This document shows positions 1 through 64,000 of a stretch of DNA of 64,000 nucleotides, in pieces. Below the pieces are notes generated by a model, which was given only the letters and a program-made list of their open reading frames with translations, had not been told where the DNA came from and did not search any database. This DNA comes from Hyphomicrobiales bacterium (lineage in GTDB: Bacteria > Pseudomonadota > Alphaproteobacteria > Rhizobiales > CAJQND01): positions 1 through 64,000 of the forward strand of contig JANQOW010000153.1 in NCBI GenBank assembly GCA_028285595.1, in the 5' to 3' direction. The position numbers and the translations under genes were made by a program. How positions within the stretch are numbered: the stretch's first letter is position 1; each line of letters opens with the position of its first letter.

Positions 1-530
1 AAGTGTTGAGCACGCTTACCGGGTACGACGGGTTTGCGGCGCGTTTCCCCATGCGGAAGGTGCCAGGCTTGCTCGTCACCACGCCGAGCACGGCACCTCA
101 CAGGCTGGTGCGCAGTGTGGTCTACATGTCTGGTGCCGAGGAGTTTCATGTGCAAACCGAAGCCGGCGGGGGTTTGCGGCTGGGTGCAGACGACATTGAC
201 GGCCGTATCGCTGAGGACCAGAGCGCCCAGAACCTGCGCGAAGCAGCTATTGACCTTCTTCGGCGCACAAAACGGATCATTCCAGGGTTTGTGGGCGAAA
301 GCTGCATCGACGCGTGCCGGTTGGGCGTTGGGGTGCGGCCATATCCTGAGGATGGCATGAGCTTGGTGGGCCCGTTGCCGGGGTCCAAAGGACTGCATGT
401 GATCGCCACCCATAGTGGGGTGTCGCTGGCTCCGATTGTTGGCAGTTTGATGGCTGAAAGCATCGTGGAGGGCCAATTGCACGAACGTTTGGAACCATTT
501 TCGCTGGAAAGGTTTCAAGCATTCGCCTGA
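1..530 (+). CDS. FAD-dependent oxidoreductase (DAO family), C-terminal part, truncated at window edge
   Basis: C-terminal DAO-like signature GLHVIATHSGVSLAPIVGSLMAE; ORF open to the left edge. Confidence 0.7.
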   Translation, partial: VLSTLTGYDGFAARFPMRKVPGLLVTTPSTAPHRLVRSVVYMSGAEEFHVQTEAGGGLRLGADDIDGRIAEDQSAQNLREAAIDLLRRTKRIIPGFVGESCIDACRLGVGVRPYPEDGMSLVGPLPGSKGLHVIATHSGVSLAPIVGSLMAESIVEGQLHERLEPFSLERFQAFA

Positions 531-606
531 ACTCCAGAGATTTGCCGCACTGAGGTGTAATGACCGCTTGACGGCACCCTAATTGCGTTGTCAAAGAGCG
601 CTGCTA

Positions 607-2409
607 ATGACAGACATTTCACATATCCGCAATTTCTCCATCGTCGCTCATATCGACCACGGGAAATCAACGCTGGCTGACCGCCTGATCCAAATCTGTG
701 GCGGCCTGTCTGCGCGCGAAATGACCGAGCAGGTCCTGGACAATATGGACCTGGAGCGCGAGCGCGGCATAACCATCAAAGCACAGACAGTGCGGTTGGA
801 ATATAAAGCCAAGGACGGCGAGGCTTACGTTCTAAATCTGATCGACACGCCCGGTCACGTGGATTTTGCCTATGAAGTGAACCGTTCGCTCAGTGCGTGT
901 GAAGGCTCCATTCTTGTGGTGGACGCGAGCCAGGGTGTGGAGGCACAAACGCTCGCCAATGTGTATCAGGCCATTGGAAACGACCATGAGATCGTGCCGG
1001 TGCTCAACAAAGTGGATTTGCCTGCAGCCGAACCGGATAGAATCCGGCAGCAGATCGAAGATGTTATCGGTCTAGACGCCACGGGTGCGATTGAGATTTC
1101 GGCCAAAACAGGCGTCGGAGTGCCCGACGTCCTCGAGGCAATCGTCACGGAGCTGCCTGCCCCCAAGGGCGATGCCACCGCTCCTCTCAAAGCGCTGCTG
1201 GTTGACAGTTGGTATGATGCCTATCTCGGCGTTGTGGTGTTGGTGCGCATCATCGACGGTGTCCTGAAGAAAGGCCAACGGATCAAGCTGATGTCAACCG
1301 GCGCGACCTATCCGGTGGACCGCGTGGGTATCTTCCGCCCCAAACAGGAAATGATCGGCTCGCTTGGGCCTGGCGAGATCGGCTTTTTCACCGCTGCGAT
1401 CAAACAGGTGGCCGATACCCGCGTTGGCGATACGGTCACAGAAGAGAAACGCGAGTGCGCTGAAGCCTTATCCGGATTTCAGCCTGCCCAACCGGTTGTT
1501 TTCTGCGGATTTTTCCCAGTGGATACGAGCGAGTTTGAAACCTTGCGCGATGCCATGGCCAAACTGCGCCTCAACGATGCAAGCTTTGAGTTTGAGATGG
1601 AAACCTCTGCGGCGCTCGGTTTCGGTTTCCGCTGCGGCTTTTTGGGCTTGCTGCACTTGGAGATCATTCGCGAGCGCATCGAGCGTGAGTTCAACATCGA
1701 CCTCATCACGACCGCACCATCGGTGATCTACCATGTTTACATGACGGACGGATCGGTGATTGAACTGCACAACCCTGTGGACATGCCGGACGTGGTCAAG
1801 ATCGACCGCGTTGAAGAGCCTTGGATCCAAGCCACCATCCTTGTGCCCGATGAGCATCTGGGTGCCGTGCTGAAGCTGTGTGAGGATCGGCGAGGACGCC
1901 AGAAAGAGCTGACCTATGCGGGTGCGCGCGCCATGGTGATCTATGAACTGCCGCTCAATGAGGTGGTATTCGATTTCTACGACCGCCTGAAATCCATCTC
2001 GCGGGGATATGCCAGCTTTGACTATCAAATGATCGGCTATGAGCCGGAAAGCCTGGTGAAAATGCAGGTCTTGGTCAATGCCGAGCCGGTGGATGCTTTG
2101 TCGGTAATCGTTCACTCAGCCCGGGCCGAACAACGTGGCAGGGTGATGTGCGAGAAACTGAAGGACCTGATTCCGCGCCATCTGTTCAAAATCCCTATCC
2201 AAGCTGCGATTGGTGGCAGGATCGTGGCCCGGGAAACCATCGGCGCTCTCCGCAAGGACGTAACAGCGAAATGCTACGGCGGGGACGTCAGCCGAAAGCG
2301 CAAGCTTCTGGACAAACAGAAGGCCGGCAAAAAGAAGATGCGCCAGTTTGGTAAGGTAGACATTCCACAAGATGCTTTTATCGCCGCGCTAAAAATGGAC
2401 GAAAACTGA
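607..2409 (+). CDS. lepA: Elongation factor 4 (LepA GTPase)
   Basis: [34 protein letters not shown] motifs; C-terminal [25 protein letters not shown] typical of LepA; ATG at 607 preferred over TTG at 583. Confidence 0.98.
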
Positions 2410-2542
2410 CCTCTACGTCGCAATGGCTAGCCCCAGGCTCTTGAAATCTCAAGAACCAACCGTCTTTACCTGAGGGCAATCATTGTGTGGTGTCTTCAGC
2501 ACTTAGCTGCCTTCGGGTTTTTAGTAGGGGGTTGAGTGCGAC

Positions 2543-3793
2543 ATGCAGCCCATTGCCCGGGTATCCTTGGATCGCCAAGACTTGCCCATTTTGTTCCTAG
2601 CCTGGCTCTTGCCGGCCACGTTCTTACTTCTGGCTCCCACCCATCAGATTTGGCCCGGCGCCTGGTTTTCATCTGACAGCTCAGTTGGAACAACCATCTC
2701 GTGGACGAATCAGGTTTGGTCCCTGGCGCTGCTTCTCACCTTCATAGCTGCTGCTGCCTGCTGCGCACTCCAACTCATTGGCAAGCGCGGCATGTTGATC
2801 GCACTCAGCTTCTGCAGTGTTTCGGTGGTCGTGCTCGCACCATTTGTTCCCGACCGGTCTGGTGTTGATGCCTTTCAGCTGGTTTTGTTGATGGGCCTCA
2901 TGGCATTCAGCGTTTATGGGCGTCAAATGGCAAAACTGGGCATAGGCGCAGGGCTCTGTGCGTCCGCGCTCCTCGTAGCAGCCCCGCAGACAGCACCATT
3001 TGCTGTGATCGCGGCAATCTGGTTTGCCGGAGATTGGGCCGTGAACCGCGGTGAGCATGGCGGTTTAGTTACCCAAAAAACCCTATGTTTCGGATATAGT
3101 ATCGCATCCGGAACGTTCGTACTTGGCGTGTCTTATCAACCAGACTGGGCAGTTGCCTCATTGTCATGTGGGCCAGGTTCACCGGCATACCTTGCACCTG
3201 CGATCGTGGCGGGCCTCGGGCTTGCCCATCTGGCGAAGACAGCAACCGAATTCTCATCCCTTCGAAAAAGGCTCGGGTGCATTGGCTTCGTTGCGCTGCT
3301 TGCCCTGACCGGAAGCTTGGCAATCAATCCAGATTGTCTGCTAACGGCGACACATCAACAGGGCTCTTTCCTGCTGGAGACGTTTAGCCTCTTTAGCGTC
3401 CTGAGCCGTGATCCCCACAGCGCCTACATCTTGCTGGCAACGCCAGCGATAGGCGTCGGTGCGGCGAGCATTGCAATTCTGAGGGAGGGCGGACGCTCGG
3501 CATGGGCGCTCATGCTAGGCAGTCTTATCGCCGCCATCGTTGTTCTGATTATCGACGTAAGATGGGCGATCTATGCAAACGGATTGGCCGTTATCCCCTG
3601 CGCCTACCTCGTAATTTTGGTCGGAGAGTTCACGCGCAGGAGCAGGCCTACACCGTTCGCCGCCGTGGCGTTCCTCGTGGTGTGGCTATCGGGCATGAAC
3701 ATCACCCACAACCTGGTGGCAAAATACGTTTTGCCCGGCAGTTCAGCAGCTCTCACGCACTCCACACTTAGCGGGTCTTCGATACGGTCCTGA
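2543..3793 (+). CDS. Polytopic membrane protein, unknown function
   Basis: 416-aa ORF with many hydrophobic segments. Confidence 0.6.
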   Translation: MQPIARVSLDRQDLPILFLAWLLPATFLLLAPTHQIWPGAWFSSDSSVGTTISWTNQVWSLALLLTFIAAAACCALQLIGKRGMLIALSFCSVSVVVLAPFVPDRSGVDAFQLVLLMGLMAFSVYGRQMAKLGIGAGLCASALLVAAPQTAPFAVIAAIWFAGDWAVNRGEHGGLVTQKTLCFGYSIASGTFVLGVSYQPDWAVASLSCGPGSPAYLAPAIVAGLGLAHLAKTATEFSSLRKRLGCIGFVALLALTGSLAINPDCLLTATHQQGSFLLETFSLFSVLSRDPHSAYILLATPAIGVGAASIAILREGGRSAWALMLGSLIAAIVVLIIDVRWAIYANGLAVIPCAYLVILVGEFTRRSRPTPFAAVAFLVVWLSGMNITHNLVAKYVLPGSSAALTHSTLSGSSIRS

Positions 3794-3796
3794 CGT

Positions 3797-4456
3797 CTAC
3801 TCCGCTGCAACTGACAGACCGATCGGGCAAGACACACCCGTGCCACCCAATCCGCAATAGCCCATCGGATTTTTGGCCAGATACTGTTGGTGGTAATCTT
3901 CAGCGAAGTAGAACTCCGGCGCACTAAGCACCTCGGTGGTAATCTTGCCCAATCCGCGAGCATCCAACGCTGTTTGATAGGCCATGCGAGAACTCTCCGC
4001 CAAAGCCTTGTCTTCATCATCATAGGTGTAGATTCCGGAGCGGTATTGCGTGCCGACATCATTGCCCTGGCGCATACCTTGCGTGGGATCGTGGCTTTCC
4101 CAGAACACCTTCAATAACGTCTCCAGCGGCACTTTGGCTGGGTCATAGACCACCAAAACCACCTCATTGTGACCTGTACGCCCAGAGCACACCTCTTCGT
4201 AAGTGGCATTAGGCGTGAGTCCTGCGGCATACCCTACAGCGGTGGTCCAAACGCCATCAATTTCCCAAAACTTGCGCTCCGCACCCCAGAAGCAGCCCAG
4301 GCCAAACATGATCTGGCGGAAACCATCCGGATAAGGCCCCTTTAGCGGATTACCGTTCACATAATGACGGCTTGCGGTGGGGATCGCGTTCGCCCGCCCG
4401 GGTAACGCTTCATCGCTTGAGGGCATACGCACTTTTTTGGGATTAAAGAGAAACAT
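3797..4456 (-). CDS. msrA: Peptide methionine sulfoxide reductase MsrA
   Basis: [28 protein letters not shown] motif; [12 protein letters not shown]. Confidence 0.97.
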
Positions 4457-4606
4457 CGGTCAAGTCCTCCATGCTTCTGAGCGTCATCAAACGTCGGAGA
4501 CGTAGGTATCCTAGCACATTTAAACAAGGATGGCGGCTAATCAGCTTTTTGTGTTCGCATGTGCTTGCACGCGGCGCTTCTATGAGTATATTCCCCCATC
4601 CTCAAT

Positions 4607-4696
4607 GGAGAGGTGGCCGAGTGGTCGAAGGCGCACGCCTGGAACGCGTGTAGGCGGGAAACCGTCTCGAGGGTTCGAATCCCTCTCTCTCCGCCA
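4607..4696 (+). tRNA. tRNA-Ser (anticodon GGA)
   Basis: ggagaggtggccgagtggtcgaaggcgcacgcctggaacgcg...ggttcgaatccctctctctccgcca; acceptor pairing, long variable arm, TTCGAAT T-loop, encoded CCA. Confidence 0.96.
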
Positions 4697-4907
4697 TTGA
4701 GCTTTTCCGCCTCGCTCGCACGCGATATGAGCATGACCTGCGCGGCGCGGAAGCATTCCTCCAGCACTGAAAACTCACGCATTTCCAGCAAGGGCCCGTG
4801 CTCATGGATGGTGTTTGTTTACCATAATTGCTCTTAAACAATTTGAAACGAGTTATGGTTAATCATCCCTCTATAGCAGTCTGGGACGCGGATGAGTATG
4901 GTTCCAG

Positions 4908-4945
4908 TTGCATGATGCTGTTCTGCTATTCCGGCCGATCCGGAA
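4908..4945 (+). promoter_or_regulatory. Conserved upstream/leader element of flagellin gene 1
   Basis: ttgcatgatgctgttctgctattccggccgatccggaa; 35/38 identical to 27801-27838 upstream of the second flagellin. Confidence 0.75.
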
Positions 4946-4987
4946 GTACTCAGTAACGTAACTAGCTTAGTCAGTGAGTTTGTATAA

Positions 4988-5911
4988 ATGAACAGTATCA
5001 AGACCAACGTCGCAGCGATGACTGCGCTGCAATCCCTTAATCAAACCAACAAAGCCCTCTTGGAGACGCAGAACCGCATCTCCACCGGCCTCGCCGTTTC
5101 AACGGCGGCCGACAACGCCGCGTATTTCTCCATCGCCACAACGATGAAGTCCGACAACGCGGCACTCTCCACCGTGCAAGATGCTCTGGGTCTGGGTTCG
5201 GCAACTGTTGATGTCGCCTATACCGCTTTGGAAAGCACCATCAGTGTGGTTGACGAGATCAAGACCAAATTGGTGGCGGCTCGCGAGCCCGGTGTTGACC
5301 GTGTGGCCATTCAGTCAGAAATCAGTCAGCTGCAAAGTCAGTTGCAAAGCATCTCTGGCAGCGCATCGTTCAACGGCGAGAATTATCTCTCGGTTGATTC
5401 CAGCGCCGCTGGCTATAACTCCACCAAGACCATTGTGGCCTCGTTCACACGAACCGGTGCAACGGTCGCCGTCAACACGATCAGTCTGGATATCACGGCA
5501 ACGGTGTTGTTCGATGCAAGTGCTACATCCACTGGCATTCTGGACACATCTTACACCACAACCAGCTCGGCAACGTTCACCGTGGCTACGTTGGATATCG
5601 CAAGCTTGACGGACTCAGCCGCCGATTTGACGGACCTTGAAGACATGATCCAAGCCGTGGATACAGCTTTCGGCTTGATCACCACAGGTGCAAGTAACCT
5701 CGGTGCCACGAGCAAGCGCATTGAGCTTCAAGCAGACTTTGTATCGAACCTTATGGACGCGATCGAACGAGGCGTCAGCCAGTTGGTCGACGCGGATATG
5801 AATGAGGAATCGACACGGCTTCAGGCCCTGCAGGTTCAGCAGCAGCTGGGCATCCAGTCGCTCTCAATTGCCAACTCCGGCAGCCAGAACATCCTCTCCC
5901 TGTTCAGGTAA
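4988..5911 (+). CDS. fla: Flagellin
   Basis: 307 aa; NSIKTNVAAMTALQSLNQTNKALLETQNRISTGLAVSTAADNAAYFSIA N-terminus and QVQQQLGIQSLSIANSGSQNILSLFR C-terminus. Confidence 0.98.
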   Translation: MNSIKTNVAAMTALQSLNQTNKALLETQNRISTGLAVSTAADNAAYFSIATTMKSDNAALSTVQDALGLGSATVDVAYTALESTISVVDEIKTKLVAAREPGVDRVAIQSEISQLQSQLQSISGSASFNGENYLSVDSSAAGYNSTKTIVASFTRTGATVAVNTISLDITATVLFDASATSTGILDTSYTTTSSATFTVATLDIASLTDSAADLTDLEDMIQAVDTAFGLITTGASNLGATSKRIELQADFVSNLMDAIERGVSQLVDADMNEESTRLQALQVQQQLGIQSLSIANSGSQNILSLFR

Positions 5912-5936
5912 GATAACCGAACACCAACACGAAGGG

Positions 5937-5971
5937 CCGCGCCTGATGGATTTCAGGCGCGGTTCTTTTTT
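5937..5971 (+). terminator. Rho-independent terminator of flagellin 1
   Basis: ccgcgcctga-tggatt-tcaggcgcgg stem followed by a T-rich run. Confidence 0.9.
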
Positions 5972-6053
5972 GTCTTACTCCTGGCGAACGGCAAGAGGCG
6001 TAGCCTCGTGGGCCACGAATGAATCTACAAATGTTGTGAAGTGGAGCGGCTGT

Positions 6054-6446
6054 CTAAAAGAACTCGCAGCCGTTACTGGCTTTTGCGACATCAGACCAAT
6101 CGGTCTCATCTCCGGAAAGCTTGTGCTTCAATTCTTCCAGAGCGATCGCAGAGATTGCTGCTTGGATATCGAGCAACCACCCGGCCGGGGCCTGGGCAGA
6201 AATCTGCTCCAGATATGTGGAGAGGCAATCCAGTTTTTGGGTCAACGCATCCAGGGATTGGATTGCGGTCGCGGTTTGTGCCGAAGCGGGTTTTTCCGAC
6301 ACCAGCAACGAACCAGCTTCCGCTTGGAACGCGCGCGACTGGTCTGCGAGTTCCCGTATTTCCGCTTCGATGCGGCTGAGAACCGTGGACATTGAGACAT
6401 TTGTGACATCGTTGGCAGGCAGCTCTTTTTTGCTCACGCTTTCCAA
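6054..6446 (-). CDS. cheT: CheT-like last gene of the che operon
   Basis: Position directly after cheD as in the rhizobial che1 operon; helical 130-aa protein with DALTQ (DxxxQ). Confidence 0.6.
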   Translation of the reverse strand: MESVSKKELPANDVTNVSMSTVLSRIEAEIRELADQSRAFQAEAGSLLVSEKPASAQTATAIQSLDALTQKLDCLSTYLEQISAQAPAGWLLDIQAAISAIALEELKHKLSGDETDWSDVAKASNGCEFF

Positions 6447-6467
6447 CCCCTCTTTGAACTCTAACGC

Positions 6468-7016
6468 TTAAAATAATTCCACGTCGCCGGACTCTTCGCG
6501 GACCGTTCGCGCCACAGGCTCAACCTTCGCAGGAACGTGTTCGGCCTGCACGAACTTCTGTCTAGCCCGACCGGTGGATGGCCAAAAGTCAACCCTTCGC
6601 GCCAACTCGCCGCCCACACTTCCGCCTAGGTACTCGATGCCTTCCTTTGTAAGGAAGTTCTGGGCAAATGCCGCATTGCGCACGCCCACATCCGGAAGGT
6701 CAGCGATCATCTTCCCGCCGCCAAACAGCTTCGCCTGCAGCCGGTGACGCTGAGCCCCTCTTGAGAGCAAGCCGTTTACGAGGAGCTCCATGAGATGCAC
6801 GGCATAACTCTCTGACCCAACCCCAGTAGACGTGCCGGCTATCCGCCCCGGCAGCAGGAAATGGTTCATCCCTCCCACACCAGAAACCGGATCGCGCAGG
6901 CAGGCAGCGACACACGAGCCCAAAACAGTCGTCAAGACTGTCTCAGGGTTATCGCATACATGATAATCGCCCTGTATGACGTTCACCCGCCCGGATCTGC
7001 TAGGCTGAGGGCTCAT
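6468..7016 (-). CDS. cheD: Chemoreceptor glutamine deamidase CheD
   Basis: [27 protein letters not shown] motif. Confidence 0.97.
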
Positions 7017-7405
7017 GCAAGTTTGCCGACAATTGCTTCAACACGTGCTTTCAGGTTCGCCACCGTGACTGGCTTTTCCAGATAGTTGTTCATCCCCAGT
7101 TGACGGCCTTGCTGAATAATATTGCTGTTCGCGTTGCCAGTAACCAAGATGAAGCCGCACCTGCTCGTCGGCTTGAAACTTCGGATCTGGCGGAGCATCT
7201 CCAAGCCGTTCATGACCGGCATGTTGTAATCTGAAATGACCAGATGCGCAGGCTGACGCGATAAGGCGTCAAATCCTGCTTGCCCGTCCTTCGCCAGACG
7301 AACCTTGGTGATCCCCATCTTGTTTAGCGTGTCGACAATAAAAGCACGGCTGACGGTGGTATCGTCCACCACCATCACATCCAATTGGCTAGCACTGATT
7401 GGCAT
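7013..7405 (-). CDS. cheY: Chemotaxis response regulator CheY (copy 2)
   Basis: Receiver domain: [21 protein letters not shown]. Confidence 0.95.
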
Positions 7406-7432
7406 CTTGTTCTCCTTGTTTTGGCTCTGTGG

Positions 7433-8461
7433 TCACCCGGCGCACAGAATTTCATTTGCGATTTTGTCCAACGGCACCTGCCGCTCCACAGCTCCACACT
7501 CCATCGCTGCTTTCGGCATGCCGTAAACGACACAAGATTGCTCCGATTGTCCGATGGTTCTGGCTCCTGCCTGACGCAAGCGGAGAAGCCCGTCGGCGCC
7601 GTCGCGACCCATACCGGTCAGGATAACCCCCACCGCATCGCCGCCCAGTTTTTGCACCACCGAGTCAAACATCACGTCCACCGACGGACAGTGCCCATTT
7701 ACCGGTGGGCCTGTCCGAACCTTGCAACGCAACGTCGTATCGGAGCTGATCGTAAGATGACTGTCGCCACCTGGTGCGATGAATATGTTGCCCTCTTCGA
7801 TGGGCGCTAGATCTTTTGCTTCTTGAACCTTTGGAGCGCACAGCCGGTCCAGCCGCTGAGCAAATCTCTCCGTGAACATAGGCGGCATGTGCTGCGTTAC
7901 GATCGTGGCCGGACAGTTCGCCGGAAACTCTTGCAGTACCGCAATCAAAGCCTCAACACCGCCCGTCGACGCGCCAATTGCGATCAGTTTATCCTTGCAA
8001 GTCGATGTTTGCGGTTCAGGCCTTACAGGAGCTTGTACGCCATTGCTCCGCATGACAGGCGCTTTGCCAATTGGAGATTTTGCTGCCGCCTTCAACAATT
8101 CGGGAAGCACCTTAAAGGCACTTTGGTCGCCGTTCACCGGTTTTGCGACGCAGTCAAATGCGCCGATCTCAAGGGCCTTGAGAGACACCTGTGCGCCGCG
8201 GGTGGAGAGAGTCGAAACCATGACAACCGGCATCGGTCGCAAGCGCATAATCTTGTCGAGAAATTCCAAACCATTCATGTTGGGCATCTCGACATCCAAC
8301 GTAAGCACGTCTGGATTGACCGTTTTGATCATTTGGCGGGCTTCAAGCGGATCACCCGCTTCGCCCACCACTTCCATGTCGGGATCTCCGGCCAACGCCG
8401 AGCGGATGAGTTGCCGCATCAAAGGCGAGTCATCAACGATGGCCACTTTCACTTTGCTCAT
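7433..8461 (-). CDS. cheB: Chemotaxis methylesterase CheB
   Basis: Receiver plus [41 protein letters not shown]. Confidence 0.98.
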
Positions 8462-9357
8462 GGATAAGCCCCGGTTCGTTTTCGATAGGTGGTCACTCCG
8501 TCTGGCGCCAAATATCGCTCAGCCGCCCCCGAAACGCGTTCGGAATGACCGATGTAGAGCGATGCATCGGGCGACAGGATCTGCTCGATGCGGGTCCAGA
8601 GTTCCTGCTTGGTGGGTTCATCGAAGTAGATCACAACGTTCCTGCAAAACACGACCTGAAAAGGTCCTGACATAGGCCAGGGCCGGATCAGATTGAGTTG
8701 CTTGAACGTCACGAGACGCTTGGCATCTTCGTTTACGACGAGGGCGCCCGCCGCATTGCCTGGAGCAGGAGAGAAGAAGCGACGGCTGATACCTTCGGGT
8801 AGATCTTCAAGATCAGCGGGACTGTAGATGCCCGCTTTCGCCCGCTCCACCACCACCGGATCGATATCAGTAGCCAAGATCTTAACATCATAGGATGCAG
8901 CGTCAGGCATCTGAGAAAGCAGGGTGAAAGCAATGGAATACGGCTCCTCACCGCTGGAGCAAGCAGCCGACCATATGCGCACCCGCTTTCGCGCTTTGGC
9001 GTCCTCAATGAGCTTGGGCAAGACGTTCGTCTTCAGGTCGTCGAAATGGTGCATTTCGCGATAGAAGCGTGTCACGTTGGTCGTCAACGCGGCGATCATA
9101 TGCCCGAGCTCTGCGGCGCCACTTGGGGCCGTAATGACGTGGCAGTAATCCTGAAACTTCGTCAGCCCCAATGCCCGCAAACGCTTCGCAAGACGCGAAG
9201 ACACAAGCTGTGACTTTGATGCGGGCAGGGCGATACCCGTCTCCGCATGCAAGATCTTGGAGATCCGCTCAAAATCGGATTGCGTCAGCACAAGCTCACC
9301 TGCCGGTGGCCGGTAACCGCTGCGACGCGCAGCCGATTGCGGTGCGGGTGCGCTCAT
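8458..9357 (-). CDS. cheR: Chemotaxis methyltransferase CheR
   Basis: [41 protein letters not shown]. Confidence 0.98.
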
Positions 9358-9821
9358 GCTGCTTCGCCAAGCTCTACGGGAAGGATGTCTTTGATCTCGA
9401 TAAGGCTGAGCATGCCGTTCTCCGACGGCAATACCCCACGCACGAAGTTCTTCGCCAGATCAGAGGCAACGTCAGGCGTCGGTTGGATTTGGCTCTTGTT
9501 GACCGACAGAATATCGGAAACTGATTGCACCAGGAGGCCAACCAACTGGTCGTTGATCTGGGTCACGATAATGACATTGCGCGCGGACGGCTCGCTCGGC
9601 CCCATCTCAAGGCGCGCAGCAAGATCAACAATCGGCAACACAGCTCCCCGCAGATTGATCACACCGCGCACATAATGAGGTGAACGAGGCAAGACGGTTT
9701 CCTCCGTCCAACCCCGGATCTCACGCACGGATTGGATGTCAATGCCGAACTCTTGCGCACCCACCGAGAACGAAACTATCTCACAGATTTCATCGTCAGA
9801 TTTGTTGGCAGTCGTGTTCAT
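9354..9821 (-). CDS. cheW: Chemotaxis coupling protein CheW
   Basis: YVRGVINLRGAVLPIVDLAARL. Confidence 0.97.
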   Translation of the reverse strand: MNTTANKSDDEICEIVSFSVGAQEFGIDIQSVREIRGWTEETVLPRSPHYVRGVINLRGAVLPIVDLAARLEMGPSEPSARNVIIVTQINDQLVGLLVQSVSDILSVNKSQIQPTPDVASDLAKNFVRGVLPSENGMLSLIEIKDILPVELGEAA

Positions 9822-9822
9822 C

Positions 9823-12021
9823 TCAGGAAGCCTCGAGCATCATGGGTTGATCGGAATTTAGGGATGAACCGGGCACATGCTGGACCAATTCGCCGACGTC
9901 CAAAATCAGAGCGACCCGGCCATCGCCTAAGATCGTGGCAGCCGCGACTCCCGGGATGTGGCCATAGCTCACTTCCAGGCTCTTAATGACCACCTGCCTT
10001 TGGTCCTGAATGCTGTCGACCAGCAAAGCGTTCTGCTTACCCTCGTCAGTCTCAACCAAAATGATGACACCATCTGAAGGGTTGGTCCGCTCTTCGCCGA
10101 ACGCCAGCTTTTCCGATACTTCAATCAGGGGGACGAAACTGTCTCGCACAGCGACAACAGCAGCATCACAACCCATGTTATGAACATCGGAGTTCTTCGG
10201 CTTTAAGGTTTCGACGATCGCCGTCAATGGAACGACCAGAGTTTGGCCGCCAACCGTAACCACCATACCATCAAGCACAGCAAGGGTGAGCGGTAAGCTC
10301 ATAGTGAACGTTGACCCGTGGCCTGGGCGAGATGAGATTGAAATCCTCCCACCAAGCGCTTGGATCGAACGTTTGACAACATCCATTCCCACGCCACGCC
10401 CCGACAAGTTTGAAACTTCGGTGGCCGTCGAGAACCCAGGCAGAAAGATCAGGTTGTCGATCTCATTGTCACTCAGCTGCGCATCTGCGCCAATGAGACC
10501 TTTTTCAACAGCAATGCTCCGGACCTTGTCACGGTTTATGCCGGCGCCGTCATCTTTAATCTCGATGACAACGCGGCCCGATCGATGAGCCGCAGAAAGC
10601 TCAATCGTGCCTTCTTCCGACTTTTCGGCCTTGGACCGTTTCTCGGGCATCTCCAAACCATGGTCGACGGCGTTTCTGATCATATGCGTCAACGGATCAG
10701 CCAGCCGTTCAATGACCGTCTTATCGATTTCGGTGCTCTCACCCTCGGTCCTAAGACGCACAATCTTGCCCGTGGCGTCAGCGGCTTCGCGAACCACGCG
10801 CGACATGCGCTGCAGCAGCGTCTTAACCGGTTGAGCGCGGATCGCCATGACGCTGTCTTGTATTTCCCTCGTCAGTTGTTCAAGCTCATCGAGCCCCATC
10901 ATTACCGACGATGTTTCCGTTAGTCCGGCTTCCACGACGCGTTGAGACAACATGGCCTGGTTGACCACAAGCTCCCCGACAAGATTGATCAGCCTGTCGA
11001 CCCTTTCCAGGTCAACCCGAATTGTGGCCGGCGCAGCGTTTGCCGATTGTTTTGAAGGTTCGGCAACTTTTGCCGGAGCATCGCTGACTTGAGCCTGCAC
11101 CTTAGGCTCGTCCGCCATTTCGGCATCAGCGGCAACCTCCACTTCAATCTCGGCAGGGCTTGTAACAATTTCTTCCAGAACCGGGGGACTGAGATCGTCT
11201 TCAGACACCTCTTCCAGAGCGCCGGTGGCTTCACCCGATGCAATAGCCGTAATCTCAAGCTCGCACTGATCTTCTACGAAGTCGAACGGCTCGTGCAAAC
11301 TATCTTTGTTCTCTACGCCGCGTATCGTAATGGTCCAACCAAGATAAGAAGCGGTTGGATCGAAAGCGTCCAAAGTTGGAACGTTGGACGTGTCGCATTC
11401 GATCGTTGCCATCCCCATGCCGGAGAGTTCCCGAAGAATGAACAAAGGCTCGCTTGCAGATTGAAACAACTCACGAGTTGGCCGAAAGCGGACCGTGTAC
11501 TCGCCGGCAGCTTCATCATCTTCGGTCTCAAACATATCCAAAGAAATCGGGATCGGCTCAAAGCCAAACTCATCCGGGCCATCTTGGACAGGAACTTCGT
11601 CTTCCGCACTTTCCGCGCCACTTGGGGAGGTGTCACCATTGGAGTTGATAAACTGATCCAGCTCCGCCTTCATCGGCTGCCAGACACTCTCATCCGCCTC
11701 TGTGCCATCTCTTGCAGCATTGACAAGATCGCTCAAAACGTCCGCAGCGCGCAGAAGCACGCGGACCACATCCGCCGACGCCTCAAGCTCATCGCCCCGG
11801 ATCAGATCCAGCAGGGTCTCAAACACATGCGCAAATGAGACAAGTTGCTCAAGCTGAAATGCTCCAGCGCCACCTTTGATAGAATGCACGGCCCGGAACA
11901 CCGCATTCACTGTCTCCGAGTCGGCCTCACCCGCTTCCATTTCCAGCAACCCAGACTCAAGTTCCGCGAGCTGCTCTTCACACTCCACAAAGAATGTCTG
12001 CTTGATCTCCTCCATATCCAT
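9823..12021 (-). CDS. cheA: Chemotaxis histidine kinase CheA
   Basis: HPt FRAVHSIKGGAGAF; kinase NAVDHGLEMPEKR, GRGVGMDVVK; C-terminal CheW-like domain. Confidence 0.98.
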   Translation of the reverse strand: MDMEEIKQTFFVECEEQLAELESGLLEMEAGEADSETVNAVFRAVHSIKGGAGAFQLEQLVSFAHVFETLLDLIRGDELEASADVVRVLLRAADVLSDLVNAARDGTEADESVWQPMKAELDQFINSNGDTSPSGAESAEDEVPVQDGPDEFGFEPIPISLDMFETEDDEAAGEYTVRFRPTRELFQSASEPLFILRELSGMGMATIECDTSNVPTLDAFDPTASYLGWTITIRGVENKDSLHEPFDFVEDQCELEITAIASGEATGALEEVSEDDLSPPVLEEIVTSPAEIEVEVAADAEMADEPKVQAQVSDAPAKVAEPSKQSANAAPATIRVDLERVDRLINLVGELVVNQAMLSQRVVEAGLTETSSVMMGLDELEQLTREIQDSVMAIRAQPVKTLLQRMSRVVREAADATGKIVRLRTEGESTEIDKTVIERLADPLTHMIRNAVDHGLEMPEKRSKAEKSEEGTIELSAAHRSGRVVIEIKDDGAGINRDKVRSIAVEKGLIGADAQLSDNEIDNLIFLPGFSTATEVSNLSGRGVGMDVVKRSIQALGGRISISSRPGHGSTFTMSLPLTLAVLDGMVVTVGGQTLVVPLTAIVETLKPKNSDVHNMGCDAAVVAVRDSFVPLIEVSEKLAFGEERTNPSDGVIILVETDEGKQNALLVDSIQDQRQVVIKSLEVSYGHIPGVAAATILGDGRVALILDVGELVQHVPGSSLNSDQPMMLEAS

Positions 12022-12036
12022 GGCGTCACCCCCTCA

Positions 12037-12402
12037 TCAAGCTGCTACGCGGCGGATCGCAGTGATCAGCTTTTCGCTGTCAAACGGTTTGACAATCCAA
12101 CCGGTTGCTCCTGCGTCGCGCGCTCTTTGCTTCTTCTCCGGACTGAACTCCGTTGTCAGAACGAGGATCGGTACACTGCGCAAACGTTGGTCTTCGCGCA
12201 CGGCTTCCATGAAGCCGAAGCCATCCATACGGGGCATATTGATATCGGTGATGATGACATCAGGCGCTTCACCCTCAAGCACTTCGAGGCCATGAACACC
12301 GTCTTCGGCCTGCACCACGTCGTAGCCGGCGTCGCTCAATGCCATCTTCAGCATATCGCGCATGGCGCGCGAATCATCGACCGTCAAAATTGTCTTACTC
12401 AT
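12037..12402 (-). CDS. cheY: Chemotaxis response regulator CheY (copy 1)
   Basis: TVDDSRAMRDML, DVIITDINMPRMDG, LTTE, VKPF. Confidence 0.96.
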   Translation of the reverse strand: MSKTILTVDDSRAMRDMLKMALSDAGYDVVQAEDGVHGLEVLEGEAPDVIITDINMPRMDGFGFMEAVREDQRLRSVPILVLTTEFSPEKKQRARDAGATGWIVKPFDSEKLITAIRRVAA

Positions 12403-12697
12403 GCTCTTCTCCATCAAGACAGAGGACATCGGCATCAACACCCATCATGGACACCGCCGACACGAATTCATCTCCCGCACCGCTGACCGTGAAGGACTTC
12501 TGGTCCAATCGCCAAGTCTCGCTCGCGGACAAGAGTAACTGAAGGCCCTGCGCGCCAAGTCCGGATACGGCGCTTGCATCCAGTTCGAGATGCACCCCCC
12601 GCTTGCTCAGCAATTCGGTATGAAGAGCTTCCAAAGCGTTCAGATCCAAAACTTCTGGAAGCTTGATAACCTCAGCGGCCATAGTGCTTTCAGTCAT
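12395..12697 (-). CDS. STAS-domain protein of che operon (orf2-like)
   Basis: VIKLPEVLDLNALEALHTELLSKRGVHLELDASAVSGLGAQGLQLLLSA; operon position. Confidence 0.8.
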   Translation of the reverse strand: MTESTMAAEVIKLPEVLDLNALEALHTELLSKRGVHLELDASAVSGLGAQGLQLLLSASETWRLDQKSFTVSGAGDEFVSAVSMMGVDADVLCLDGEEHE

Positions 12698-12699
12698 GT

Positions 12700-14700
12700 C
12701 TAAAACTCCTCCCAACCATCATCAGTTCCCGTTGCCAGTCTTGGTGGCGGGGGAGGAATCTCAGCCTTAGACGGCGACGGCTCCGCAGCTTGCAAAGGCA
12801 CCGCAGGCGGCTCCTGGAACACGTGCGGTGCGGCCTTCTCCAACTGAGCGCGCAAATCACCTTCTCCGCTCGCGCCCATCGTCCGGAACTGCCCAACAAG
12901 ACCCGCCAACTCGCTTCCTTGATCTGCCAAGGCCCGCGTTGCAGCCGTGGACTGTTCGACCATTGCTGCATTCTGCTGGGTAACCTGATCGAGCTGGGTA
13001 ACGGCCGAGTTGACCTCTTCCAACCCGACGGCCTGCTCTTTCGCACTGCTGGAAATCTGACCTATTGCCTGGTTGACCTTCTGAACACCTTGTTCAATGG
13101 ACTCCAATGCGGTTCCAGTGTTCTGCACCAAGCCCACACCATTAGTGACCTGCGCAGCCGAATTGGTGATCAGGTCCTTAATCTGTTTGGCAGCCGCAGC
13201 CGACCGTTGTGCCAGCGCCCTCACCTCAGAGGCCACAACCGCAAAGCCTCGGCCAGCATCACCGGCGCGCGCTGCTTCCACGCCAGCATTGAGCGCCAGC
13301 AGATTGGTCTGATAAGCAATCTCATCGATCACATTGGTAATGTCGCTGATCTCTTTAGAGGACTTTTCGATACCCCCCATCGCTTCGATAGCCGAGCGAA
13401 CAACGTCGCTCCCTTTTTCCGCTTGCCCTTGGGCTTCGGCGGAGATTTTTTGCGCCTCCTGGGCAGCTTGTGCTGACTTCTGGACCGCACCGGTTATCTG
13501 AGCCACCGCAGCAGCAGTTTGTTCAAGAGTCGCTGCCTGCGTCTCGGTACGCCGGGACATATCGTCGGAAGCTTGGGCGATTTCATCGGTACCGGTGCGC
13601 ATCCCGTCAACGCCAGACAAGACGTGATTGACCGTTGCCTCTAGCCGCTCGGCTGCCTGATTGAAGTCAGACTTAATCTTCGCGTAATCCCCGGCCAGGT
13701 CTTTCTTAATTCTGACCGTCAGATCACCTTCAGCAAGAGTACCGAGCGCGTCAGCAATCGCATCGATCGCCTCTTCTTGGGCCACTCGCATCGTGCCGGC
13801 TTCGGCCTCAAGCTGCTTGCGCTCCAACGCAGTGTCCTTGAACATCTGCAGAGCGGATGCCACTTGTCCAATTTCATCGTTACGATGTTTGGTGATCGTC
13901 GCGCTGAGATCGCCGGCCGTAAGCCTCTCCACTGCCTGAGTGACATCGGTCAGTGGCCGCGCAATGACTGTGTTCACCAACCAGTAGGTGGCTCCAAGAC
14001 CGAGCATGGTGGCGATCACAGAAATGATCGTCATCTGATAGATGGCGGCATCCTCGTGCTGCTTGGCCTTAGCAAGAGCCTTCACTGTGAATTTCTCCAC
14101 ATCAAACAAAAGAGCTTCCAGGCTTTTATCAAGCTGATCTTCCAATGTTTCGATCTGAGGGAGTTGACCTTGAGCCCCGGACACTTGACCGCTGGCGAGC
14201 AGTTTATGTATGCGCGCCGCAAACCGGTCATAGTCACTGTGACTTCGCGAGATTGTTCTAAGCTTTGCCAGCATGCCTTTAAAAAACTGACGTGTGACCG
14301 GGTCGGGCGCATTGATTTGCGCGTCAGAAACCAGACCGGTCACCTCTTTGATTTCCATCTCGACTTTCTTGGCAAGCTTCGTGAACTTCTTTGTCGCGTT
14401 TTCAAACTTTGGCCGCGCCATCGGTAAGGTCACCATCTCCTCGCCGAACCGCACAGATCGTTCGAAGCTGATGGCCTGCTCAAGTTGGTGAACTGTGGTC
14501 TTCGTGAGGGCTTCGGTAACCGGGAGATCAAAGTTCACCACGCTCCCGATCTCTTCGCCCACCTTGGTCATTTGCCAAATGGCGACGCCGGAAACGCCGA
14601 CGAGCAGCATGATGCAGAACATCACGGTCGCAGTGACTTTCGCTTTCACCGAAAGTGTGTTGTTTGCATCAGTGTTTTCAGAAGAAGTGGATTGAGTCAT
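12700..14700 (-). CDS. Methyl-accepting chemotaxis protein with C-terminal GWEEF pentapeptide
   Basis: HAMP and signalling tip [43 protein letters not shown]; ends DDGWEEF. Confidence 0.97.
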
Positions 14701-14837
14701 ATCTCGGCTTTTTTGTTTCTTCTCCGCGGAGGTGCGGACCATGAGTTAAGTGCCGGTGCAGCGTCCCTTCGGGGTACATAGCGGGCGTTGCGTCAGGCTG
14801 AATTGGAGTACTGCGTGCTAGCCTCAAGCCGGGCGGC

Positions 14838-17120
14838 TCAAAACTCTTCCCAGCCATCATCGGTACCGGTTGCCTGCACGCGAGCTGGAGAGTTGATGCT
14901 CGGCTTTGGAGGTGATGAATTGCTGTTGGCAGGAACCGCCAGTTCGTCTGAAGCCGCGAAGGCATGCGGAGCGGCCCTAACGAGCTCTTCACGTAGCGGG
15001 TCTGATTGATTTGTCTCACCTACATTGAAGCGGTCGACGATAACGGCCAATTCATCGCCTTGCGTCGCCAGTTCACGGCTGGCCGCTGTGGCCTCTTCAA
15101 CCATAGCGGCGTTCTGCTGTGTTACCTGATCGAGCTGACCGATGGCAGAATTGATCTCGTCCAGCCCCGTGGCCTGCTCCTGCGCTCGGCTGGTGATATC
15201 GTTTACAAGATCTACGACATTCGACACTTCGCCGACGATGAGCTCCAAAGCAGCGCCAGAGCGTTGAACCAAATCAACACCATGCTCGACCTGCTTCGCA
15301 GAATCTGAAATCAGAGACTTGATCTCCTTGGCAGCGGCAGCAGATCGCTGAGCCAATGCCCGCACTTCCGATGCAACCACGGCAAATCCTCGGCCTGCGT
15401 CTCCGGCCCGCGCGGCTTCCACCCCGGCATTGAGTGCGAGCAGGTTGGTTTGGTAAGCGATCTCATCGATCACTCCGATGATGTCACCCACCTCTTTGGA
15501 TGATTTCTCGATGCTGGTCATCGCGGCAATAGCCTGGCGTACAATCTCGCCGCCGTTGCCAGCCTCACCTCTGGCCTTTGTGACCAATTCCGTGGCCTGC
15601 CTCGCAGTGTCCGCGGTTTGCTTGACCGTCGATGTGATTTCATCGACAGCAGCAGCCGTTTGCTCCAAGGTCGCGGCCTGGTTCTCTGTACGGCGCGCCA
15701 TATCGTCAGAGGCTTGCGAGATCTCGCGCGTCCCTGACCGCATTCTCGACGTGCTTTCAGCGACCTGCGACACCGTCTGTTGAAGCTGTTTGGCGGTTTC
15801 GTTGAAATCTTCGCCCAGCTTTTGGAACTGTTCGGCCAACTGCTCTTCGACTCGTGTAGACAGTTCACCGTCCGCAAGATTGGCAAGCGCCGCGCCGATG
15901 ATGTTCATGGCTTGTAGCGTGTGCTCGGCAGACTGCCGTTGGCTCGCTTCCAGTTTTTTGTTTTCCTCTCCCTGGCGCTGGAACACTTGGAGGGCCTGGG
16001 CCATCGAGCCCAACTCGTCACTGCGTTCGGTCCCTTTGATCTCAACCGAGGCATCGCCCTGCGACAGTCTGCGCATGGCATCGGTCATTCCGCCTATGGG
16101 ACCCGTCACGGAGTTGATCACATAGTAGGCAAGACCTGCCGTGATCAGCAGAAGAACGGCGGTGATGACACCATTATCGCGGAAATCTGCCCAGGCCTTG
16201 TCTTCACCTATTGTGGCCAGCGTATTCAGTGAGGACGCCGTGTGATCTTCGATCTTTTTCATGAGATCGATTTTGTCGGTGATTGTCTTAAACCATTGGC
16301 CTGCGGTGATGCCATCCAAGTTTCCGGTCTCGCGGGAGTTAAGTGCGACAGCCCGCATTCGGGCGACGCTCTCGACCGCGCTACCCTGCAGAGTTTGCTC
16401 GAAGAACTTTACGTCTTTTTCGGTTGCTTGACGCTTGAAGCGCGAGAAGAACAGTTCCTGTCCTTCGATGAAGCGCACGATGTTGTTGTACACTTTCGGC
16501 TTAAACTCACCCGAGCCAAAACCGGCGGCGCCCATAGCGCGCTCACGCCCAGCACGCTCTTTGCCCTGCAGAAGATTTGCATACGCCGATATTTGTTTGC
16601 TCACCGCATCGTTGGTGCTCGAAAGCTGCAGTTCCTCAACCATCGACAGCAACGCCATTATCGTGTCGGTGTATGACTTGGCCATCTTTGGGACGGTGGT
16701 TGAAAACTGATCCACCTCGGAACGCAGATCTTCCAAGCCGTTGAGATGTTTACGGGCACGCTCCAGGGCTTGAACCAGACTGCCTGGATAGAAACTAAAA
16801 TCAAACGCATCGAGTTGCGTCTGCGTAGCCGCCAGTTGTTTGTTGGTGTCTTTGCGTTGGGCAGGGAGCTCTGCGGAGAAATTAGTCCCTCTTGACCCAA
16901 GAAAGCCTGCGGACCGCCCTCGCTCCTTTTGCAGTTCATGGGCCAGTCCACTGATATGTGGAGCAAGACTTGCCAGGCTGTGCACATGCTGCATTTCTGT
17001 TGCTGTTTCATACCGTTGATACATGGTCGATGCAGCAAACAGGAGAAGGCCGATAACAGGGACGGCCGTGGAAATCATGAGGCGAGCGGAAATTTTTAGG
17101 TTGTTGAACCAAGCGAACAT
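14838..17120 (-). CDS. Methyl-accepting chemotaxis protein with NIT-like sensor and C-terminal GWEEF
   Basis: GLAHELQKERGRSAGFLGSRGTNF (NIT-like), TM, HAMP, MA signalling domain; ends [10 protein letters not shown]. Confidence 0.96.
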   Translation of the reverse strand: MFAWFNNLKISARLMISTAVPVIGLLLFAASTMYQRYETATEMQHVHSLASLAPHISGLAHELQKERGRSAGFLGSRGTNFSAELPAQRKDTNKQLAATQTQLDAFDFSFYPGSLVQALERARKHLNGLEDLRSEVDQFSTTVPKMAKSYTDTIMALLSMVEELQLSSTNDAVSKQISAYANLLQGKERAGRERAMGAAGFGSGEFKPKVYNNIVRFIEGQELFFSRFKRQATEKDVKFFEQTLQGSAVESVARMRAVALNSRETGNLDGITAGQWFKTITDKIDLMKKIEDHTASSLNTLATIGEDKAWADFRDNGVITAVLLLITAGLAYYVINSVTGPIGGMTDAMRRLSQGDASVEIKGTERSDELGSMAQALQVFQRQGEENKKLEASQRQSAEHTLQAMNIIGAALANLADGELSTRVEEQLAEQFQKLGEDFNETAKQLQQTVSQVAESTSRMRSGTREISQASDDMARRTENQAATLEQTAAAVDEITSTVKQTADTARQATELVTKARGEAGNGGEIVRQAIAAMTSIEKSSKEVGDIIGVIDEIAYQTNLLALNAGVEAARAGDAGRGFAVVASEVRALAQRSAAAAKEIKSLISDSAKQVEHGVDLVQRSGAALELIVGEVSNVVDLVNDITSRAQEQATGLDEINSAIGQLDQVTQQNAAMVEEATAASRELATQGDELAVIVDRFNVGETNQSDPLREELVRAAPHAFAASDELAVPANSNSSPPKPSINSPARVQATGTDDGWEEF

Positions 17121-17398
17121 GGCAGGCACTCCGGCGCAGATCGATCCCAGATGCACGAGAGAAGTCCTGCATTCGCGTCTACTGAGATCTTGCATCCATG
17201 TGTGAGAGGGAGTGCGCGCGCACACCCTTCAACATCTCATGGGAGATCCAGACCGGCCAAATAGAGGAGCAATCGTGATCAAGGACGTTGGGTAAATTCT
17301 GACCACACCTGTCGGGTTGATACCGACCCAGCAGCCTAGCGTCATGCTGTTCGCTTAGAGATCGAAGCCACTGCGCCCTCAGGTCTAGTGAATCATAT

Positions 17399-17414
17399 CT
17401 AACCAGAGGTTAAC
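17399..17414. promoter_or_regulatory. Candidate CtrA box (CTAA-N7-TTAAC)
   Basis: ctaaccagaggttaac, one mismatch from TTAA-N7-TTAAC, upstream of the MCP/che operon. Confidence 0.4.
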
Positions 17415-17487
17415 ATTGCGAGTTTGTTGTTTGACTTGAGAAGTCAACTCAAACTGACAGGCCAACTCGCCTCACATGCAGCTTGCG

Positions 17488-17871
17488 TTAGAGTCTGTAG
17501 CGATCGAAATCTCGAATGCTGAGCATGACTGAGAGCTCACTGTTCTCAACGACAGGTATATGGCGAATCTTGTTGGCGACGAGCACGTTGTAGACATCTT
17601 CAACCTGATCATCAGGGTCGCATGTGATGACCTTTGACGTCATGGCCGTCTCCACACAACTCCCGAAAAACTCATCGGCCCGCTCTGCAATGCACCTGAC
17701 GATATCACGTTCGGATATGACGCCAATCAACCCATAATCATCATCGACAACGGGAAGCGCTCCGATTTTGTTCTTGGTCAGAATCTGTGCGGCATCGAGC
17801 AAGCTCAAGCTTGCGTCGCAGCAATACGTATCTACCTGACCCAGTTCTGAAACCACTTCGCGTATTTGCAT
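17488..17871 (-). CDS. CBS-domain-pair protein
   Basis: LTKNKIGALPVVDDDYGLIGVISERDIVR and LVANKIRHIPVVENSELSVMLSIRD repeats. Confidence 0.9.
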   Translation of the reverse strand: MQIREVVSELGQVDTYCCDASLSLLDAAQILTKNKIGALPVVDDDYGLIGVISERDIVRCIAERADEFFGSCVETAMTSKVITCDPDDQVEDVYNVLVANKIRHIPVVENSELSVMLSIRDFDRYRL

Positions 17872-18228
17872 GGTTGATCTCCCCACTCAGTATGAGTGTG
17901 ACCCTTCGCGGACACTCAATAAACTTCGTGAGAGAGCACGACTATTCGATCTAGCTTGTCCGAAGCTGCACAGATTCGGGGGCAATATTGGGTGAAACGC
18001 CAACCCAGATCCCTTCCTATGGGTAAGCACTTATTAAAGCTTCATGCTTTAAAGCAGAAGTGAACGGAAAAACCAGCGCAGCCCCGTTTCTTATCCTGCC
18101 ATGATGGCTGGGCCTCCCCAAAGTGAGGCCAATGCGCATGAATTCCACACAGAACAGGCAAAAATGCCGATGGCCCGCTGTCGACTCCTATGGGCGGCCG
18201 GCCGAGTGGCTTATTCTTGGAGGAAAAC

Positions 18229-19593
18229 ATGCCTTTTGGTTCTTTTTTCGGCTCTGGAAAAAGCACGGCTGCCGATGATTCTGGTGCAGTCGACGATCAT
18301 GGGATCGTTCAGGCCTTGATGAAGTCGCAAGCCTTCATCTCATTTGAACCCGACGGCACGATCTTGACCGCAAATCAGAACTTTCTTGCAGCTCTCGGGT
18401 ACGAGTTGGACGAAGTTCAAGGCAAGCATCACTCGATGTTCTGTGAGCCCGCATATGTGAATACCGAGGAATACAAGGCGTTTTGGAGCCACCTCGCAGC
18501 CGGCAACTTTCACTCTGATGAGTTCAAACGACTCAGTAAAGACGGAGAAGCCGTCCATATTCAGGCAACCTACAACCCAATCAAGAACGAAGATGGCGAG
18601 GTTATCAAGGTTGTAAAGTTCGCCACGAACATCACTACACGGGTTGCTAACGTAGAGGCCCTCGCATCCGCGCTGCAAACCATGGCAGACGGCGACCTTA
18701 AAATCAGGATAACCGAACCGTTCGGACCGGATCTTGAGCGCTTACGGAACGATTTCAACGCCGCAATGTCGTCTATCGAGCAGGCCGTTGCCGTCGCTAA
18801 GGCAGGCGCGAGTTCAATTTCACAAGGCACCGACGAAATCAGCCAAGCTTCCGATGATTTGTCTCGCCGTACAGAAGAGCAAGCAGGCCGCTTGTCGGAA
18901 ACATCTTCCACTTTTGCCGAAATTGCCGAAGCCGTAAGGCAAACCGCCGAAGGCGCCTCAAGCGCGCGGGAGATTGTGTCAACGGCGCATGCTGATGCTG
19001 AAGAAAATGGCGCCATCATGGAGCAAGCCGTTGAGGCAATGCGTTCCATCGAGAGTTCTTCAAAAGAGATTGCGGAGATAATCGGCGTCATTGACGAGAT
19101 CGCGTATCAGACCAACTTGCTCGCTCTTAACGCCGGTGTTGAAGCGGCCCGGGCGGGTGATGCCGGCCGAGGTTTTGCGGTTGTAGCGTCTGAGGTGCGC
19201 GCGCTTGCACAACGCTCGGCGGACGCTGCCAAGCAGATCAAAAACCTGATCACCGTCTCCGGCGAACGTGTTGGCGTGGGTGTCTCTCGCGTCCAGAAGG
19301 CCGGTGATGCCCTACAAAAGATCATTGCCGGTATTACTGAAGTTACAGAAAAATCGACTGAAATTGCGGAAGCTGCCGAGGATCAATCGCAAAGTCTCCA
19401 GAAGGTTAGCGATCTGGTTGGCCAGATGGATCAGATCACACAACAGAACGCGGCGATGGTTGAGGAAACCACTGCTGCTACACGGTCCTTAGCTGAAAAG
19501 AGCAAGGAACTGGCGAAAGTCGTCAATCAGTTTGAGACCAATGATCAAGGAATTGCTGGTGCGGACCAGCAGCATTTCAAAGTGGCCGCATAA
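18229..19593 (+). CDS. Soluble PAS-domain methyl-accepting chemotaxis protein
   Basis: PAS region FISFEPDGTILTANQNFLAALGYELDEVQGKHHSMFC; MA domain tip; no transmembrane segment; aggaaaac before ATG at 18229. Confidence 0.95.
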   Translation: MPFGSFFGSGKSTAADDSGAVDDHGIVQALMKSQAFISFEPDGTILTANQNFLAALGYELDEVQGKHHSMFCEPAYVNTEEYKAFWSHLAAGNFHSDEFKRLSKDGEAVHIQATYNPIKNEDGEVIKVVKFATNITTRVANVEALASALQTMADGDLKIRITEPFGPDLERLRNDFNAAMSSIEQAVAVAKAGASSISQGTDEISQASDDLSRRTEEQAGRLSETSSTFAEIAEAVRQTAEGASSAREIVSTAHADAEENGAIMEQAVEAMRSIESSSKEIAEIIGVIDEIAYQTNLLALNAGVEAARAGDAGRGFAVVASEVRALAQRSADAAKQIKNLITVSGERVGVGVSRVQKAGDALQKIIAGITEVTEKSTEIAEAAEDQSQSLQKVSDLVGQMDQITQQNAAMVEETTAATRSLAEKSKELAKVVNQFETNDQGIAGADQQHFKVAA

Positions 19594-19752
19594 GATCCAT
19601 CTTATGCGCTACGGGAAGTTGTTTGCTCAGGAACGTTGCGCGAGGGCATTGCGCTCAAGCCACGTCCGGATTCACAAGCCCTATCAAGGGACGGGGTGCA
19701 TCATCCCCTCCGTTCCTTGCGTTTCTTCGTGTGAGATGAAAGTGAGTAACGT

Positions 19753-20136
19753 ATGAAAAGCCCGGTTCTCAAAATCCAGCAACAGGTGCAGACCGCTGAG
19801 CAGCGTGTTTATCAGCGCACCGATGTATTTCGCACTGCGGTGATTTACATTGAGGATCGGCAGATCCAGTTCTCCTGCTCACTTCTCAATATCTCCAAGG
19901 GCGGCGCCAAAATCTCTACGGATCGAGCCGCGGACGTCCCTCTCTATTTTGAGCTTGTGAACACAAAGTTTGGGCTAGACACTTGGTGTGAATTGCGATG
20001 GCAACTGAGCGACGAGATCGGCGTCATGTTCATCGATAGCCCGAAAGCGGTCCATGGCGGCGCCGAACAACCAATCTCAAGTACAGAAATTGCTCGCATC
20101 ACCGATCCGGCTTCCGGAAATTTCAATCTGATCTGA
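19753..20136 (+). CDS. PilZ-domain protein
   Basis: RVYQR (RxxxR) and NISKGG ((D/N)xSxxG) motifs, IGVMFID. Confidence 0.85.
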   Translation: MKSPVLKIQQQVQTAEQRVYQRTDVFRTAVIYIEDRQIQFSCSLLNISKGGAKISTDRAADVPLYFELVNTKFGLDTWCELRWQLSDEIGVMFIDSPKAVHGGAEQPISSTEIARITDPASGNFNLI

Positions 20137-20225
20137 GCTGCGATTCATCGGCACACCAAAGGCCGCCCGACACTTGCTCGGTCCCAGCCGTAGCCAGGAC
20201 TTGAGACCTGCCGAGCGGTGACCGC

Positions 20226-20342
20226 TCAATATGATTGGCGCCGCTTTGCGTAGAAGATTTGGACGCCAACGAGAATGGTGATCAATAAGGCGATTGGGTA
20301 CGGGGTAATCCCGATCCAATCCATCGCCGAGAAACTCATCAT
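20226..20342 (-). CDS. 38-aa single-TM micro-protein (not in ORF track)
   Basis: MMSFSAMDWIGITPYPIALLITILVGVQIFYAKRRQSY; strong Shine-Dalgarno taggaggtactcATG. Confidence 0.7.
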   Translation of the reverse strand: MMSFSAMDWIGITPYPIALLITILVGVQIFYAKRRQSY

Positions 20343-20516
20343 GAGTACCTCCTATACGTTACTTACAATCACACCTTAGCGCTGCTGGCTTGCGCGAGCC
20401 TTGCAGCCCTGGAAACTCTAAACGGCTGACCGGCAAGCGTCGCGCAAGGTAGTAACTGCACACCAGAACAACCCAAGTCAGTGATTCGACAACAGCACAA
20501 TCTGAGGACGTAAACC

Positions 20517-21623
20517 GTGAGTGGCAATCCTGCGATCATCCATGGCAACGAATATTCCGGTGCTACCGGTACGAAGGAAGCCAGCGACTTTTCCTCGTCG
20601 ATGGAGATTGCAAACTCTGCGTTCCGGTTCATTCAAACGCATATGACGCCGCCAGTGCCGCGATCATATGAGTTTTGGTATACCTACGCACAAGGCAATA
20701 ACAAGAAGCTCAACGAGCATGTGAATGCGCTGCTGCAACGTGGCGCAGGTCGGCTCAAAGACTATGACATTGAGCAAATTCACGACGAGCACATCAACCA
20801 GAACAGTGCTGAGCATAAGTTGCAACGGGAGACAAGCGAAGGTCTTAGCCAGGAACTCAACACCGTCCATGAGGTGTTGAGAAGCTACCTGACGTCAAGC
20901 GAACAGTTCGGCGATAAACTCTCCCAATCCCTGAATGAGCTTCCCTCTTTCAAGTCAATCGATGATGTAGCCGACGTCCTGAGAGACGTTCTGGCAGAAA
21001 ACGATCGCATGCAGAACGAGACCAGCCAGTTGCGCGCGGCCGTAGAAGCGTCCCAGGAGCAGGTCGACAATCTGGAGCAGAAACTTCAAGCCGCTCGGGA
21101 GGTGAGTTTCTATGATTCGCTGACCCAGTTGCGCAATCGCAGATACTATGATCAGCAACTTCCGCAAGAACTGCTAAAGGCCTCGCTGGAAAACCTGCCG
21201 CTTTGCCTTGCCGTCGCAGATATTGATCACTTCAAGCGGATCAACGACAAATTTGGACACAGCGTTGGCGATGGGGTTCTCAAGCTTTTTGCCAACCTCA
21301 TGTCCAACACGGTCAAAGGTCGCGATATGGTGGTCCGTTACGGCGGCGAGGAATTTGTAATCGTGCTGCCGGAGACGCAAATTGAAGATGCTGTGACACT
21401 CATTGATAAGATCCGCGTAAAGCTGCAAGCCATCAACCTGACTGTCCGCAAGACTGGGCAAACCATCGGCAATGTCACTGCATCTTTCGGTATCGCCCTC
21501 TTTGAACCTGGAGACGATCAGGATTCCTTGTTCATTCGTGCCGATTCTTTGCTTTATCAGGCCAAAAAAGGCGGTCGAAACCGCATTGTCTCCTCGCCTA
21601 AGCCTGACGTGACCACGTCCTGA
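20517..21623 (+). CDS. Diguanylate cyclase (GGDEF domain)
   Basis: YDSLTQLRNRRYYDQQL, ADIDHFKRINDKFGHSVGDGVL, VRYGGEEFVIVLPET; GTG start. Confidence 0.96.
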   Translation: MSGNPAIIHGNEYSGATGTKEASDFSSSMEIANSAFRFIQTHMTPPVPRSYEFWYTYAQGNNKKLNEHVNALLQRGAGRLKDYDIEQIHDEHINQNSAEHKLQRETSEGLSQELNTVHEVLRSYLTSSEQFGDKLSQSLNELPSFKSIDDVADVLRDVLAENDRMQNETSQLRAAVEASQEQVDNLEQKLQAAREVSFYDSLTQLRNRRYYDQQLPQELLKASLENLPLCLAVADIDHFKRINDKFGHSVGDGVLKLFANLMSNTVKGRDMVVRYGGEEFVIVLPETQIEDAVTLIDKIRVKLQAINLTVRKTGQTIGNVTASFGIALFEPGDDQDSLFIRADSLLYQAKKGGRNRIVSSPKPDVTTS

Positions 21624-21714
21624 AGCCAAAACCGAAGGCAGCCAACAGCACAAGCTTCCGGCAAGTTTGGGCCGCTATCGTGTCACCTTGAAAGTTCAAG
21701 TAAGCGGTGGCTCG

Positions 21715-22089
21715 ATGGATATCTTCTCGTTGGCGTCTGTACACAGTTCTTGGGGCACTGCCCGTCAATCTGTGATCGCCACCAATATCGCCCACGCTGA
21801 TACCCCAGGCTACAAAGCAAAGGATATCGCCGCCTTTGATGCGCAAGTGAAGGCGGCCAATCTACGTGTCCAGACTACTCACGCACGCCATATCCAGCCC
21901 ACGTCCGCTGAAACTGCAGGTTACTCGGCGCAAGTCGACAGCCCTTGGGAGGTTTCCCATTCGGGGAACTCAGTCACGCTTGAGCAGGAGTTGATCAAAT
22001 CCGGAGCGGTGCAGCGGGAGATGACATTGAACACCGCAATCGTGAAGAGCTTCCATCGCATGATGCTCGCAGGCCTGAGGTCGAATTGA
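21715..22089 (+). CDS. flgB: Flagellar basal-body rod protein FlgB
   Basis: [25 protein letters not shown]; position before flgC. Confidence 0.95.
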
Positions 22090-22091
22090 CG

Positions 22092-22508
22092 ATGGATAGC
22101 CTTGCCGCCTCACTCCAGATTTCCGCATCCGGGCTTCGAGCGCAAGCTGAGCGGATGCGCGTGGTTTCTGAGAACCTGGCTAACAGCCAATCCACCGGAT
22201 CCACACCCGGTGCAGACCCTTATCAGCGCAAGACCATCTCTTTTGAGTCGGAACTGGCTAAGGTCTCCAACGCAGAGTTGGTGAGAGTCGGGCGGCTTGG
22301 CCGCGACCAGACGCCATTTCCCATCGAGCACCGACCAGGCCACCCAGCCGCAGATGCTGCAGGGTACGTCAAGCTGCCCAACGTGCGCCCGATTGTTGAA
22401 CTGGCCGATCTGAGAGAAGCCAACAGATCATACGAGGCCAACCTGCAGGTCATTCGCCAGATACGCCAAATTCAATCGATGACAATCGATCTTCTGAGGA
22501 GTTCGTGA
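22092..22508 (+). CDS. flgC: Flagellar basal-body rod protein FlgC
   Basis: [35 protein letters not shown]-terminal SYEANLQV. Confidence 0.96.
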
Positions 22509-22807
22509 TGATTGAGTCCGTTTCATTCTCCGCTGGGGCAACAAGGATGCCCTCAGCACTGGAAAGCACATCGACGACGAGCAGTGCCGCGACCTCGTTT
22601 GGGCAGGTTCTGCAGCAAACGGCAGCCGACGCGGTGAGCAACGTGAGCAAAGCGGAAGCAACCGCCATTGACGGATTGCAGGGCAAAGCCGGCACCCGAG
22701 AGGTGGTGGATGCGATCATGCAGGCTGAACGCTCCATGCAAACAGCCATCGCGATCCGCGACAAGCTCGTTTCGGCCTACCACGAACTTTCCAGAATGCA
22801 GATTTAA
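22508..22807 (+). CDS. fliE: Flagellar hook-basal body complex protein FliE
   Basis: C-terminal IMQAERSMQTAIAIRDKLVSAYHELSRMQI; overlaps flgC stop (TGATG). Confidence 0.95.
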   Translation: MIESVSFSAGATRMPSALESTSTTSSAATSFGQVLQQTAADAVSNVSKAEATAIDGLQGKAGTREVVDAIMQAERSMQTAIAIRDKLVSAYHELSRMQI

Positions 22808-22817
22808 CGGGTGAATC

Positions 22818-23606
22818 ATGAAAGCACTTGCCATCGCAGCGACGGGTATGAACGCTCAACAGTTGAATGTTGAAGTCATCGCCAACAACATCGCTAACAT
22901 CAACACCACAGGCTTCAAGCGGGCACGCGCCGAGTTCACCGATCTGCTTTATCAGGCAGAACGTCTCGCCGGTGTCGAAAATCGCGGCGGTCAGGACGCT
23001 GTGCCGGAGGGCGCCCATCTTGGTCTGGGCGTTCGGACCACTGCAATTCGAAGCCTCCACTTGCAAGGCGGTTTGACCAGCACCGGGAACCGGCTTGATC
23101 TTGCTTTGAACGGCCGTGGTTGGTTTCAGGTAACCGGCCCAGATGGCGACACGCTCTATACACGCGCCGGAGCCTTCAACACGAATGGCAATGGACAGAT
23201 CGTTACCCCGGATGGCTATGCCGTGCAGCCGGCGATAACGGTTCCAGACAACACCACTGATATTGTCGTCAACCGGTCCGGCCAGGTATTCGTCCGGGTG
23301 GACGGCCAGACCGATCTGCAGGAACTTGGGCAGCTCAGCTTGGCGAATTTTGCTAACGAAAGCGGTCTTCTTCCGCTCGGGAACAATCTCTACAGCCAGA
23401 CCACCGCATCAGGCGATGCCGTAACCGGGGTTGCAGGTGATCCCGGCTTTGCTGAAATCCAACAGGGTTATCTTGAAAACTCGAATGTGGATGCGGTGAA
23501 AGAAATCACTGAGCTGATCTCGGCTCAGCGGGCCTATGAGATGAATTCCAAAGTCATTCAAGCGGCCGACACCATGGCCGGGGTCGTTTCACAAGGCTTA
23601 AGGTAA
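22818..23606 (+). CDS. flgG: Flagellar distal rod protein FlgG
   Basis: [63 protein letters not shown]. Confidence 0.98.
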
Positions 23607-24097
23607 TGCTGGCTGGTTGGGCCAATACATTTCTGCGTAATACCTTTCTGGGTTTGAGTGCAGCTTGCTATCTCGGTGTGGCCTTCGCCTCACACGCCAC
23701 CGCGGAACCTGTCCCCTTCTTGGTTCCCACGCGCACGGTTTACCCCGGACAAGACGTCTCAAAAGGGCGGCTCGAGATCCGCCACTTCCGGGCCTCCTAT
23801 GGCGCCAATCTTCGGGCGGTTAAGCATCACCAACAAGTCCTTGGCAAGGTAGCGGCGAAAACTCTGATACCCATGCGGCCAATTCTCTTGAAGAACCTGC
23901 GCGAGCCTCATCTTGTACGTGCCGGCTCTCGCTCCAAATTGATCTTCTCCAAGGGTGCCCTCACCATCACCGCCGTCGTTACCGCGCAAGAACCAGGGTC
24001 GGCTGGCGATTTAATCCGAGTGCGCAACGTGGACAGTGGCAAATATCTCATGGCTCGGGTCCGCCCAGATGGCGAGTTGGAGCTTGAGCGTCCATGA
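23606..24097 (+). CDS. flgA: Flagella basal body P-ring formation protein FlgA
   Basis: SAF-like C-terminus IRVRNVDSGKYLMARVRPDGELE; between flgG and flgI. Confidence 0.9.
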   Translation: MLAGWANTFLRNTFLGLSAACYLGVAFASHATAEPVPFLVPTRTVYPGQDVSKGRLEIRHFRASYGANLRAVKHHQQVLGKVAAKTLIPMRPILLKNLREPHLVRAGSRSKLIFSKGALTITAVVTAQEPGSAGDLIRVRNVDSGKYLMARVRPDGELELERP

Positions 24098-25194
24098 AAG
24101 CACTCATTGCAGCACTTCTCATCCTGGCGAGTGCTGGCGCGCCTGCGTGGTCGCAGGCACGGATCAAAGATATTGCGTCCATACGTGGCCCCCAAGACAA
24201 CCAGCTGTTCGGCTATGGTTTGGTTATTGGTCTTCAAGGAACTGGCGATAGCTTGCGGAACGTGCCCTTTCTCGGCGAATCTCTTCGCTCCATGCTGGAC
24301 CGCATGGGCATACGATATGGCAACAGTTTACCCCGCACCAAGAACATCGCAGCCGTCGCCGTGACGGCAACCCTTCCGCCCTTCGTCGGAAAGGGAGCGA
24401 ACATTGACGTGGCCGTGTCTTCGATTGGAGATGCCAGTTCATTGCTCGGTGGCACGCTCGTTCTCACGCCGCTTTATGGCGCCAACCGCGAGATTTATGC
24501 TGTTGCCCAAGGGCCGCTCACAGTCACCGGCTTTGCAAAGGAAGGCGAGGCGGAAAGCGTGAGCCAAGGGATCCCCACAAATGGCCGCATCCCAAACGGC
24601 GCAATTGTGGAACGTGAGATCAGGGGTAACTTTGCAGGGCTGAAAGATCTGAAGCTGGAATTGCGAAACGCCGACTTCGACACGGCCATATCCGTGACAG
24701 ACGCCATCAACCGCTTCACGAGAAAGATGTTTCGCAAAAGCCTGGCAATCGAGAAAGACGCGCGCACCATCGCCGTGGAGAAGCCCAAGGGCATCAGCAC
24801 CGCACGCTTCGCTGCCGCGATCGGCCAGCTCCGGGTACGGCCGGACAACACCGCCAAAGTCGTCGTGGATGAGAGCACCGGTACGGTGGTGATCGGCGCA
24901 AACGTGAAAGTCTCCACCGTTGCTGTAACCCACGGCAATCTCACCGTAAAAATCACTGAACGGCCAAAAGTTGTTCAGCCTGAACCTTTCTCAGACGGAC
25001 AGACCGCCGTGGAACCCAATACGCGCATTCAGGCAGAAGAGGGCGAAGGCCGAGTGGCGGTGCTTGAGGGCACAGATCTTGACACGCTTACCGATGGTCT
25101 CAATGCCATGGGGCTGAAACCCAGCGGGATCATCAGCATTCTGCAAGCCATAAAGACGAGCGGGGCGCTCCAAGCTGAGCTGGTGGTGCAATGA
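24094..25194 (+). CDS. flgI: Flagellar P-ring protein FlgI
   Basis: RIKDIASIRGPQDNQLFGYGLVIGLQGTGDSLRNVPF. Confidence 0.98.
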   Translation: MKALIAALLILASAGAPAWSQARIKDIASIRGPQDNQLFGYGLVIGLQGTGDSLRNVPFLGESLRSMLDRMGIRYGNSLPRTKNIAAVAVTATLPPFVGKGANIDVAVSSIGDASSLLGGTLVLTPLYGANREIYAVAQGPLTVTGFAKEGEAESVSQGIPTNGRIPNGAIVEREIRGNFAGLKDLKLELRNADFDTAISVTDAINRFTRKMFRKSLAIEKDARTIAVEKPKGISTARFAAAIGQLRVRPDNTAKVVVDESTGTVVIGANVKVSTVAVTHGNLTVKITERPKVVQPEPFSDGQTAVEPNTRIQAEEGEGRVAVLEGTDLDTLTDGLNAMGLKPSGIISILQAIKTSGALQAELVVQ

Positions 25195-25718
25195 TGGCGC
25201 GCGTAGCAAAGCCAGTACGTTCCCTGGCAGCGATCCCGCTCTTGCTCGCCGGCTTTGTGTGGCTTGGCACAACCGGTGCGCACACTGCTGAAAAGACCAT
25301 GACCGAAAAAGCCCCGATGGCGGACGGCGGTTTTTGCACCAACATCAAAGATGCCGCCTCTGAAGCGCGCGCAGCTTTCCGGCTGAAGAAGCTCAAAGAG
25401 GTCGAAAAGCAGATCGAAGAACGCATTGCCGCGCTGGAGGAGAAGAGCCAGGAAATAAAATCCTGGCTCGAACGGCGCGAGAACTTCATTGAGAAGGCAC
25501 AAAATCAGCTGGTCGACATTTACAAGCTCATGCGGCCCGACGCTGCTGCACTTCAGATTTCGGCCCTCGACGAAATGACAGCCGCTGCGATTTTGCTGAA
25601 GCTCAAGCCAAGAACCGCGAGCACGATTTTGAACGAGATGGATGCAAAAACAGCTGCACGTCTGGCGAGCTTTGTGTCCTACGCGGCCAAAAAGGCCGGC
25701 AAGAAAGGTAAGTCATGA
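25191..25718 (+). CDS. motE: MotE-like flagellar motility protein
   Basis: Coiled coil and MgtE-N-like C-terminus TAAAILLKLKPRTASTILNEMDAKTAARL; flgI-motE-flgH order. Confidence 0.9.
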   Translation: MMARVAKPVRSLAAIPLLLAGFVWLGTTGAHTAEKTMTEKAPMADGGFCTNIKDAASEARAAFRLKKLKEVEKQIEERIAALEEKSQEIKSWLERRENFIEKAQNQLVDIYKLMRPDAAALQISALDEMTAAAILLKLKPRTASTILNEMDAKTAARLASFVSYAAKKAGKKGKS

Positions 25719-26440
25719 AGTCGTTTGTAACCGTTGCGTCGGCGTTCCTCATCCTCTCGGGATGTGCCGCGAGACTTGAAGATTTCAACCGTCCACCCAA
25801 GCTGTCACCGCTGACCTACAATATGGTCGCACCGGCCGGTCACACCCCTGGCACGCAGATGACGTATCAACCGAAAGAGCCCGAGGGCTATTCGTTGTGG
25901 CAAGATCGTGGTGGTAGCCTGTTCAGAAATCCTCGGGCAGCCAAAGTTGGCGACATCCTCACCGTAGAAATCAAGATCGACGACAAAGCGACCTTGGACA
26001 ATTCCACGAACAGGTCACGGGACTCGAGCGCCAGCAATGGTGCAGATAGCAATATCGGCTTTAGCGGTTCGAAGATCCCTATACCCTTCACCTTCACACT
26101 CGACGGTGAAGTTGGAACCAGAGGCAAAACGGAAACCAAGGGAACAGGATCGATCGATCGCAGCGAAGAGATCGATCTCTCCATTGCTGCGGTGGTCATT
26201 CGCGTGCTGCCAAATCATAACCTGGCGATCCGTGGGTCGCAGGAAGTTCGTGTGAACCATGAGGTTCGTGTTCTCACCATCACCGGGATTGTGCGCCCCG
26301 AGGATATCGATGGCCGGAACATGATCTCATACGAGAAGATCGCCGAGGCGCGAATCTCATATGGCGGCAGAGGCCGCATCACAGAAGTGCAGCAGCCCGG
26401 TTGGGGCCAGCAATTTCTGGATTTGATTGCACCGTTTTAA
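25715..26440 (+). CDS. flgH: Flagellar L-ring lipoprotein FlgH
   Basis: Lipobox LSGCAA; SLWQDRGGSLFRNPRAAKVGDILTVEIKIDDKA. Confidence 0.97.
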   Translation: MKSFVTVASAFLILSGCAARLEDFNRPPKLSPLTYNMVAPAGHTPGTQMTYQPKEPEGYSLWQDRGGSLFRNPRAAKVGDILTVEIKIDDKATLDNSTNRSRDSSASNGADSNIGFSGSKIPIPFTFTLDGEVGTRGKTETKGTGSIDRSEEIDLSIAAVVIRVLPNHNLAIRGSQEVRVNHEVRVLTITGIVRPEDIDGRNMISYEKIAEARISYGGRGRITEVQQPGWGQQFLDLIAPF

Positions 26441-26458
26441 CCTGCGCGGGGGAGCTTG

Positions 26459-26965
26459 ATGGCTGACGCAACTGAAGACGAAGGCGAGGACTCCGGAGCC
26501 CCTAAAGGGCCCTCCCTTGTGATCATACTTGCCATGGTGGTGGGTTTGACAGTGGTTGCGGGTGCAGCTGGCGGCGGCTTGGGCCTGTTCTTGGCGCCCA
26601 CAATGCAGGCCGAGAAGACTGATGAAGAAAAGGCCGAGGAGCCGAAAGAAACACCACCTGAGTACTCGAGTGGTCAACGCTTAAAAGCGCTCCAACCGAT
26701 TGTCACCAACTTGGCTAAACCTAAGAAGGTGTTCATTCGCTTGGAGAGCAGTGTGATCTTCAGCAAGGCACCAGAAGGCAACCCGGACGAGATGACTGCC
26801 AGGCTGGCCAATGATTTTTTGAACTTTCTGCGAACCTTGACCATAGGCAGGATCGAGGGGCCTAGCGGCATTTTGCATTTGAAGACTGACCTCACTGAGA
26901 TCGCCCGTATACGATCCGAAGGTCAGATTGAAGAAGTCATCATTAGCTCATTGGTTGTAGAATGA
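26459..26965 (+). CDS. fliL: Flagellar basal body-associated protein FliL
   Basis: Single N-terminal TM and FliL-like periplasmic domain, before fliP. Confidence 0.92.
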   Translation: MADATEDEGEDSGAPKGPSLVIILAMVVGLTVVAGAAGGGLGLFLAPTMQAEKTDEEKAEEPKETPPEYSSGQRLKALQPIVTNLAKPKKVFIRLESSVIFSKAPEGNPDEMTARLANDFLNFLRTLTIGRIEGPSGILHLKTDLTEIARIRSEGQIEEVIISSLVVE

Positions 26966-27699
26966 AACGGGTTTGCCTGACGCTCTTCTTGCTGTTGGCC
27001 TGGTCCACTCCAGCTTTCGCTCAAGTGGAAGAGCTGAAAAACCTCTTGGAAGGTCAAGACGGGGTCTTCTCCGCGCGATTGGTCCAGTTGATTGCTCTGA
27101 TCACTGTCTTGTCGATTGCGCCCGGGCTGCTGATTATGGTGACGAGCTTCACGCGCATCGTTGTGGTTTTGTCGTTTCTTCGCAGCGGCCTTGGTCTTCA
27201 AAGCACACCTGCCAACCCTATTCTCATTAGCTTGGCCCTTTTCATGACATTCTATGTCATGGGACCTACATTTGAGACGGCCTGGCAGCGCGGCTTGCAG
27301 CCTTTGATGCAAAACGAGATCAATGAAACTGAGGCGTTTGAGCGGATCGTCAAGCCGTTCCGCGAATTCATGCGCAAGCAGGTCAGAGATAAAGATCTCA
27401 AACTGTTCTCAGAGCTTGCGGATTTGGATATCAGCCAATCGGCAGCCGATGAAGAAATCGAGCTCAGAATCCTGGTGCCGGCGTTCATGATTTCAGAACT
27501 CAGGCGGGGCTTTGAAATTGGACTCTTGATCATTCTACCCTTTCTGGTGATCGATCTGATCGTCGCCACACTCACCATGTCGATGGGCATGATGATGTTG
27601 CCACCAACGGTCATATCCCTGCCCTTCAAGGTCCTGTTTTTCATCTTGATGGACGGATGGAACCTGCTCGTAGGAAGTCTGGTTCGATCGTTTGCTTGA
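26962..27699 (+). CDS. fliP: Flagellar export protein FliP
   Basis: TSFTRIVVVLSFLRSGLGLQSTPANPILISLALFMTFYVMGP; MSMGMMMLPPTVISLPFKVLFFILMDGWNLLVGSLV. Confidence 0.98.
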   Translation: MKRVCLTLFLLLAWSTPAFAQVEELKNLLEGQDGVFSARLVQLIALITVLSIAPGLLIMVTSFTRIVVVLSFLRSGLGLQSTPANPILISLALFMTFYVMGPTFETAWQRGLQPLMQNEINETEAFERIVKPFREFMRKQVRDKDLKLFSELADLDISQSAADEEIELRILVPAFMISELRRGFEIGLLIILPFLVIDLIVATLTMSMGMMMLPPTVISLPFKVLFFILMDGWNLLVGSLVRSFA

Positions 27700-27800
27700 C
27701 TAAAATCCCGGAATTCCGCGAGATTCTGCGTTAAACGTTTCGCAACAGATCCCGTAATATTTTAATGAGATGGCGGATTGGATCGCGTACCTGATCCAAA

Positions 27801-27838
27801 TTGCATGATGCTGTTCTGCTGTCCCGGCCAATCCGGAA
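27801..27838 (+). promoter_or_regulatory. Conserved upstream/leader element of flagellin gene 2
   Basis: ttgcatgatgctgttctgctgtcccggccaatccggaa; 35/38 match to 4908-4945. Confidence 0.75.
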
Positions 27839-27877
27839 TGTCTCGGTAAGTAAACTTTGGTCGAGGAGTATTCGCCA

Positions 27878-28801
27878 ATGAACAGTATCAATACGAATAT
27901 TGCAGCGATGACTGCGCTGCAGTCGCTGAACCAAACCAACAAGCAACTGCTGGAAACACAGAGCCGTATTTCCACCGGCCTTGCTGTTGCCACTGCTGCC
28001 GACAACGCAGCTTATTTCTCCATCGCTACAACGATGAAATCTGACAACGCAGCACTGGGAACAGTGCAGGACGCCCTGGGTTTGGGTGCCGCAACCGTTG
28101 ATGTGGCCTATACGGCGCTCGACAGCACGATCAAAGTGGTGGACGAGATCAAGACGAAACTGGTTGCCGCTCGCGAGCCGGGCGTGGACCGTGTTGCAAT
28201 CCAGGCTGAGATCTCTGAGTTGCAAAACCAGCTCTCCAGCATTGCAAGCAGTGCTTCGTTTAACGGTGAGAACTTCCTCTCCGTTAACTCCGGCGCTGCC
28301 GACTACAATGCCTCGAAAACGGTCGTAGCCTCATTTACGCGCTCCGGTGCCAACGTCTCCATCGGTACCATCAGCATCGACATCACGGCCACCACGCTGT
28401 TTGATGCCGCTACTGCGGGTTCAGGCATCCTGGACACCACGTACACCACAACCAGCAGCGCGACCTTCACTGTTGCAACTCTGGACATTTCCACGCTGAC
28501 AGACGCAGCGGCGGATCTGACGGATCTTGAAGACATGATCCAGTCGGTAGATACCGCATTTGGTCTGATCACCACCGGGGCGAGTAATCTGGGTGCTGCA
28601 AGTAAACGCATCGAGCTTCAATCTGAGTTCATTGGCAACTTGATGGACGCCATCGACCGGGGCGTGAGCCAGCTGGTGGATGCGGACATGAATGAAGAAT
28701 CGACCAAACTACAGGCGCTGCAGGTTCAACAGCAGCTGGGTATTCAGGCCCTGAGTATTGCAAACTCTGGTAGCCAGAACATCCTGTCCCTGTTCAGATA
28801 A
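27878..28801 (+). CDS. fla: Flagellin (second copy)
   Basis: 307 aa, colinear with 4988-5911 over full length; conserved flagellin termini. Confidence 0.98.
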   Translation: MNSINTNIAAMTALQSLNQTNKQLLETQSRISTGLAVATAADNAAYFSIATTMKSDNAALGTVQDALGLGAATVDVAYTALDSTIKVVDEIKTKLVAAREPGVDRVAIQAEISELQNQLSSIASSASFNGENFLSVNSGAADYNASKTVVASFTRSGANVSIGTISIDITATTLFDAATAGSGILDTTYTTTSSATFTVATLDISTLTDAAADLTDLEDMIQSVDTAFGLITTGASNLGAASKRIELQSEFIGNLMDAIDRGVSQLVDADMNEESTKLQALQVQQQLGIQALSIANSGSQNILSLFR

Positions 28802-28818
28802 GACCCTGACACCTTCCC

Positions 28819-29466
28819 CTAAAGGGCGCGTCCGACACTTCTCGGACGCGCCTTTTTTAATGCGCGCTTCGCGGGTGTGGCGCAAAAGGCTCGAGACGTG
28901 TTTGTCCATTTTCCAAATCCAGCAGCGACGATGTTTGCCAGCACGCGGCAGACATATTTCTTCTGTGCCGGGTCATTGTTGGGCCCTGCATGATACCGTG
29001 CCACGGCGAGCGTCCAGCTCCCCTCCCGCTTTCTCAGCCGCTGTAAAAACTTCGCCGCGTATGCCACGTTCTTTTGCGGCTCGAACATTTCCTCAATGGA
29101 GCCAAAGGCGGTCTTGTGCCAGTAATGGTTGATCTGCATGCAGCCAACGTCGATCAGTTTTGCTCCCGAAGCTTTGGCGCGCGTAAATGTGCGCAGTGCG
29201 TCTGACTTGCTCGCCGCGAACACGCTTCGACCTTCAATGTTCAGCGCAAAAGGATGCAAGCTCCCCTTCTTGCCGGTTTCGGTGAGGCCGACGGCATAGA
29301 GAATTCCAACCGGAACCTCGTACTTCTCAGAACTCTTCAGGATATGGCGTTCACACAGACCGGCATGTTTGTTGGCCTGCACAGTGGCAGGGTTAAATGT
29401 AAATGTCGCCAGCAGCGCGGCGATCACCGCCCGTGTTGGCACCCTCAACGTCTTGCGGCTGAACAT
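28819..29466 (-). CDS. Lytic transglycosylase (SLT-like), flagellar muramidase candidate
   Basis: Signal peptide MFSRKTLRVPTRAVIAALLATFTFNPATVQA; CERHILKSSEKYEVPVGILYAVGLTETG; VGCMQINHYWH; AVARYHAGPNN. Confidence 0.9.
   Translation of the reverse strand: MFSRKTLRVPTRAVIAALLATFTFNPATVQANKHAGLCERHILKSSEKYEVPVGILYAVGLTETGKKGSLHPFALNIEGRSVFAASKSDALRTFTRAKASGAKLIDVGCMQINHYWHKTAFGSIEEMFEPQKNVAYAAKFLQRLRKREGSWTLAVARYHAGPNNDPAQKKYVCRVLANIVAAGFGKWTNTSRAFCATPAKRALKKARPRSVGRAL
28825..28858 (+). terminator. Rho-independent terminator of flagellin 2
   Basis: ggcgcgtccga-cacttc-tcggacgcgcc-tttttt. Confidence 0.92.
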
Positions 29467-30811
29467 TTTGATACTCCCCACCTGTTCGGCGTTCATCATA
29501 GATGTCATCCAAGTTTCGCAACCAATCGCTTCCCTCGCCGGCTTCGCCAAGCTCCTGCTCTGCAACATCGTCTTGGCCGTCAGCCTGTTCTTGTTCCGCA
29601 ACCGGATCCACAATGCGCACAACAGTTGGATCCTGACCGGAGCCAAGAGAGCCCAGTATGCGTTGCAGGGCTAGCCGGTCCTCTTTCAGCAGCAGCGCGG
29701 TTTCGGCCAAGGAAGGCTCAAGTCTTATCTCCAATCCTTCCGCCGTTTGCTTGAGCTGTGCGTTGATGCGCCCAAGCGTGTCCGGTTGCAGTTGGAGGTC
29801 GATCACTTTCACCGTGGTGGGCTGTGCTGCGCGGTCGGACGGCGCCGGTGCCATTTCAACCACGCGCGAACTCGTAACTCTGACATCCTGCACCCGCGGA
29901 AGTTCATCCGATCCACCAGTTGATTGCTGTGAGGTTCCACTCAGAGCTGTCTGATTGAGGGTCGCAAGATCAACCTGCGGACCCTGTGCACTCAAAGGGT
30001 CAACCTGGACAGGCGCAGCCTGCGCTTGAGGCCGCGTCAAGCGCGCATCCGCCTCTATCTGTTGGGGCATGGCGGCGTGTGCCATCTGTGGTGGAGTCTG
30101 ACCTGAAGGCGCTTCAGACCTTCGCCGATCCAAAGGACCTGGTTCAGCGCGCACGGCAGAAAGGTCCGCTCTCGCGATGACCGCCTGTTCAATCTTGACC
30201 TGCGTTGGCTGAGCCGATCCATCTCCCAAAAGCCCAATCTTGGGTTCCGTTTTGGCATCCGCCGACAGGTGTCCACGCCCGTCCGCCGGCAACACTGCGC
30301 CAGGGTTAAGTTGTGCGGCCGGCTGACCAGCATTCGACTGCACCTTGGACGCCAGGGCAGCTATGGCCGGTGACATGGCCTGAGGACCGGACAACCTCCC
30401 ATGTAAAGTTGCGGCGAGCTGGCCCGCTGGAACTACGGCTGGGTTCAGACCATCAAGACGGCCATCGCTCGCCACCGAACTCTCCATCATACGCGGCGCG
30501 CCCTCCAGTCCGCCCGTTTTCTCCAGGTCGATGTTCAAGGACGCTGAGTCCAGCAGTGCAGAATTTTCAACACTGCCGGCTTCCAGCAACTCTGGGCCAC
30601 TTTTGACTTGGGCGTGATTAGGTACGGCCTCCGCGGATGTATCTTGAGGGGAACCATGCAGCTTACCCATCAACGATGAGAAGCTAGTCGCTGCTTCACC
30701 CTCCCCGCGCGGGCCCGAAGACAGTTCTGAGCCGGGCCGACCGGTCGCGGCCTTTTGCGCTTGCAGTGGATTAATCGGCACATCTACAGGGTTACGCGGC
30801 AAAGCGGTCAT
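29393..30811 (-). CDS. motD: Flagellar hook-length control protein MotD/FliK
   Basis: C-terminal FliK-like domain VIDLQLQPDTLGRINAQLKQTAEGLEIRLEPSLAETALLLKEDRLALQRIL; downstream of motC. Confidence 0.88.
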   Translation of the reverse strand: MTALPRNPVDVPINPLQAQKAATGRPGSELSSGPRGEGEAATSFSSLMGKLHGSPQDTSAEAVPNHAQVKSGPELLEAGSVENSALLDSASLNIDLEKTGGLEGAPRMMESSVASDGRLDGLNPAVVPAGQLAATLHGRLSGPQAMSPAIAALASKVQSNAGQPAAQLNPGAVLPADGRGHLSADAKTEPKIGLLGDGSAQPTQVKIEQAVIARADLSAVRAEPGPLDRRRSEAPSGQTPPQMAHAAMPQQIEADARLTRPQAQAAPVQVDPLSAQGPQVDLATLNQTALSGTSQQSTGGSDELPRVQDVRVTSSRVVEMAPAPSDRAAQPTTVKVIDLQLQPDTLGRINAQLKQTAEGLEIRLEPSLAETALLLKEDRLALQRILGSLGSGQDPTVVRIVDPVAEQEQADGQDDVAEQELGEAGEGSDWLRNLDDIYDERRTGGEYQNVQPQDVEGANTGGDRRAAGDIYI

Positions 30812-31980
30812 TGCTCCAAACTCTCCAAAATACCATTTACCTCAGCCATCAAAGGCTCAATCCGTTTCAGGAGATCGTCCGAAGACGGTTCTCCATCTTT
30901 GGCTGTCATATCAACTGCCTCTTCCTTCGTTTGCGCAGCAGGCGGCCATTGCGCGATGGCGTTGCCCACCTTGGACGCTTCTTTCATGATCTGCTTGTCT
31001 TCGTCGGAGAGGACTTTTGCATCGATATCCTTCAGTGCACTCAGCCCGTTTTCGGGCGTATCGCTCACCAGGTCGGCTGCGGCCATATAAAGATTTGCCC
31101 GCATCACCGTTTGTGTGTCCGTCGTATCGACTTTGGCGGCGTTCGAGGAGATGAATCGGGCAAATGCCATCCTTCCATTAATGACCGCCTTCTTCGCGAA
31201 CATGAGATAGATCTTCTTTTGACGGCTGTCCGGCGTCAGCTTGACCACATCAGAGAGTTTCTGCTGATACTTTTGGAGCGCGTCATCATCGAATTTCACA
31301 AGCGTCGCTGCCAGGTTTTCATCGAACACAGGTCCGAAGACCGACTGTCCGAACTGCCGGTAATAAATGCTCGATGTGGTCACCAATTGGGGAAGATCTT
31401 TTTCGGTCTTGAACAACACCAACGACCTCCTCAAGGCCGCCTCATCTATCAAAGTTCCCGGTACCAACAACCTTGAGACAGCGAACAGCTTAGAAGCAGC
31501 CTTGGGATCGTCTCTTGCCACAAGCATGGCTTTAACCAGGGCGAGTGATCCACCCAAATGCCCGGGATACTTCAATGGCTCGAACGGTGCCAGCACCGTT
31601 GCGGCTTCCGGGTAGTCGCGCGATGCGAACGCAACCGCTCCTTTGAGTATGTCTTTATACGCCGCCGCCAGCGCCCGGTTGTTGAGCAACCATTTACCCA
31701 CTTGCGGATCTCCACCCGCCAACGCGAAAATGGCCGCCGCTTCACTGTTTTTTGGATCAGCCCAGACGTGATCGGGGAACTTGATAAACTTAGTGCCAAT
31801 GTGATCAAGAAGCTTCCGCTGAACGTCGTAAGCAACTTGTGAGCCGCCGGCGATTTGATCCTGTGCATGTTGTAAGGTGCGGATTAACTTGTAAGGCTCA
31901 GGTTCAGCGCCTTGCGCAAGTGCCGCTGGGCCCTGTGCAAAGAACAGAGCCACGAAAATCACTCGCCGCACCACCCTCAT
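30808..31980 (-). CDS. motC: Chemotaxis/motility protein MotC
   Basis: Exported 390-aa protein between motB and motD as in rhizobial motBCD. Confidence 0.88.
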   Translation of the reverse strand: MRVVRRVIFVALFFAQGPAALAQGAEPEPYKLIRTLQHAQDQIAGGSQVAYDVQRKLLDHIGTKFIKFPDHVWADPKNSEAAAIFALAGGDPQVGKWLLNNRALAAAYKDILKGAVAFASRDYPEAATVLAPFEPLKYPGHLGGSLALVKAMLVARDDPKAASKLFAVSRLLVPGTLIDEAALRRSLVLFKTEKDLPQLVTTSSIYYRQFGQSVFGPVFDENLAATLVKFDDDALQKYQQKLSDVVKLTPDSRQKKIYLMFAKKAVINGRMAFARFISSNAAKVDTTDTQTVMRANLYMAAADLVSDTPENGLSALKDIDAKVLSDEDKQIMKEASKVGNAIAQWPPAAQTKEEAVDMTAKDGEPSSDDLLKRIEPLMAEVNGILESLEQ

Positions 31981-33263
31981 ATCTTGTCGTCCAGGATGAG
32001 CACTTCAATGCGTCTGTTCTCTGCGGAGAACGGCTTGCTTTTGTTTTTTAGGCTTTGAGCAGCGTGTCCTTCCACGCGTACGATACGGTCACCCTCAAGG
32101 CCACCGCGAATCAACATATGGCGCGCCATGTGAGCACGCGCTGTAGAGAGGCGCCAGTTATCGTACTGATCTGAGCGGAATGGACGAGCATCGGTATGTC
32201 CGCGTATCACGATCCGGCCATTCTGCTTCTCCAGGATCGGCGAGATCCGATCGATCAACCTGATCAAAGCGGCCGTGGGTCTCGCAGAGGAGCTGGCAAA
32301 CATCTCAAAGCCGACACCCTCGGTGAGACTCACCATCAAGCCACCATCGGCGGCTTCCACGGTAAGGCCGGCCAGCGGGCCCTGTTTGGATTTACCCACT
32401 GCGGAAGCCAGTTGCTTTTTCAGAGCCTTAAGGCGCTCGAGCTGTTTGGTCTTGGCGATTTCTGGCTTAGACTCTGCTTCCTTCTTATCCGCAGTCTTGG
32501 CACCATCATCGGCTTTGGTTTTCTTCTCGCCTTTGTCCTTGTCAGTCGGCTCTTTATCCTTTTCGGCCAACTTCAATTCCGACTTTGCTTCAGTGTCTTC
32601 AGGAACCTTCGGCTTCTTAACGACCATCTCGCCAAAGAAGGTTTCAATCTTTTGATCCACCTTGCGCTCGGGCTTCTTTTCGGGAGAGTCTGCTTGTGCT
32701 ACCTCGCTTTCCGTACCCTTGCTCCGATACTCCGGATCAAATGGATCGCGAAACGTGTCGGCATCTTTAGATCCCGACTTATCGCGCGTCATGAGAAATG
32801 CTTCGTCTTCGGATGGACCATCGCCCACCTCACCCGCAATCGCCTTCAGCGTTTGATATGGATCCTTGAACAGAGCATCGTCAGACTTGCCAATCGTGTC
32901 AGCCGCCTTCGCCCCGCTCTTTGAGGCCTTCGTGTTCTTGTCATCGCTGGGCCCACTTCCCTGCGCTTCCGATACCTCCGGTTCGACCTCAATTGAAGTG
33001 GTTGCGTCCATGTTCTTCACGCCTTTAGGCGCCAAGACAGCATCGGTCAGTTTCACCGGGTTGAAGTAACTTGCGACTTGCGCCTTGGTCTCTTCGTTGG
33101 CCGCATTGATCAGCCACATGACGAGGAAAAACGCCATCAAGGCTGTCATAAAGTCGGCGAAAGCAATCTTCCATACACCGCCGTGATGATCGTCATGTTC
33201 ATCCTCGACGCGCTTCAAAATGATGATCGGTCGGACAGCTTCGTCTTGTGAGGTATCACTCAT
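31977..33263 (-). CDS. motB: Flagellar stator protein MotB
   Basis: N-terminal WKIAFADFMTALMAFFLVMWLINA; OmpA-like RIVIRGHTDARPF and NRRIEVLIL. Confidence 0.97.
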   Translation of the reverse strand: MSDTSQDEAVRPIIILKRVEDEHDDHHGGVWKIAFADFMTALMAFFLVMWLINAANEETKAQVASYFNPVKLTDAVLAPKGVKNMDATTSIEVEPEVSEAQGSGPSDDKNTKASKSGAKAADTIGKSDDALFKDPYQTLKAIAGEVGDGPSEDEAFLMTRDKSGSKDADTFRDPFDPEYRSKGTESEVAQADSPEKKPERKVDQKIETFFGEMVVKKPKVPEDTEAKSELKLAEKDKEPTDKDKGEKKTKADDGAKTADKKEAESKPEIAKTKQLERLKALKKQLASAVGKSKQGPLAGLTVEAADGGLMVSLTEGVGFEMFASSSARPTAALIRLIDRISPILEKQNGRIVIRGHTDARPFRSDQYDNWRLSTARAHMARHMLIRGGLEGDRIVRVEGHAAQSLKNKSKPFSAENRRIEVLILDDKI

Positions 33264-33880
33264 GAGATTTCGCCCTCAACAGAACTAAGCCACTCGTCGA
33301 GGCAGGTTTCGATTCGCGCGGCCCCTGTTGTGATCACGATCTCTGGCCCCTCGGTTTGATCCATAGTCCATGCTGGGCCCGGCAGGTTTGCCAGATGCGG
33401 TTTCAAGAGTGCCAGCAAATGTTCCGGTCCCTTGACGGTTAATTCGCAATTGTCATTCAACAGTGCCTCGATCACCGCAGCCAGGTCTTCAATACAATGT
33501 TGAGTGCTCAAAGACCGTAATACCGGGCGGCACCATGCCACCAAACGATCAGAAAGATCTTTGTTGTGCTGTGTCACTTGGTTCTGCAGAGCTTCAGCGA
33601 GCTGTCCTACTTTTTGCTCGTACGTCGCGCGCAACTCGTCCAGCCCCGCTTGAAGTTCCTCGTCTTTCGCTTTTACCAGCGCCTCAATCTCAGCTTGAGC
33701 CTCGGCCCGCGCCATATCGCCGGCCGTTTGCAACTGTTGCTGCAACTCGGCGATTTGGAGTCTGGCTGCTTCAAGTTCGCCTTCGATCGGATCTGCTTCC
33801 GGAACAACGAAACTGTCATTTAGATCGCTCGGCGTGCCGAAATTCAGGAGATGGTCAGCGACTGACGTTGCAAGGCTCAT
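33260..33880 (-). CDS. FliH-like flagellar export regulator candidate
   Basis: Acidic coiled-coil middle and globular C-terminus; ATGA overlap with fliF; between fliF and motB. Confidence 0.55.
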   Translation of the reverse strand: MSLATSVADHLLNFGTPSDLNDSFVVPEADPIEGELEAARLQIAELQQQLQTAGDMARAEAQAEIEALVKAKDEELQAGLDELRATYEQKVGQLAEALQNQVTQHNKDLSDRLVAWCRPVLRSLSTQHCIEDLAAVIEALLNDNCELTVKGPEHLLALLKPHLANLPGPAWTMDQTEGPEIVITTGAARIETCLDEWLSSVEGEIS

Positions 33881-35547
33881 GTTGCCGGGACCTGCGACCA
33901 CCGTTTAAGGACCGTGAGCGCTTGTTGTTCGTCTTGGTCCAAAAGCTCCTTTAAGCGCGCCTGAGGGCTGAGTTCATCGTCAAACACTTGATCTGGCATG
34001 CCGCCCGGCATACCGCCCATCATATCGCCTGGCATTTCACCTGGCGCATCTGCCCCAATCATTGGCGCGAAGCTCATTTCGTCCGGGTTGTCGAGCGCCG
34101 CTACATCATCTCCTGATGGCAACTGCGCAGCGGCGCCGCTGCTTCCGTCCGCCACAAGCTTCAGCGCCGGACGTACACCGAGCATGATCACAAGCAGCGT
34201 TACCACGATGATCGTGAGGGCGCTGATGGCCGTGCCACCGTGCTTTGCCAACTGAGATACGAAGCCAGGACCCGCGAGAGGCTCCAGGCTCATGTTGGCC
34301 TCCATGAAGTCCACAGATGAGATTTTGAATGTGTCGCCACGTGTTTGGTCGTAACCGACGGCAGATGACACAAGCTCTTGGATCTCCGTCATCAAGGTAT
34401 CTTGATCCTTGGGACCGTTCTGACCCTTGAGCAACTCTGCCACGCGCCCTGAATTCACCACCACGGCGATCGAGAGCTTCTCAATCAGATAACCATTGGT
34501 CAGCGTTGACGTCTCTTTTGAGTTGATCTCGTAGTTGGTGGTCTCTTCGCGGCGTTCTTTATTTTCCTGCGAGTTCTCCCCAGGTGAATTTGCGCTCTCT
34601 TCAAGGGGAACATCTTGTTGAACCGAGGTGTCTGAAGAGCTGCGTTTGTTCTGCGCGGAGTCAACTTGCTTCACCACCTTGGTGGAGCGCTCAACCCGCG
34701 CTTCAGGATCAAACACAATCTCCTTGATCTTGCGCTGATCGGTGTTGAGTCTCACAGCCACGCTGGCTTTGAAATTATCAAATCCCAAAAATGGAGCGAG
34801 TGTCTTCTTCAGGTTTTCGTGCAACCTTGCCGATACATCCTGTTCCAGCGAAATCATGTTTCGAGGTGCTGCGGTCGCCGCATCATCACCTGACGCCAAC
34901 AACGTTCCGTCCGTGCTCATGACGGAGACACGTTCAATGGAAAGTCCTGGAATGGCGCCAGCGACCAAGTGCCGGATGGCAGGCGCAGATTTGACCTTTG
35001 TTCCTGCACCCGCTCTGATCACCACTGACGCAGATGGCGCTTGACGATTGGAGCGGAATGAGCCGGGATCTGGCAACACAAGATGCACGCGGGCCGCTTT
35101 GATACCGTTCAGCGACTGGATCGTTCTGGCGATCTCCCCTTCCAAGGCACGGATGCGTGTCACTTCTTGCATGAATGAAGTGAGGCCGAGGGAGCCCATC
35201 TTGTCGAACAGTTCATAGCCTGCGTTGTCGCTGCGCGGCAGCCCCTTTTCGGCGAGCAGCATGCGCGCACGCGCCGTGCGGCCAATAGGTACTTTGATTG
35301 TTTTGCCGTCGGTGCTGATGTCGAACGAGATGCCGGCTTCATTGAGCACTGCACCGATGCGCGTCACATCCTCAGCATCAAGACCACTGTAAAGTGTCTC
35401 ATGGTTAGGTCTGTTGATATAGTAGCCGCTGAAGGTGATGGTGGAGAACAACAGCACCCCGACAACACCCAGGATAGAAAGACGACGCGGCCCAAGAGCC
35501 TGCAGTCCGGTTATGAGCTTTTGAAGCTGTTCTGAAAATGACATCAC
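33877..35547 (-). CDS. fliF: Flagellar MS-ring protein FliF
   Basis: YSGLDAEDVTRIGAVLNEAGISF; ARVHLVLPDPGSFRSNRQAPSASVVIRAG. Confidence 0.98.
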   Translation of the reverse strand: MMSFSEQLQKLITGLQALGPRRLSILGVVGVLLFSTITFSGYYINRPNHETLYSGLDAEDVTRIGAVLNEAGISFDISTDGKTIKVPIGRTARARMLLAEKGLPRSDNAGYELFDKMGSLGLTSFMQEVTRIRALEGEIARTIQSLNGIKAARVHLVLPDPGSFRSNRQAPSASVVIRAGAGTKVKSAPAIRHLVAGAIPGLSIERVSVMSTDGTLLASGDDAATAAPRNMISLEQDVSARLHENLKKTLAPFLGFDNFKASVAVRLNTDQRKIKEIVFDPEARVERSTKVVKQVDSAQNKRSSSDTSVQQDVPLEESANSPGENSQENKERREETTNYEINSKETSTLTNGYLIEKLSIAVVVNSGRVAELLKGQNGPKDQDTLMTEIQELVSSAVGYDQTRGDTFKISSVDFMEANMSLEPLAGPGFVSQLAKHGGTAISALTIIVVTLLVIMLGVRPALKLVADGSSGAAAQLPSGDDVAALDNPDEMSFAPMIGADAPGEMPGDMMGGMPGGMPDQVFDDELSPQARLKELLDQDEQQALTVLKRWSQVPAT

Positions 35548-35717
35548 TCACCTGGTGCGACACAAGCGAAAAGAACCTACGAAACCAATATCTTGCACCG
35601 AGCTTGCGCGAGCGTTGCCGCTCGAGAATCATCTGCATGAAATGTCGGTCGAAACAGGAGAGTGCGCACCACGCGCGCACCCGCGAGATGATGAAACCGG
35701 TCGACAATTAAGGGAGA

Positions 35718-36044
35718 CTAGTGGACGGCTGCTCTCGTTCTGGCGACCGGCAAGTCCTGTGTTGAGCGATAGATTTTGCCCAATTGGTCGATAAACTGCT
35801 TGAGTGTCTGCTCCAGCTCACCGACGGTTGTTTTGGTTTCCAGAGCCCAATCGATGTGATGGATGATCGCGTCCTCAATCACACAGATATAGTTGAGCTG
35901 CCATGGGTTCGGAGATCCTTCCAGGTCCACGCTCAGCACCTCAGCGGCGTAGTCAATTGCCGCTTTTGCAACTTCCTCACACACGCCTTCATCCGCCAAA
36001 TGCGCTGTGGGAAGAATGGAAACAGATCGGTTGGACAGGAACAA
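35718..36044 (-). CDS. Hypothetical protein upstream of fliF
   Basis: 108-aa ORF, same strand as fliF, no recognised motif. Confidence 0.55.
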   Translation of the reverse strand: MFLSNRSVSILPTAHLADEGVCEEVAKAAIDYAAEVLSVDLEGSPNPWQLNYICVIEDAIIHHIDWALETKTTVGELEQTLKQFIDQLGKIYRSTQDLPVARTRAAVH

Positions 36045-36088
36045 GACGCATCCTCAAGAGTGGTCCCCTCGGTGGTAGTCAGCTTTGG

Positions 36089-36103
36089 TTAACAATGTGT
36101 TTA
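36089..36103. promoter_or_regulatory. Candidate CtrA-like box (TTAA-N7-TTTA)
   Basis: ttaacaatgtgttta in divergent intergenic region upstream of the fliF-side transcript and 36218+. Confidence 0.35.
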
Positions 36104-36217
36104 CCACCAGAAACCGAGACGGTGTCAGCCCCAGACAAGATTACTGCTGCATGATCTCCAGGCATGCTTGATCGCGCGTAGTAAGCATCAAAGCCCGCGC
36201 TTAGGAACTTTGCCGCC

Positions 36218-36670
36218 ATGAACGTGGAACACCTGCTATATGCCGGCTTCAGCTGCCTTGCTGTGGTCACGGCCACTTGGTCCATAAACCTCTTCATGAG
36301 TGGACCAAAGTATCTGGAACCACTGCCGTTCAATGAGTACAGCACGATAGATGATCCTCTTTACCGGCCGGCCGACAAACTGCACATTGATCCGCAAAAT
36401 TTTGATGACGAGCTCATCACCGGCTCCATTTCCAAACGTGGAAACCCAACCAAGGCCAAGCGCTCTGACGTATCACGTGGCTACAACGTCGTGAGCGTTT
36501 ATGACCAGATGGCCGTCGTCAAAAACATGTCCGGCAAAATCTGGACACTGGTTCCAGGCTCAGAACTGCCGGAACTTGGTATTGTGCTAACGATCGAGGC
36601 CACCGAAGACCATTGGATCGTCACGGGCACTCACGGCGTGGTCGCCACAATGAGATCGCCGGAAAAGTAG
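36218..36670 (+). CDS. Membrane-anchored protein of unknown function
   Basis: N-terminal TM; C-terminal YNVVSVYDQMAVVKNMSGKIWTLVPGSELPELGIVLTIEATEDHWIVTGTHGVVATM. Confidence 0.65.
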   Translation: MNVEHLLYAGFSCLAVVTATWSINLFMSGPKYLEPLPFNEYSTIDDPLYRPADKLHIDPQNFDDELITGSISKRGNPTKAKRSDVSRGYNVVSVYDQMAVVKNMSGKIWTLVPGSELPELGIVLTIEATEDHWIVTGTHGVVATMRSPEK

Positions 36671-36688
36671 CTGGCACTTGCCTTCGGT

Positions 36689-37084
36689 ATGACATCCCGC
36701 TTTCAAGATTTGGTGCAACAGGCGTCGCGCGTACGTCGCCCACCCAAGGTTTCCACAGCAGGCCTGTTTGTGGGCATGGAAACCGAAACCAACCTTTGGG
36801 GCCAGAAGGACAACCGGTACAAACCAGATGAGCCGGCGGCGGAACCTGAGCCTTCACTTGATGCACCTGATATTGCCGAAGCTGTTGTGGACGAAGATCA
36901 AATCATCGCCGAGCTTGCCCTCACCGATGATCTCACCGTTACCGAACTGAAGGCCATCCGCCGAGCGTTTGCCCGCAAGAATCATCCGGATACAAGCCAG
37001 GGCGACCCTGCGTTGTGCGAGAGCCGGATGAAGATCGCAAACATGATCATTGATGAGCAGATTCGGTTGAGATCCCAAACCTAG
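36689..37084 (+). CDS. J-domain-like protein (HPD-containing C-terminus)
   Basis: LKAIRRAFARKNHPDTSQGDPALCESRMKIANMIIDEQIRL resembles a J-domain HPD segment. Confidence 0.6.
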   Translation: MTSRFQDLVQQASRVRRPPKVSTAGLFVGMETETNLWGQKDNRYKPDEPAAEPEPSLDAPDIAEAVVDEDQIIAELALTDDLTVTELKAIRRAFARKNHPDTSQGDPALCESRMKIANMIIDEQIRLRSQT

Positions 37085-38142
37085 CGGAGTTGGTTGACGT
37101 AGGAGATCAGCTCAGCCACCGGCTTATAGAACTCCATTGGGATCATTTGACCGACATCAACGCCTGCGTAGAGCCCCTGGGCCAGCGGCTTGTTTTCGAA
37201 CATGGGAATATCGTGCTCTTCGGCAAGCTCGCGCATGCGGAGGGCTATCAAATCCTTGCCCTTGGCAACGACCACGGGTGCTGCGTCTTCCTCAGGCTCA
37301 TATTTCAGCGCAACGCTATAGTGGGTGGGGTTATTGATAATCAGCGTGGCGGTCGGAACAGTTTCGATCATGCGGTGACGCTGCCGCGACCGCGCCAAAG
37401 ACAGCTGCCTCACCTTGATCAGGGGGTCACCGTCGGTTTGTTTCTGTTCATCCTTAACCTCCTGGCGCGTCATTTTCAGGTTATGGCGCCACTGGTATCG
37501 CGACCATGCAAAGTCAGCGAGACCCAGAACCACCATTGCGCAGCATGCGACGATGACCAGCCTCGTCGACATATCGAGAATGTGGCCTGGCAGCTGATTG
37601 GGATCCCCCAGAATGGATAGAAAGATGTGATCCATGTCCGCCTTGATCACCACGGCAACGCCGGTCGCAACGGTGGCAAACTTGAACATCGTTTTTGCAA
37701 ATTCAACCGCGCCCTGCTTGCCAAGCATGCGCTTGAAGCCTTCCTTCAGCGAAATGCGTGAAGCTTTGGGTTTAATGCGGTCAAGCTTTAGCGCGGGCAC
37801 GTTCTGAAACAGCGATCCCGCCAATCCGGCAATCAACAGCACGCCCAAAATCGGGGCGATGTAGCTGCCAACGGAAGCCGTGAGCTTTACGAGATGCCAA
37901 TGAGCTTCAGATTCCTGTTCCAGGACATATTTGTGGGCGTTGGAGAACAGAACGCTAAATGTCCACGCCAAGCTCCTTGAGGTGTCAACCGCAAAGAAAA
38001 TGATGGCAAAGCACATGCCCAACGTGGAAGTGAGAATAGTAAGCTCGCGCGAACTGGGCGTATTACCTTTATCGAAAGCATCTTGAATACGCTTCTCTGT
38101 TGCGTCTTCTGTCTTACTGTCTTCATCAGGTTTCTCGCTCAT
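37081..38142 (-). CDS. flhB: Flagellar export protein FlhB
   Basis: EKTEDATEKRIQDAF-like N-terminus; NPTHYSVALKYE autocleavage motif. Confidence 0.98.
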   Translation of the reverse strand: MSEKPDEDSKTEDATEKRIQDAFDKGNTPSSRELTILTSTLGMCFAIIFFAVDTSRSLAWTFSVLFSNAHKYVLEQESEAHWHLVKLTASVGSYIAPILGVLLIAGLAGSLFQNVPALKLDRIKPKASRISLKEGFKRMLGKQGAVEFAKTMFKFATVATGVAVVIKADMDHIFLSILGDPNQLPGHILDMSTRLVIVACCAMVVLGLADFAWSRYQWRHNLKMTRQEVKDEQKQTDGDPLIKVRQLSLARSRQRHRMIETVPTATLIINNPTHYSVALKYEPEEDAAPVVVAKGKDLIALRMRELAEEHDIPMFENKPLAQGLYAGVDVGQMIPMEFYKPVAELISYVNQLR

Positions 38143-39149
38143 TCGCCCTCATCCGAGGAGGGAAGCGTGATCTTCTCTTCCTGAGCAAGAGAAAGAGCGG
38201 ACGACGCGATTGAAACGCGTGCTTGCTTGGTTGCGTCTTCGGGCACTTCGCGTGACGTGGAGAGTTCCGCCTCCACCATACGCCGCGCACGTGCACCCAG
38301 AGTGGACAAGATCATCTCCACAAATGCGTCATCGCACCCTTGTACGGCCGGGATGATCAGGTCGCTCGGTACCTGATCGAACAAAATCTTGCGGGAAGGC
38401 TCGTCCAACTTTGGAATATCTTCAAAGGAGAACAGCAAGGATTTGAGCTTTGTGACTTCGGCGGGCAAACTCTCAGAGAGTTGGGTGAGCAGGTCTTCAC
38501 GTTGGTCGGCGTCCATACGGTTGATGATATTGGCCACCGCTTGCCGGTTGGCCGACGGCCCATCGTCCGGATCGGCCAAGCTCAAACGGGTAATGATGGC
38601 TCGTCCGACCAAATCCGCAATTTGATTGTCCACTGGCTTCAACGAGATCATGCGACGGACGATCTCTGATTTCTGAGCCGGCTCAAATCGGAGCAGAAGA
38701 CCGGACGCCGTTTGTGGATCTAACCTTGAGAGCACATATGCCGATGCCTGGGGGTGTTCGTTCTCCAGGCACCCGAACATAATGTCCGTCTCCGCCTGCA
38801 CAACCTCGTTCCAAGTGGCCGCAAGCTTGGCGGCATCTGCCGCAGGATCCTCAACGGGACCAGCAGCACTTTCCAATAGTTGATAGACCTCTTTCGGATC
38901 GTGACTGTTGTTTTCATCAGAATGGAGTTCGGTCTCAAACTCATCGACAACCAGTTTCAGTTGTGACGGCGTGATTGGCCCCAGCCGGTCTGCCGCATCC
39001 TTAATGATGTTGATTTCATCTTCGGAAAAATGGTCGAGCAAACTTGTTACGCGCTCTTCCTCAAGAGCGAGCAGCAAGATAACAATCTTGTCCACGTTAT
39101 CTGCTTCGTGGAGCGAAAGTTGTTCTGCTGTTGCAACGCCGGTGCTCAT
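38139..39149 (-). CDS. fliG: Flagellar motor switch protein FliG
   Basis: ENEHPQASAYVLSRLDPQTASGLLLRF; VPSDLIIPAVQGCDDAFVEMILSTLGARARRMVEAEL. Confidence 0.97.
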   Translation of the reverse strand: MSTGVATAEQLSLHEADNVDKIVILLLALEEERVTSLLDHFSEDEINIIKDAADRLGPITPSQLKLVVDEFETELHSDENNSHDPKEVYQLLESAAGPVEDPAADAAKLAATWNEVVQAETDIMFGCLENEHPQASAYVLSRLDPQTASGLLLRFEPAQKSEIVRRMISLKPVDNQIADLVGRAIITRLSLADPDDGPSANRQAVANIINRMDADQREDLLTQLSESLPAEVTKLKSLLFSFEDIPKLDEPSRKILFDQVPSDLIIPAVQGCDDAFVEMILSTLGARARRMVEAELSTSREVPEDATKQARVSIASSALSLAQEEKITLPSSDEGE

Positions 39150-39166
39150 GCGGAAAGGGATATTCC

Positions 39167-39706
39167 TTAGGTGCCTTGCGTTTCCGGGCTCGCGAGCGAT
39201 TCCAGACTTATGCCAAATCGGTCCGTGCCGTCATCCAGCATGATCACACTGCCATGGGCGATCACTCTGCCGTTCACCACCACATCCACGGCCTCACCAA
39301 CCTTACGGTCCAGTGGGATCTTCGAGCCCTTGGCAAGCGCCGCCAGTTCAGAAACGGTCATGCGGGCACTGCCCAATACAATCTCCACGGTGATCGGTAT
39401 TTGTAAGACAGCATTCAGCCCATCGCCGGCTGAAGAAGCGCTTGCCGGCTGAGGTGTCGGTGCATTCATCTGTGGTTCAAGGCTTGGTTCAGGCAGTGGC
39501 GCAGCGAAGTTTTCTTCCGGCGCAAGACCTTCAGGCGGGCCAAGGTCTCCGCCAGGCGCCAGATCTTCAGGCATCGCACTTTGTTCTATCGCTGCCGGAG
39601 CTGATGGTGAAAGCCCCTCTTCAGCCTCGGAGAAGACAATCTCGGGCTCTTCGGCTTCAGCAATACCGCCGTCCGAATCTGGAGTGGGCGACTCTGGTAC
39701 CGACAT
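39167..39706 (-). CDS. fliN: Flagellar motor switch protein FliN
   Basis: IPITVEIVLGSARMTVSELAALAKGSKIPLDRKVGEAVDVVVNGRVIAHGSVIMLDDG. Confidence 0.97.
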   Translation of the reverse strand: MSVPESPTPDSDGGIAEAEEPEIVFSEAEEGLSPSAPAAIEQSAMPEDLAPGGDLGPPEGLAPEENFAAPLPEPSLEPQMNAPTPQPASASSAGDGLNAVLQIPITVEIVLGSARMTVSELAALAKGSKIPLDRKVGEAVDVVVNGRVIAHGSVIMLDDGTDRFGISLESLASPETQGT

Positions 39707-39753
39707 TATGCCTTATCCTCTAGCGTGATCATCATGATCGATTTCTCCTTACC

Positions 39754-40725
39754 TCAAGCGCTTGCCAGCATACCTAAGGCCACTGCGAGTTCACGTTCGC
39801 TTGAGCGGGTACTCGGCTTAATAAAACTCTCAACCGCCACGGCGTATCGGCCATCGGCTTGTCCAAATTTGCAGCGCATCAACGGAACGGAGTTGCACTC
39901 CATCTCAACCGTGCTGTTTGGCGTTGCGTCCAGTGGCAAGACCATTCCCGGTGTGAGTTGTGAGAGCATATCCAATGTCGCCTTTCCGCCCGACAATTTC
40001 GCGGTTAGCTGAATGGTCGCGCGGCGCGCCTCCGTTGACATGTGGGTGGTCCAGGCCTCATTTGCCGGCGCTGGCGGCGGTGGCAAATGGGCTGTGATGT
40101 CGGCATCGGCCAACGCCCCAAAATGATCTGCCGGGAATGCCACCATGAACTCCGATTCGTGATCAAACAGCAGCGCCACAAAATCAGCCCGATAGATGTC
40201 ACCGGTAAACGTCGGGACTTCCGGGTCTTCAATCAATTGCTCGCAGCAAAAGCTGCTGAAATCCAACTCATCCGACGCGGCCAGAGCTTTACAAAGTGCG
40301 CGGGCAAACCGATCGGCGAGCGATTTTCCGATGGCAACGTCAATCTCCGAAGGAACGCGGGTCCCTTCGAATGTATGGCCTCGACTTTGCGCCCCAAGCA
40401 CAAGTTCCAGATAGTCGTATAAGGTGTGATGGGACAACGCGACAATGAAGAACCAGTCCTCGGTCTCTGAGAACACGCGGAACTTGATGATGTGCTTGGA
40501 AAGATCGACGGGCTCTTCAGCAGGCACTAACGCGCTGGAGTTGAGGTTGATCTTGACCTTTGCATCGCAGGCCTCTTCCAGATCACCAGCATTCTCCGCA
40601 ACAGCAAGCTCCAGCGCATCAATCAAAGCGGGCGGAAATACCTTGGGTACATCCTTGATCGACAGCAGAATCTGCGCCGAGCTTGAAGCCGCTTCATTTA
40701 CTTCTTGTTCCACAGACACCGGCAC
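39754..40725 (-). CDS. fliM: Flagellar motor switch protein FliM
   Basis: Divergent FliM-like; C-terminal SpoA-like segment; between fliN and motA. Confidence 0.85.
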   Translation of the reverse strand: MPVSVEQEVNEAASSSAQILLSIKDVPKVFPPALIDALELAVAENAGDLEEACDAKVKINLNSSALVPAEEPVDLSKHIIKFRVFSETEDWFFIVALSHHTLYDYLELVLGAQSRGHTFEGTRVPSEIDVAIGKSLADRFARALCKALAASDELDFSSFCCEQLIEDPEVPTFTGDIYRADFVALLFDHESEFMVAFPADHFGALADADITAHLPPPPAPANEAWTTHMSTEARRATIQLTAKLSGGKATLDMLSQLTPGMVLPLDATPNSTVEMECNSVPLMRCKFGQADGRYAVAVESFIKPSTRSSERELAVALGMLASA

Positions 40726-40740
40726 ACTCCTCTAGTGGCG

Positions 40741-41613
40741 TTATGCGGTTTCGGCCGCCGCACCGCCACCAAGCGTTTCGTTTTCCGTGTCATCGATCGA
40801 AGGCCGTTCATATGCGGAGATGGTCTTACGTCCATGCTCAATCGCCACCTGAGGAGAGGCACCGTTCATATAGGCCAGCAGCGTCTGCTTGATGATGATA
40901 TATGGACGAACCTGTTTCATACGCACAATCTTCACTTTTGACGCGATCGGGCCCACCATGCCGTACGCCATGAAGATCCCGGCGAACGTCCCCACCAAGG
41001 CGGCACCGATCAGCTTGCCCAGCAGTTCTGGCCCTTGGTCCAGCGCACCCAAGGCTTTGATCACCCCAAGCACGGCGGCCACGATCCCGAGAGCAGGGAG
41101 GCCGTCGGCCATGTTTTGGAGCGCATGCTGGCTTTTCAGCTTGTCTTGCGTGGTGGTTTTGATCTCCACATCCATGAGCGCCTCGATCTCGTGAGGTTGT
41201 GCGCTCCCCATAATGATCAGCCGGCAGTAGTCACAAATGAACGCCAGCAAATCTTGGTTCTTTAGAACGTTCGGGAATTTCTGAAAAACTTCCGAATTCT
41301 CAGGATCATCCACATGTTCTTCCATCTCACTGCGTGGCTTGTCACGAAGCTCCCGCATGAGCGCGTAGAGCAGGCCAAGAATATCGAGATAATCACGAGG
41401 CTTAGGCACGGATTCTTTGAACGCCTCTCCCATGGCCTTCAAAGAATCCTTCACCACCTTCATCGGGTTAGCGATAAGGAAGATTCCGAGAGATGATCCG
41501 CCGATGATGACGAATTCCCAAGGTTGCCAAATCACAACCACATTGCCGCCCATCGCCATGTAGCCACCAAAAAGGCAGGCAAACGTTACGATAAAGCCGA
41601 TAATAACAAGCAT
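40741..41613 (-). CDS. motA: Flagellar stator protein MotA
   Basis: [66 protein letters not shown]. Confidence 0.98.
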
Positions 41614-41790
41614 TATGCTTCCCCGCGCTATGCGAACTTGGGCCGATGGCCGGATTGGCGCGATCCAACGCCACTCTCAATTGGTAAGAGCCCTACCTTG
41701 CGCGAGGCTTGAGCTTCGGCCGATCTGTCAGTCTGGGGAAAGCTTCACGCCTTAGGGTTTCAAGCTGCAAAGTGCACTGGGAGAATTGCG

Positions 41791-42573
41791 ATGTTTTCAA
41801 CATCTGCAAGTTATCGGCTCATAACCGCAAACCTGCAGCGGTCCTTGGACAATGTGGCTCAGCAGCCGTTGCCTTCGCGGGAAATCGAGTACTACAAGCA
41901 AGAGATTGCTAACATTAAGTCCGTCGACGATTTTATGGCCAATGATCGGGTTTACCGGTTTGCCATGAAAGCCTTTGGCCTTGAAGAACTGAGCTACGCT
42001 AAAGGCCTTATCAGGAAACTTCTGGATCAGGGCACTGATGACCCTCAGGCCTTGGCAAACCAGCTGGCGGATCCCCGTTACCGGGATCTCGCAAAGACTT
42101 TTAACTTCGTCCGCTACGGTGCCAGTACAACCGCGTTCACAGACGCAACGCAGGGTACGGTCGACCGGTACATTCGCCAATCACTCGAAGAAGAAGCCGG
42201 AACCACGAATGAAGGCGTTCGACTGGCGCTTTATTTTGAGCGTAAAGCGGCTGATATCAACGGACCCTTTGATGTGTTGGGTGACCGCGCGCTGTTGCAA
42301 GTCGTGCAGACCGCCACCGGCATCTCGCCGGCCACCGCAAGCCAGCCTATCGACAAGCAATCTGCAGAGATCGCAAAGCGGATTGACTTGTCAGAGCTGA
42401 AGGACCCCGACAAGTTGGCGGAGTTTTTGACCCGGTTCACCACACTATGGGAGATCGATAATCCTTCGAGCGCACCAGCATCAAGTCAGATCGCTGCTTT
42501 GCAACCTGCTCCGTTTGGCATCGATGTGAACACTTTGATGAACTTGCAAAATATCAAGTACGGAGGACGTTAG
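41791..42573 (+). CDS. DUF1217-type flagellar protein
   Basis: NIKSVDDFMANDRVYRFAMKAFGLEELSYAKGLIRKLLDQG; precedes flgF. Confidence 0.85.
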   Translation: MFSTSASYRLITANLQRSLDNVAQQPLPSREIEYYKQEIANIKSVDDFMANDRVYRFAMKAFGLEELSYAKGLIRKLLDQGTDDPQALANQLADPRYRDLAKTFNFVRYGASTTAFTDATQGTVDRYIRQSLEEEAGTTNEGVRLALYFERKAADINGPFDVLGDRALLQVVQTATGISPATASQPIDKQSAEIAKRIDLSELKDPDKLAEFLTRFTTLWEIDNPSSAPASSQIAALQPAPFGIDVNTLMNLQNIKYGGR

Positions 42574-42576
42574 TCC

Positions 42577-43305
42577 GTGAGTATCAGCTTAGATGTGGCC
42601 ATGTCGGCCCAATTGTCGTTGATGAAACGTTTGGAGACCATCGCACATAATGTTGCGAACGTTTCGACTGTTGGGTTTCGGGCGGAAGAAAGCAATTTTT
42701 CAGAGCTGGTGTCCAACAACACTCTGGATCCAACGGCTTATGCCCAGATTGGTCAAACGGTTCTCTCTCAGAAAGCGGGCGCGCTTGTGAAAACAGACGG
42801 GCCATTGGATGTGGCGGTGAATGGAAATGCCTGGTTCGCAATCCAAACACCGGCCGGCCAGGTCAACACCCGGGATGGCCGTTTGACCATGTTGGAAACG
42901 GGAGACCTTCAAACCTTACAGGGCTATCCCATCTTGGATGTGGGCGGAGCCCCAATCACGCTTGAGCCGGGAGGTGGTCCACCCACAATCGCAGCAGACG
43001 GCATGATCACACAGAACGGCGCGCAGGTGGCGGCCATTGGATTGTTCCGAATTCCAGATGGTGCCAAGTTGCAGCGTTTTGAAAATTCTGGCGTGATCTC
43101 ATCAATTCCGGCCGAGCCTGTCGTTGACTTCAGCCGCAACCGGATTGTCCAAGGTTTCGTTGAGAACTCAAATGTGAATCCGGTCAAACAGATGACTGAC
43201 CTGATCATGGTTTCGCGCCTGTTTGAAGGCGTAACCAATGCGATTCAGGATAAAGAGCGTAGCATGCAAAACGCCATCCGGACCCTCGGCGGCTCTAATT
43301 CATGA
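42577..43305 (+). CDS. flgF: Flagellar proximal rod protein FlgF
   Basis: SAQLSLMKRLETIAHNVANVSTVGFRAEE; VENSNVNPVKQMTDLIMVSRLFE. Confidence 0.95.
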   Translation: MSISLDVAMSAQLSLMKRLETIAHNVANVSTVGFRAEESNFSELVSNNTLDPTAYAQIGQTVLSQKAGALVKTDGPLDVAVNGNAWFAIQTPAGQVNTRDGRLTMLETGDLQTLQGYPILDVGGAPITLEPGGGPPTIAADGMITQNGAQVAAIGLFRIPDGAKLQRFENSGVISSIPAEPVVDFSRNRIVQGFVENSNVNPVKQMTDLIMVSRLFEGVTNAIQDKERSMQNAIRTLGGSNS

Positions 43306-44597
43306 ACCAATGGAGTTCTCCGTGGCTGAAGATCTCCGGCCGCATTAGCGCGATTACGCCAACCGGATTCGCAGTGACCGGCCTGTCTCGTTTCGCAAGA
43401 CTGGGTGATTGCGTGAGCGTTGAAACCGAACGTGGCCTGGTTCAGGGCCAGATCATTCGGATCGAACAAGACCACTTACTCGCCAAACCGTTCGTCCCTT
43501 GGGCAGACTATCACCTGGGATCACGGGTTTGGTATGGCGGGCGCATTACGATTGCGCCAAGTCAGGCTTGGAAAGGACGCGCCGTTAACGCGCTTGGTGA
43601 ACCGGCCGATGGCAAGGGTGAACTCTTTAACGGAACACCTATTGATCCCATTGCAGCCAAGCCGCCGGTTCCCCTGAACCGCAAGCAGATAGAGACCCCT
43701 GTTAAAACCGGTATCGCCGCCATCGATCTGTTCACACCCATATGCTTTGGCCAACGCATCGGTATTTTTGCTGGTGCCGGGGTAGGCAAGTCGACCCTCC
43801 TCATGCAAATGGCGGCTTCCGGAGGGTTTGACCAAGTTGTGGTCTGTCTGGTGGGGGAGCGCGGCCGGGAAGTGAAGTTGTTTCACGAGAGCACTCAACT
43901 TTCCTCAGGCAAGGGACTCACATCGGTGATTGCAACGGGCGATGAAAGCCCAATGATGCGCCGACTTGCTCCATACACAGCAACGACGATTGCCGAGTTT
44001 TACAGAGACCGTGGAGATTCTGTGCTCTTGATCGTGGACTCGCTCACACGCACGGCTCACGCCGCCCGGGAAGTCGCTCTTTCTGCCGGCGAACCGCCGG
44101 TTGCTAGAGGGTATCCCCCAAGCGTACTGGCCGACCTGCCCCAACTTCTTGAGCGCGTCAGTGCAGCGGAGCATCAATCGGGATCCATTACGGCGATTTA
44201 CTCCGTACTCGTGGATGGGGACGATCATACTGAACCGGTGGCCGACTGTTTGCGCGGCACCCTGGATGGGCACCTGAACCTCAGCCGAACCATTGCTGAG
44301 CGCGGCAGATTTCCAGCTATCGATCTTTTGTCCTCAGTGTCCCGCCTGGCCAGCGCCGCTTTAAGCGAAGAGCAGACAAAGCTCACGAGCTTGGCGAGAT
44401 CACTGATCGCCAGTTATGAGGATTCTTTTGAGCTAAGAGCTATGGGCGCCTATCAGCCAGGCGGTGATCCCCAGCTTGACCTGGCGATCAAGGTCGTTCC
44501 GGAAATCTACAAACTTCTCACCAGCAAGGCTCCGGCCGACGATGGACCCGATCCGTTCGACACTCTTGAATCGTTGTTAAAGGGTGCAGGTCAGTAA
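43302..44597 (+). CDS. fliI: Flagellum-specific ATPase FliI
   Basis: IGIFAGAGVGKSTLLMQMA, VVCLVGERGREVKLF, SITAIYSVLVDGDDHTEPV. Confidence 0.98.
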   Translation: MNQWSSPWLKISGRISAITPTGFAVTGLSRFARLGDCVSVETERGLVQGQIIRIEQDHLLAKPFVPWADYHLGSRVWYGGRITIAPSQAWKGRAVNALGEPADGKGELFNGTPIDPIAAKPPVPLNRKQIETPVKTGIAAIDLFTPICFGQRIGIFAGAGVGKSTLLMQMAASGGFDQVVVCLVGERGREVKLFHESTQLSSGKGLTSVIATGDESPMMRRLAPYTATTIAEFYRDRGDSVLLIVDSLTRTAHAAREVALSAGEPPVARGYPPSVLADLPQLLERVSAAEHQSGSITAIYSVLVDGDDHTEPVADCLRGTLDGHLNLSRTIAERGRFPAIDLLSSVSRLASAALSEEQTKLTSLARSLIASYEDSFELRAMGAYQPGGDPQLDLAIKVVPEIYKLLTSKAPADDGPDPFDTLESLLKGAGQ

Positions 44598-44613
44598 TAG
44601 TTGGGCAACGGTC

Positions 44614-45078
44614 TTAGCGCTTTGGTCCGTAGCGAACCTCATTCAGCGGGATAAAGTTCAATCTCTCGATCAGAACATCTCGGATCAGATCGGCTTTGAA
44701 ACGCTCATTCACGTTCATCGCGATCTTCTTCTTGAGCCCGTCAATATCGTACTTCTTCATATCCTTGAAATCGACAACCTCACCTGCGTACAAGGCGCGA
44801 AAGGCTTCATCGATAATGAACACGTTAGGCGGGACAGAGAGCTGGCGGAATATGGTGCCATCGATTGTAAATACGAACTGTGCAACAACGTAGCCGCCTA
44901 TTTTCCCTTCGGAGATGATGGGGACACTGATGATGTCGGACTTCACATAGTCCAGTCCACCAAAGAACTCCTGAACCTCCTTCTCCTCCTCGGGCGCTGC
45001 GCCAAAGATGACGGCGGCATAGACTGAGCCAGCCATTACCACGCAAACCCAGATTGCAATCAGGGCGGTTCTTACCAT
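44614..45078 (-). CDS. FliL-like exported/membrane protein (second FliL-type candidate)
   Basis: N-terminal TM/signal; GGYVVAQFVFTIDGTIF...NVFIIDEAFRALYAGEVVDF...IRDVLIERLNFIPLNEVRYG; flagellar context. Confidence 0.55.
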   Translation of the reverse strand: MVRTALIAIWVCVVMAGSVYAAVIFGAAPEEEKEVQEFFGGLDYVKSDIISVPIISEGKIGGYVVAQFVFTIDGTIFRQLSVPPNVFIIDEAFRALYAGEVVDFKDMKKYDIDGLKKKIAMNVNERFKADLIRDVLIERLNFIPLNEVRYGPKR

Positions 45079-45488
45079 TCAGAATAGGCCTTCTTCATTC
45101 CTCGCGATGAATAGGTTCCATCAGAGCTCTCGTCGAGCACGACCGAGGTCAGCATTTCAGAGATTTCTTGGGCCGCCCTCATGTGGAGCTTCAGCTGCGC
45201 GAAGTTCTCCACCAATCTCTGCCGCAACAGCTCCATGGCCGCCTTAATGTCATCGGTGGAGATTTGAGAATTGGCTTCTGTCTCAAGGCGCGTGAACTCC
45301 AACAGAGCCTGGCTTTTATCCCGCGTGAAGCTGTTGAGACGGTCCAGCTCATACTTCTTGAGCGCTTCCGTTTCAGCTTCAATGATCTTGGTCAGCCGCA
45401 CAATTGAAGACAATAGCTTGGCTCGCCCGTCTTGGGGTTGAGCAGCGCGATCTGCCTGCAAGGGAAGTTGATGGACTGTTCCGGTCAT
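45072..45488 (-). CDS. FlgN-like chaperone candidate
   Basis: Helical protein SIVRLTKIIEAETEALKKYELDRLNSFTRDKSQALLEFTRLE; adjacent to flgJ. Confidence 0.6.
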   Translation of the reverse strand: MTGTVHQLPLQADRAAQPQDGRAKLLSSIVRLTKIIEAETEALKKYELDRLNSFTRDKSQALLEFTRLETEANSQISTDDIKAAMELLRQRLVENFAQLKLHMRAAQEISEMLTSVVLDESSDGTYSSRGMKKAYSEW

Positions 45489-45494
45489 CTTGCC

Positions 45495-46148
45495 CTAGCG
45501 AAGTGTCAGCGAAAACTCATCGCGCTTGGAAGCTTGAGATGCATTCGGCAACAGCGAATTGAAAAGGCTGTGCAGGTTTGAGAAGAAATCTCTGAAGCCG
45601 CTGAAAAAGTCGCTCTCGGTTTGGGTTTCACCGACCGCCGCAGGTGACGGCGGAGAATTTACGTTCCATTTGGATGGCACAGAGCCAGTGGTGGCTTCAG
45701 GCGCGAACCTTGCTTCCAGCGACTTGGCAATACCAACGCCGCCCGCTTCGCTTACTTTCTTGGCAACAGCATCAGACATAAACGATTGCCAGACGGATCC
45801 GGCTGTCCCGGTGCCATAGAGCGAAGAGGTTTTGCTGGGTTGCATGGTATCAATGAAGTTCTTCAGAAAAGCCCCTTCAAACTGACGCAGTGCCGTCTTG
45901 GCGGACGTGTCCTGCCTTTGGTGCAGCAATGCGTCATTGCGCATTTCAGTGAGTGTGCTGGAAGCGTGGAAGGGCATCCCACTGACCGGGGTCTTGGCAA
46001 GCTGGTTTTTAAACGTCGCCTCTCCACTGGCAGGCGTAATAACCGTTTTGCTGTATTCTTTGAGCTTTTCCAAGGACGCATTCCGGACACTGGGGTCCAC
46101 GCCGCGCAGGCTGTCCAACAAAATATCTGACGGGGGCGAAATCGACAT
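45495..46148 (-). CDS. flgJ: Rod-binding (FlgJ N-terminal-type) protein
   Basis: ALRQFEGAFLKNFIDTMQPSKTSSLYGTGTAGSVWQSFMSDAVAKKVSEAGGVGIAKSL. Confidence 0.88.
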   Translation of the reverse strand: MSISPPSDILLDSLRGVDPSVRNASLEKLKEYSKTVITPASGEATFKNQLAKTPVSGMPFHASSTLTEMRNDALLHQRQDTSAKTALRQFEGAFLKNFIDTMQPSKTSSLYGTGTAGSVWQSFMSDAVAKKVSEAGGVGIAKSLEARFAPEATTGSVPSKWNVNSPPSPAAVGETQTESDFFSGFRDFFSNLHSLFNSLLPNASQASKRDEFSLTLR

Positions 46149-46189
46149 GGGACGGTATACTCACATTTGCATCACCTCCCTTAGGTTTA

Positions 46190-46570
46190 TCAATACTGGC
46201 TTGCCGGAGGCTTTCCTGCATAGGTGTCGATAATCTCCGCCATCTCCCGTTTGTTCTTACGTTTCAAAGCTTGAGCCAGCTCCCGCTGATGGCGCCGCTT
46301 CGCGCCGGCTTCCAGCTGCGCAGCCTTAAGAACATCGGCATGGCCTTTCTTGGCTTGCAGATCCAGCTGACGCGACCGACCCAAAGAATTGCGTACGTGC
46401 GCACTCATAAGGATCTTGAGCTGATGCGCCGTGTCATCATGCTCCAAGAGAACGTGCGCATTGCTCAGCTTCTGATCGACGATCGCCTGTTGTTGCTGGA
46501 TCCTGCTGTGTTTCGCCACGGTGTGCACGCGCGATTGAGCCAGAACCGAATGTAATCTTTTTGACCTCAC
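46190..46570 (-). CDS. FliJ-like coiled-coil protein candidate
   Basis: 126-aa basic coiled-coil ORF, GTG start, between flgJ and fliR. Confidence 0.5.
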   Translation of the reverse strand: MRSKRLHSVLAQSRVHTVAKHSRIQQQQAIVDQKLSNAHVLLEHDDTAHQLKILMSAHVRNSLGRSRQLDLQAKKGHADVLKAAQLEAGAKRRHQRELAQALKRKNKREMAEIIDTYAGKPPASQY

Positions 46571-46586
46571 GACTTCCCTCCTCCTA

Positions 46587-47345
46587 TCAGATCGACTTCA
46601 CCCATTCGCCGAACACCAGAATGAAAACCGCCAACAGATCGTCGACCATAAAGACAAGGAGCAACAGTCCGCCGGCGATGACAAAGGGCATGGATACGAA
46701 GAAAATGGGCAGCTGCGGCGTCATTTTGTTCATGATCCCCATCGCCAGGTTGATGACCACCGCGTAAACGAAGAATGGCCCAGCAAGCTTGGCTGCAAGC
46801 ATCGCCATCTCAACCAGCTGCTTTGATACGGCAGCAAGAGACGCCTGAGCCTCGAACCAGCCGTCAGGCGGAAGCAATGCATAACTGTTCACCATGGCGG
46901 ACAACACATGCCAATGTAGATCCGTCACGAAGATCAACATGGTTGCCGACATCACGAGCAAAGAAGTGAGTGCCGGGACTGGTTCCTGACCCTCAATCGG
47001 CAAGCCAGGAAGACCCCCCAAGCCGATCAGATTAGCGATCGTGGTTCCGGCAAATTCGACGGCAGCCAGCAACAGCCGCGCAGCAAAACCAAGAAGAGCA
47101 CCTTTCATCAACTCGGTGATGATCAGCGATGCCAAAGCACCAGGGTCCTTAAGATTTGGCGAATGCTCAAGAATCACCGGCACCACCAGAGGGCTCAACG
47201 CCAGTGTCAGCAGGATGACAATGTGAATGCGCACACGCATGGGAATGCGTGCGCTTGAAAATCCAGGGAGGACCAGCATGCAGCCGGTGATCCTGCAAAA
47301 GACGCCCGAGACGGCCGCCATAGTCGTGGCGGCAGCCTCAATCAC
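46587..47345 (-). CDS. fliR: Flagellar export protein FliR
   Basis: [25 protein letters not shown]; polytopic; adjacent to flhA. Confidence 0.96.
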
Positions 47346-49432
47346 ACCACTGTCCCCAGCGATTCCAACTCAACGCCCCGTGCAATCTCCACATGTGAGA
47401 TGACCGGGACGGCTGAGAACATCCGCTCCACAACCATTCGAACATATGGCCGCACGTCAGGCGCTGTGACCAAGGCAAACTCATGACCGCGATCAAGTTG
47501 TTCGCGGATTGCTTGAGAGGCCTGTTTGCTGAACTTCTCGATCTCGCCTGGTTCCACGTCGAGCTCAACCACGTCACCATTGGGATCGCGTTTCAAGGCA
47601 CGGTGAAAGACCATGTTCCAATGGGTGCCAAGCTGCAGAACCTTCATTTTTCCGTCTTGGATCAGCTCACCGCACACTTGCTGCGAAAGGCGCATGCGCA
47701 CGTGCTCGGCGATCAGCTCAGGCTTCTTGGTGTGAGCTGCAACTTCTGCAACTGCTTCGATGATAAGATGAAGATTACGGATCGATACCCGTTCGGCCAA
47801 AAGCAATTTCAGCGCAGACTGCAAGATCGAATAAGAAATTTGTGACGGACAAAGTTCCTCTAACAGGCGCTGATACTCCGGATCCAGCCGATCCAGAAGT
47901 GCCCGCAGATCTCTGTAAGACAAGAGTTGAGACAAGTTGTTTCGCAACACCTCGCTCACGTGCGTCAGCAACATGGACAGATTATCGATCACGGTGTGTC
48001 CGCTGCCGCGCACGCTCTCAGCCACATATTCCGAAACCCACAGGCCCTTCATGCCGAACGCCGGCTCGTACGCCTCTTCGCCAGGAATATCGAGCTTGGT
48101 ATCATCGCCCGTCAGGACCATCACGTCGCCTAGCCGCAATGTGCCACTTGCGACCACCGTTCCGTGAATACGGATTTCGTAGCGCTTAGGCGGGAGACGA
48201 ATATCATCCGTCAGCCGCATCTCTGGAACAACAAAACCATATTGTTCAGCAAACTTGCGCCGCATCTTTGCGACCCGGTGCGCGAGTTCGCCATGTTCAG
48301 CAATGAACTTGCCGGAGAGCTGTTTGCCAAGTGCGAGCTCGACTTGCGCTGACTGCAGCACGTGGCTGACAGAGTTGCGCTCCTCTTCACTGCTCTTTTC
48401 TTCTTCCTCGATGCGATTGCGTTCGGTGTCGGCTTCCTGTTTCTTCGTTCGCGCATGAATGGTGTATCCGGCAAAGGCCATCATGATACCGAGTGCCGCG
48501 AATGGAATGGCCGGCAATCCCGGCAGCGCGGCCAGGATGAACATCAAAAGAGCCGCCACCATGAGTGCGAGGGGATGTTTGCCGAGCTGACCCAACACGG
48601 CTTTGTCCATCGAACCCCGGTTACCACCCTTCGATACCAACAGACCGGCGGCGAGGGAGACAATCAGAGCAGGAATCTGAGAGACCAAACCGTCACCAAC
48701 AGACAGCTTGGTGAAGATATCGGCGGCCTCCTGCAGCTGCATGCCGTGACGGGTGACGCCGATGATTATCCCGCCGATGATGTTGATGGTCGTGATGATC
48801 AGACCGGCGATTGCATCGCCCCGCACGAATTTGGAAGCACCGTCCATAGAGCCGAAGAATGAGCTTTCGTCCTCCAACTCCCGGCGCCGCCTTTGTGCTT
48901 CTTGCTCAGTGAGCAGGCCGGCGGACAGATCGGCATCGATGGCCATCTGTTTGCCGGGAATGGCATCAAGTGTGAACCTTGCACCCACTTCGGCGATCCG
49001 GGTGGCACCCTTTGTGATCACGAGAAAGTTCACCGTAATGATGATGGCGAACACCACCAACCCAATCACGAAATCCCCGCTCATGACGAAGCTTGAGAAC
49101 CCGCCAATCACATGGCCAGCTGCGTTGTATCCTTCCGATCCGTTAGAAAGGATGAGCCGTGTGGATGCGATGTTGAGAGAGAGGCGCAACAATGTGACGA
49201 TCAGAAGAACCGTGGGGAATGCGGAGAAGTCCAACGGCTTCTGGATCCACAACGCCACCATCAACACCAAGACTGAGGCGGCAATGGAAAGCGCAAGGCC
49301 AATGTCGATCAGCGCTGGGGGAATGGGCAGGAAGAGGATTGTCAAAATGACAATCACGCCAATGGCAAAACCCACCTCCCGGCGGTCTTGACCAAACTGA
49401 GCAGTTTGGAGCGGCTCACCCAGTACAGACAT
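47342..49432 (-). CDS. flhA: Flagellar export protein FlhA
   Basis: [66 protein letters not shown]. Confidence 0.99.
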
Positions 49433-49492
49433 TCAGCTTCCAAATCCCTTTAGAGACTATTGTTGTTGCGGAAGGCACGAGCCGTGTGGGCG

Positions 49493-49759
49493 TCAAAATC
49501 CGTTTTCCACACGCTCAAACACGAACATGCTGAACTTGAAGATCTTCTCCCCCATAAACGTTCCGGTGAACGAGATAGTCATAAGGATCGCGACGATCTT
49601 CGGAATGAAGGTTAGGGTGATTTCCTGCACCTGGGTTAAGGCCTGGAAGAGAGCGATGCCGCTGCCCACCACCATGGCCACAACGACCGCGGGACCGGAC
49701 GCAAAGATAATGGTCCAGATCGCCATCTGCATGATTTCGAGAGCATCTACTTCATTCAT
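49493..49759 (-). CDS. fliQ: Flagellar export protein FliQ
   Basis: 88 aa, two TM, GSGIALFQALTQVQEITLTFIPKI. Confidence 0.97.
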   Translation of the reverse strand: MNEVDALEIMQMAIWTIIFASGPAVVVAMVVGSGIALFQALTQVQEITLTFIPKIVAILMTISFTGTFMGEKIFKFSMFVFERVENGF

Positions 49760-49761
49760 GT

Positions 49762-50169
49762 CTATTCGATCGTGATGCCGGGGCCGAGGGTGAGTCGTTG
49801 GCCATTGGCCAGGTTGGCTGTTGTGCCGTCGGACAGGATTGTGACCGTTTCAACAACACCGGTAATCGAACCATCTGCGTTGGAGGCCGTTCTGCCAATC
49901 AAACCACTGGCCTGCGATAGCGAGAGTTGGGAGATCAACCCATCAAGTTTCTCATTGGATTTGATCGATTGTTCAAGGCTTGAGAACTGAGCCAGTTGGG
50001 CCGTGTACTCCGTGCCTTCCATTGGGTTCATGGGATCCTGATTTTGCAGTTGAGCCACAAAGAGACGCAGGAACGAATCGTAATCCAATGATTCCGCGGA
50101 TGTTGCCGAAGAGGTTTGGCTCAGCGCTGCACTTGTTTCTGAACCAAGAGAAGAAACGCCGGATATCAT
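49762..50169 (-). CDS. flgD: Flagellar hook capping protein FlgD (short form)
   Basis: LDYDSFLRLFVAQLQNQDPMNPMEGTEYTAQLAQFSSLEQ. Confidence 0.95.
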   Translation of the reverse strand: MISGVSSLGSETSAALSQTSSATSAESLDYDSFLRLFVAQLQNQDPMNPMEGTEYTAQLAQFSSLEQSIKSNEKLDGLISQLSLSQASGLIGRTASNADGSITGVVETVTILSDGTTANLANGQRLTLGPGITIE

Positions 50170-50181
50170 GGGGGTACTCCT

Positions 50182-50589
50182 TTATGCCGCTTGTGACTGG
50201 GTGCCCTTGAGCACCGTGGCTTCAACATCAAACAGGTTGCGCACGCTCTTCAGTGCTTCAAAGGCGCGGTCGCGCCCGACCTGGGCAATGATCCGATCTA
50301 ATCCTTCAATGAGGGTTTTGTTCTCCAGATGCTTCTTCAGCTCTTCGCAGTGCTCATGGAAAATGTTCAAAATCGAATCTTTGTTGTCCGGTTGGATCAA
50401 CATGGTTTGGATAATGAAATAAAGCTGCCGGAACGGCGTATCCGCGTCCTCGGCCTGCATAATGTGGGATTCCAACAGGAATGTTGCGTTGTTCAAAATG
50501 TTAAAGGACATCTTGTGAGATGCCTCAAGCACAGCCCCGTTGATGTAAATTTTCTCCCCTGCCTTCAGGCAGATTTTTAACGCCGGCAT
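50182..50589 (-). CDS. flbT: Flagellin mRNA regulator FlbT
   Basis: LKAGEKIYINGAVLEASHKMSFNILNNATFLLESHIMQAEDA. Confidence 0.96.
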   Translation of the reverse strand: MPALKICLKAGEKIYINGAVLEASHKMSFNILNNATFLLESHIMQAEDADTPFRQLYFIIQTMLIQPDNKDSILNIFHEHCEELKKHLENKTLIEGLDRIIAQVGRDRAFEALKSVRNLFDVEATVLKGTQSQAA

Positions 50590-50936
50590 TACTTCAACCC
50601 TTCATATATGATTTTTGATAGGGAGATCGTTGTCTCGAACGACTCCTTCTGTCGTTGGCGAACTTTCTCCAGATCACGCAAAATTCCGAGACCTATGGAA
50701 ATAAGGTCCGCCCGTAGAGAACGGGGCAAGCCATTTTCTGGCGAGGCAAGGTCGCGCAACAGAAGTTCCCAAAGACGCCTTGTAAAGTGCAGTGCAATCA
50801 CTTTGTCCTTCGGGTTCGCATCTTCAGCATCCGCACCGCTCATCAATTCGATGCTGTGGGAAATCGCAGCGGCTTCTTGCTGCCGTCCGCTCGCTGCGCT
50901 TTCTTCGATCATTTCATGGTAGCTGGCTTTAGACAT
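50589..50936 (-). CDS. flaF: Flagellin biosynthesis regulator FlaF
   Basis: HFTRRLWELLLRDLASPENGLPRSLRADLISIGLGILRD. Confidence 0.95.
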   Translation of the reverse strand: MSKASYHEMIEESAASGRQQEAAAISHSIELMSGADAEDANPKDKVIALHFTRRLWELLLRDLASPENGLPRSLRADLISIGLGILRDLEKVRQRQKESFETTISLSKIIYEGLK

Positions 50937-50957
50937 GGTCTTCACGAACCTGGAAAA

Positions 50958-52007
50958 TTAAAGGTAATTGGACAGTCTGAGCGATTGCAGTCGACCCGTG
51001 AGGGCGTAGGAAATCTCAAGCGATGTGAGCAGATTGTTGAGCTCTGTGGTCTTCTCATAAGGATCCACGTTCTCCAGCTCGCCAATCTGGATAGCCAGAA
51101 GATCCATCCGCACTTGCATAGCGTCATCGGCGTCAGAGATGCGTTCTTGAGATAGTCCCACAGAGGCACGAATGCTGTTTAGTTTCTCATTGGCGCCGGC
51201 CGCAGTTTCGATCGCCCGATCGACGACGGTTTCATATGTTTCCCTGTTGAAGTTCTCGACGCCCAGATCTGCGATCATGACCAGGCTTGAGGCGAGTTCC
51301 GCAAAAGCTCTCTCCTGCGCGCTTACACCGATCTGCAGAAAGTTGTCGGGCTCAATTCTCTGTCGTTGCGTGTCTGCCGAGGCGTTTGACCAGTTTGCAT
51401 CCCAGTTTGCTGGGTCAAAGAGGGTCTGAAACGCCCCATCGAGAAACGCTTCCATGTCGCTCGGCGTGATTGAGTTCACCAACGGGTCGGTTTGCGTGAA
51501 TCCAAAATGAGCAAAGAACGCCGCATCAGTGGCCGTCTTTGCTGCGGATGCTGGCGTGTCAAAATACTCGAGCATGGGCAGCTGCTCAGTGTTTATTCCA
51601 CCGAACAAATACTGACCGGAGAGCGACGTATTCAGCTTTGCCGTCATTTGTCCGAGAAACTCGCTGGCAGCTTGCTGTGTTGTTGCGGCCTTGTCGGGGT
51701 TGCCCCGAAACGGCACCATCGTTTCCACAAATCCTTGGGCGGTCCCGCTGAGGTCGGTCAGTGCAGATTGTGTGATCTCCAGCCGTCCACTGAGCAGGCC
51801 ATTTGTGTCGATGATGGCGCTGAACTGAGTTTCAAGGCTGCGCAAAGACACCACTTCGCCGGTCAGGTGACCGAGAACGAGCCCTTGATCAGCGTGTCGT
51901 CCCGTGGAGATTTCAACCTGCAAGCTGGCAAGTTGCTTCTGCATCGTATTGATGGACTGGAAGCGAGCGGCTGCAAATCCGGCTGAGGAGATGAAACTGG
52001 TCTTCAT
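50958..52007 (-). CDS. flgL: Flagellar hook-associated protein FlgL
   Basis: Flagellin-like termini; QSINTMQKQLASLQVEISTGRHAD. Confidence 0.93.
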   Translation of the reverse strand: MKTSFISSAGFAAARFQSINTMQKQLASLQVEISTGRHADQGLVLGHLTGEVVSLRSLETQFSAIIDTNGLLSGRLEITQSALTDLSGTAQGFVETMVPFRGNPDKAATTQQAASEFLGQMTAKLNTSLSGQYLFGGINTEQLPMLEYFDTPASAAKTATDAAFFAHFGFTQTDPLVNSITPSDMEAFLDGAFQTLFDPANWDANWSNASADTQRQRIEPDNFLQIGVSAQERAFAELASSLVMIADLGVENFNRETYETVVDRAIETAAGANEKLNSIRASVGLSQERISDADDAMQVRMDLLAIQIGELENVDPYEKTTELNNLLTSLEISYALTGRLQSLRLSNYL

Positions 52008-52012
52008 CGTAC

Positions 52013-53482
52013 CTAACCCGCTGCCTGGAGGAGAGTGGCGTACATTTGATCGATCGCTGAAATGAGCCGGGCAGAAGCCTCGAACGCCCGCTCAAGCTCA
52101 AGCAGATTTGCCATCTCCTCATCGACATTGACCCCGGTTGCATTGCTCAGCGTAACCTCTGTATGTGCCTTAAGGGTCGCTTGGAAATCTGCATCCTGTT
52201 GAGCCGTGGCACGTGTCTGGCCAATCCAGGCGACCGAAGCGGCTGCAAAACCAGTGATGCTGTCGTTTGTGGTGGATTGCGCAGAGCTGTCAAAGGACCT
52301 CGTACCGCTCAGCGCTTCGATTTGCGCAAGGATGTTATCGTTGAAGCCTGCCGCACCGGTAGTGTTTTGCAGGTACGCTCCACCGTTGATACCCCCGTCT
52401 CTGATGAGGTCAACGGAGCCACCCTGCGCCGGGTCAACGGCTGGATTTATGGAAATCTCAGATGCCAGGCCCACATAATGAGCACCGGAGGCCGGCAGAG
52501 CTGGCCCACCCGAGTAGGTAAACAAACCAGTTAGGGCCGGCAGCGTCGGAGGTGATCCCGGATCGGTCTCAGCGAAGGTTTCAATCACTCCTCGTGCCAG
52601 CTCATCGATCTGGGTTTGATAGGTGACCGTTGCAACGTCCCTCAGTTCAGCCAACCCGGCGAGGCGCCCAGCCTTTATCGGGAGAGCCGCATTGGATCCG
52701 GTGACCGCAACACCATCCACATAGACGACCTCTCCTGCCGTCGTTGGAGAGAAACCATTGGTGGGCGCAAAGACAACTGAGCGCGGATGCTTCTCAAACA
52801 ACGTGACACCGCTATCGGTGTAAATTGCGATGTCATCGTTTTCCCGTTGAATGGTGCGGATGCCCATCTCTTCGGCCAACTGCTTCAGAATACTGTCGCG
52901 CTGGTCGTAAGCCTCAGATGCATCGGTCCTCGTTTCGTTTGCCCGAACAATCTTGGTATTGACGATCTCAAAGTCGGCCAACAACTGATTGACCTTATCT
53001 ACCGATGCCGCCATGTCGCCATCGGCTTTCTGGCGGGTTTCAATGATTGCCGTAGATGAATTGTTTAGACTGAGGGCGAGCTCATTAGCGCGCACCATAA
53101 CGGTGTTTGCCCGGGCCGGATCATTGGGAGACTCAGCATAAAGCGTAAGCGCAGATTCAAGAGCGGCCAGCTTTTCGGTTGGCGCCTGCCCTAGCTCTGG
53201 ATTTGCGACCGTCTGATGGAGCCAATTCAGTCCGTCAACCAAAGCCTGCTGCTTGGCAGAGACGCTCGTGCTGTCCACATACTGGCGTAGCAAAGCACCG
53301 TTGCTGGCGCGGCTGATAAGCGAGGGCTGCACCCCGCCTCCTGCGAGAGATAAAGGATTGAGATCGCGCCGGACGTAGTTTTCGTCCGACGCGCCGGCAA
53401 TGTTCCGAGAAAGCACAGATGTCTCAAGCGAGACAAAAGACAACGCAGATTTTGCGATATTTAAGCTTGTGCTCAGAGACAT
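52013..53482 (-). CDS. flgK: Flagellar hook-associated protein FlgK
   Basis: GVNVDEEMANLLELERAFEASARLISAIDQMYATLLQAAG. Confidence 0.97.
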   Translation of the reverse strand: MSLSTSLNIAKSALSFVSLETSVLSRNIAGASDENYVRRDLNPLSLAGGGVQPSLISRASNGALLRQYVDSTSVSAKQQALVDGLNWLHQTVANPELGQAPTEKLAALESALTLYAESPNDPARANTVMVRANELALSLNNSSTAIIETRQKADGDMAASVDKVNQLLADFEIVNTKIVRANETRTDASEAYDQRDSILKQLAEEMGIRTIQRENDDIAIYTDSGVTLFEKHPRSVVFAPTNGFSPTTAGEVVYVDGVAVTGSNAALPIKAGRLAGLAELRDVATVTYQTQIDELARGVIETFAETDPGSPPTLPALTGLFTYSGGPALPASGAHYVGLASEISINPAVDPAQGGSVDLIRDGGINGGAYLQNTTGAAGFNDNILAQIEALSGTRSFDSSAQSTTNDSITGFAAASVAWIGQTRATAQQDADFQATLKAHTEVTLSNATGVNVDEEMANLLELERAFEASARLISAIDQMYATLLQAAG

Positions 53483-53517
53483 ATGGGATCAGCTCTCAAT
53501 CCTTCAGGTCCAATCAG

Positions 53518-54780
53518 CTATCGGCTGAGGTTCACCAGCACATCCAGAAGCTCCGAGCCGGTTTGGAACACCCTGGAGTTAGCGGTATAGCTTCGCTGCG
53601 CTTCGATGACCGTTGTCAGCTCGGTCGCCAGGTCGACGGTTGATTCCTCCAGGGCACCGGACACGACGCTGCCGCGTCCTGCTTCGCCCGGGAAGCCAAC
53701 CTGCACATCACCGGAATCGTCAGATGTTCGGAACACGTTGCCCGTTTCGATTGTCAGGTTGTTCGGGCTGATCACGTTGGCGAGCGGAATGCGCGCAATC
53801 GCAACGCGCTCGCCGTTGGCGTACGAGGCGTAGAACGTGCCGTCGCTCGCAATCTCGAACAACTCAACTCCAGTTGGCGGGTTGCCGTTCACCGCCACGT
53901 CAATCACCACGTAGTCCGTTGCCAATTGACTGCTTTGGCCCATGTCCAAATTGAGTGTTCCGCCCGAGGGCACAGGAATTGTCAGATTGGACGTACTGGC
54001 GCCGGTGAGCTGCCCAGTTGTGGCATCGAAGTCCAGAGTTTCCGTTGTGATTGGGCCTGATGAATAGGGAAAGCCGCCACTGGGATCAGCGGCTGCGCGG
54101 TCAAAAACGCTGACTTCCCAGGTCTCAGCGGCCGTCTTTGCGGAATAGACATCCAAGATCACTTCGTTACCTAAGTTGTCATAGGCAATGATAGACGTTT
54201 TCCCTGAAAACTCAGCCGTCGCCGTGTTTCCGGAGGGGAGATCCGCGGGCGCCACTACCGGGTCGTTAGAGGGAAAGTTGGCGTGAAGCTGACCAGATGT
54301 GGATGGGGTGGACCTCAATGCCTGATCAAAAACACTGACTGGCGTGAGACCAGCAAAACCGTTGGCAGTCACGTTGCTCGTGCCGTTGATGGTGTCGTAC
54401 CCCATCAAGTAATAGCCAGCCGTATTGACCAAGCGGCCTTCAGGGTCAGCGGTGAACGACCCGGAGCGGGTCAATGTGTTGGTCCCTGCCGAATCGGAGA
54501 CGATGAAAAAGCCTTCGCCGTTAACTGCCAAATCGGTGATGGAGTTTGTGTATTCCAAGCTCCCCTGACGATCCACTTCCGTCCGGGCGTTGGTCAGAAC
54601 GCCGCCGGAGGAATACCCAGCTGTATGGGTTTGCGGCACCAGCGTGGCAAACTGCATCGACGCGCGCTTGTATCCCACGGTATCTGCGTTGGCGATGTTG
54701 TCGGCGGTTGTGGCCAGGCGTGACGCTTGGGCGTTCATGCCTGACACACTGGTTCTCATAACTCCGTTGAAACTCATCAC
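53518..54780 (-). CDS. flgE: Flagellar hook protein FlgE
   Basis: SGMNAQASRLATTADNIANADTVGYKRASMQF; ESTVDLATELTTVIEAQRSYTANSRVFQT. Confidence 0.97.
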   Translation of the reverse strand: MMSFNGVMRTSVSGMNAQASRLATTADNIANADTVGYKRASMQFATLVPQTHTAGYSSGGVLTNARTEVDRQGSLEYTNSITDLAVNGEGFFIVSDSAGTNTLTRSGSFTADPEGRLVNTAGYYLMGYDTINGTSNVTANGFAGLTPVSVFDQALRSTPSTSGQLHANFPSNDPVVAPADLPSGNTATAEFSGKTSIIAYDNLGNEVILDVYSAKTAAETWEVSVFDRAAADPSGGFPYSSGPITTETLDFDATTGQLTGASTSNLTIPVPSGGTLNLDMGQSSQLATDYVVIDVAVNGNPPTGVELFEIASDGTFYASYANGERVAIARIPLANVISPNNLTIETGNVFRTSDDSGDVQVGFPGEAGRGSVVSGALEESTVDLATELTTVIEAQRSYTANSRVFQTGSELLDVLVNLSR

Positions 54781-54819
54781 TACACTCCAATTGGCTAACT
54801 TGGTCTGTTGCCTATTGGA

Positions 54820-55518
54820 TCATTGATAGCTTGCGTCAGGCTGTCCGGTCGGTGCGAGCCGGTATCCGAGATACCTTTTCGCATCAATCGGATCATAGCC
54901 CAGCTGATTACGGAGTTTCTTTCTGAGCTTGCTCGTGTGGGCTTCGATCACGCATTCATCAATCTTATCGTCAAACAAGCCATAGACTGCATCGAACAAT
55001 TGTTTCTTGGTGATGCGGCGGCCCTGGTTCTTAGCAAGATGTTCTAAGATGCGCTGTTCGCGCCGGGGGAGCGGCAGTTCGACGCCCTTCACCACCGGAG
55101 AGCGGCCGTCAAAATAGACTATTAAATCACGGTGGAGTTCTTCAGGATCTTCGGCCGCCAGGCTGCGGCGAACCACTGCTGCCACCCGCGCCAGAATCTC
55201 GCGCACATGTGCCGGTTTCCGAACGACGTCGTCAGCGCCGGCTGCAAACATATCCAATGTCTGTTCGAGACCACCTGTGTCATTCATGGCAATGACCGGC
55301 GCATTGGAGCGACCGCGAATCAGGTTAGGGAACTTTTGCCTGTGTTCAAATGTTCCTAATAAGAAGGCGTCCACGGCCTCGAGTTCTTCGCTTGGGACGG
55401 TCGTCACCCACCCCATAAAATCGTCCGGATCCAGTCCGATTGTTGACACACCTTCCTTCTTGAACCCAGCCGCATAGCCTTGTTTGACGATGTCACGTTC
55501 GTCGACCAATACAATCAT
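54820..55518 (-). CDS. ftcR: FtcR/Rem-type orphan OmpR-family flagellar regulator
   Basis: MIVLVDERDIVKQGYAAGFKKEGVSTIG; winged helix RREQRILEHLAKNQGRRITKKQLFDAVYG...AHTSKLRKKL; adjacent to flgE. Confidence 0.88.
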   Translation of the reverse strand: MIVLVDERDIVKQGYAAGFKKEGVSTIGLDPDDFMGWVTTVPSEELEAVDAFLLGTFEHRQKFPNLIRGRSNAPVIAMNDTGGLEQTLDMFAAGADDVVRKPAHVREILARVAAVVRRSLAAEDPEELHRDLIVYFDGRSPVVKGVELPLPRREQRILEHLAKNQGRRITKKQLFDAVYGLFDDKIDECVIEAHTSKLRKKLRNQLGYDPIDAKRYLGYRLAPTGQPDASYQ

Positions 55519-55635
55519 CGAGTAGCTCCCAGCAAATACCCACTTGGGTCGGCGAATAGGTCGCTCTACCCAAGGATGCAAATTACAACTTTAAGAAGAA
55601 CTCAACTTACTGAGCTAATTTAAATTGAGCAGCGG

Positions 55636-55651
55636 TTAATAAACGATTAAC
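55636..55651. promoter_or_regulatory. CtrA box (TTAA-N7-TTAAC) upstream of ftcR
   Basis: ttaataaacgattaac, exact full consensus, ~120 nt upstream of the ftcR start. Confidence 0.6.
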
Positions 55652-55861
55652 AGGCAAACCTGGCGCATCGGATGGTAAATGCTCATCCGACAAGTTTCGC
55701 GTTTTTGTATAGGTATAAGTAATCAGGGTTTCTGAATGGCAGCCTATATAAGATGTATCAAGATCAATACAATCAAATCGTGCAAATAAATCTCTAAGGT
55801 TGTGTGTACTATTTTTCGATCGTATCACTAACTACTATTAGTTTTATTTTTCTCGTTAAGA

Positions 55862-56203
55862 GTGTGGACACTGCGTGATCTCCAAAAGCCCATTTCAGAG
55901 ATCGCACCGTTCTTCGTTCTCTCCCGATACACGTATTACGATGTGTTTGGTATGGTTCTTGCGTGCGCCAATTTTCTTGATCCTCTCGTGCGGATTCTGC
56001 TGATGATTCTGTGGCGCAACCAAAAGATCGATAGATTGTCGAAACGCGAATTGGAATTCGCGCTCGAAGACGCAGTCTTAGAGATCGAGCGACTCGGTCG
56101 CGACACACAAGAGGAAGCCTCGTACAGAGGATACCTCTGGGGATTTGCCAGCGCGTCATTTCTTGCCTTGGCTGGGTTGATCCTCGTGGCCTTGATCACC
56201 TAG
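55862..56203 (+). CDS. Small two-TM membrane protein, unknown function
   Basis: GTG start; hydrophobic segments YDVFGMVLACANFLDPLVRILLMIL and FASASFLALAGLILVALIT. Confidence 0.6.
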   Translation: MWTLRDLQKPISEIAPFFVLSRYTYYDVFGMVLACANFLDPLVRILLMILWRNQKIDRLSKRELEFALEDAVLEIERLGRDTQEEASYRGYLWGFASASFLALAGLILVALIT

Positions 56204-56301
56204 TTCAGATCACCCCTCAGACTTTTATTTGGACGGCTTCGCACAACCTTCGGCTGGTACGGTGGCGGCAAACATGTCTGTCACCAGGAATTCAAACGAT
56301 C

Positions 56302-56850
56302 ATGAGCAAAGCCGACCCTGAAAAATCATCCGCATCAGCGAACAAGATGGCATCCATCCTGAGTCACCTGTCCATCGCGGTTCAGATTCTCAGCCTTATC
56401 TTGGTTTTGGTCTTGTTTGCCGGGGCACTCGACCTCGGAGTGGTAGATCTCCGGGCCACGATCTCGAGCTTTTCGATCATTATCCTGCCAATCTTTGCCG
56501 TTTTCGCACTGGTTGCCATTTTCAGCCAAATGAAGCTTGCAGCTCTTAAAGCTGCATCCGTTCATGCCAAAGGTGCAGAGACCGAGGCCCTGGTTAATGA
56601 GACCAAGGGTGTCGTCGAAAGCAAGATCCAGGAGTACCTGGGAACTGAACATGAACGCTTAAAAGCTGAACATGAAAAGATGAGCGAGTTTCTGAAAGAA
56701 CTGGAGAAGCAAGAACAGGAGCGACTTGTCCAAGAAGTGGAGGAGTTGAAGGCGGAGAACACGGAGCTGAAAGAGCGTCTCTCCATGAAGAACGTTCCGA
56801 TCAATGATGAACTGAGCGCGGTCGATGAATTGGCGCCAACCGGAACATAG
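56302..56850 (+). CDS. Membrane protein with C-terminal coiled coil
   Basis: Two TM segments, then EHERLKAEHEKMSEFLKELEKQEQERLVQEVEELKAENTELKERL. Confidence 0.7.
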   Translation: MSKADPEKSSASANKMASILSHLSIAVQILSLILVLVLFAGALDLGVVDLRATISSFSIIILPIFAVFALVAIFSQMKLAALKAASVHAKGAETEALVNETKGVVESKIQEYLGTEHERLKAEHEKMSEFLKELEKQEQERLVQEVEELKAENTELKERLSMKNVPINDELSAVDELAPTGT

Positions 56851-56999
56851 TTGATCGCCTTTCTGCAAGGCTTTGTCCACGTTGCCTATATTGTGCGACG
56901 GCAAGCGGAAAGTTTCGCGCAAGGCCAGGATGCTACTGCCCGAGTTTAGCAAGAGTGCATCTGTGCTTTGTTCATCCCTCGAAGAAAAGGGCCCGCATC

Positions 57000-57485
57000 A
57001 TGCCACATCACCATAATCGCCCCTTCAGACCTGGGCTTCATGGGGTCAGCGCTGATGATGGAAGACAGCGTTCAAATGCTCAAGTCGATGTTCTTGTCGC
57101 TGAGAACAATGAGACCAATAAGTTTTACGTTGAGAATGTTCTGAGCACCTTGGGGTTCACATTCAAGACGGTTGAAAACGGTGTCGCGGCTGTTGAGGCA
57201 TTTCGCAGTTGCCGGCCGAGAATCATTTTGATGGATATCGCAATGCCACTCAGCGATGGAGTGGAGGCCACCATCAATATCAGACGCTATGAAGAGCGTA
57301 ACGAATTGCACCCTGTGCCCATTATCGCGCTGTCGGCCAACGCAATTCCCGGATTGAGAGAGCGCTATCTGGCCGCCGGCATGAATGATAGCCTGCTCAA
57401 GCCCTACTCCATTGACCAGATCAGTAAGATACTAGATGAGTGGATCTTGCCTGCCTCGACATGCCGGGCATCCACCGGCGCTTAG
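57000..57485 (+). CDS. Stand-alone response regulator receiver
   Basis: VLVAENNETN, IILMDIAMPLSDG, IIALSANAIPG, LLKPYS. Confidence 0.92.
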   Translation: MPHHHNRPFRPGLHGVSADDGRQRSNAQVDVLVAENNETNKFYVENVLSTLGFTFKTVENGVAAVEAFRSCRPRIILMDIAMPLSDGVEATINIRRYEERNELHPVPIIALSANAIPGLRERYLAAGMNDSLLKPYSIDQISKILDEWILPASTCRASTGA

Positions 57486-57594
57486 GCGCAGTCCAACAGT
57501 GTTTGAGACGTGAACAGACGTTCGCCGGCGCCGTTCGCATCCAGTCCAATTTTGAGATAAATCTCGCCGCGCAATATCGCTGAGCTTGGCAGCC

Positions 57595-57771
57595 TTAAGA
57601 ACTTGAACGGAGCAAACTGGAAGCCTCGATGCGCGCCATGTCGAGCAAATAGGCCAGGAACTGATGACCCTCAATTGTTGCCTTGGCCTGCAGTCGTTCC
57701 ACATCGCTTACCAGCTCACGTAGATCCTGTGTGTCGTGTTGAGCAGTAGGAGTAAGCTTCTCAGCCTTCAT
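57595..57771 (-). CDS. Small hypothetical protein (58 aa)
   Basis: MKAEKLTPTAQHDTQDLRELVSDVERLQAKATIEGHQFLAYLLDMARIEASSLLRSSS; start overlaps upstream stop. Confidence 0.5.
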   Translation of the reverse strand: MKAEKLTPTAQHDTQDLRELVSDVERLQAKATIEGHQFLAYLLDMARIEASSLLRSSS

Positions 57772-57949
57772 TGTGATCCCCAATTCGAAGCGCCTCATTG
57801 CGCTGATTAAACAACCAGGTGGTAAGTCTCCGATCTTTTGCCCAGATCGAGCTGGTCAATCTGGCTAGACGGTCCAATCCTGGCTCCGTTGCCGATGCAA
57901 ACCACGCCGCCACTGAGTGCGATTCTCTATTTTCATCAAGCTGAATCAT
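57761..57949 (-). CDS. Small hypothetical protein (62 aa)
   Basis: MIQLDENRESHSVAAWFASATEPGLDRLARLTSSIWAKDRRLTTWLFNQRNEALRIGDHNEG. Confidence 0.45.
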   Translation of the reverse strand: MIQLDENRESHSVAAWFASATEPGLDRLARLTSSIWAKDRRLTTWLFNQRNEALRIGDHNEG

Positions 57950-58219
57950 AGACGCGTGATTCTCAACCCTTAAGTGTTTTCATCGTAACGGCCCAATCTT
58001 GCATGAGGCTTGCCCCTCATTTCACCAAAGACTATTCATATTGAAAATTCAATGATTTAGGTAACAGGACGCCATCCTCTCGACCTGACGTAGCGGCACT
58101 TTTTTCCTCTGTCTTCTATCCGTGAAATAACACTCATCAGATCAGTCTCACGCAAGCTACTGCTGGCAAAACCTAAAGACCGGTGGCGGAGACCTTCCCC
58201 CAGTGTTCGCCGTCACCGC

Positions 58220-58263
58220 AAAAAGGCGGGACAGCGGTAATCGCACTTGCTGGCTGTCCCGCC
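58220..58263 (-). terminator. Rho-independent terminator candidate (minus strand)
   Basis: On minus: ggcgggacagc-17 nt loop-gctgtcccgcc-ttttt, perfect 11-bp stem. Confidence 0.6.
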
Positions 58264-58545
58264 GCCTTTAGCCGGACGGCCCTTAACAGAGGTAGCGCCC
58301 AAACAGCGCGCACCAGCTTCATTTTCATGTTGATAATAAACGAACGCTAAACGAACTTCAGCCACGCTGTGGAGAGGTTCAGGTCAGGTTCGCGCAAGTT
58401 GCCTCTGCCAGTGTACTGCTTGTTGTGCTGTTACACTGCTCTTTATCAGCTCAACGCTATGCAAAACGCAACTGGCGAGACACGCTCTCGATCCCCCAAG
58501 TGTCTCGCCGGTTGCATCTTCTCAAATGTATCAAGGACAAATCAC

Positions 58546-58854
58546 TCACCTGGTCGCGAACCTGAACCCCGTTGCCTTGTGGCAGACCAATACACCATTG
58601 GTGAAGTTGCAAAACGCATCCTTCAACATGAACATATTCGATTTTGTATATTGGCTTTGCGTGACGACAGCGTCGGGTTGTTGCTGAGCCAATTGCGAGG
58701 AATGTTCAGACGCCTGCACATCGTCTAGCCAGTGCTCCGTGATGAGGAGCAACATCAGGCCATAAGTGAAGAGCAGCCCGACCAAACACACCATTGCTGG
58801 GAAGTTCAAAGTTCGAATGTCACATGAAGCCCGGCTAACCACGATTGATACCAC
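58546..58854 (-). CDS. Possible small single-TM protein
   Basis: ORF with one TM segment (FPAMVCLVGLLFTYGLMLLLI); GTG start; no recognised homology. Confidence 0.3.
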   Translation of the reverse strand: MVSIVVSRASCDIRTLNFPAMVCLVGLLFTYGLMLLLITEHWLDDVQASEHSSQLAQQQPDAVVTQSQYTKSNMFMLKDAFCNFTNGVLVCHKATGFRFATR

Positions 58855-58934
58855 CTTTAAAGATGATCACAGGCCTCTGTTCTGCCTGAGGCAACTTGCT
58901 CCAAGCTGATCAGATCAAGATGGTGAGGGTTACG

Positions 58935-59630
58935 TCAGTTTTTGTAGGTCTGCCAAAGTGCTGTTTCGCCCAAGCTGGTGATCAGTGCGTCGTGCGCCGC
59001 AATCTCTTTTTCGGTTAGCCTCGACGGAAGCGCCATAGGTCTGGGTTGTGCAGGTTTGTTTTCCCGCGTTTCTTGCGGATTGAGCTCCACAACCTCTTGC
59101 GTGATTGCGAGGTTTTGTTGCCGACCACCAATCAGTTCCAGATAGACCGAAGCCAAAAGTTCAGAATCGAGTAGCGCGCCATGTTTCGTACGGTTGGAGT
59201 TATCGACCCCATACCGTCGACAGAGTGCATCCAAACTGTTCGGCCCCATCGGGTGCTTCTTTCGGGCCAATGCGAGTGTATCCAAAACCTGTTCTTCTGG
59301 AATCAGTTCTCGGTTGTGGGTGATTAGTTCGTGGTTGATAAACGCCATATCAAACGGTGCGTTGTGAATCACCAACACACCATCTCCCACAAACTCACAA
59401 AACGCATCCACTATATCGTTGAAAACAGGGTGCTTCCGTAGAAACTCTTCCGATAGGCCGTGAACGTTGTAAGCCTCTTCCGGCATGCTTCGCTCAGGAT
59501 TGATATACTGATGGTAGGTGCGCCCGGTCGGCACATGGTTGATCAGTTCTACAGCACCGATTTCAACGATCCGATGACCCTCTTTTGGGCTGAGCCCCGT
59601 TGTCTCGGTATCCAAAACGATCTCGCGCAT
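58935..59630 (-). CDS. dnaQ: DNA polymerase III epsilon subunit
   Basis: REIVLDTETTGLSPKEGHRIVEIGAVEL; HNAPFDMAFINHEL. Confidence 0.97.
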   Translation of the reverse strand: MREIVLDTETTGLSPKEGHRIVEIGAVELINHVPTGRTYHQYINPERSMPEEAYNVHGLSEEFLRKHPVFNDIVDAFCEFVGDGVLVIHNAPFDMAFINHELITHNRELIPEEQVLDTLALARKKHPMGPNSLDALCRRYGVDNSNRTKHGALLDSELLASVYLELIGGRQQNLAITQEVVELNPQETRENKPAQPRPMALPSRLTEKEIAAHDALITSLGETALWQTYKN

Positions 59631-59638
59631 GGTCTGCC

Positions 59639-60247
59639 TTATGTGTTCATTCGCAGGGTTTCTACAATATCCACCACTTGTGCTTCGGCTGCAGCAAGCC
59701 CTTTAGAGCTGTCCACAATGAAGTCAGCCTTGGCCCTTTTTTCATGGTCAGGCACTTGCTTTTGCAAAATGGCCTCGAATTTCTCTTCAGTCATACCGGG
59801 GCGCTGAAGAGCACGTTCACGCTGAATTTCTTTCGGCGCCGACACAACAACAATCTTGTCAACCTGATCCTCCGCCTTCGTTTCAAAGAGCAAGGGGATA
59901 TCCAGGACGACAACCGTTTCACCACCATCCTGTGCCTGGTGAATAAACCTTTGTCGTTCGGACTGAACCAAGGGATGAACCAAATTTTCGAGAGCCTTTA
60001 AAGCCTTGGCGTCGTTCAGCACGAGTTGGCCAAGTTTGGTTCGGTTGACTGCACCATCCTCAATGGCGGATGGAAACAGCGAACCGACGCTCTCCACGGC
60101 CGCACCATTTCGCGCGTAGAGGTTATGAACGACTTCATCCGCATCGAAGACGGGGACGCCGAGGGACCTGAACATTCTTGCTGTTTCTGACTTACCCATG
60201 GCGATTGATCCAGTTAATCCGATGATGATCACGCTGGTCACTCCCAT
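59639..60247 (-). CDS. coaE: Dephospho-CoA kinase
   Basis: IIIGLTGSIAMGKSETARMFRSLGVPVFDADEVVH. Confidence 0.97.
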   Translation of the reverse strand: MGVTSVIIIGLTGSIAMGKSETARMFRSLGVPVFDADEVVHNLYARNGAAVESVGSLFPSAIEDGAVNRTKLGQLVLNDAKALKALENLVHPLVQSERQRFIHQAQDGGETVVVLDIPLLFETKAEDQVDKIVVVSAPKEIQRERALQRPGMTEEKFEAILQKQVPDHEKRAKADFIVDSSKGLAAAEAQVVDIVETLRMNT

Positions 60248-60258
60248 TTCTTTAGCGG

Positions 60259-60870
60259 TTAAACGAGCGGCGGGTTCCTCGTGCGCAAAAAGGTCAGCAA
60301 AGGCAATAGGGGCAGACCGAGAATAGTAAAGTAGTCACCTTCAATCTTCTCAAACAGGTGAATGCCCAAACCCTCCAACTGGTATGCACCTACTGATTTC
60401 GTCACCTCATCACCCATTTCTGCCAAATACACACCCAAGAAAGATGAACTGACATCTCGCATCGATAGGCGCGCGACGTCTTCATAAGACCAAAGCGTTT
60501 CGCCTCTGCATACTACCGCGACGGCGGAGATAAGCTCATGGGTCTTACCACGAAGCTCGATGAGTTGATCCAGCGCCTTATCTTTTGTGGCTGGCTTACT
60601 GATGAGTTGGTCTTCAAGAACAAGGATCTGATCAGATCCGATGACTAAAGCGTCGGGGTGGCTTTCCGAGACCACGCTTGCTTTTGTTTGAGCGAGCAAT
60701 TGGGCAATGTCGGCAGGACGGAGTGTGCTGTCGTCACCACGCACGGCCTGCTTTATGGCGTCTTCATCCACATTGGCCGGCTCAGTGATAAACGTGAGGC
60801 CGGCCGCTTCTAAGAGCTGTTTGCGGATTTGGCTGGCTGAAGCCAAAACGAGCTGTTCGTGTTGCAGCAT
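60259..60870 (-). CDS. maf: Maf-like nucleotide pyrophosphatase
   Basis: LVLASASQIRKQLLEAAGL; VIGSDQIL; VGAYQLEGLGIHLFEKIEGDYFTILGLPLLPLLTFLR. Confidence 0.96.
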   Translation of the reverse strand: MLQHEQLVLASASQIRKQLLEAAGLTFITEPANVDEDAIKQAVRGDDSTLRPADIAQLLAQTKASVVSESHPDALVIGSDQILVLEDQLISKPATKDKALDQLIELRGKTHELISAVAVVCRGETLWSYEDVARLSMRDVSSSFLGVYLAEMGDEVTKSVGAYQLEGLGIHLFEKIEGDYFTILGLPLLPLLTFLRTRNPPLV

Positions 60871-61709
60871 TAGTGTTCTGGTTCGCTTTGTTGACGACGA
60901 TGATAGATATTCAATATGGCTGCAGCGGTCTCCTCAATCGATCGCCGTGTTACATCAATGACCGGCCAGTTGTGTCGGTGGCACAGCTTCCGTGCAAAGG
61001 CGATCTCTTCGGCAATCACAGTTTTGTCAACGTAGCTGGTCTCTCGATCCTCGTTGAGAGACAGCAAGCGGTTGCGCCTGATTTGTGAAATCCGTTCAGG
61101 ACTCGCGACCAACCCAACCACGACCGGCTTTGACAATTTCTCAAGCGTTTCTGGCAGAGGGACCTCTGGAACAAGCGGAACGTTCGCGGTCTTTAAACCG
61201 CGGTTGGCAAGATAAATACTGGTTGGCGTTTTTGACGTTCTGCTAATCCCAACGATAACCACATCCGCATTCTCCAGATCCTGGGTATGCTGGCCATCGT
61301 CATGCATGATGGTGTAATTCATCGCTTCAATTCGATGGAAGTACTCAGCATTCATCGCATGCTGACCACCAGCTCTCGGACGTGATTCTGCATTGAGATA
61401 GGACGCCAGGCTTGAGATGATGGGATCAAGAATGGAAATTGCCGGAACGTCCAATTGCCGACAGCTCTCCTCCAAGTCCTTGCGGAGCGCTTCATCGACA
61501 ATCGTGAACAGCACAATTCCAGGATTGGTCTCCACATTGCGCAAAACCCGTTGCAGTTGCCGCGCAGACCGCACCAATGCATACACATGCTCGATGGGTT
61601 GGAAGTCGGCATAGTGGGCCGTTGCGGCGCGTGCGACTGTGTTCAGAGTTTCCCCCGTTGCATCAGACACGAGATGCAAGTGGAAAAATTTTCTTTTCCC
61701 GCTGTTCAT
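60870..61709 (-). CDS. ppsR: Pyruvate,water/phosphate dikinase regulatory protein (kinase/phosphorylase)
   Basis: [44 protein letters not shown]. Confidence 0.97.
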
Positions 61710-61737
61710 TGTGGGCCGCTCACATCCTGTTGAGAGC

Positions 61738-62037
61738 TGTGGATAAATTCACACGATTTACACACCATCAACTGTGCCTGCAAAAAGCTGTGTGATTTTT
61801 CCATAGCCCAAAGCCGTTTGATCATTTTGTTCACAGATAGGGATAACCGCGTTTGCTGTGTACAATCAGCGGAGAAATTTTGCACTGGCTTGGATTAAAA
61901 CGATATGCTCCGGTTAAGCTATTGAATAGTATATATTATTTATCCCATCAATCCACTGGTTATCCTTGTGGGTAAGTCCATGATCTCGCCGACCCTGTGG
62001 ATAGGTTGTGCATTCTTGATAATCCCTATAATCCACA
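61738..62037. other. oriC: Probable chromosomal replication origin (oriC) region
   Basis: Perfect DnaA box tgtggataa (61738-61746); one-mismatch boxes tgtgggtaa (61967-61975), tgtggatag (61996-62004), taatccaca (62029-62037); AT-rich tract attgaatagtatatattatttatccc (61921-61945); next to hemE. Confidence 0.8.
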
Positions 62038-62120
62038 GTCCAACAACAACAGAATCCTTATTTCTATATTTGATAGATTGTTGGGGACTGGGATGACGAA
62101 TCACACAGGGTCGCACTGAG

Positions 62121-63173
62121 ATGCAAAAAAGACTGCTTTCGACACTCATAGATCACAAAGCAGATCGTCGTCCGGCATGGATGATGCGACAAGCCGGCAG
62201 GTATCTTCCTGAGTATCGAGAAGTCCGCGAACGGGCAGGCTCTTTTTTGGACCTTTGCTACGCGCCCGCCTTGGCAGAAGAGGTGACGCTGCAGCCTTTA
62301 CGCCGGTTCGACTTTGACGCTGCAATCGTTTTTGCAGATATCCTGCTGGTTCCCCATGCTCTCGGCCAAGACGTCTCATTCCAGGTTGGTGAAGGTCCCG
62401 TTCTGGAGCCCGTCTACGATGGCGCATCTGTTGCCGCGCTTTCGAGCGCGAAACTGGAGAGTCATCTTGCCCCGGTTTATGAAACCCTTGATCGGCTTTC
62501 CTCGAGCTTGCCTGATCATGTGGCTCTGATCGGATTTTGCGGTGCGCCATGGACGGTGGCCACTTACATGATTGAAGGCGGTACCTCCAAAGACCGGCGG
62601 GGAGCACGCCAGGCCGCTTGGGCAGCAATGAGCTCGAAGGACCATTGGTTCTCCAAGCTGATCGATTTGTTGGTGGAGAGCTCTGCGCAATATCTTTTGG
62701 GGCAGATCAAGGCAGGTGCTGAGGTGCTTCAGATATTTGAAACCTGGGCGGTTGATCTGCCCCCGACATTGTTTCAGCGGTTCTGTGTCGAGCCGATTGC
62801 AGAGATTGTTCGTTTGGTACACGCGGAGCATCCAAACGTGCCGATCATCTGCTTTCCTAAAGGTGCAGGTCAGCTCGCAAACTCATTTTGCAATGGTGTT
62901 CAGTGTTCTGGCCTTGGATGCGATGCGTTCGTCAATCTTGGTGAGATTGAGCTGGATGCACGTCAGAGCGTTGTAACGCAAGGTAATCTTGATCCCATAT
63001 GCCTGTTACAGGGCGGCGAGATTTTGGATGTTGAGGTGCGCAAGATCGTGGATCAGACTGAGGTGGGTCATCATATCTTCAATCTTGGCCACGGAATCTT
63101 GCCGGAGACGCCTATTGAGCATGTACATCAGATGCTAAAAGCGCTTCGTGAAGCTGAAGGCAACGAGGACTAG
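62121..63173 (+). CDS. hemE: Uroporphyrinogen decarboxylase
   Basis: RRPAWMMRQAGRYLPEYREVRERAGSF. Confidence 0.98.
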   Translation: MQKRLLSTLIDHKADRRPAWMMRQAGRYLPEYREVRERAGSFLDLCYAPALAEEVTLQPLRRFDFDAAIVFADILLVPHALGQDVSFQVGEGPVLEPVYDGASVAALSSAKLESHLAPVYETLDRLSSSLPDHVALIGFCGAPWTVATYMIEGGTSKDRRGARQAAWAAMSSKDHWFSKLIDLLVESSAQYLLGQIKAGAEVLQIFETWAVDLPPTLFQRFCVEPIAEIVRLVHAEHPNVPIICFPKGAGQLANSFCNGVQCSGLGCDAFVNLGEIELDARQSVVTQGNLDPICLLQGGEILDVEVRKIVDQTEVGHHIFNLGHGILPETPIEHVHQMLKALREAEGNED

Positions 63174-63177
63174 GTCA

Positions 63178-63615
63178 GTGGCAGATCTGTATCTGTGGTT
63201 TAAGTGGCTCCATATTGTGTCCATCATCTCATGGATGGCAGCCTTGTTATATCTGCCGCGCTTGTACGTGTATCATGCCGAACATGGAGCTGATGCGCCT
63301 CAGGCGGAAACGTTCAAAGTCATGGAGCGGCGGCTTTACAAAGCGATTATGACGCCGGCCATGATTGCATCGTGGGTGTTCGGTGTTGCCCTCATTGCTG
63401 CTGTAAGAATTGACTTCTCATCGGATTATTGGTTCTGGGCGAAGCTGATTTTGGTCTTCGCGCTGACTGGGGTCCATGGGCATCTTGGAAAGATCCGGCG
63501 GCAATTCGAGCAAGATCAGATCCCACGATCTTCCCGCTACTTTCGGATCATCAACGAAGTGCCTACGGTAATCATGCTGGTTGCGGTGTTTCTGGTGGTG
63601 TTCAAACCATTTTGA
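63178..63615 (+). CDS. hemJ: HemJ-type protoporphyrinogen oxidase
   Basis: LYLWFKWLHIVSIISWMAALLYLPRLYVYHAEHG; GTG start at 63178. Confidence 0.93.
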   Translation: MADLYLWFKWLHIVSIISWMAALLYLPRLYVYHAEHGADAPQAETFKVMERRLYKAIMTPAMIASWVFGVALIAAVRIDFSSDYWFWAKLILVFALTGVHGHLGKIRRQFEQDQIPRSSRYFRIINEVPTVIMLVAVFLVVFKPF

Positions 63616-63860
63616 TGGGTATAACTGAGACTGCGACAACACGGCAGTTTGCGTTTGGAAGCGGAATTGTACTATACGAGCCTATCTTCCAATGATCGGT
63701 TGTGTCCCGTCCGTGGATAGTGAGATCGCCCATAGCACGGGCACACGTCATTCAACCGCCTTCCTTTGAGAACATTGTTTCAAGAGTGTCCGTTCCGCCT
63801 GGAACATCAACACAAAGAAACGCAGCTCTAGGTCCCATCTGAAAAGTCTGGATTTTGACT

Positions 63861-64000
63861 ATGACAGAAGTCAGCGAAGTACAGCAGATCAAACTCCATG
63901 ATCTAAAAAGCAAATCCCCTACTGACCTTCTGGTTCTGGCCGAAGCGTTAGAGGTCGAGAACGCAAGCACCATGCGCAAACAGGAGTTAATGTTTGCCAT
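63861..64000 (+). CDS. rho: Transcription termination factor Rho, N-terminal fragment (cut by window edge)
   Basis: MTEVSEVQQIKLHDLKSKSPTDLLVLAEALEVENASTMRKQELMFA matches the Rho N-terminal pattern; open to right edge. Confidence 0.9.
   Translation, partial: MTEVSEVQQIKLHDLKSKSPTDLLVLAEALEVENASTMRKQELMFA

Follow-up and report, generated by a model that had tools for sequence, protein, structure and literature searches.

A hemE-type chromosomal origin of replication predicted between ppsR and hemE in a Hyphomicrobiales draft genome, with a putative variant unwinding tract

The 411-bp gap between ppsR and hemE in the genome of a Hyphomicrobiales bacterium is, judged from its sequence, very probably a chromosomal oriC of the alphaproteobacterial hemE type. 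It lies in the window, by which we mean the whole 64,000-nucleotide stretch analysed (bases 1-64000 of the 83,665-bp contig C6), and the origin of replication would thereby be fixed for a draft genome of 5.96 Mb in 170 contigs. The original prediction had proposed an oriC here, and this reading has been backed by the flanking genes, the cluster of DnaA boxes, the AT-richness, a switch in GC skew, the proximity of parS and parAB, and the fact that both the locus and a sequence core are conserved throughout the class. The gap has also been found to run exactly between the limits predicted, with ppsR on the minus strand to its left and hemE on the plus strand to its right, and both genes have been confirmed by profile matches (Table 1). 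Location and parts are given by the sequence, and from them we infer where the duplex melts and that DnaA binds and replication starts here. Origins of this type are already known from Caulobacter, and the part worth following is the variant unwinding tract. With a GC content of 42.8%, compared to 54.3% in the window, the gap is richer in AT than average, and an Rfam search of positions 56000-64000 has returned zero matches.

Table 1. Coordinates of the predicted origin, its flanking genes and its parts (positions in the window)
Feature	Position	Strand	Evidence or remark
ppsR (COG1806/DUF299), left neighbour	60870..61709	-	NCBIfam PRK05339, E=5e-104
Predicted oriC intergenic region, 411 bp	61710..62120	.	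ppsR-hemE synteny in relatives
Perfect DnaA box TTATCCACA	61738..61746	-	near ppsR start
AT-rich tract	61914..61943	.	least stable 30-mer of the window; putative accessory or alternative melting site
DnaA box TTACCCACA	61967..61975	-	1 mismatch
DnaA box CTATCCACA	61996..62004	-	1 mismatch; inverted partner of right-hand box
Conserved core AATCCCTATAATCCACAGTCCAACAACAACAGAAT	62021..62055	+	motif fit over 69 order gaps
Right-hand DnaA box TAATCCACA	62029..62037	+	1 mismatch; adjoins probable unwinding element
Period-3 tract CAACAACAACAG (minus strand 3'-GTTGTTGTTGTC-5')	62041..62052	+	at DnaA-trio position
Probable duplex unwinding element, AT-rich	about 62041..62079	.	right of last box
GANTC site (possible CcrM site)	62052..62056	.	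inside unwinding zone
Second GANTC site	62098..62102	.	
hemE, right neighbour	62121..63173	+	TIGR01464, E=1.6e-111

The perfect DnaA box and the three one-mismatch boxes that had been predicted are all present, and the fifth site (61797-61805, TTTTCCATA) is weaker, with two mismatches. The gap holds four boxes with no more than one mismatch, against a chance mean of 0.18 per 411 bp. Not one of 5,001 simulated sequences (first-order Markov, equal composition and length) contains as many, although the 64-kb window as a whole has about the number of one-mismatch boxes expected by chance (12 against 8.5). A stronger cluster elsewhere, which would have spoken against the origin, has not appeared in the 0.54 Mb scanned (∼9% of the genome, comprising the surroundings of 20 of the 21 other perfect boxes and sampled sequence), where no other 411-bp stretch holds four boxes. 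The next-best cluster, at C35:57462, has three and lies among apparent cytochrome-oxidase subunit genes (open reading frames read), which is not a typical origin gap.

That the gap is a mere divergent promoter region, with boxes serving the transcriptional control of ppsR and hemE and with the origin elsewhere, would suit the divergence of the two genes, the distance of only 28 bp between one box and the ppsR start, and the additional role of Caulobacter DnaA as a transcription factor (PMC4468827), but we consider it very improbable in view of what surrounds the gap. The mean GC skew on C6 switches from -0.031 left of the gap to +0.081 right of it, the best changepoint is at 62,500 (permutation p<0.0005, contig-level skew), and the cumulative minimum falls at 60,517, so that at the contig level both lie near the gap, where a minimum had been expected; sampled 20-kb skews in the complete relatives G021 and G037 have been too weak for placing minima or origins. 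The draft genome further contains only two perfect parS sites (C6:68665 and 70675), which lie right of the gap at distances of 6.6 and 8.6 kb, one between mnmE and mnmG and the other within rsmG, and are followed by parA and parB at ∼71.1-73.1 kb of C6 (gene names from translations read). A parS site within ∼10 kb of ppsR has been found in seven of eight genomes tested, the own genome and six from other families, and the eighth (G001, 86% complete) has yielded no parS. The dnaA gene lies on another contig (G000:C87:38817-40208), and the 15.7 kb read around it hold one box with at most one mismatch and no cluster, which likewise argues against an origin away from the ppsR-hemE gap. This single box, a perfect one, occupies G000:C87:38764-38772, ∼45 bp past where the dnaA match ends.

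The hemE-type origin is also supported by the comparison with ∼130 relatives, whose loci are mostly the better-scoring search matches rather than a full census. A ppsR match is present in 129 of 150 genomes of the window's order and in 90 of 143 genomes of the class, and ppsR and hemE stand next to each other, in divergent orientation and with a similar gap between them, at 65 of 70 loci of the same order and 67 of 77 of other orders, the exceptions including contig ends. A motif fit places a conserved core in most gaps ∼50-180 bp upstream of hemE, with the layout AATCCC-n-(DnaA box ATYCAC)-GnC-tract and often an inverted DnaA box on the left, so that the parts at the hemE end are inverted DnaA boxes, AATCCC, the right-hand box, a period-3 tract and an AT-rich zone. 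When each gap is scored by leave-one-out, the core exceeds all 200 shuffles in 50 of 69 order gaps and in 50 of 62 gaps of other orders, and it reaches 34.3 bits in the window (shuffled maximum 16.5). The inverted partner box is present in 31 of 50 order gaps (5 when shuffled), and a box with no more than one mismatch, on the same strand as 61738-61746, occurs within the 60 bp beside ppsR in 26 of 69 (shuffled mean 0.3). The core is kept beside ppsR even where hemE is not adjacent, with leave-one-out significance at loci L028, L176 and L142 and more weakly at L019 and L135. Since it stays by ppsR at the former three, the core is not simply a hemE leader, and its persistence without hemE adds to the points against a mere promoter region. 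It is the core at the hemE end, not synteny alone, that marks this origin type across Alphaproteobacteria.

Some observations on individual loci may be recorded here. At L019, L028 and L176, hemE is gone from the origin side and the core is still found by ppsR, and the next gene read at L019 and L028 is hemJ-like. A search for related loci with PpsR as the query has returned only two short MAG contigs. At L007 and L008 (PIVM01000220.1 and PIVU01000419.1, titled as Gammaproteobacteria and Nitrospirae MAGs), PpsR is 76-77% identical to that of the window and the ppsR-hemE origin is of the alphaproteobacterial type, so the bins or titles look mislabelled.

Regarding the melting site, the AT-rich tract near 61915-61945 that had been predicted is real, but its assignment as the site of melting is probably wrong, as the conserved AT-rich zone lies right of the last box, at about 62041-62079. 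In 44 order gaps, an AT excess of +0.19 to +0.24 is located at +10 to +49 from the start of the right-hand box, a similar zone is seen in 54 gaps of other orders, and the second stability minimum of the window is the 30-mer starting at 62053. The right-hand box is placed relative to this zone in what we take to be the same orientation as R1 relative to its unwinding element in E. coli. GANTC sites follow the box in 26 of 35 order gaps (31% expected). It is conceivable that the origin is correctly located and melting nevertheless begins at 61915-61945, where the 30-mer at 61914 has the lowest stability of the window and the AT content of the order gaps rises slightly at 100-130 bp to the left of the right-hand box; we regard this as unlikely, because the tract is only weakly conserved across gaps, and the strong AT excess common to the order and to other orders sits to the right, beside the period-3 tract. 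That tract is itself pronounced: in the 18 nt after the box, the log-likelihood gain for period 3 amounts to 70.8 over 44 order gaps and 101.5 over 54 others, with shuffled maxima of 6.1 and 6.4 and values of 2.5 and 5.8 for control tracts. As a three-base periodicity is also a signature of coding, the tract might be assigned to a small conserved reading frame, a leader peptide of hemE, instead of the origin. This explanation has been rejected and retains hardly any credibility, as all three phases are about equally represented among the tract-to-hemE distances (15/15/14), and even the best frame is open in only a minority of gaps (21 of 44).

As a part of the origin, the period-3 tract resembles the B. 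subtilis BUS, where a period-3 tract and AT-rich zone come immediately after a DnaA box, and the window does contain a trinucleotide repeat directly adjoining its box. On the plus strand, the triplet is H-A-A/G in the window's order and H-A-C in other orders, and the strand presumed to be bound by DnaA, which we have assigned by analogy, would thus read 3'-TDT-5' (GTT in the window) or 3'-GDT-5'. In B. subtilis, by contrast, the trio is 3'-GAT-5' (CTA), with the guanine held by Arg202/Glu228 and the middle adenine by Asn187 (PMC10721633). By the published criterion, a BUS has at least three 3'-NAN-5' trios no more than 16 bp away from its DnaA box (PMC8287927). In the window, one run of three starts at exactly 16 bp, which is marginal; 9% of order gaps, compared to 15% of shuffled ones, contain such an arrangement, and canonical 3'-NAN-5' runs do not rise above shuffle in order gaps or in those of other orders. 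A plain BUS of the B. subtilis type is therefore not claimed here. The DnaA of the own genome carries Tyr, Lys and Glu at the positions of B. subtilis Asn187, Arg202 and Glu228 (numbered after the B. subtilis chain 8btg in the alignment), and in 50 aligned alphaproteobacterial DnaAs Tyr is found at 187 in 43, Lys at 202 in all 50 and Glu at 228 in all 50. In the window's order, DnaA mostly has Gln at 227 and Cys at 230 and is shorter by one residue directly behind the GK of the Walker-B loop.

A lineage-specific variant of the DnaA-trio in Alphaproteobacteria is plausible. Its more detailed form, in which the outer bases are kept and the middle adenine is not (3'-GDT-5', or 3'-TDT-5' and GTT in the window's order) and in which the tract has co-evolved with the DnaA pocket through a class-wide Asn187 to Tyr exchange and the order-specific changes at 227 and 230 with the one-residue deletion, is put forward tentatively, with somewhat less than even confidence. 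The correlation of tract and pocket fits such a variant; it runs between clades, and consequently few independent events stand behind it. If this reading is true, the Bacillus DnaA-trio rule would be one of several codes, each read by a co-evolving DnaA pocket. A partial literature search has revealed no paper describing the variant tract. The DnaAs of the window's order (L039, L248-L276) score ∼50-110 bits below most other alphaproteobacterial DnaAs on TIGR00362, and they show the one-residue deletion after the Walker-B 'QFLxGK' loop together with a change of the type EEFF to QEFC.

In the mechanism that we propose for the predicted origin, DnaA would bind the scattered boxes at 61738, 61967, 61996 and 62029, and an ATP-DnaA oligomer anchored on the inverted pair 61996/62029 would grow rightwards onto the strand 3'-GTTGTTGTTGTC-5' and melt 62041-62079, where helicases could be loaded. 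After copying, ParB at the two parS sites on the right (6.6 and 8.6 kb away) would segregate the new origins.

Among known systems, the origin of Caulobacter, flanked by hemE and COG1806, has been proven experimentally (PMC1914354), and its parS is no more than 8 kb away from Cori (PMC4468827). The gap corresponds to the C. crescentus Cori in its flanking genes, similar size, DnaA boxes, AT-rich stretch and a parS within ∼9 kb (PMC1914354; PMC4468827), and differs in having a perfect consensus DnaA box, where Cori has weak G-boxes and W-boxes, and in lacking CtrA and IHF consensus sites. No CtrA site has been found in the gap even with the loose pattern TTWW-N7-TTWW (TTAA-N7-TTAA in Cori). As CtrA sites have not been observed in most other alphaproteobacterial origins (PMC4468827), such a site is not a required feature. 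For IHF, an auxiliary feature, the consensus WATCA-N5-WTR has no match in the gap, where the search covered consensus matches alone. The predicted origins of Rickettsia, Wolbachia, Ehrlichia and Anaplasma are similar in being intergenic on the side of hemE, in carrying DnaA boxes and in the criteria applied, but their gaps have IHF sites and mostly CtrA sites, and the Wolbachia gap is bounded on its other side by COG1253 instead of ppsR (PMC1914354). The T-rich strand TTGTTGTTG, with its overlapping TTGT motifs, is also reminiscent of the E. coli oriC unwinding element (TTGT/TTATT beside R1), in which TTGT motifs bind DnaA (PMC10316083). Unlike there, the motifs in the gap are in three-base phase, and neither 13-mers nor an IHF consensus site have been seen. 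Elsewhere in the window, positions 54820-55581 (minus strand) encode an OmpR-type response regulator that matches every curated subfamily weakly and that we presume to resemble the rhizobial flagellar regulator Rem.
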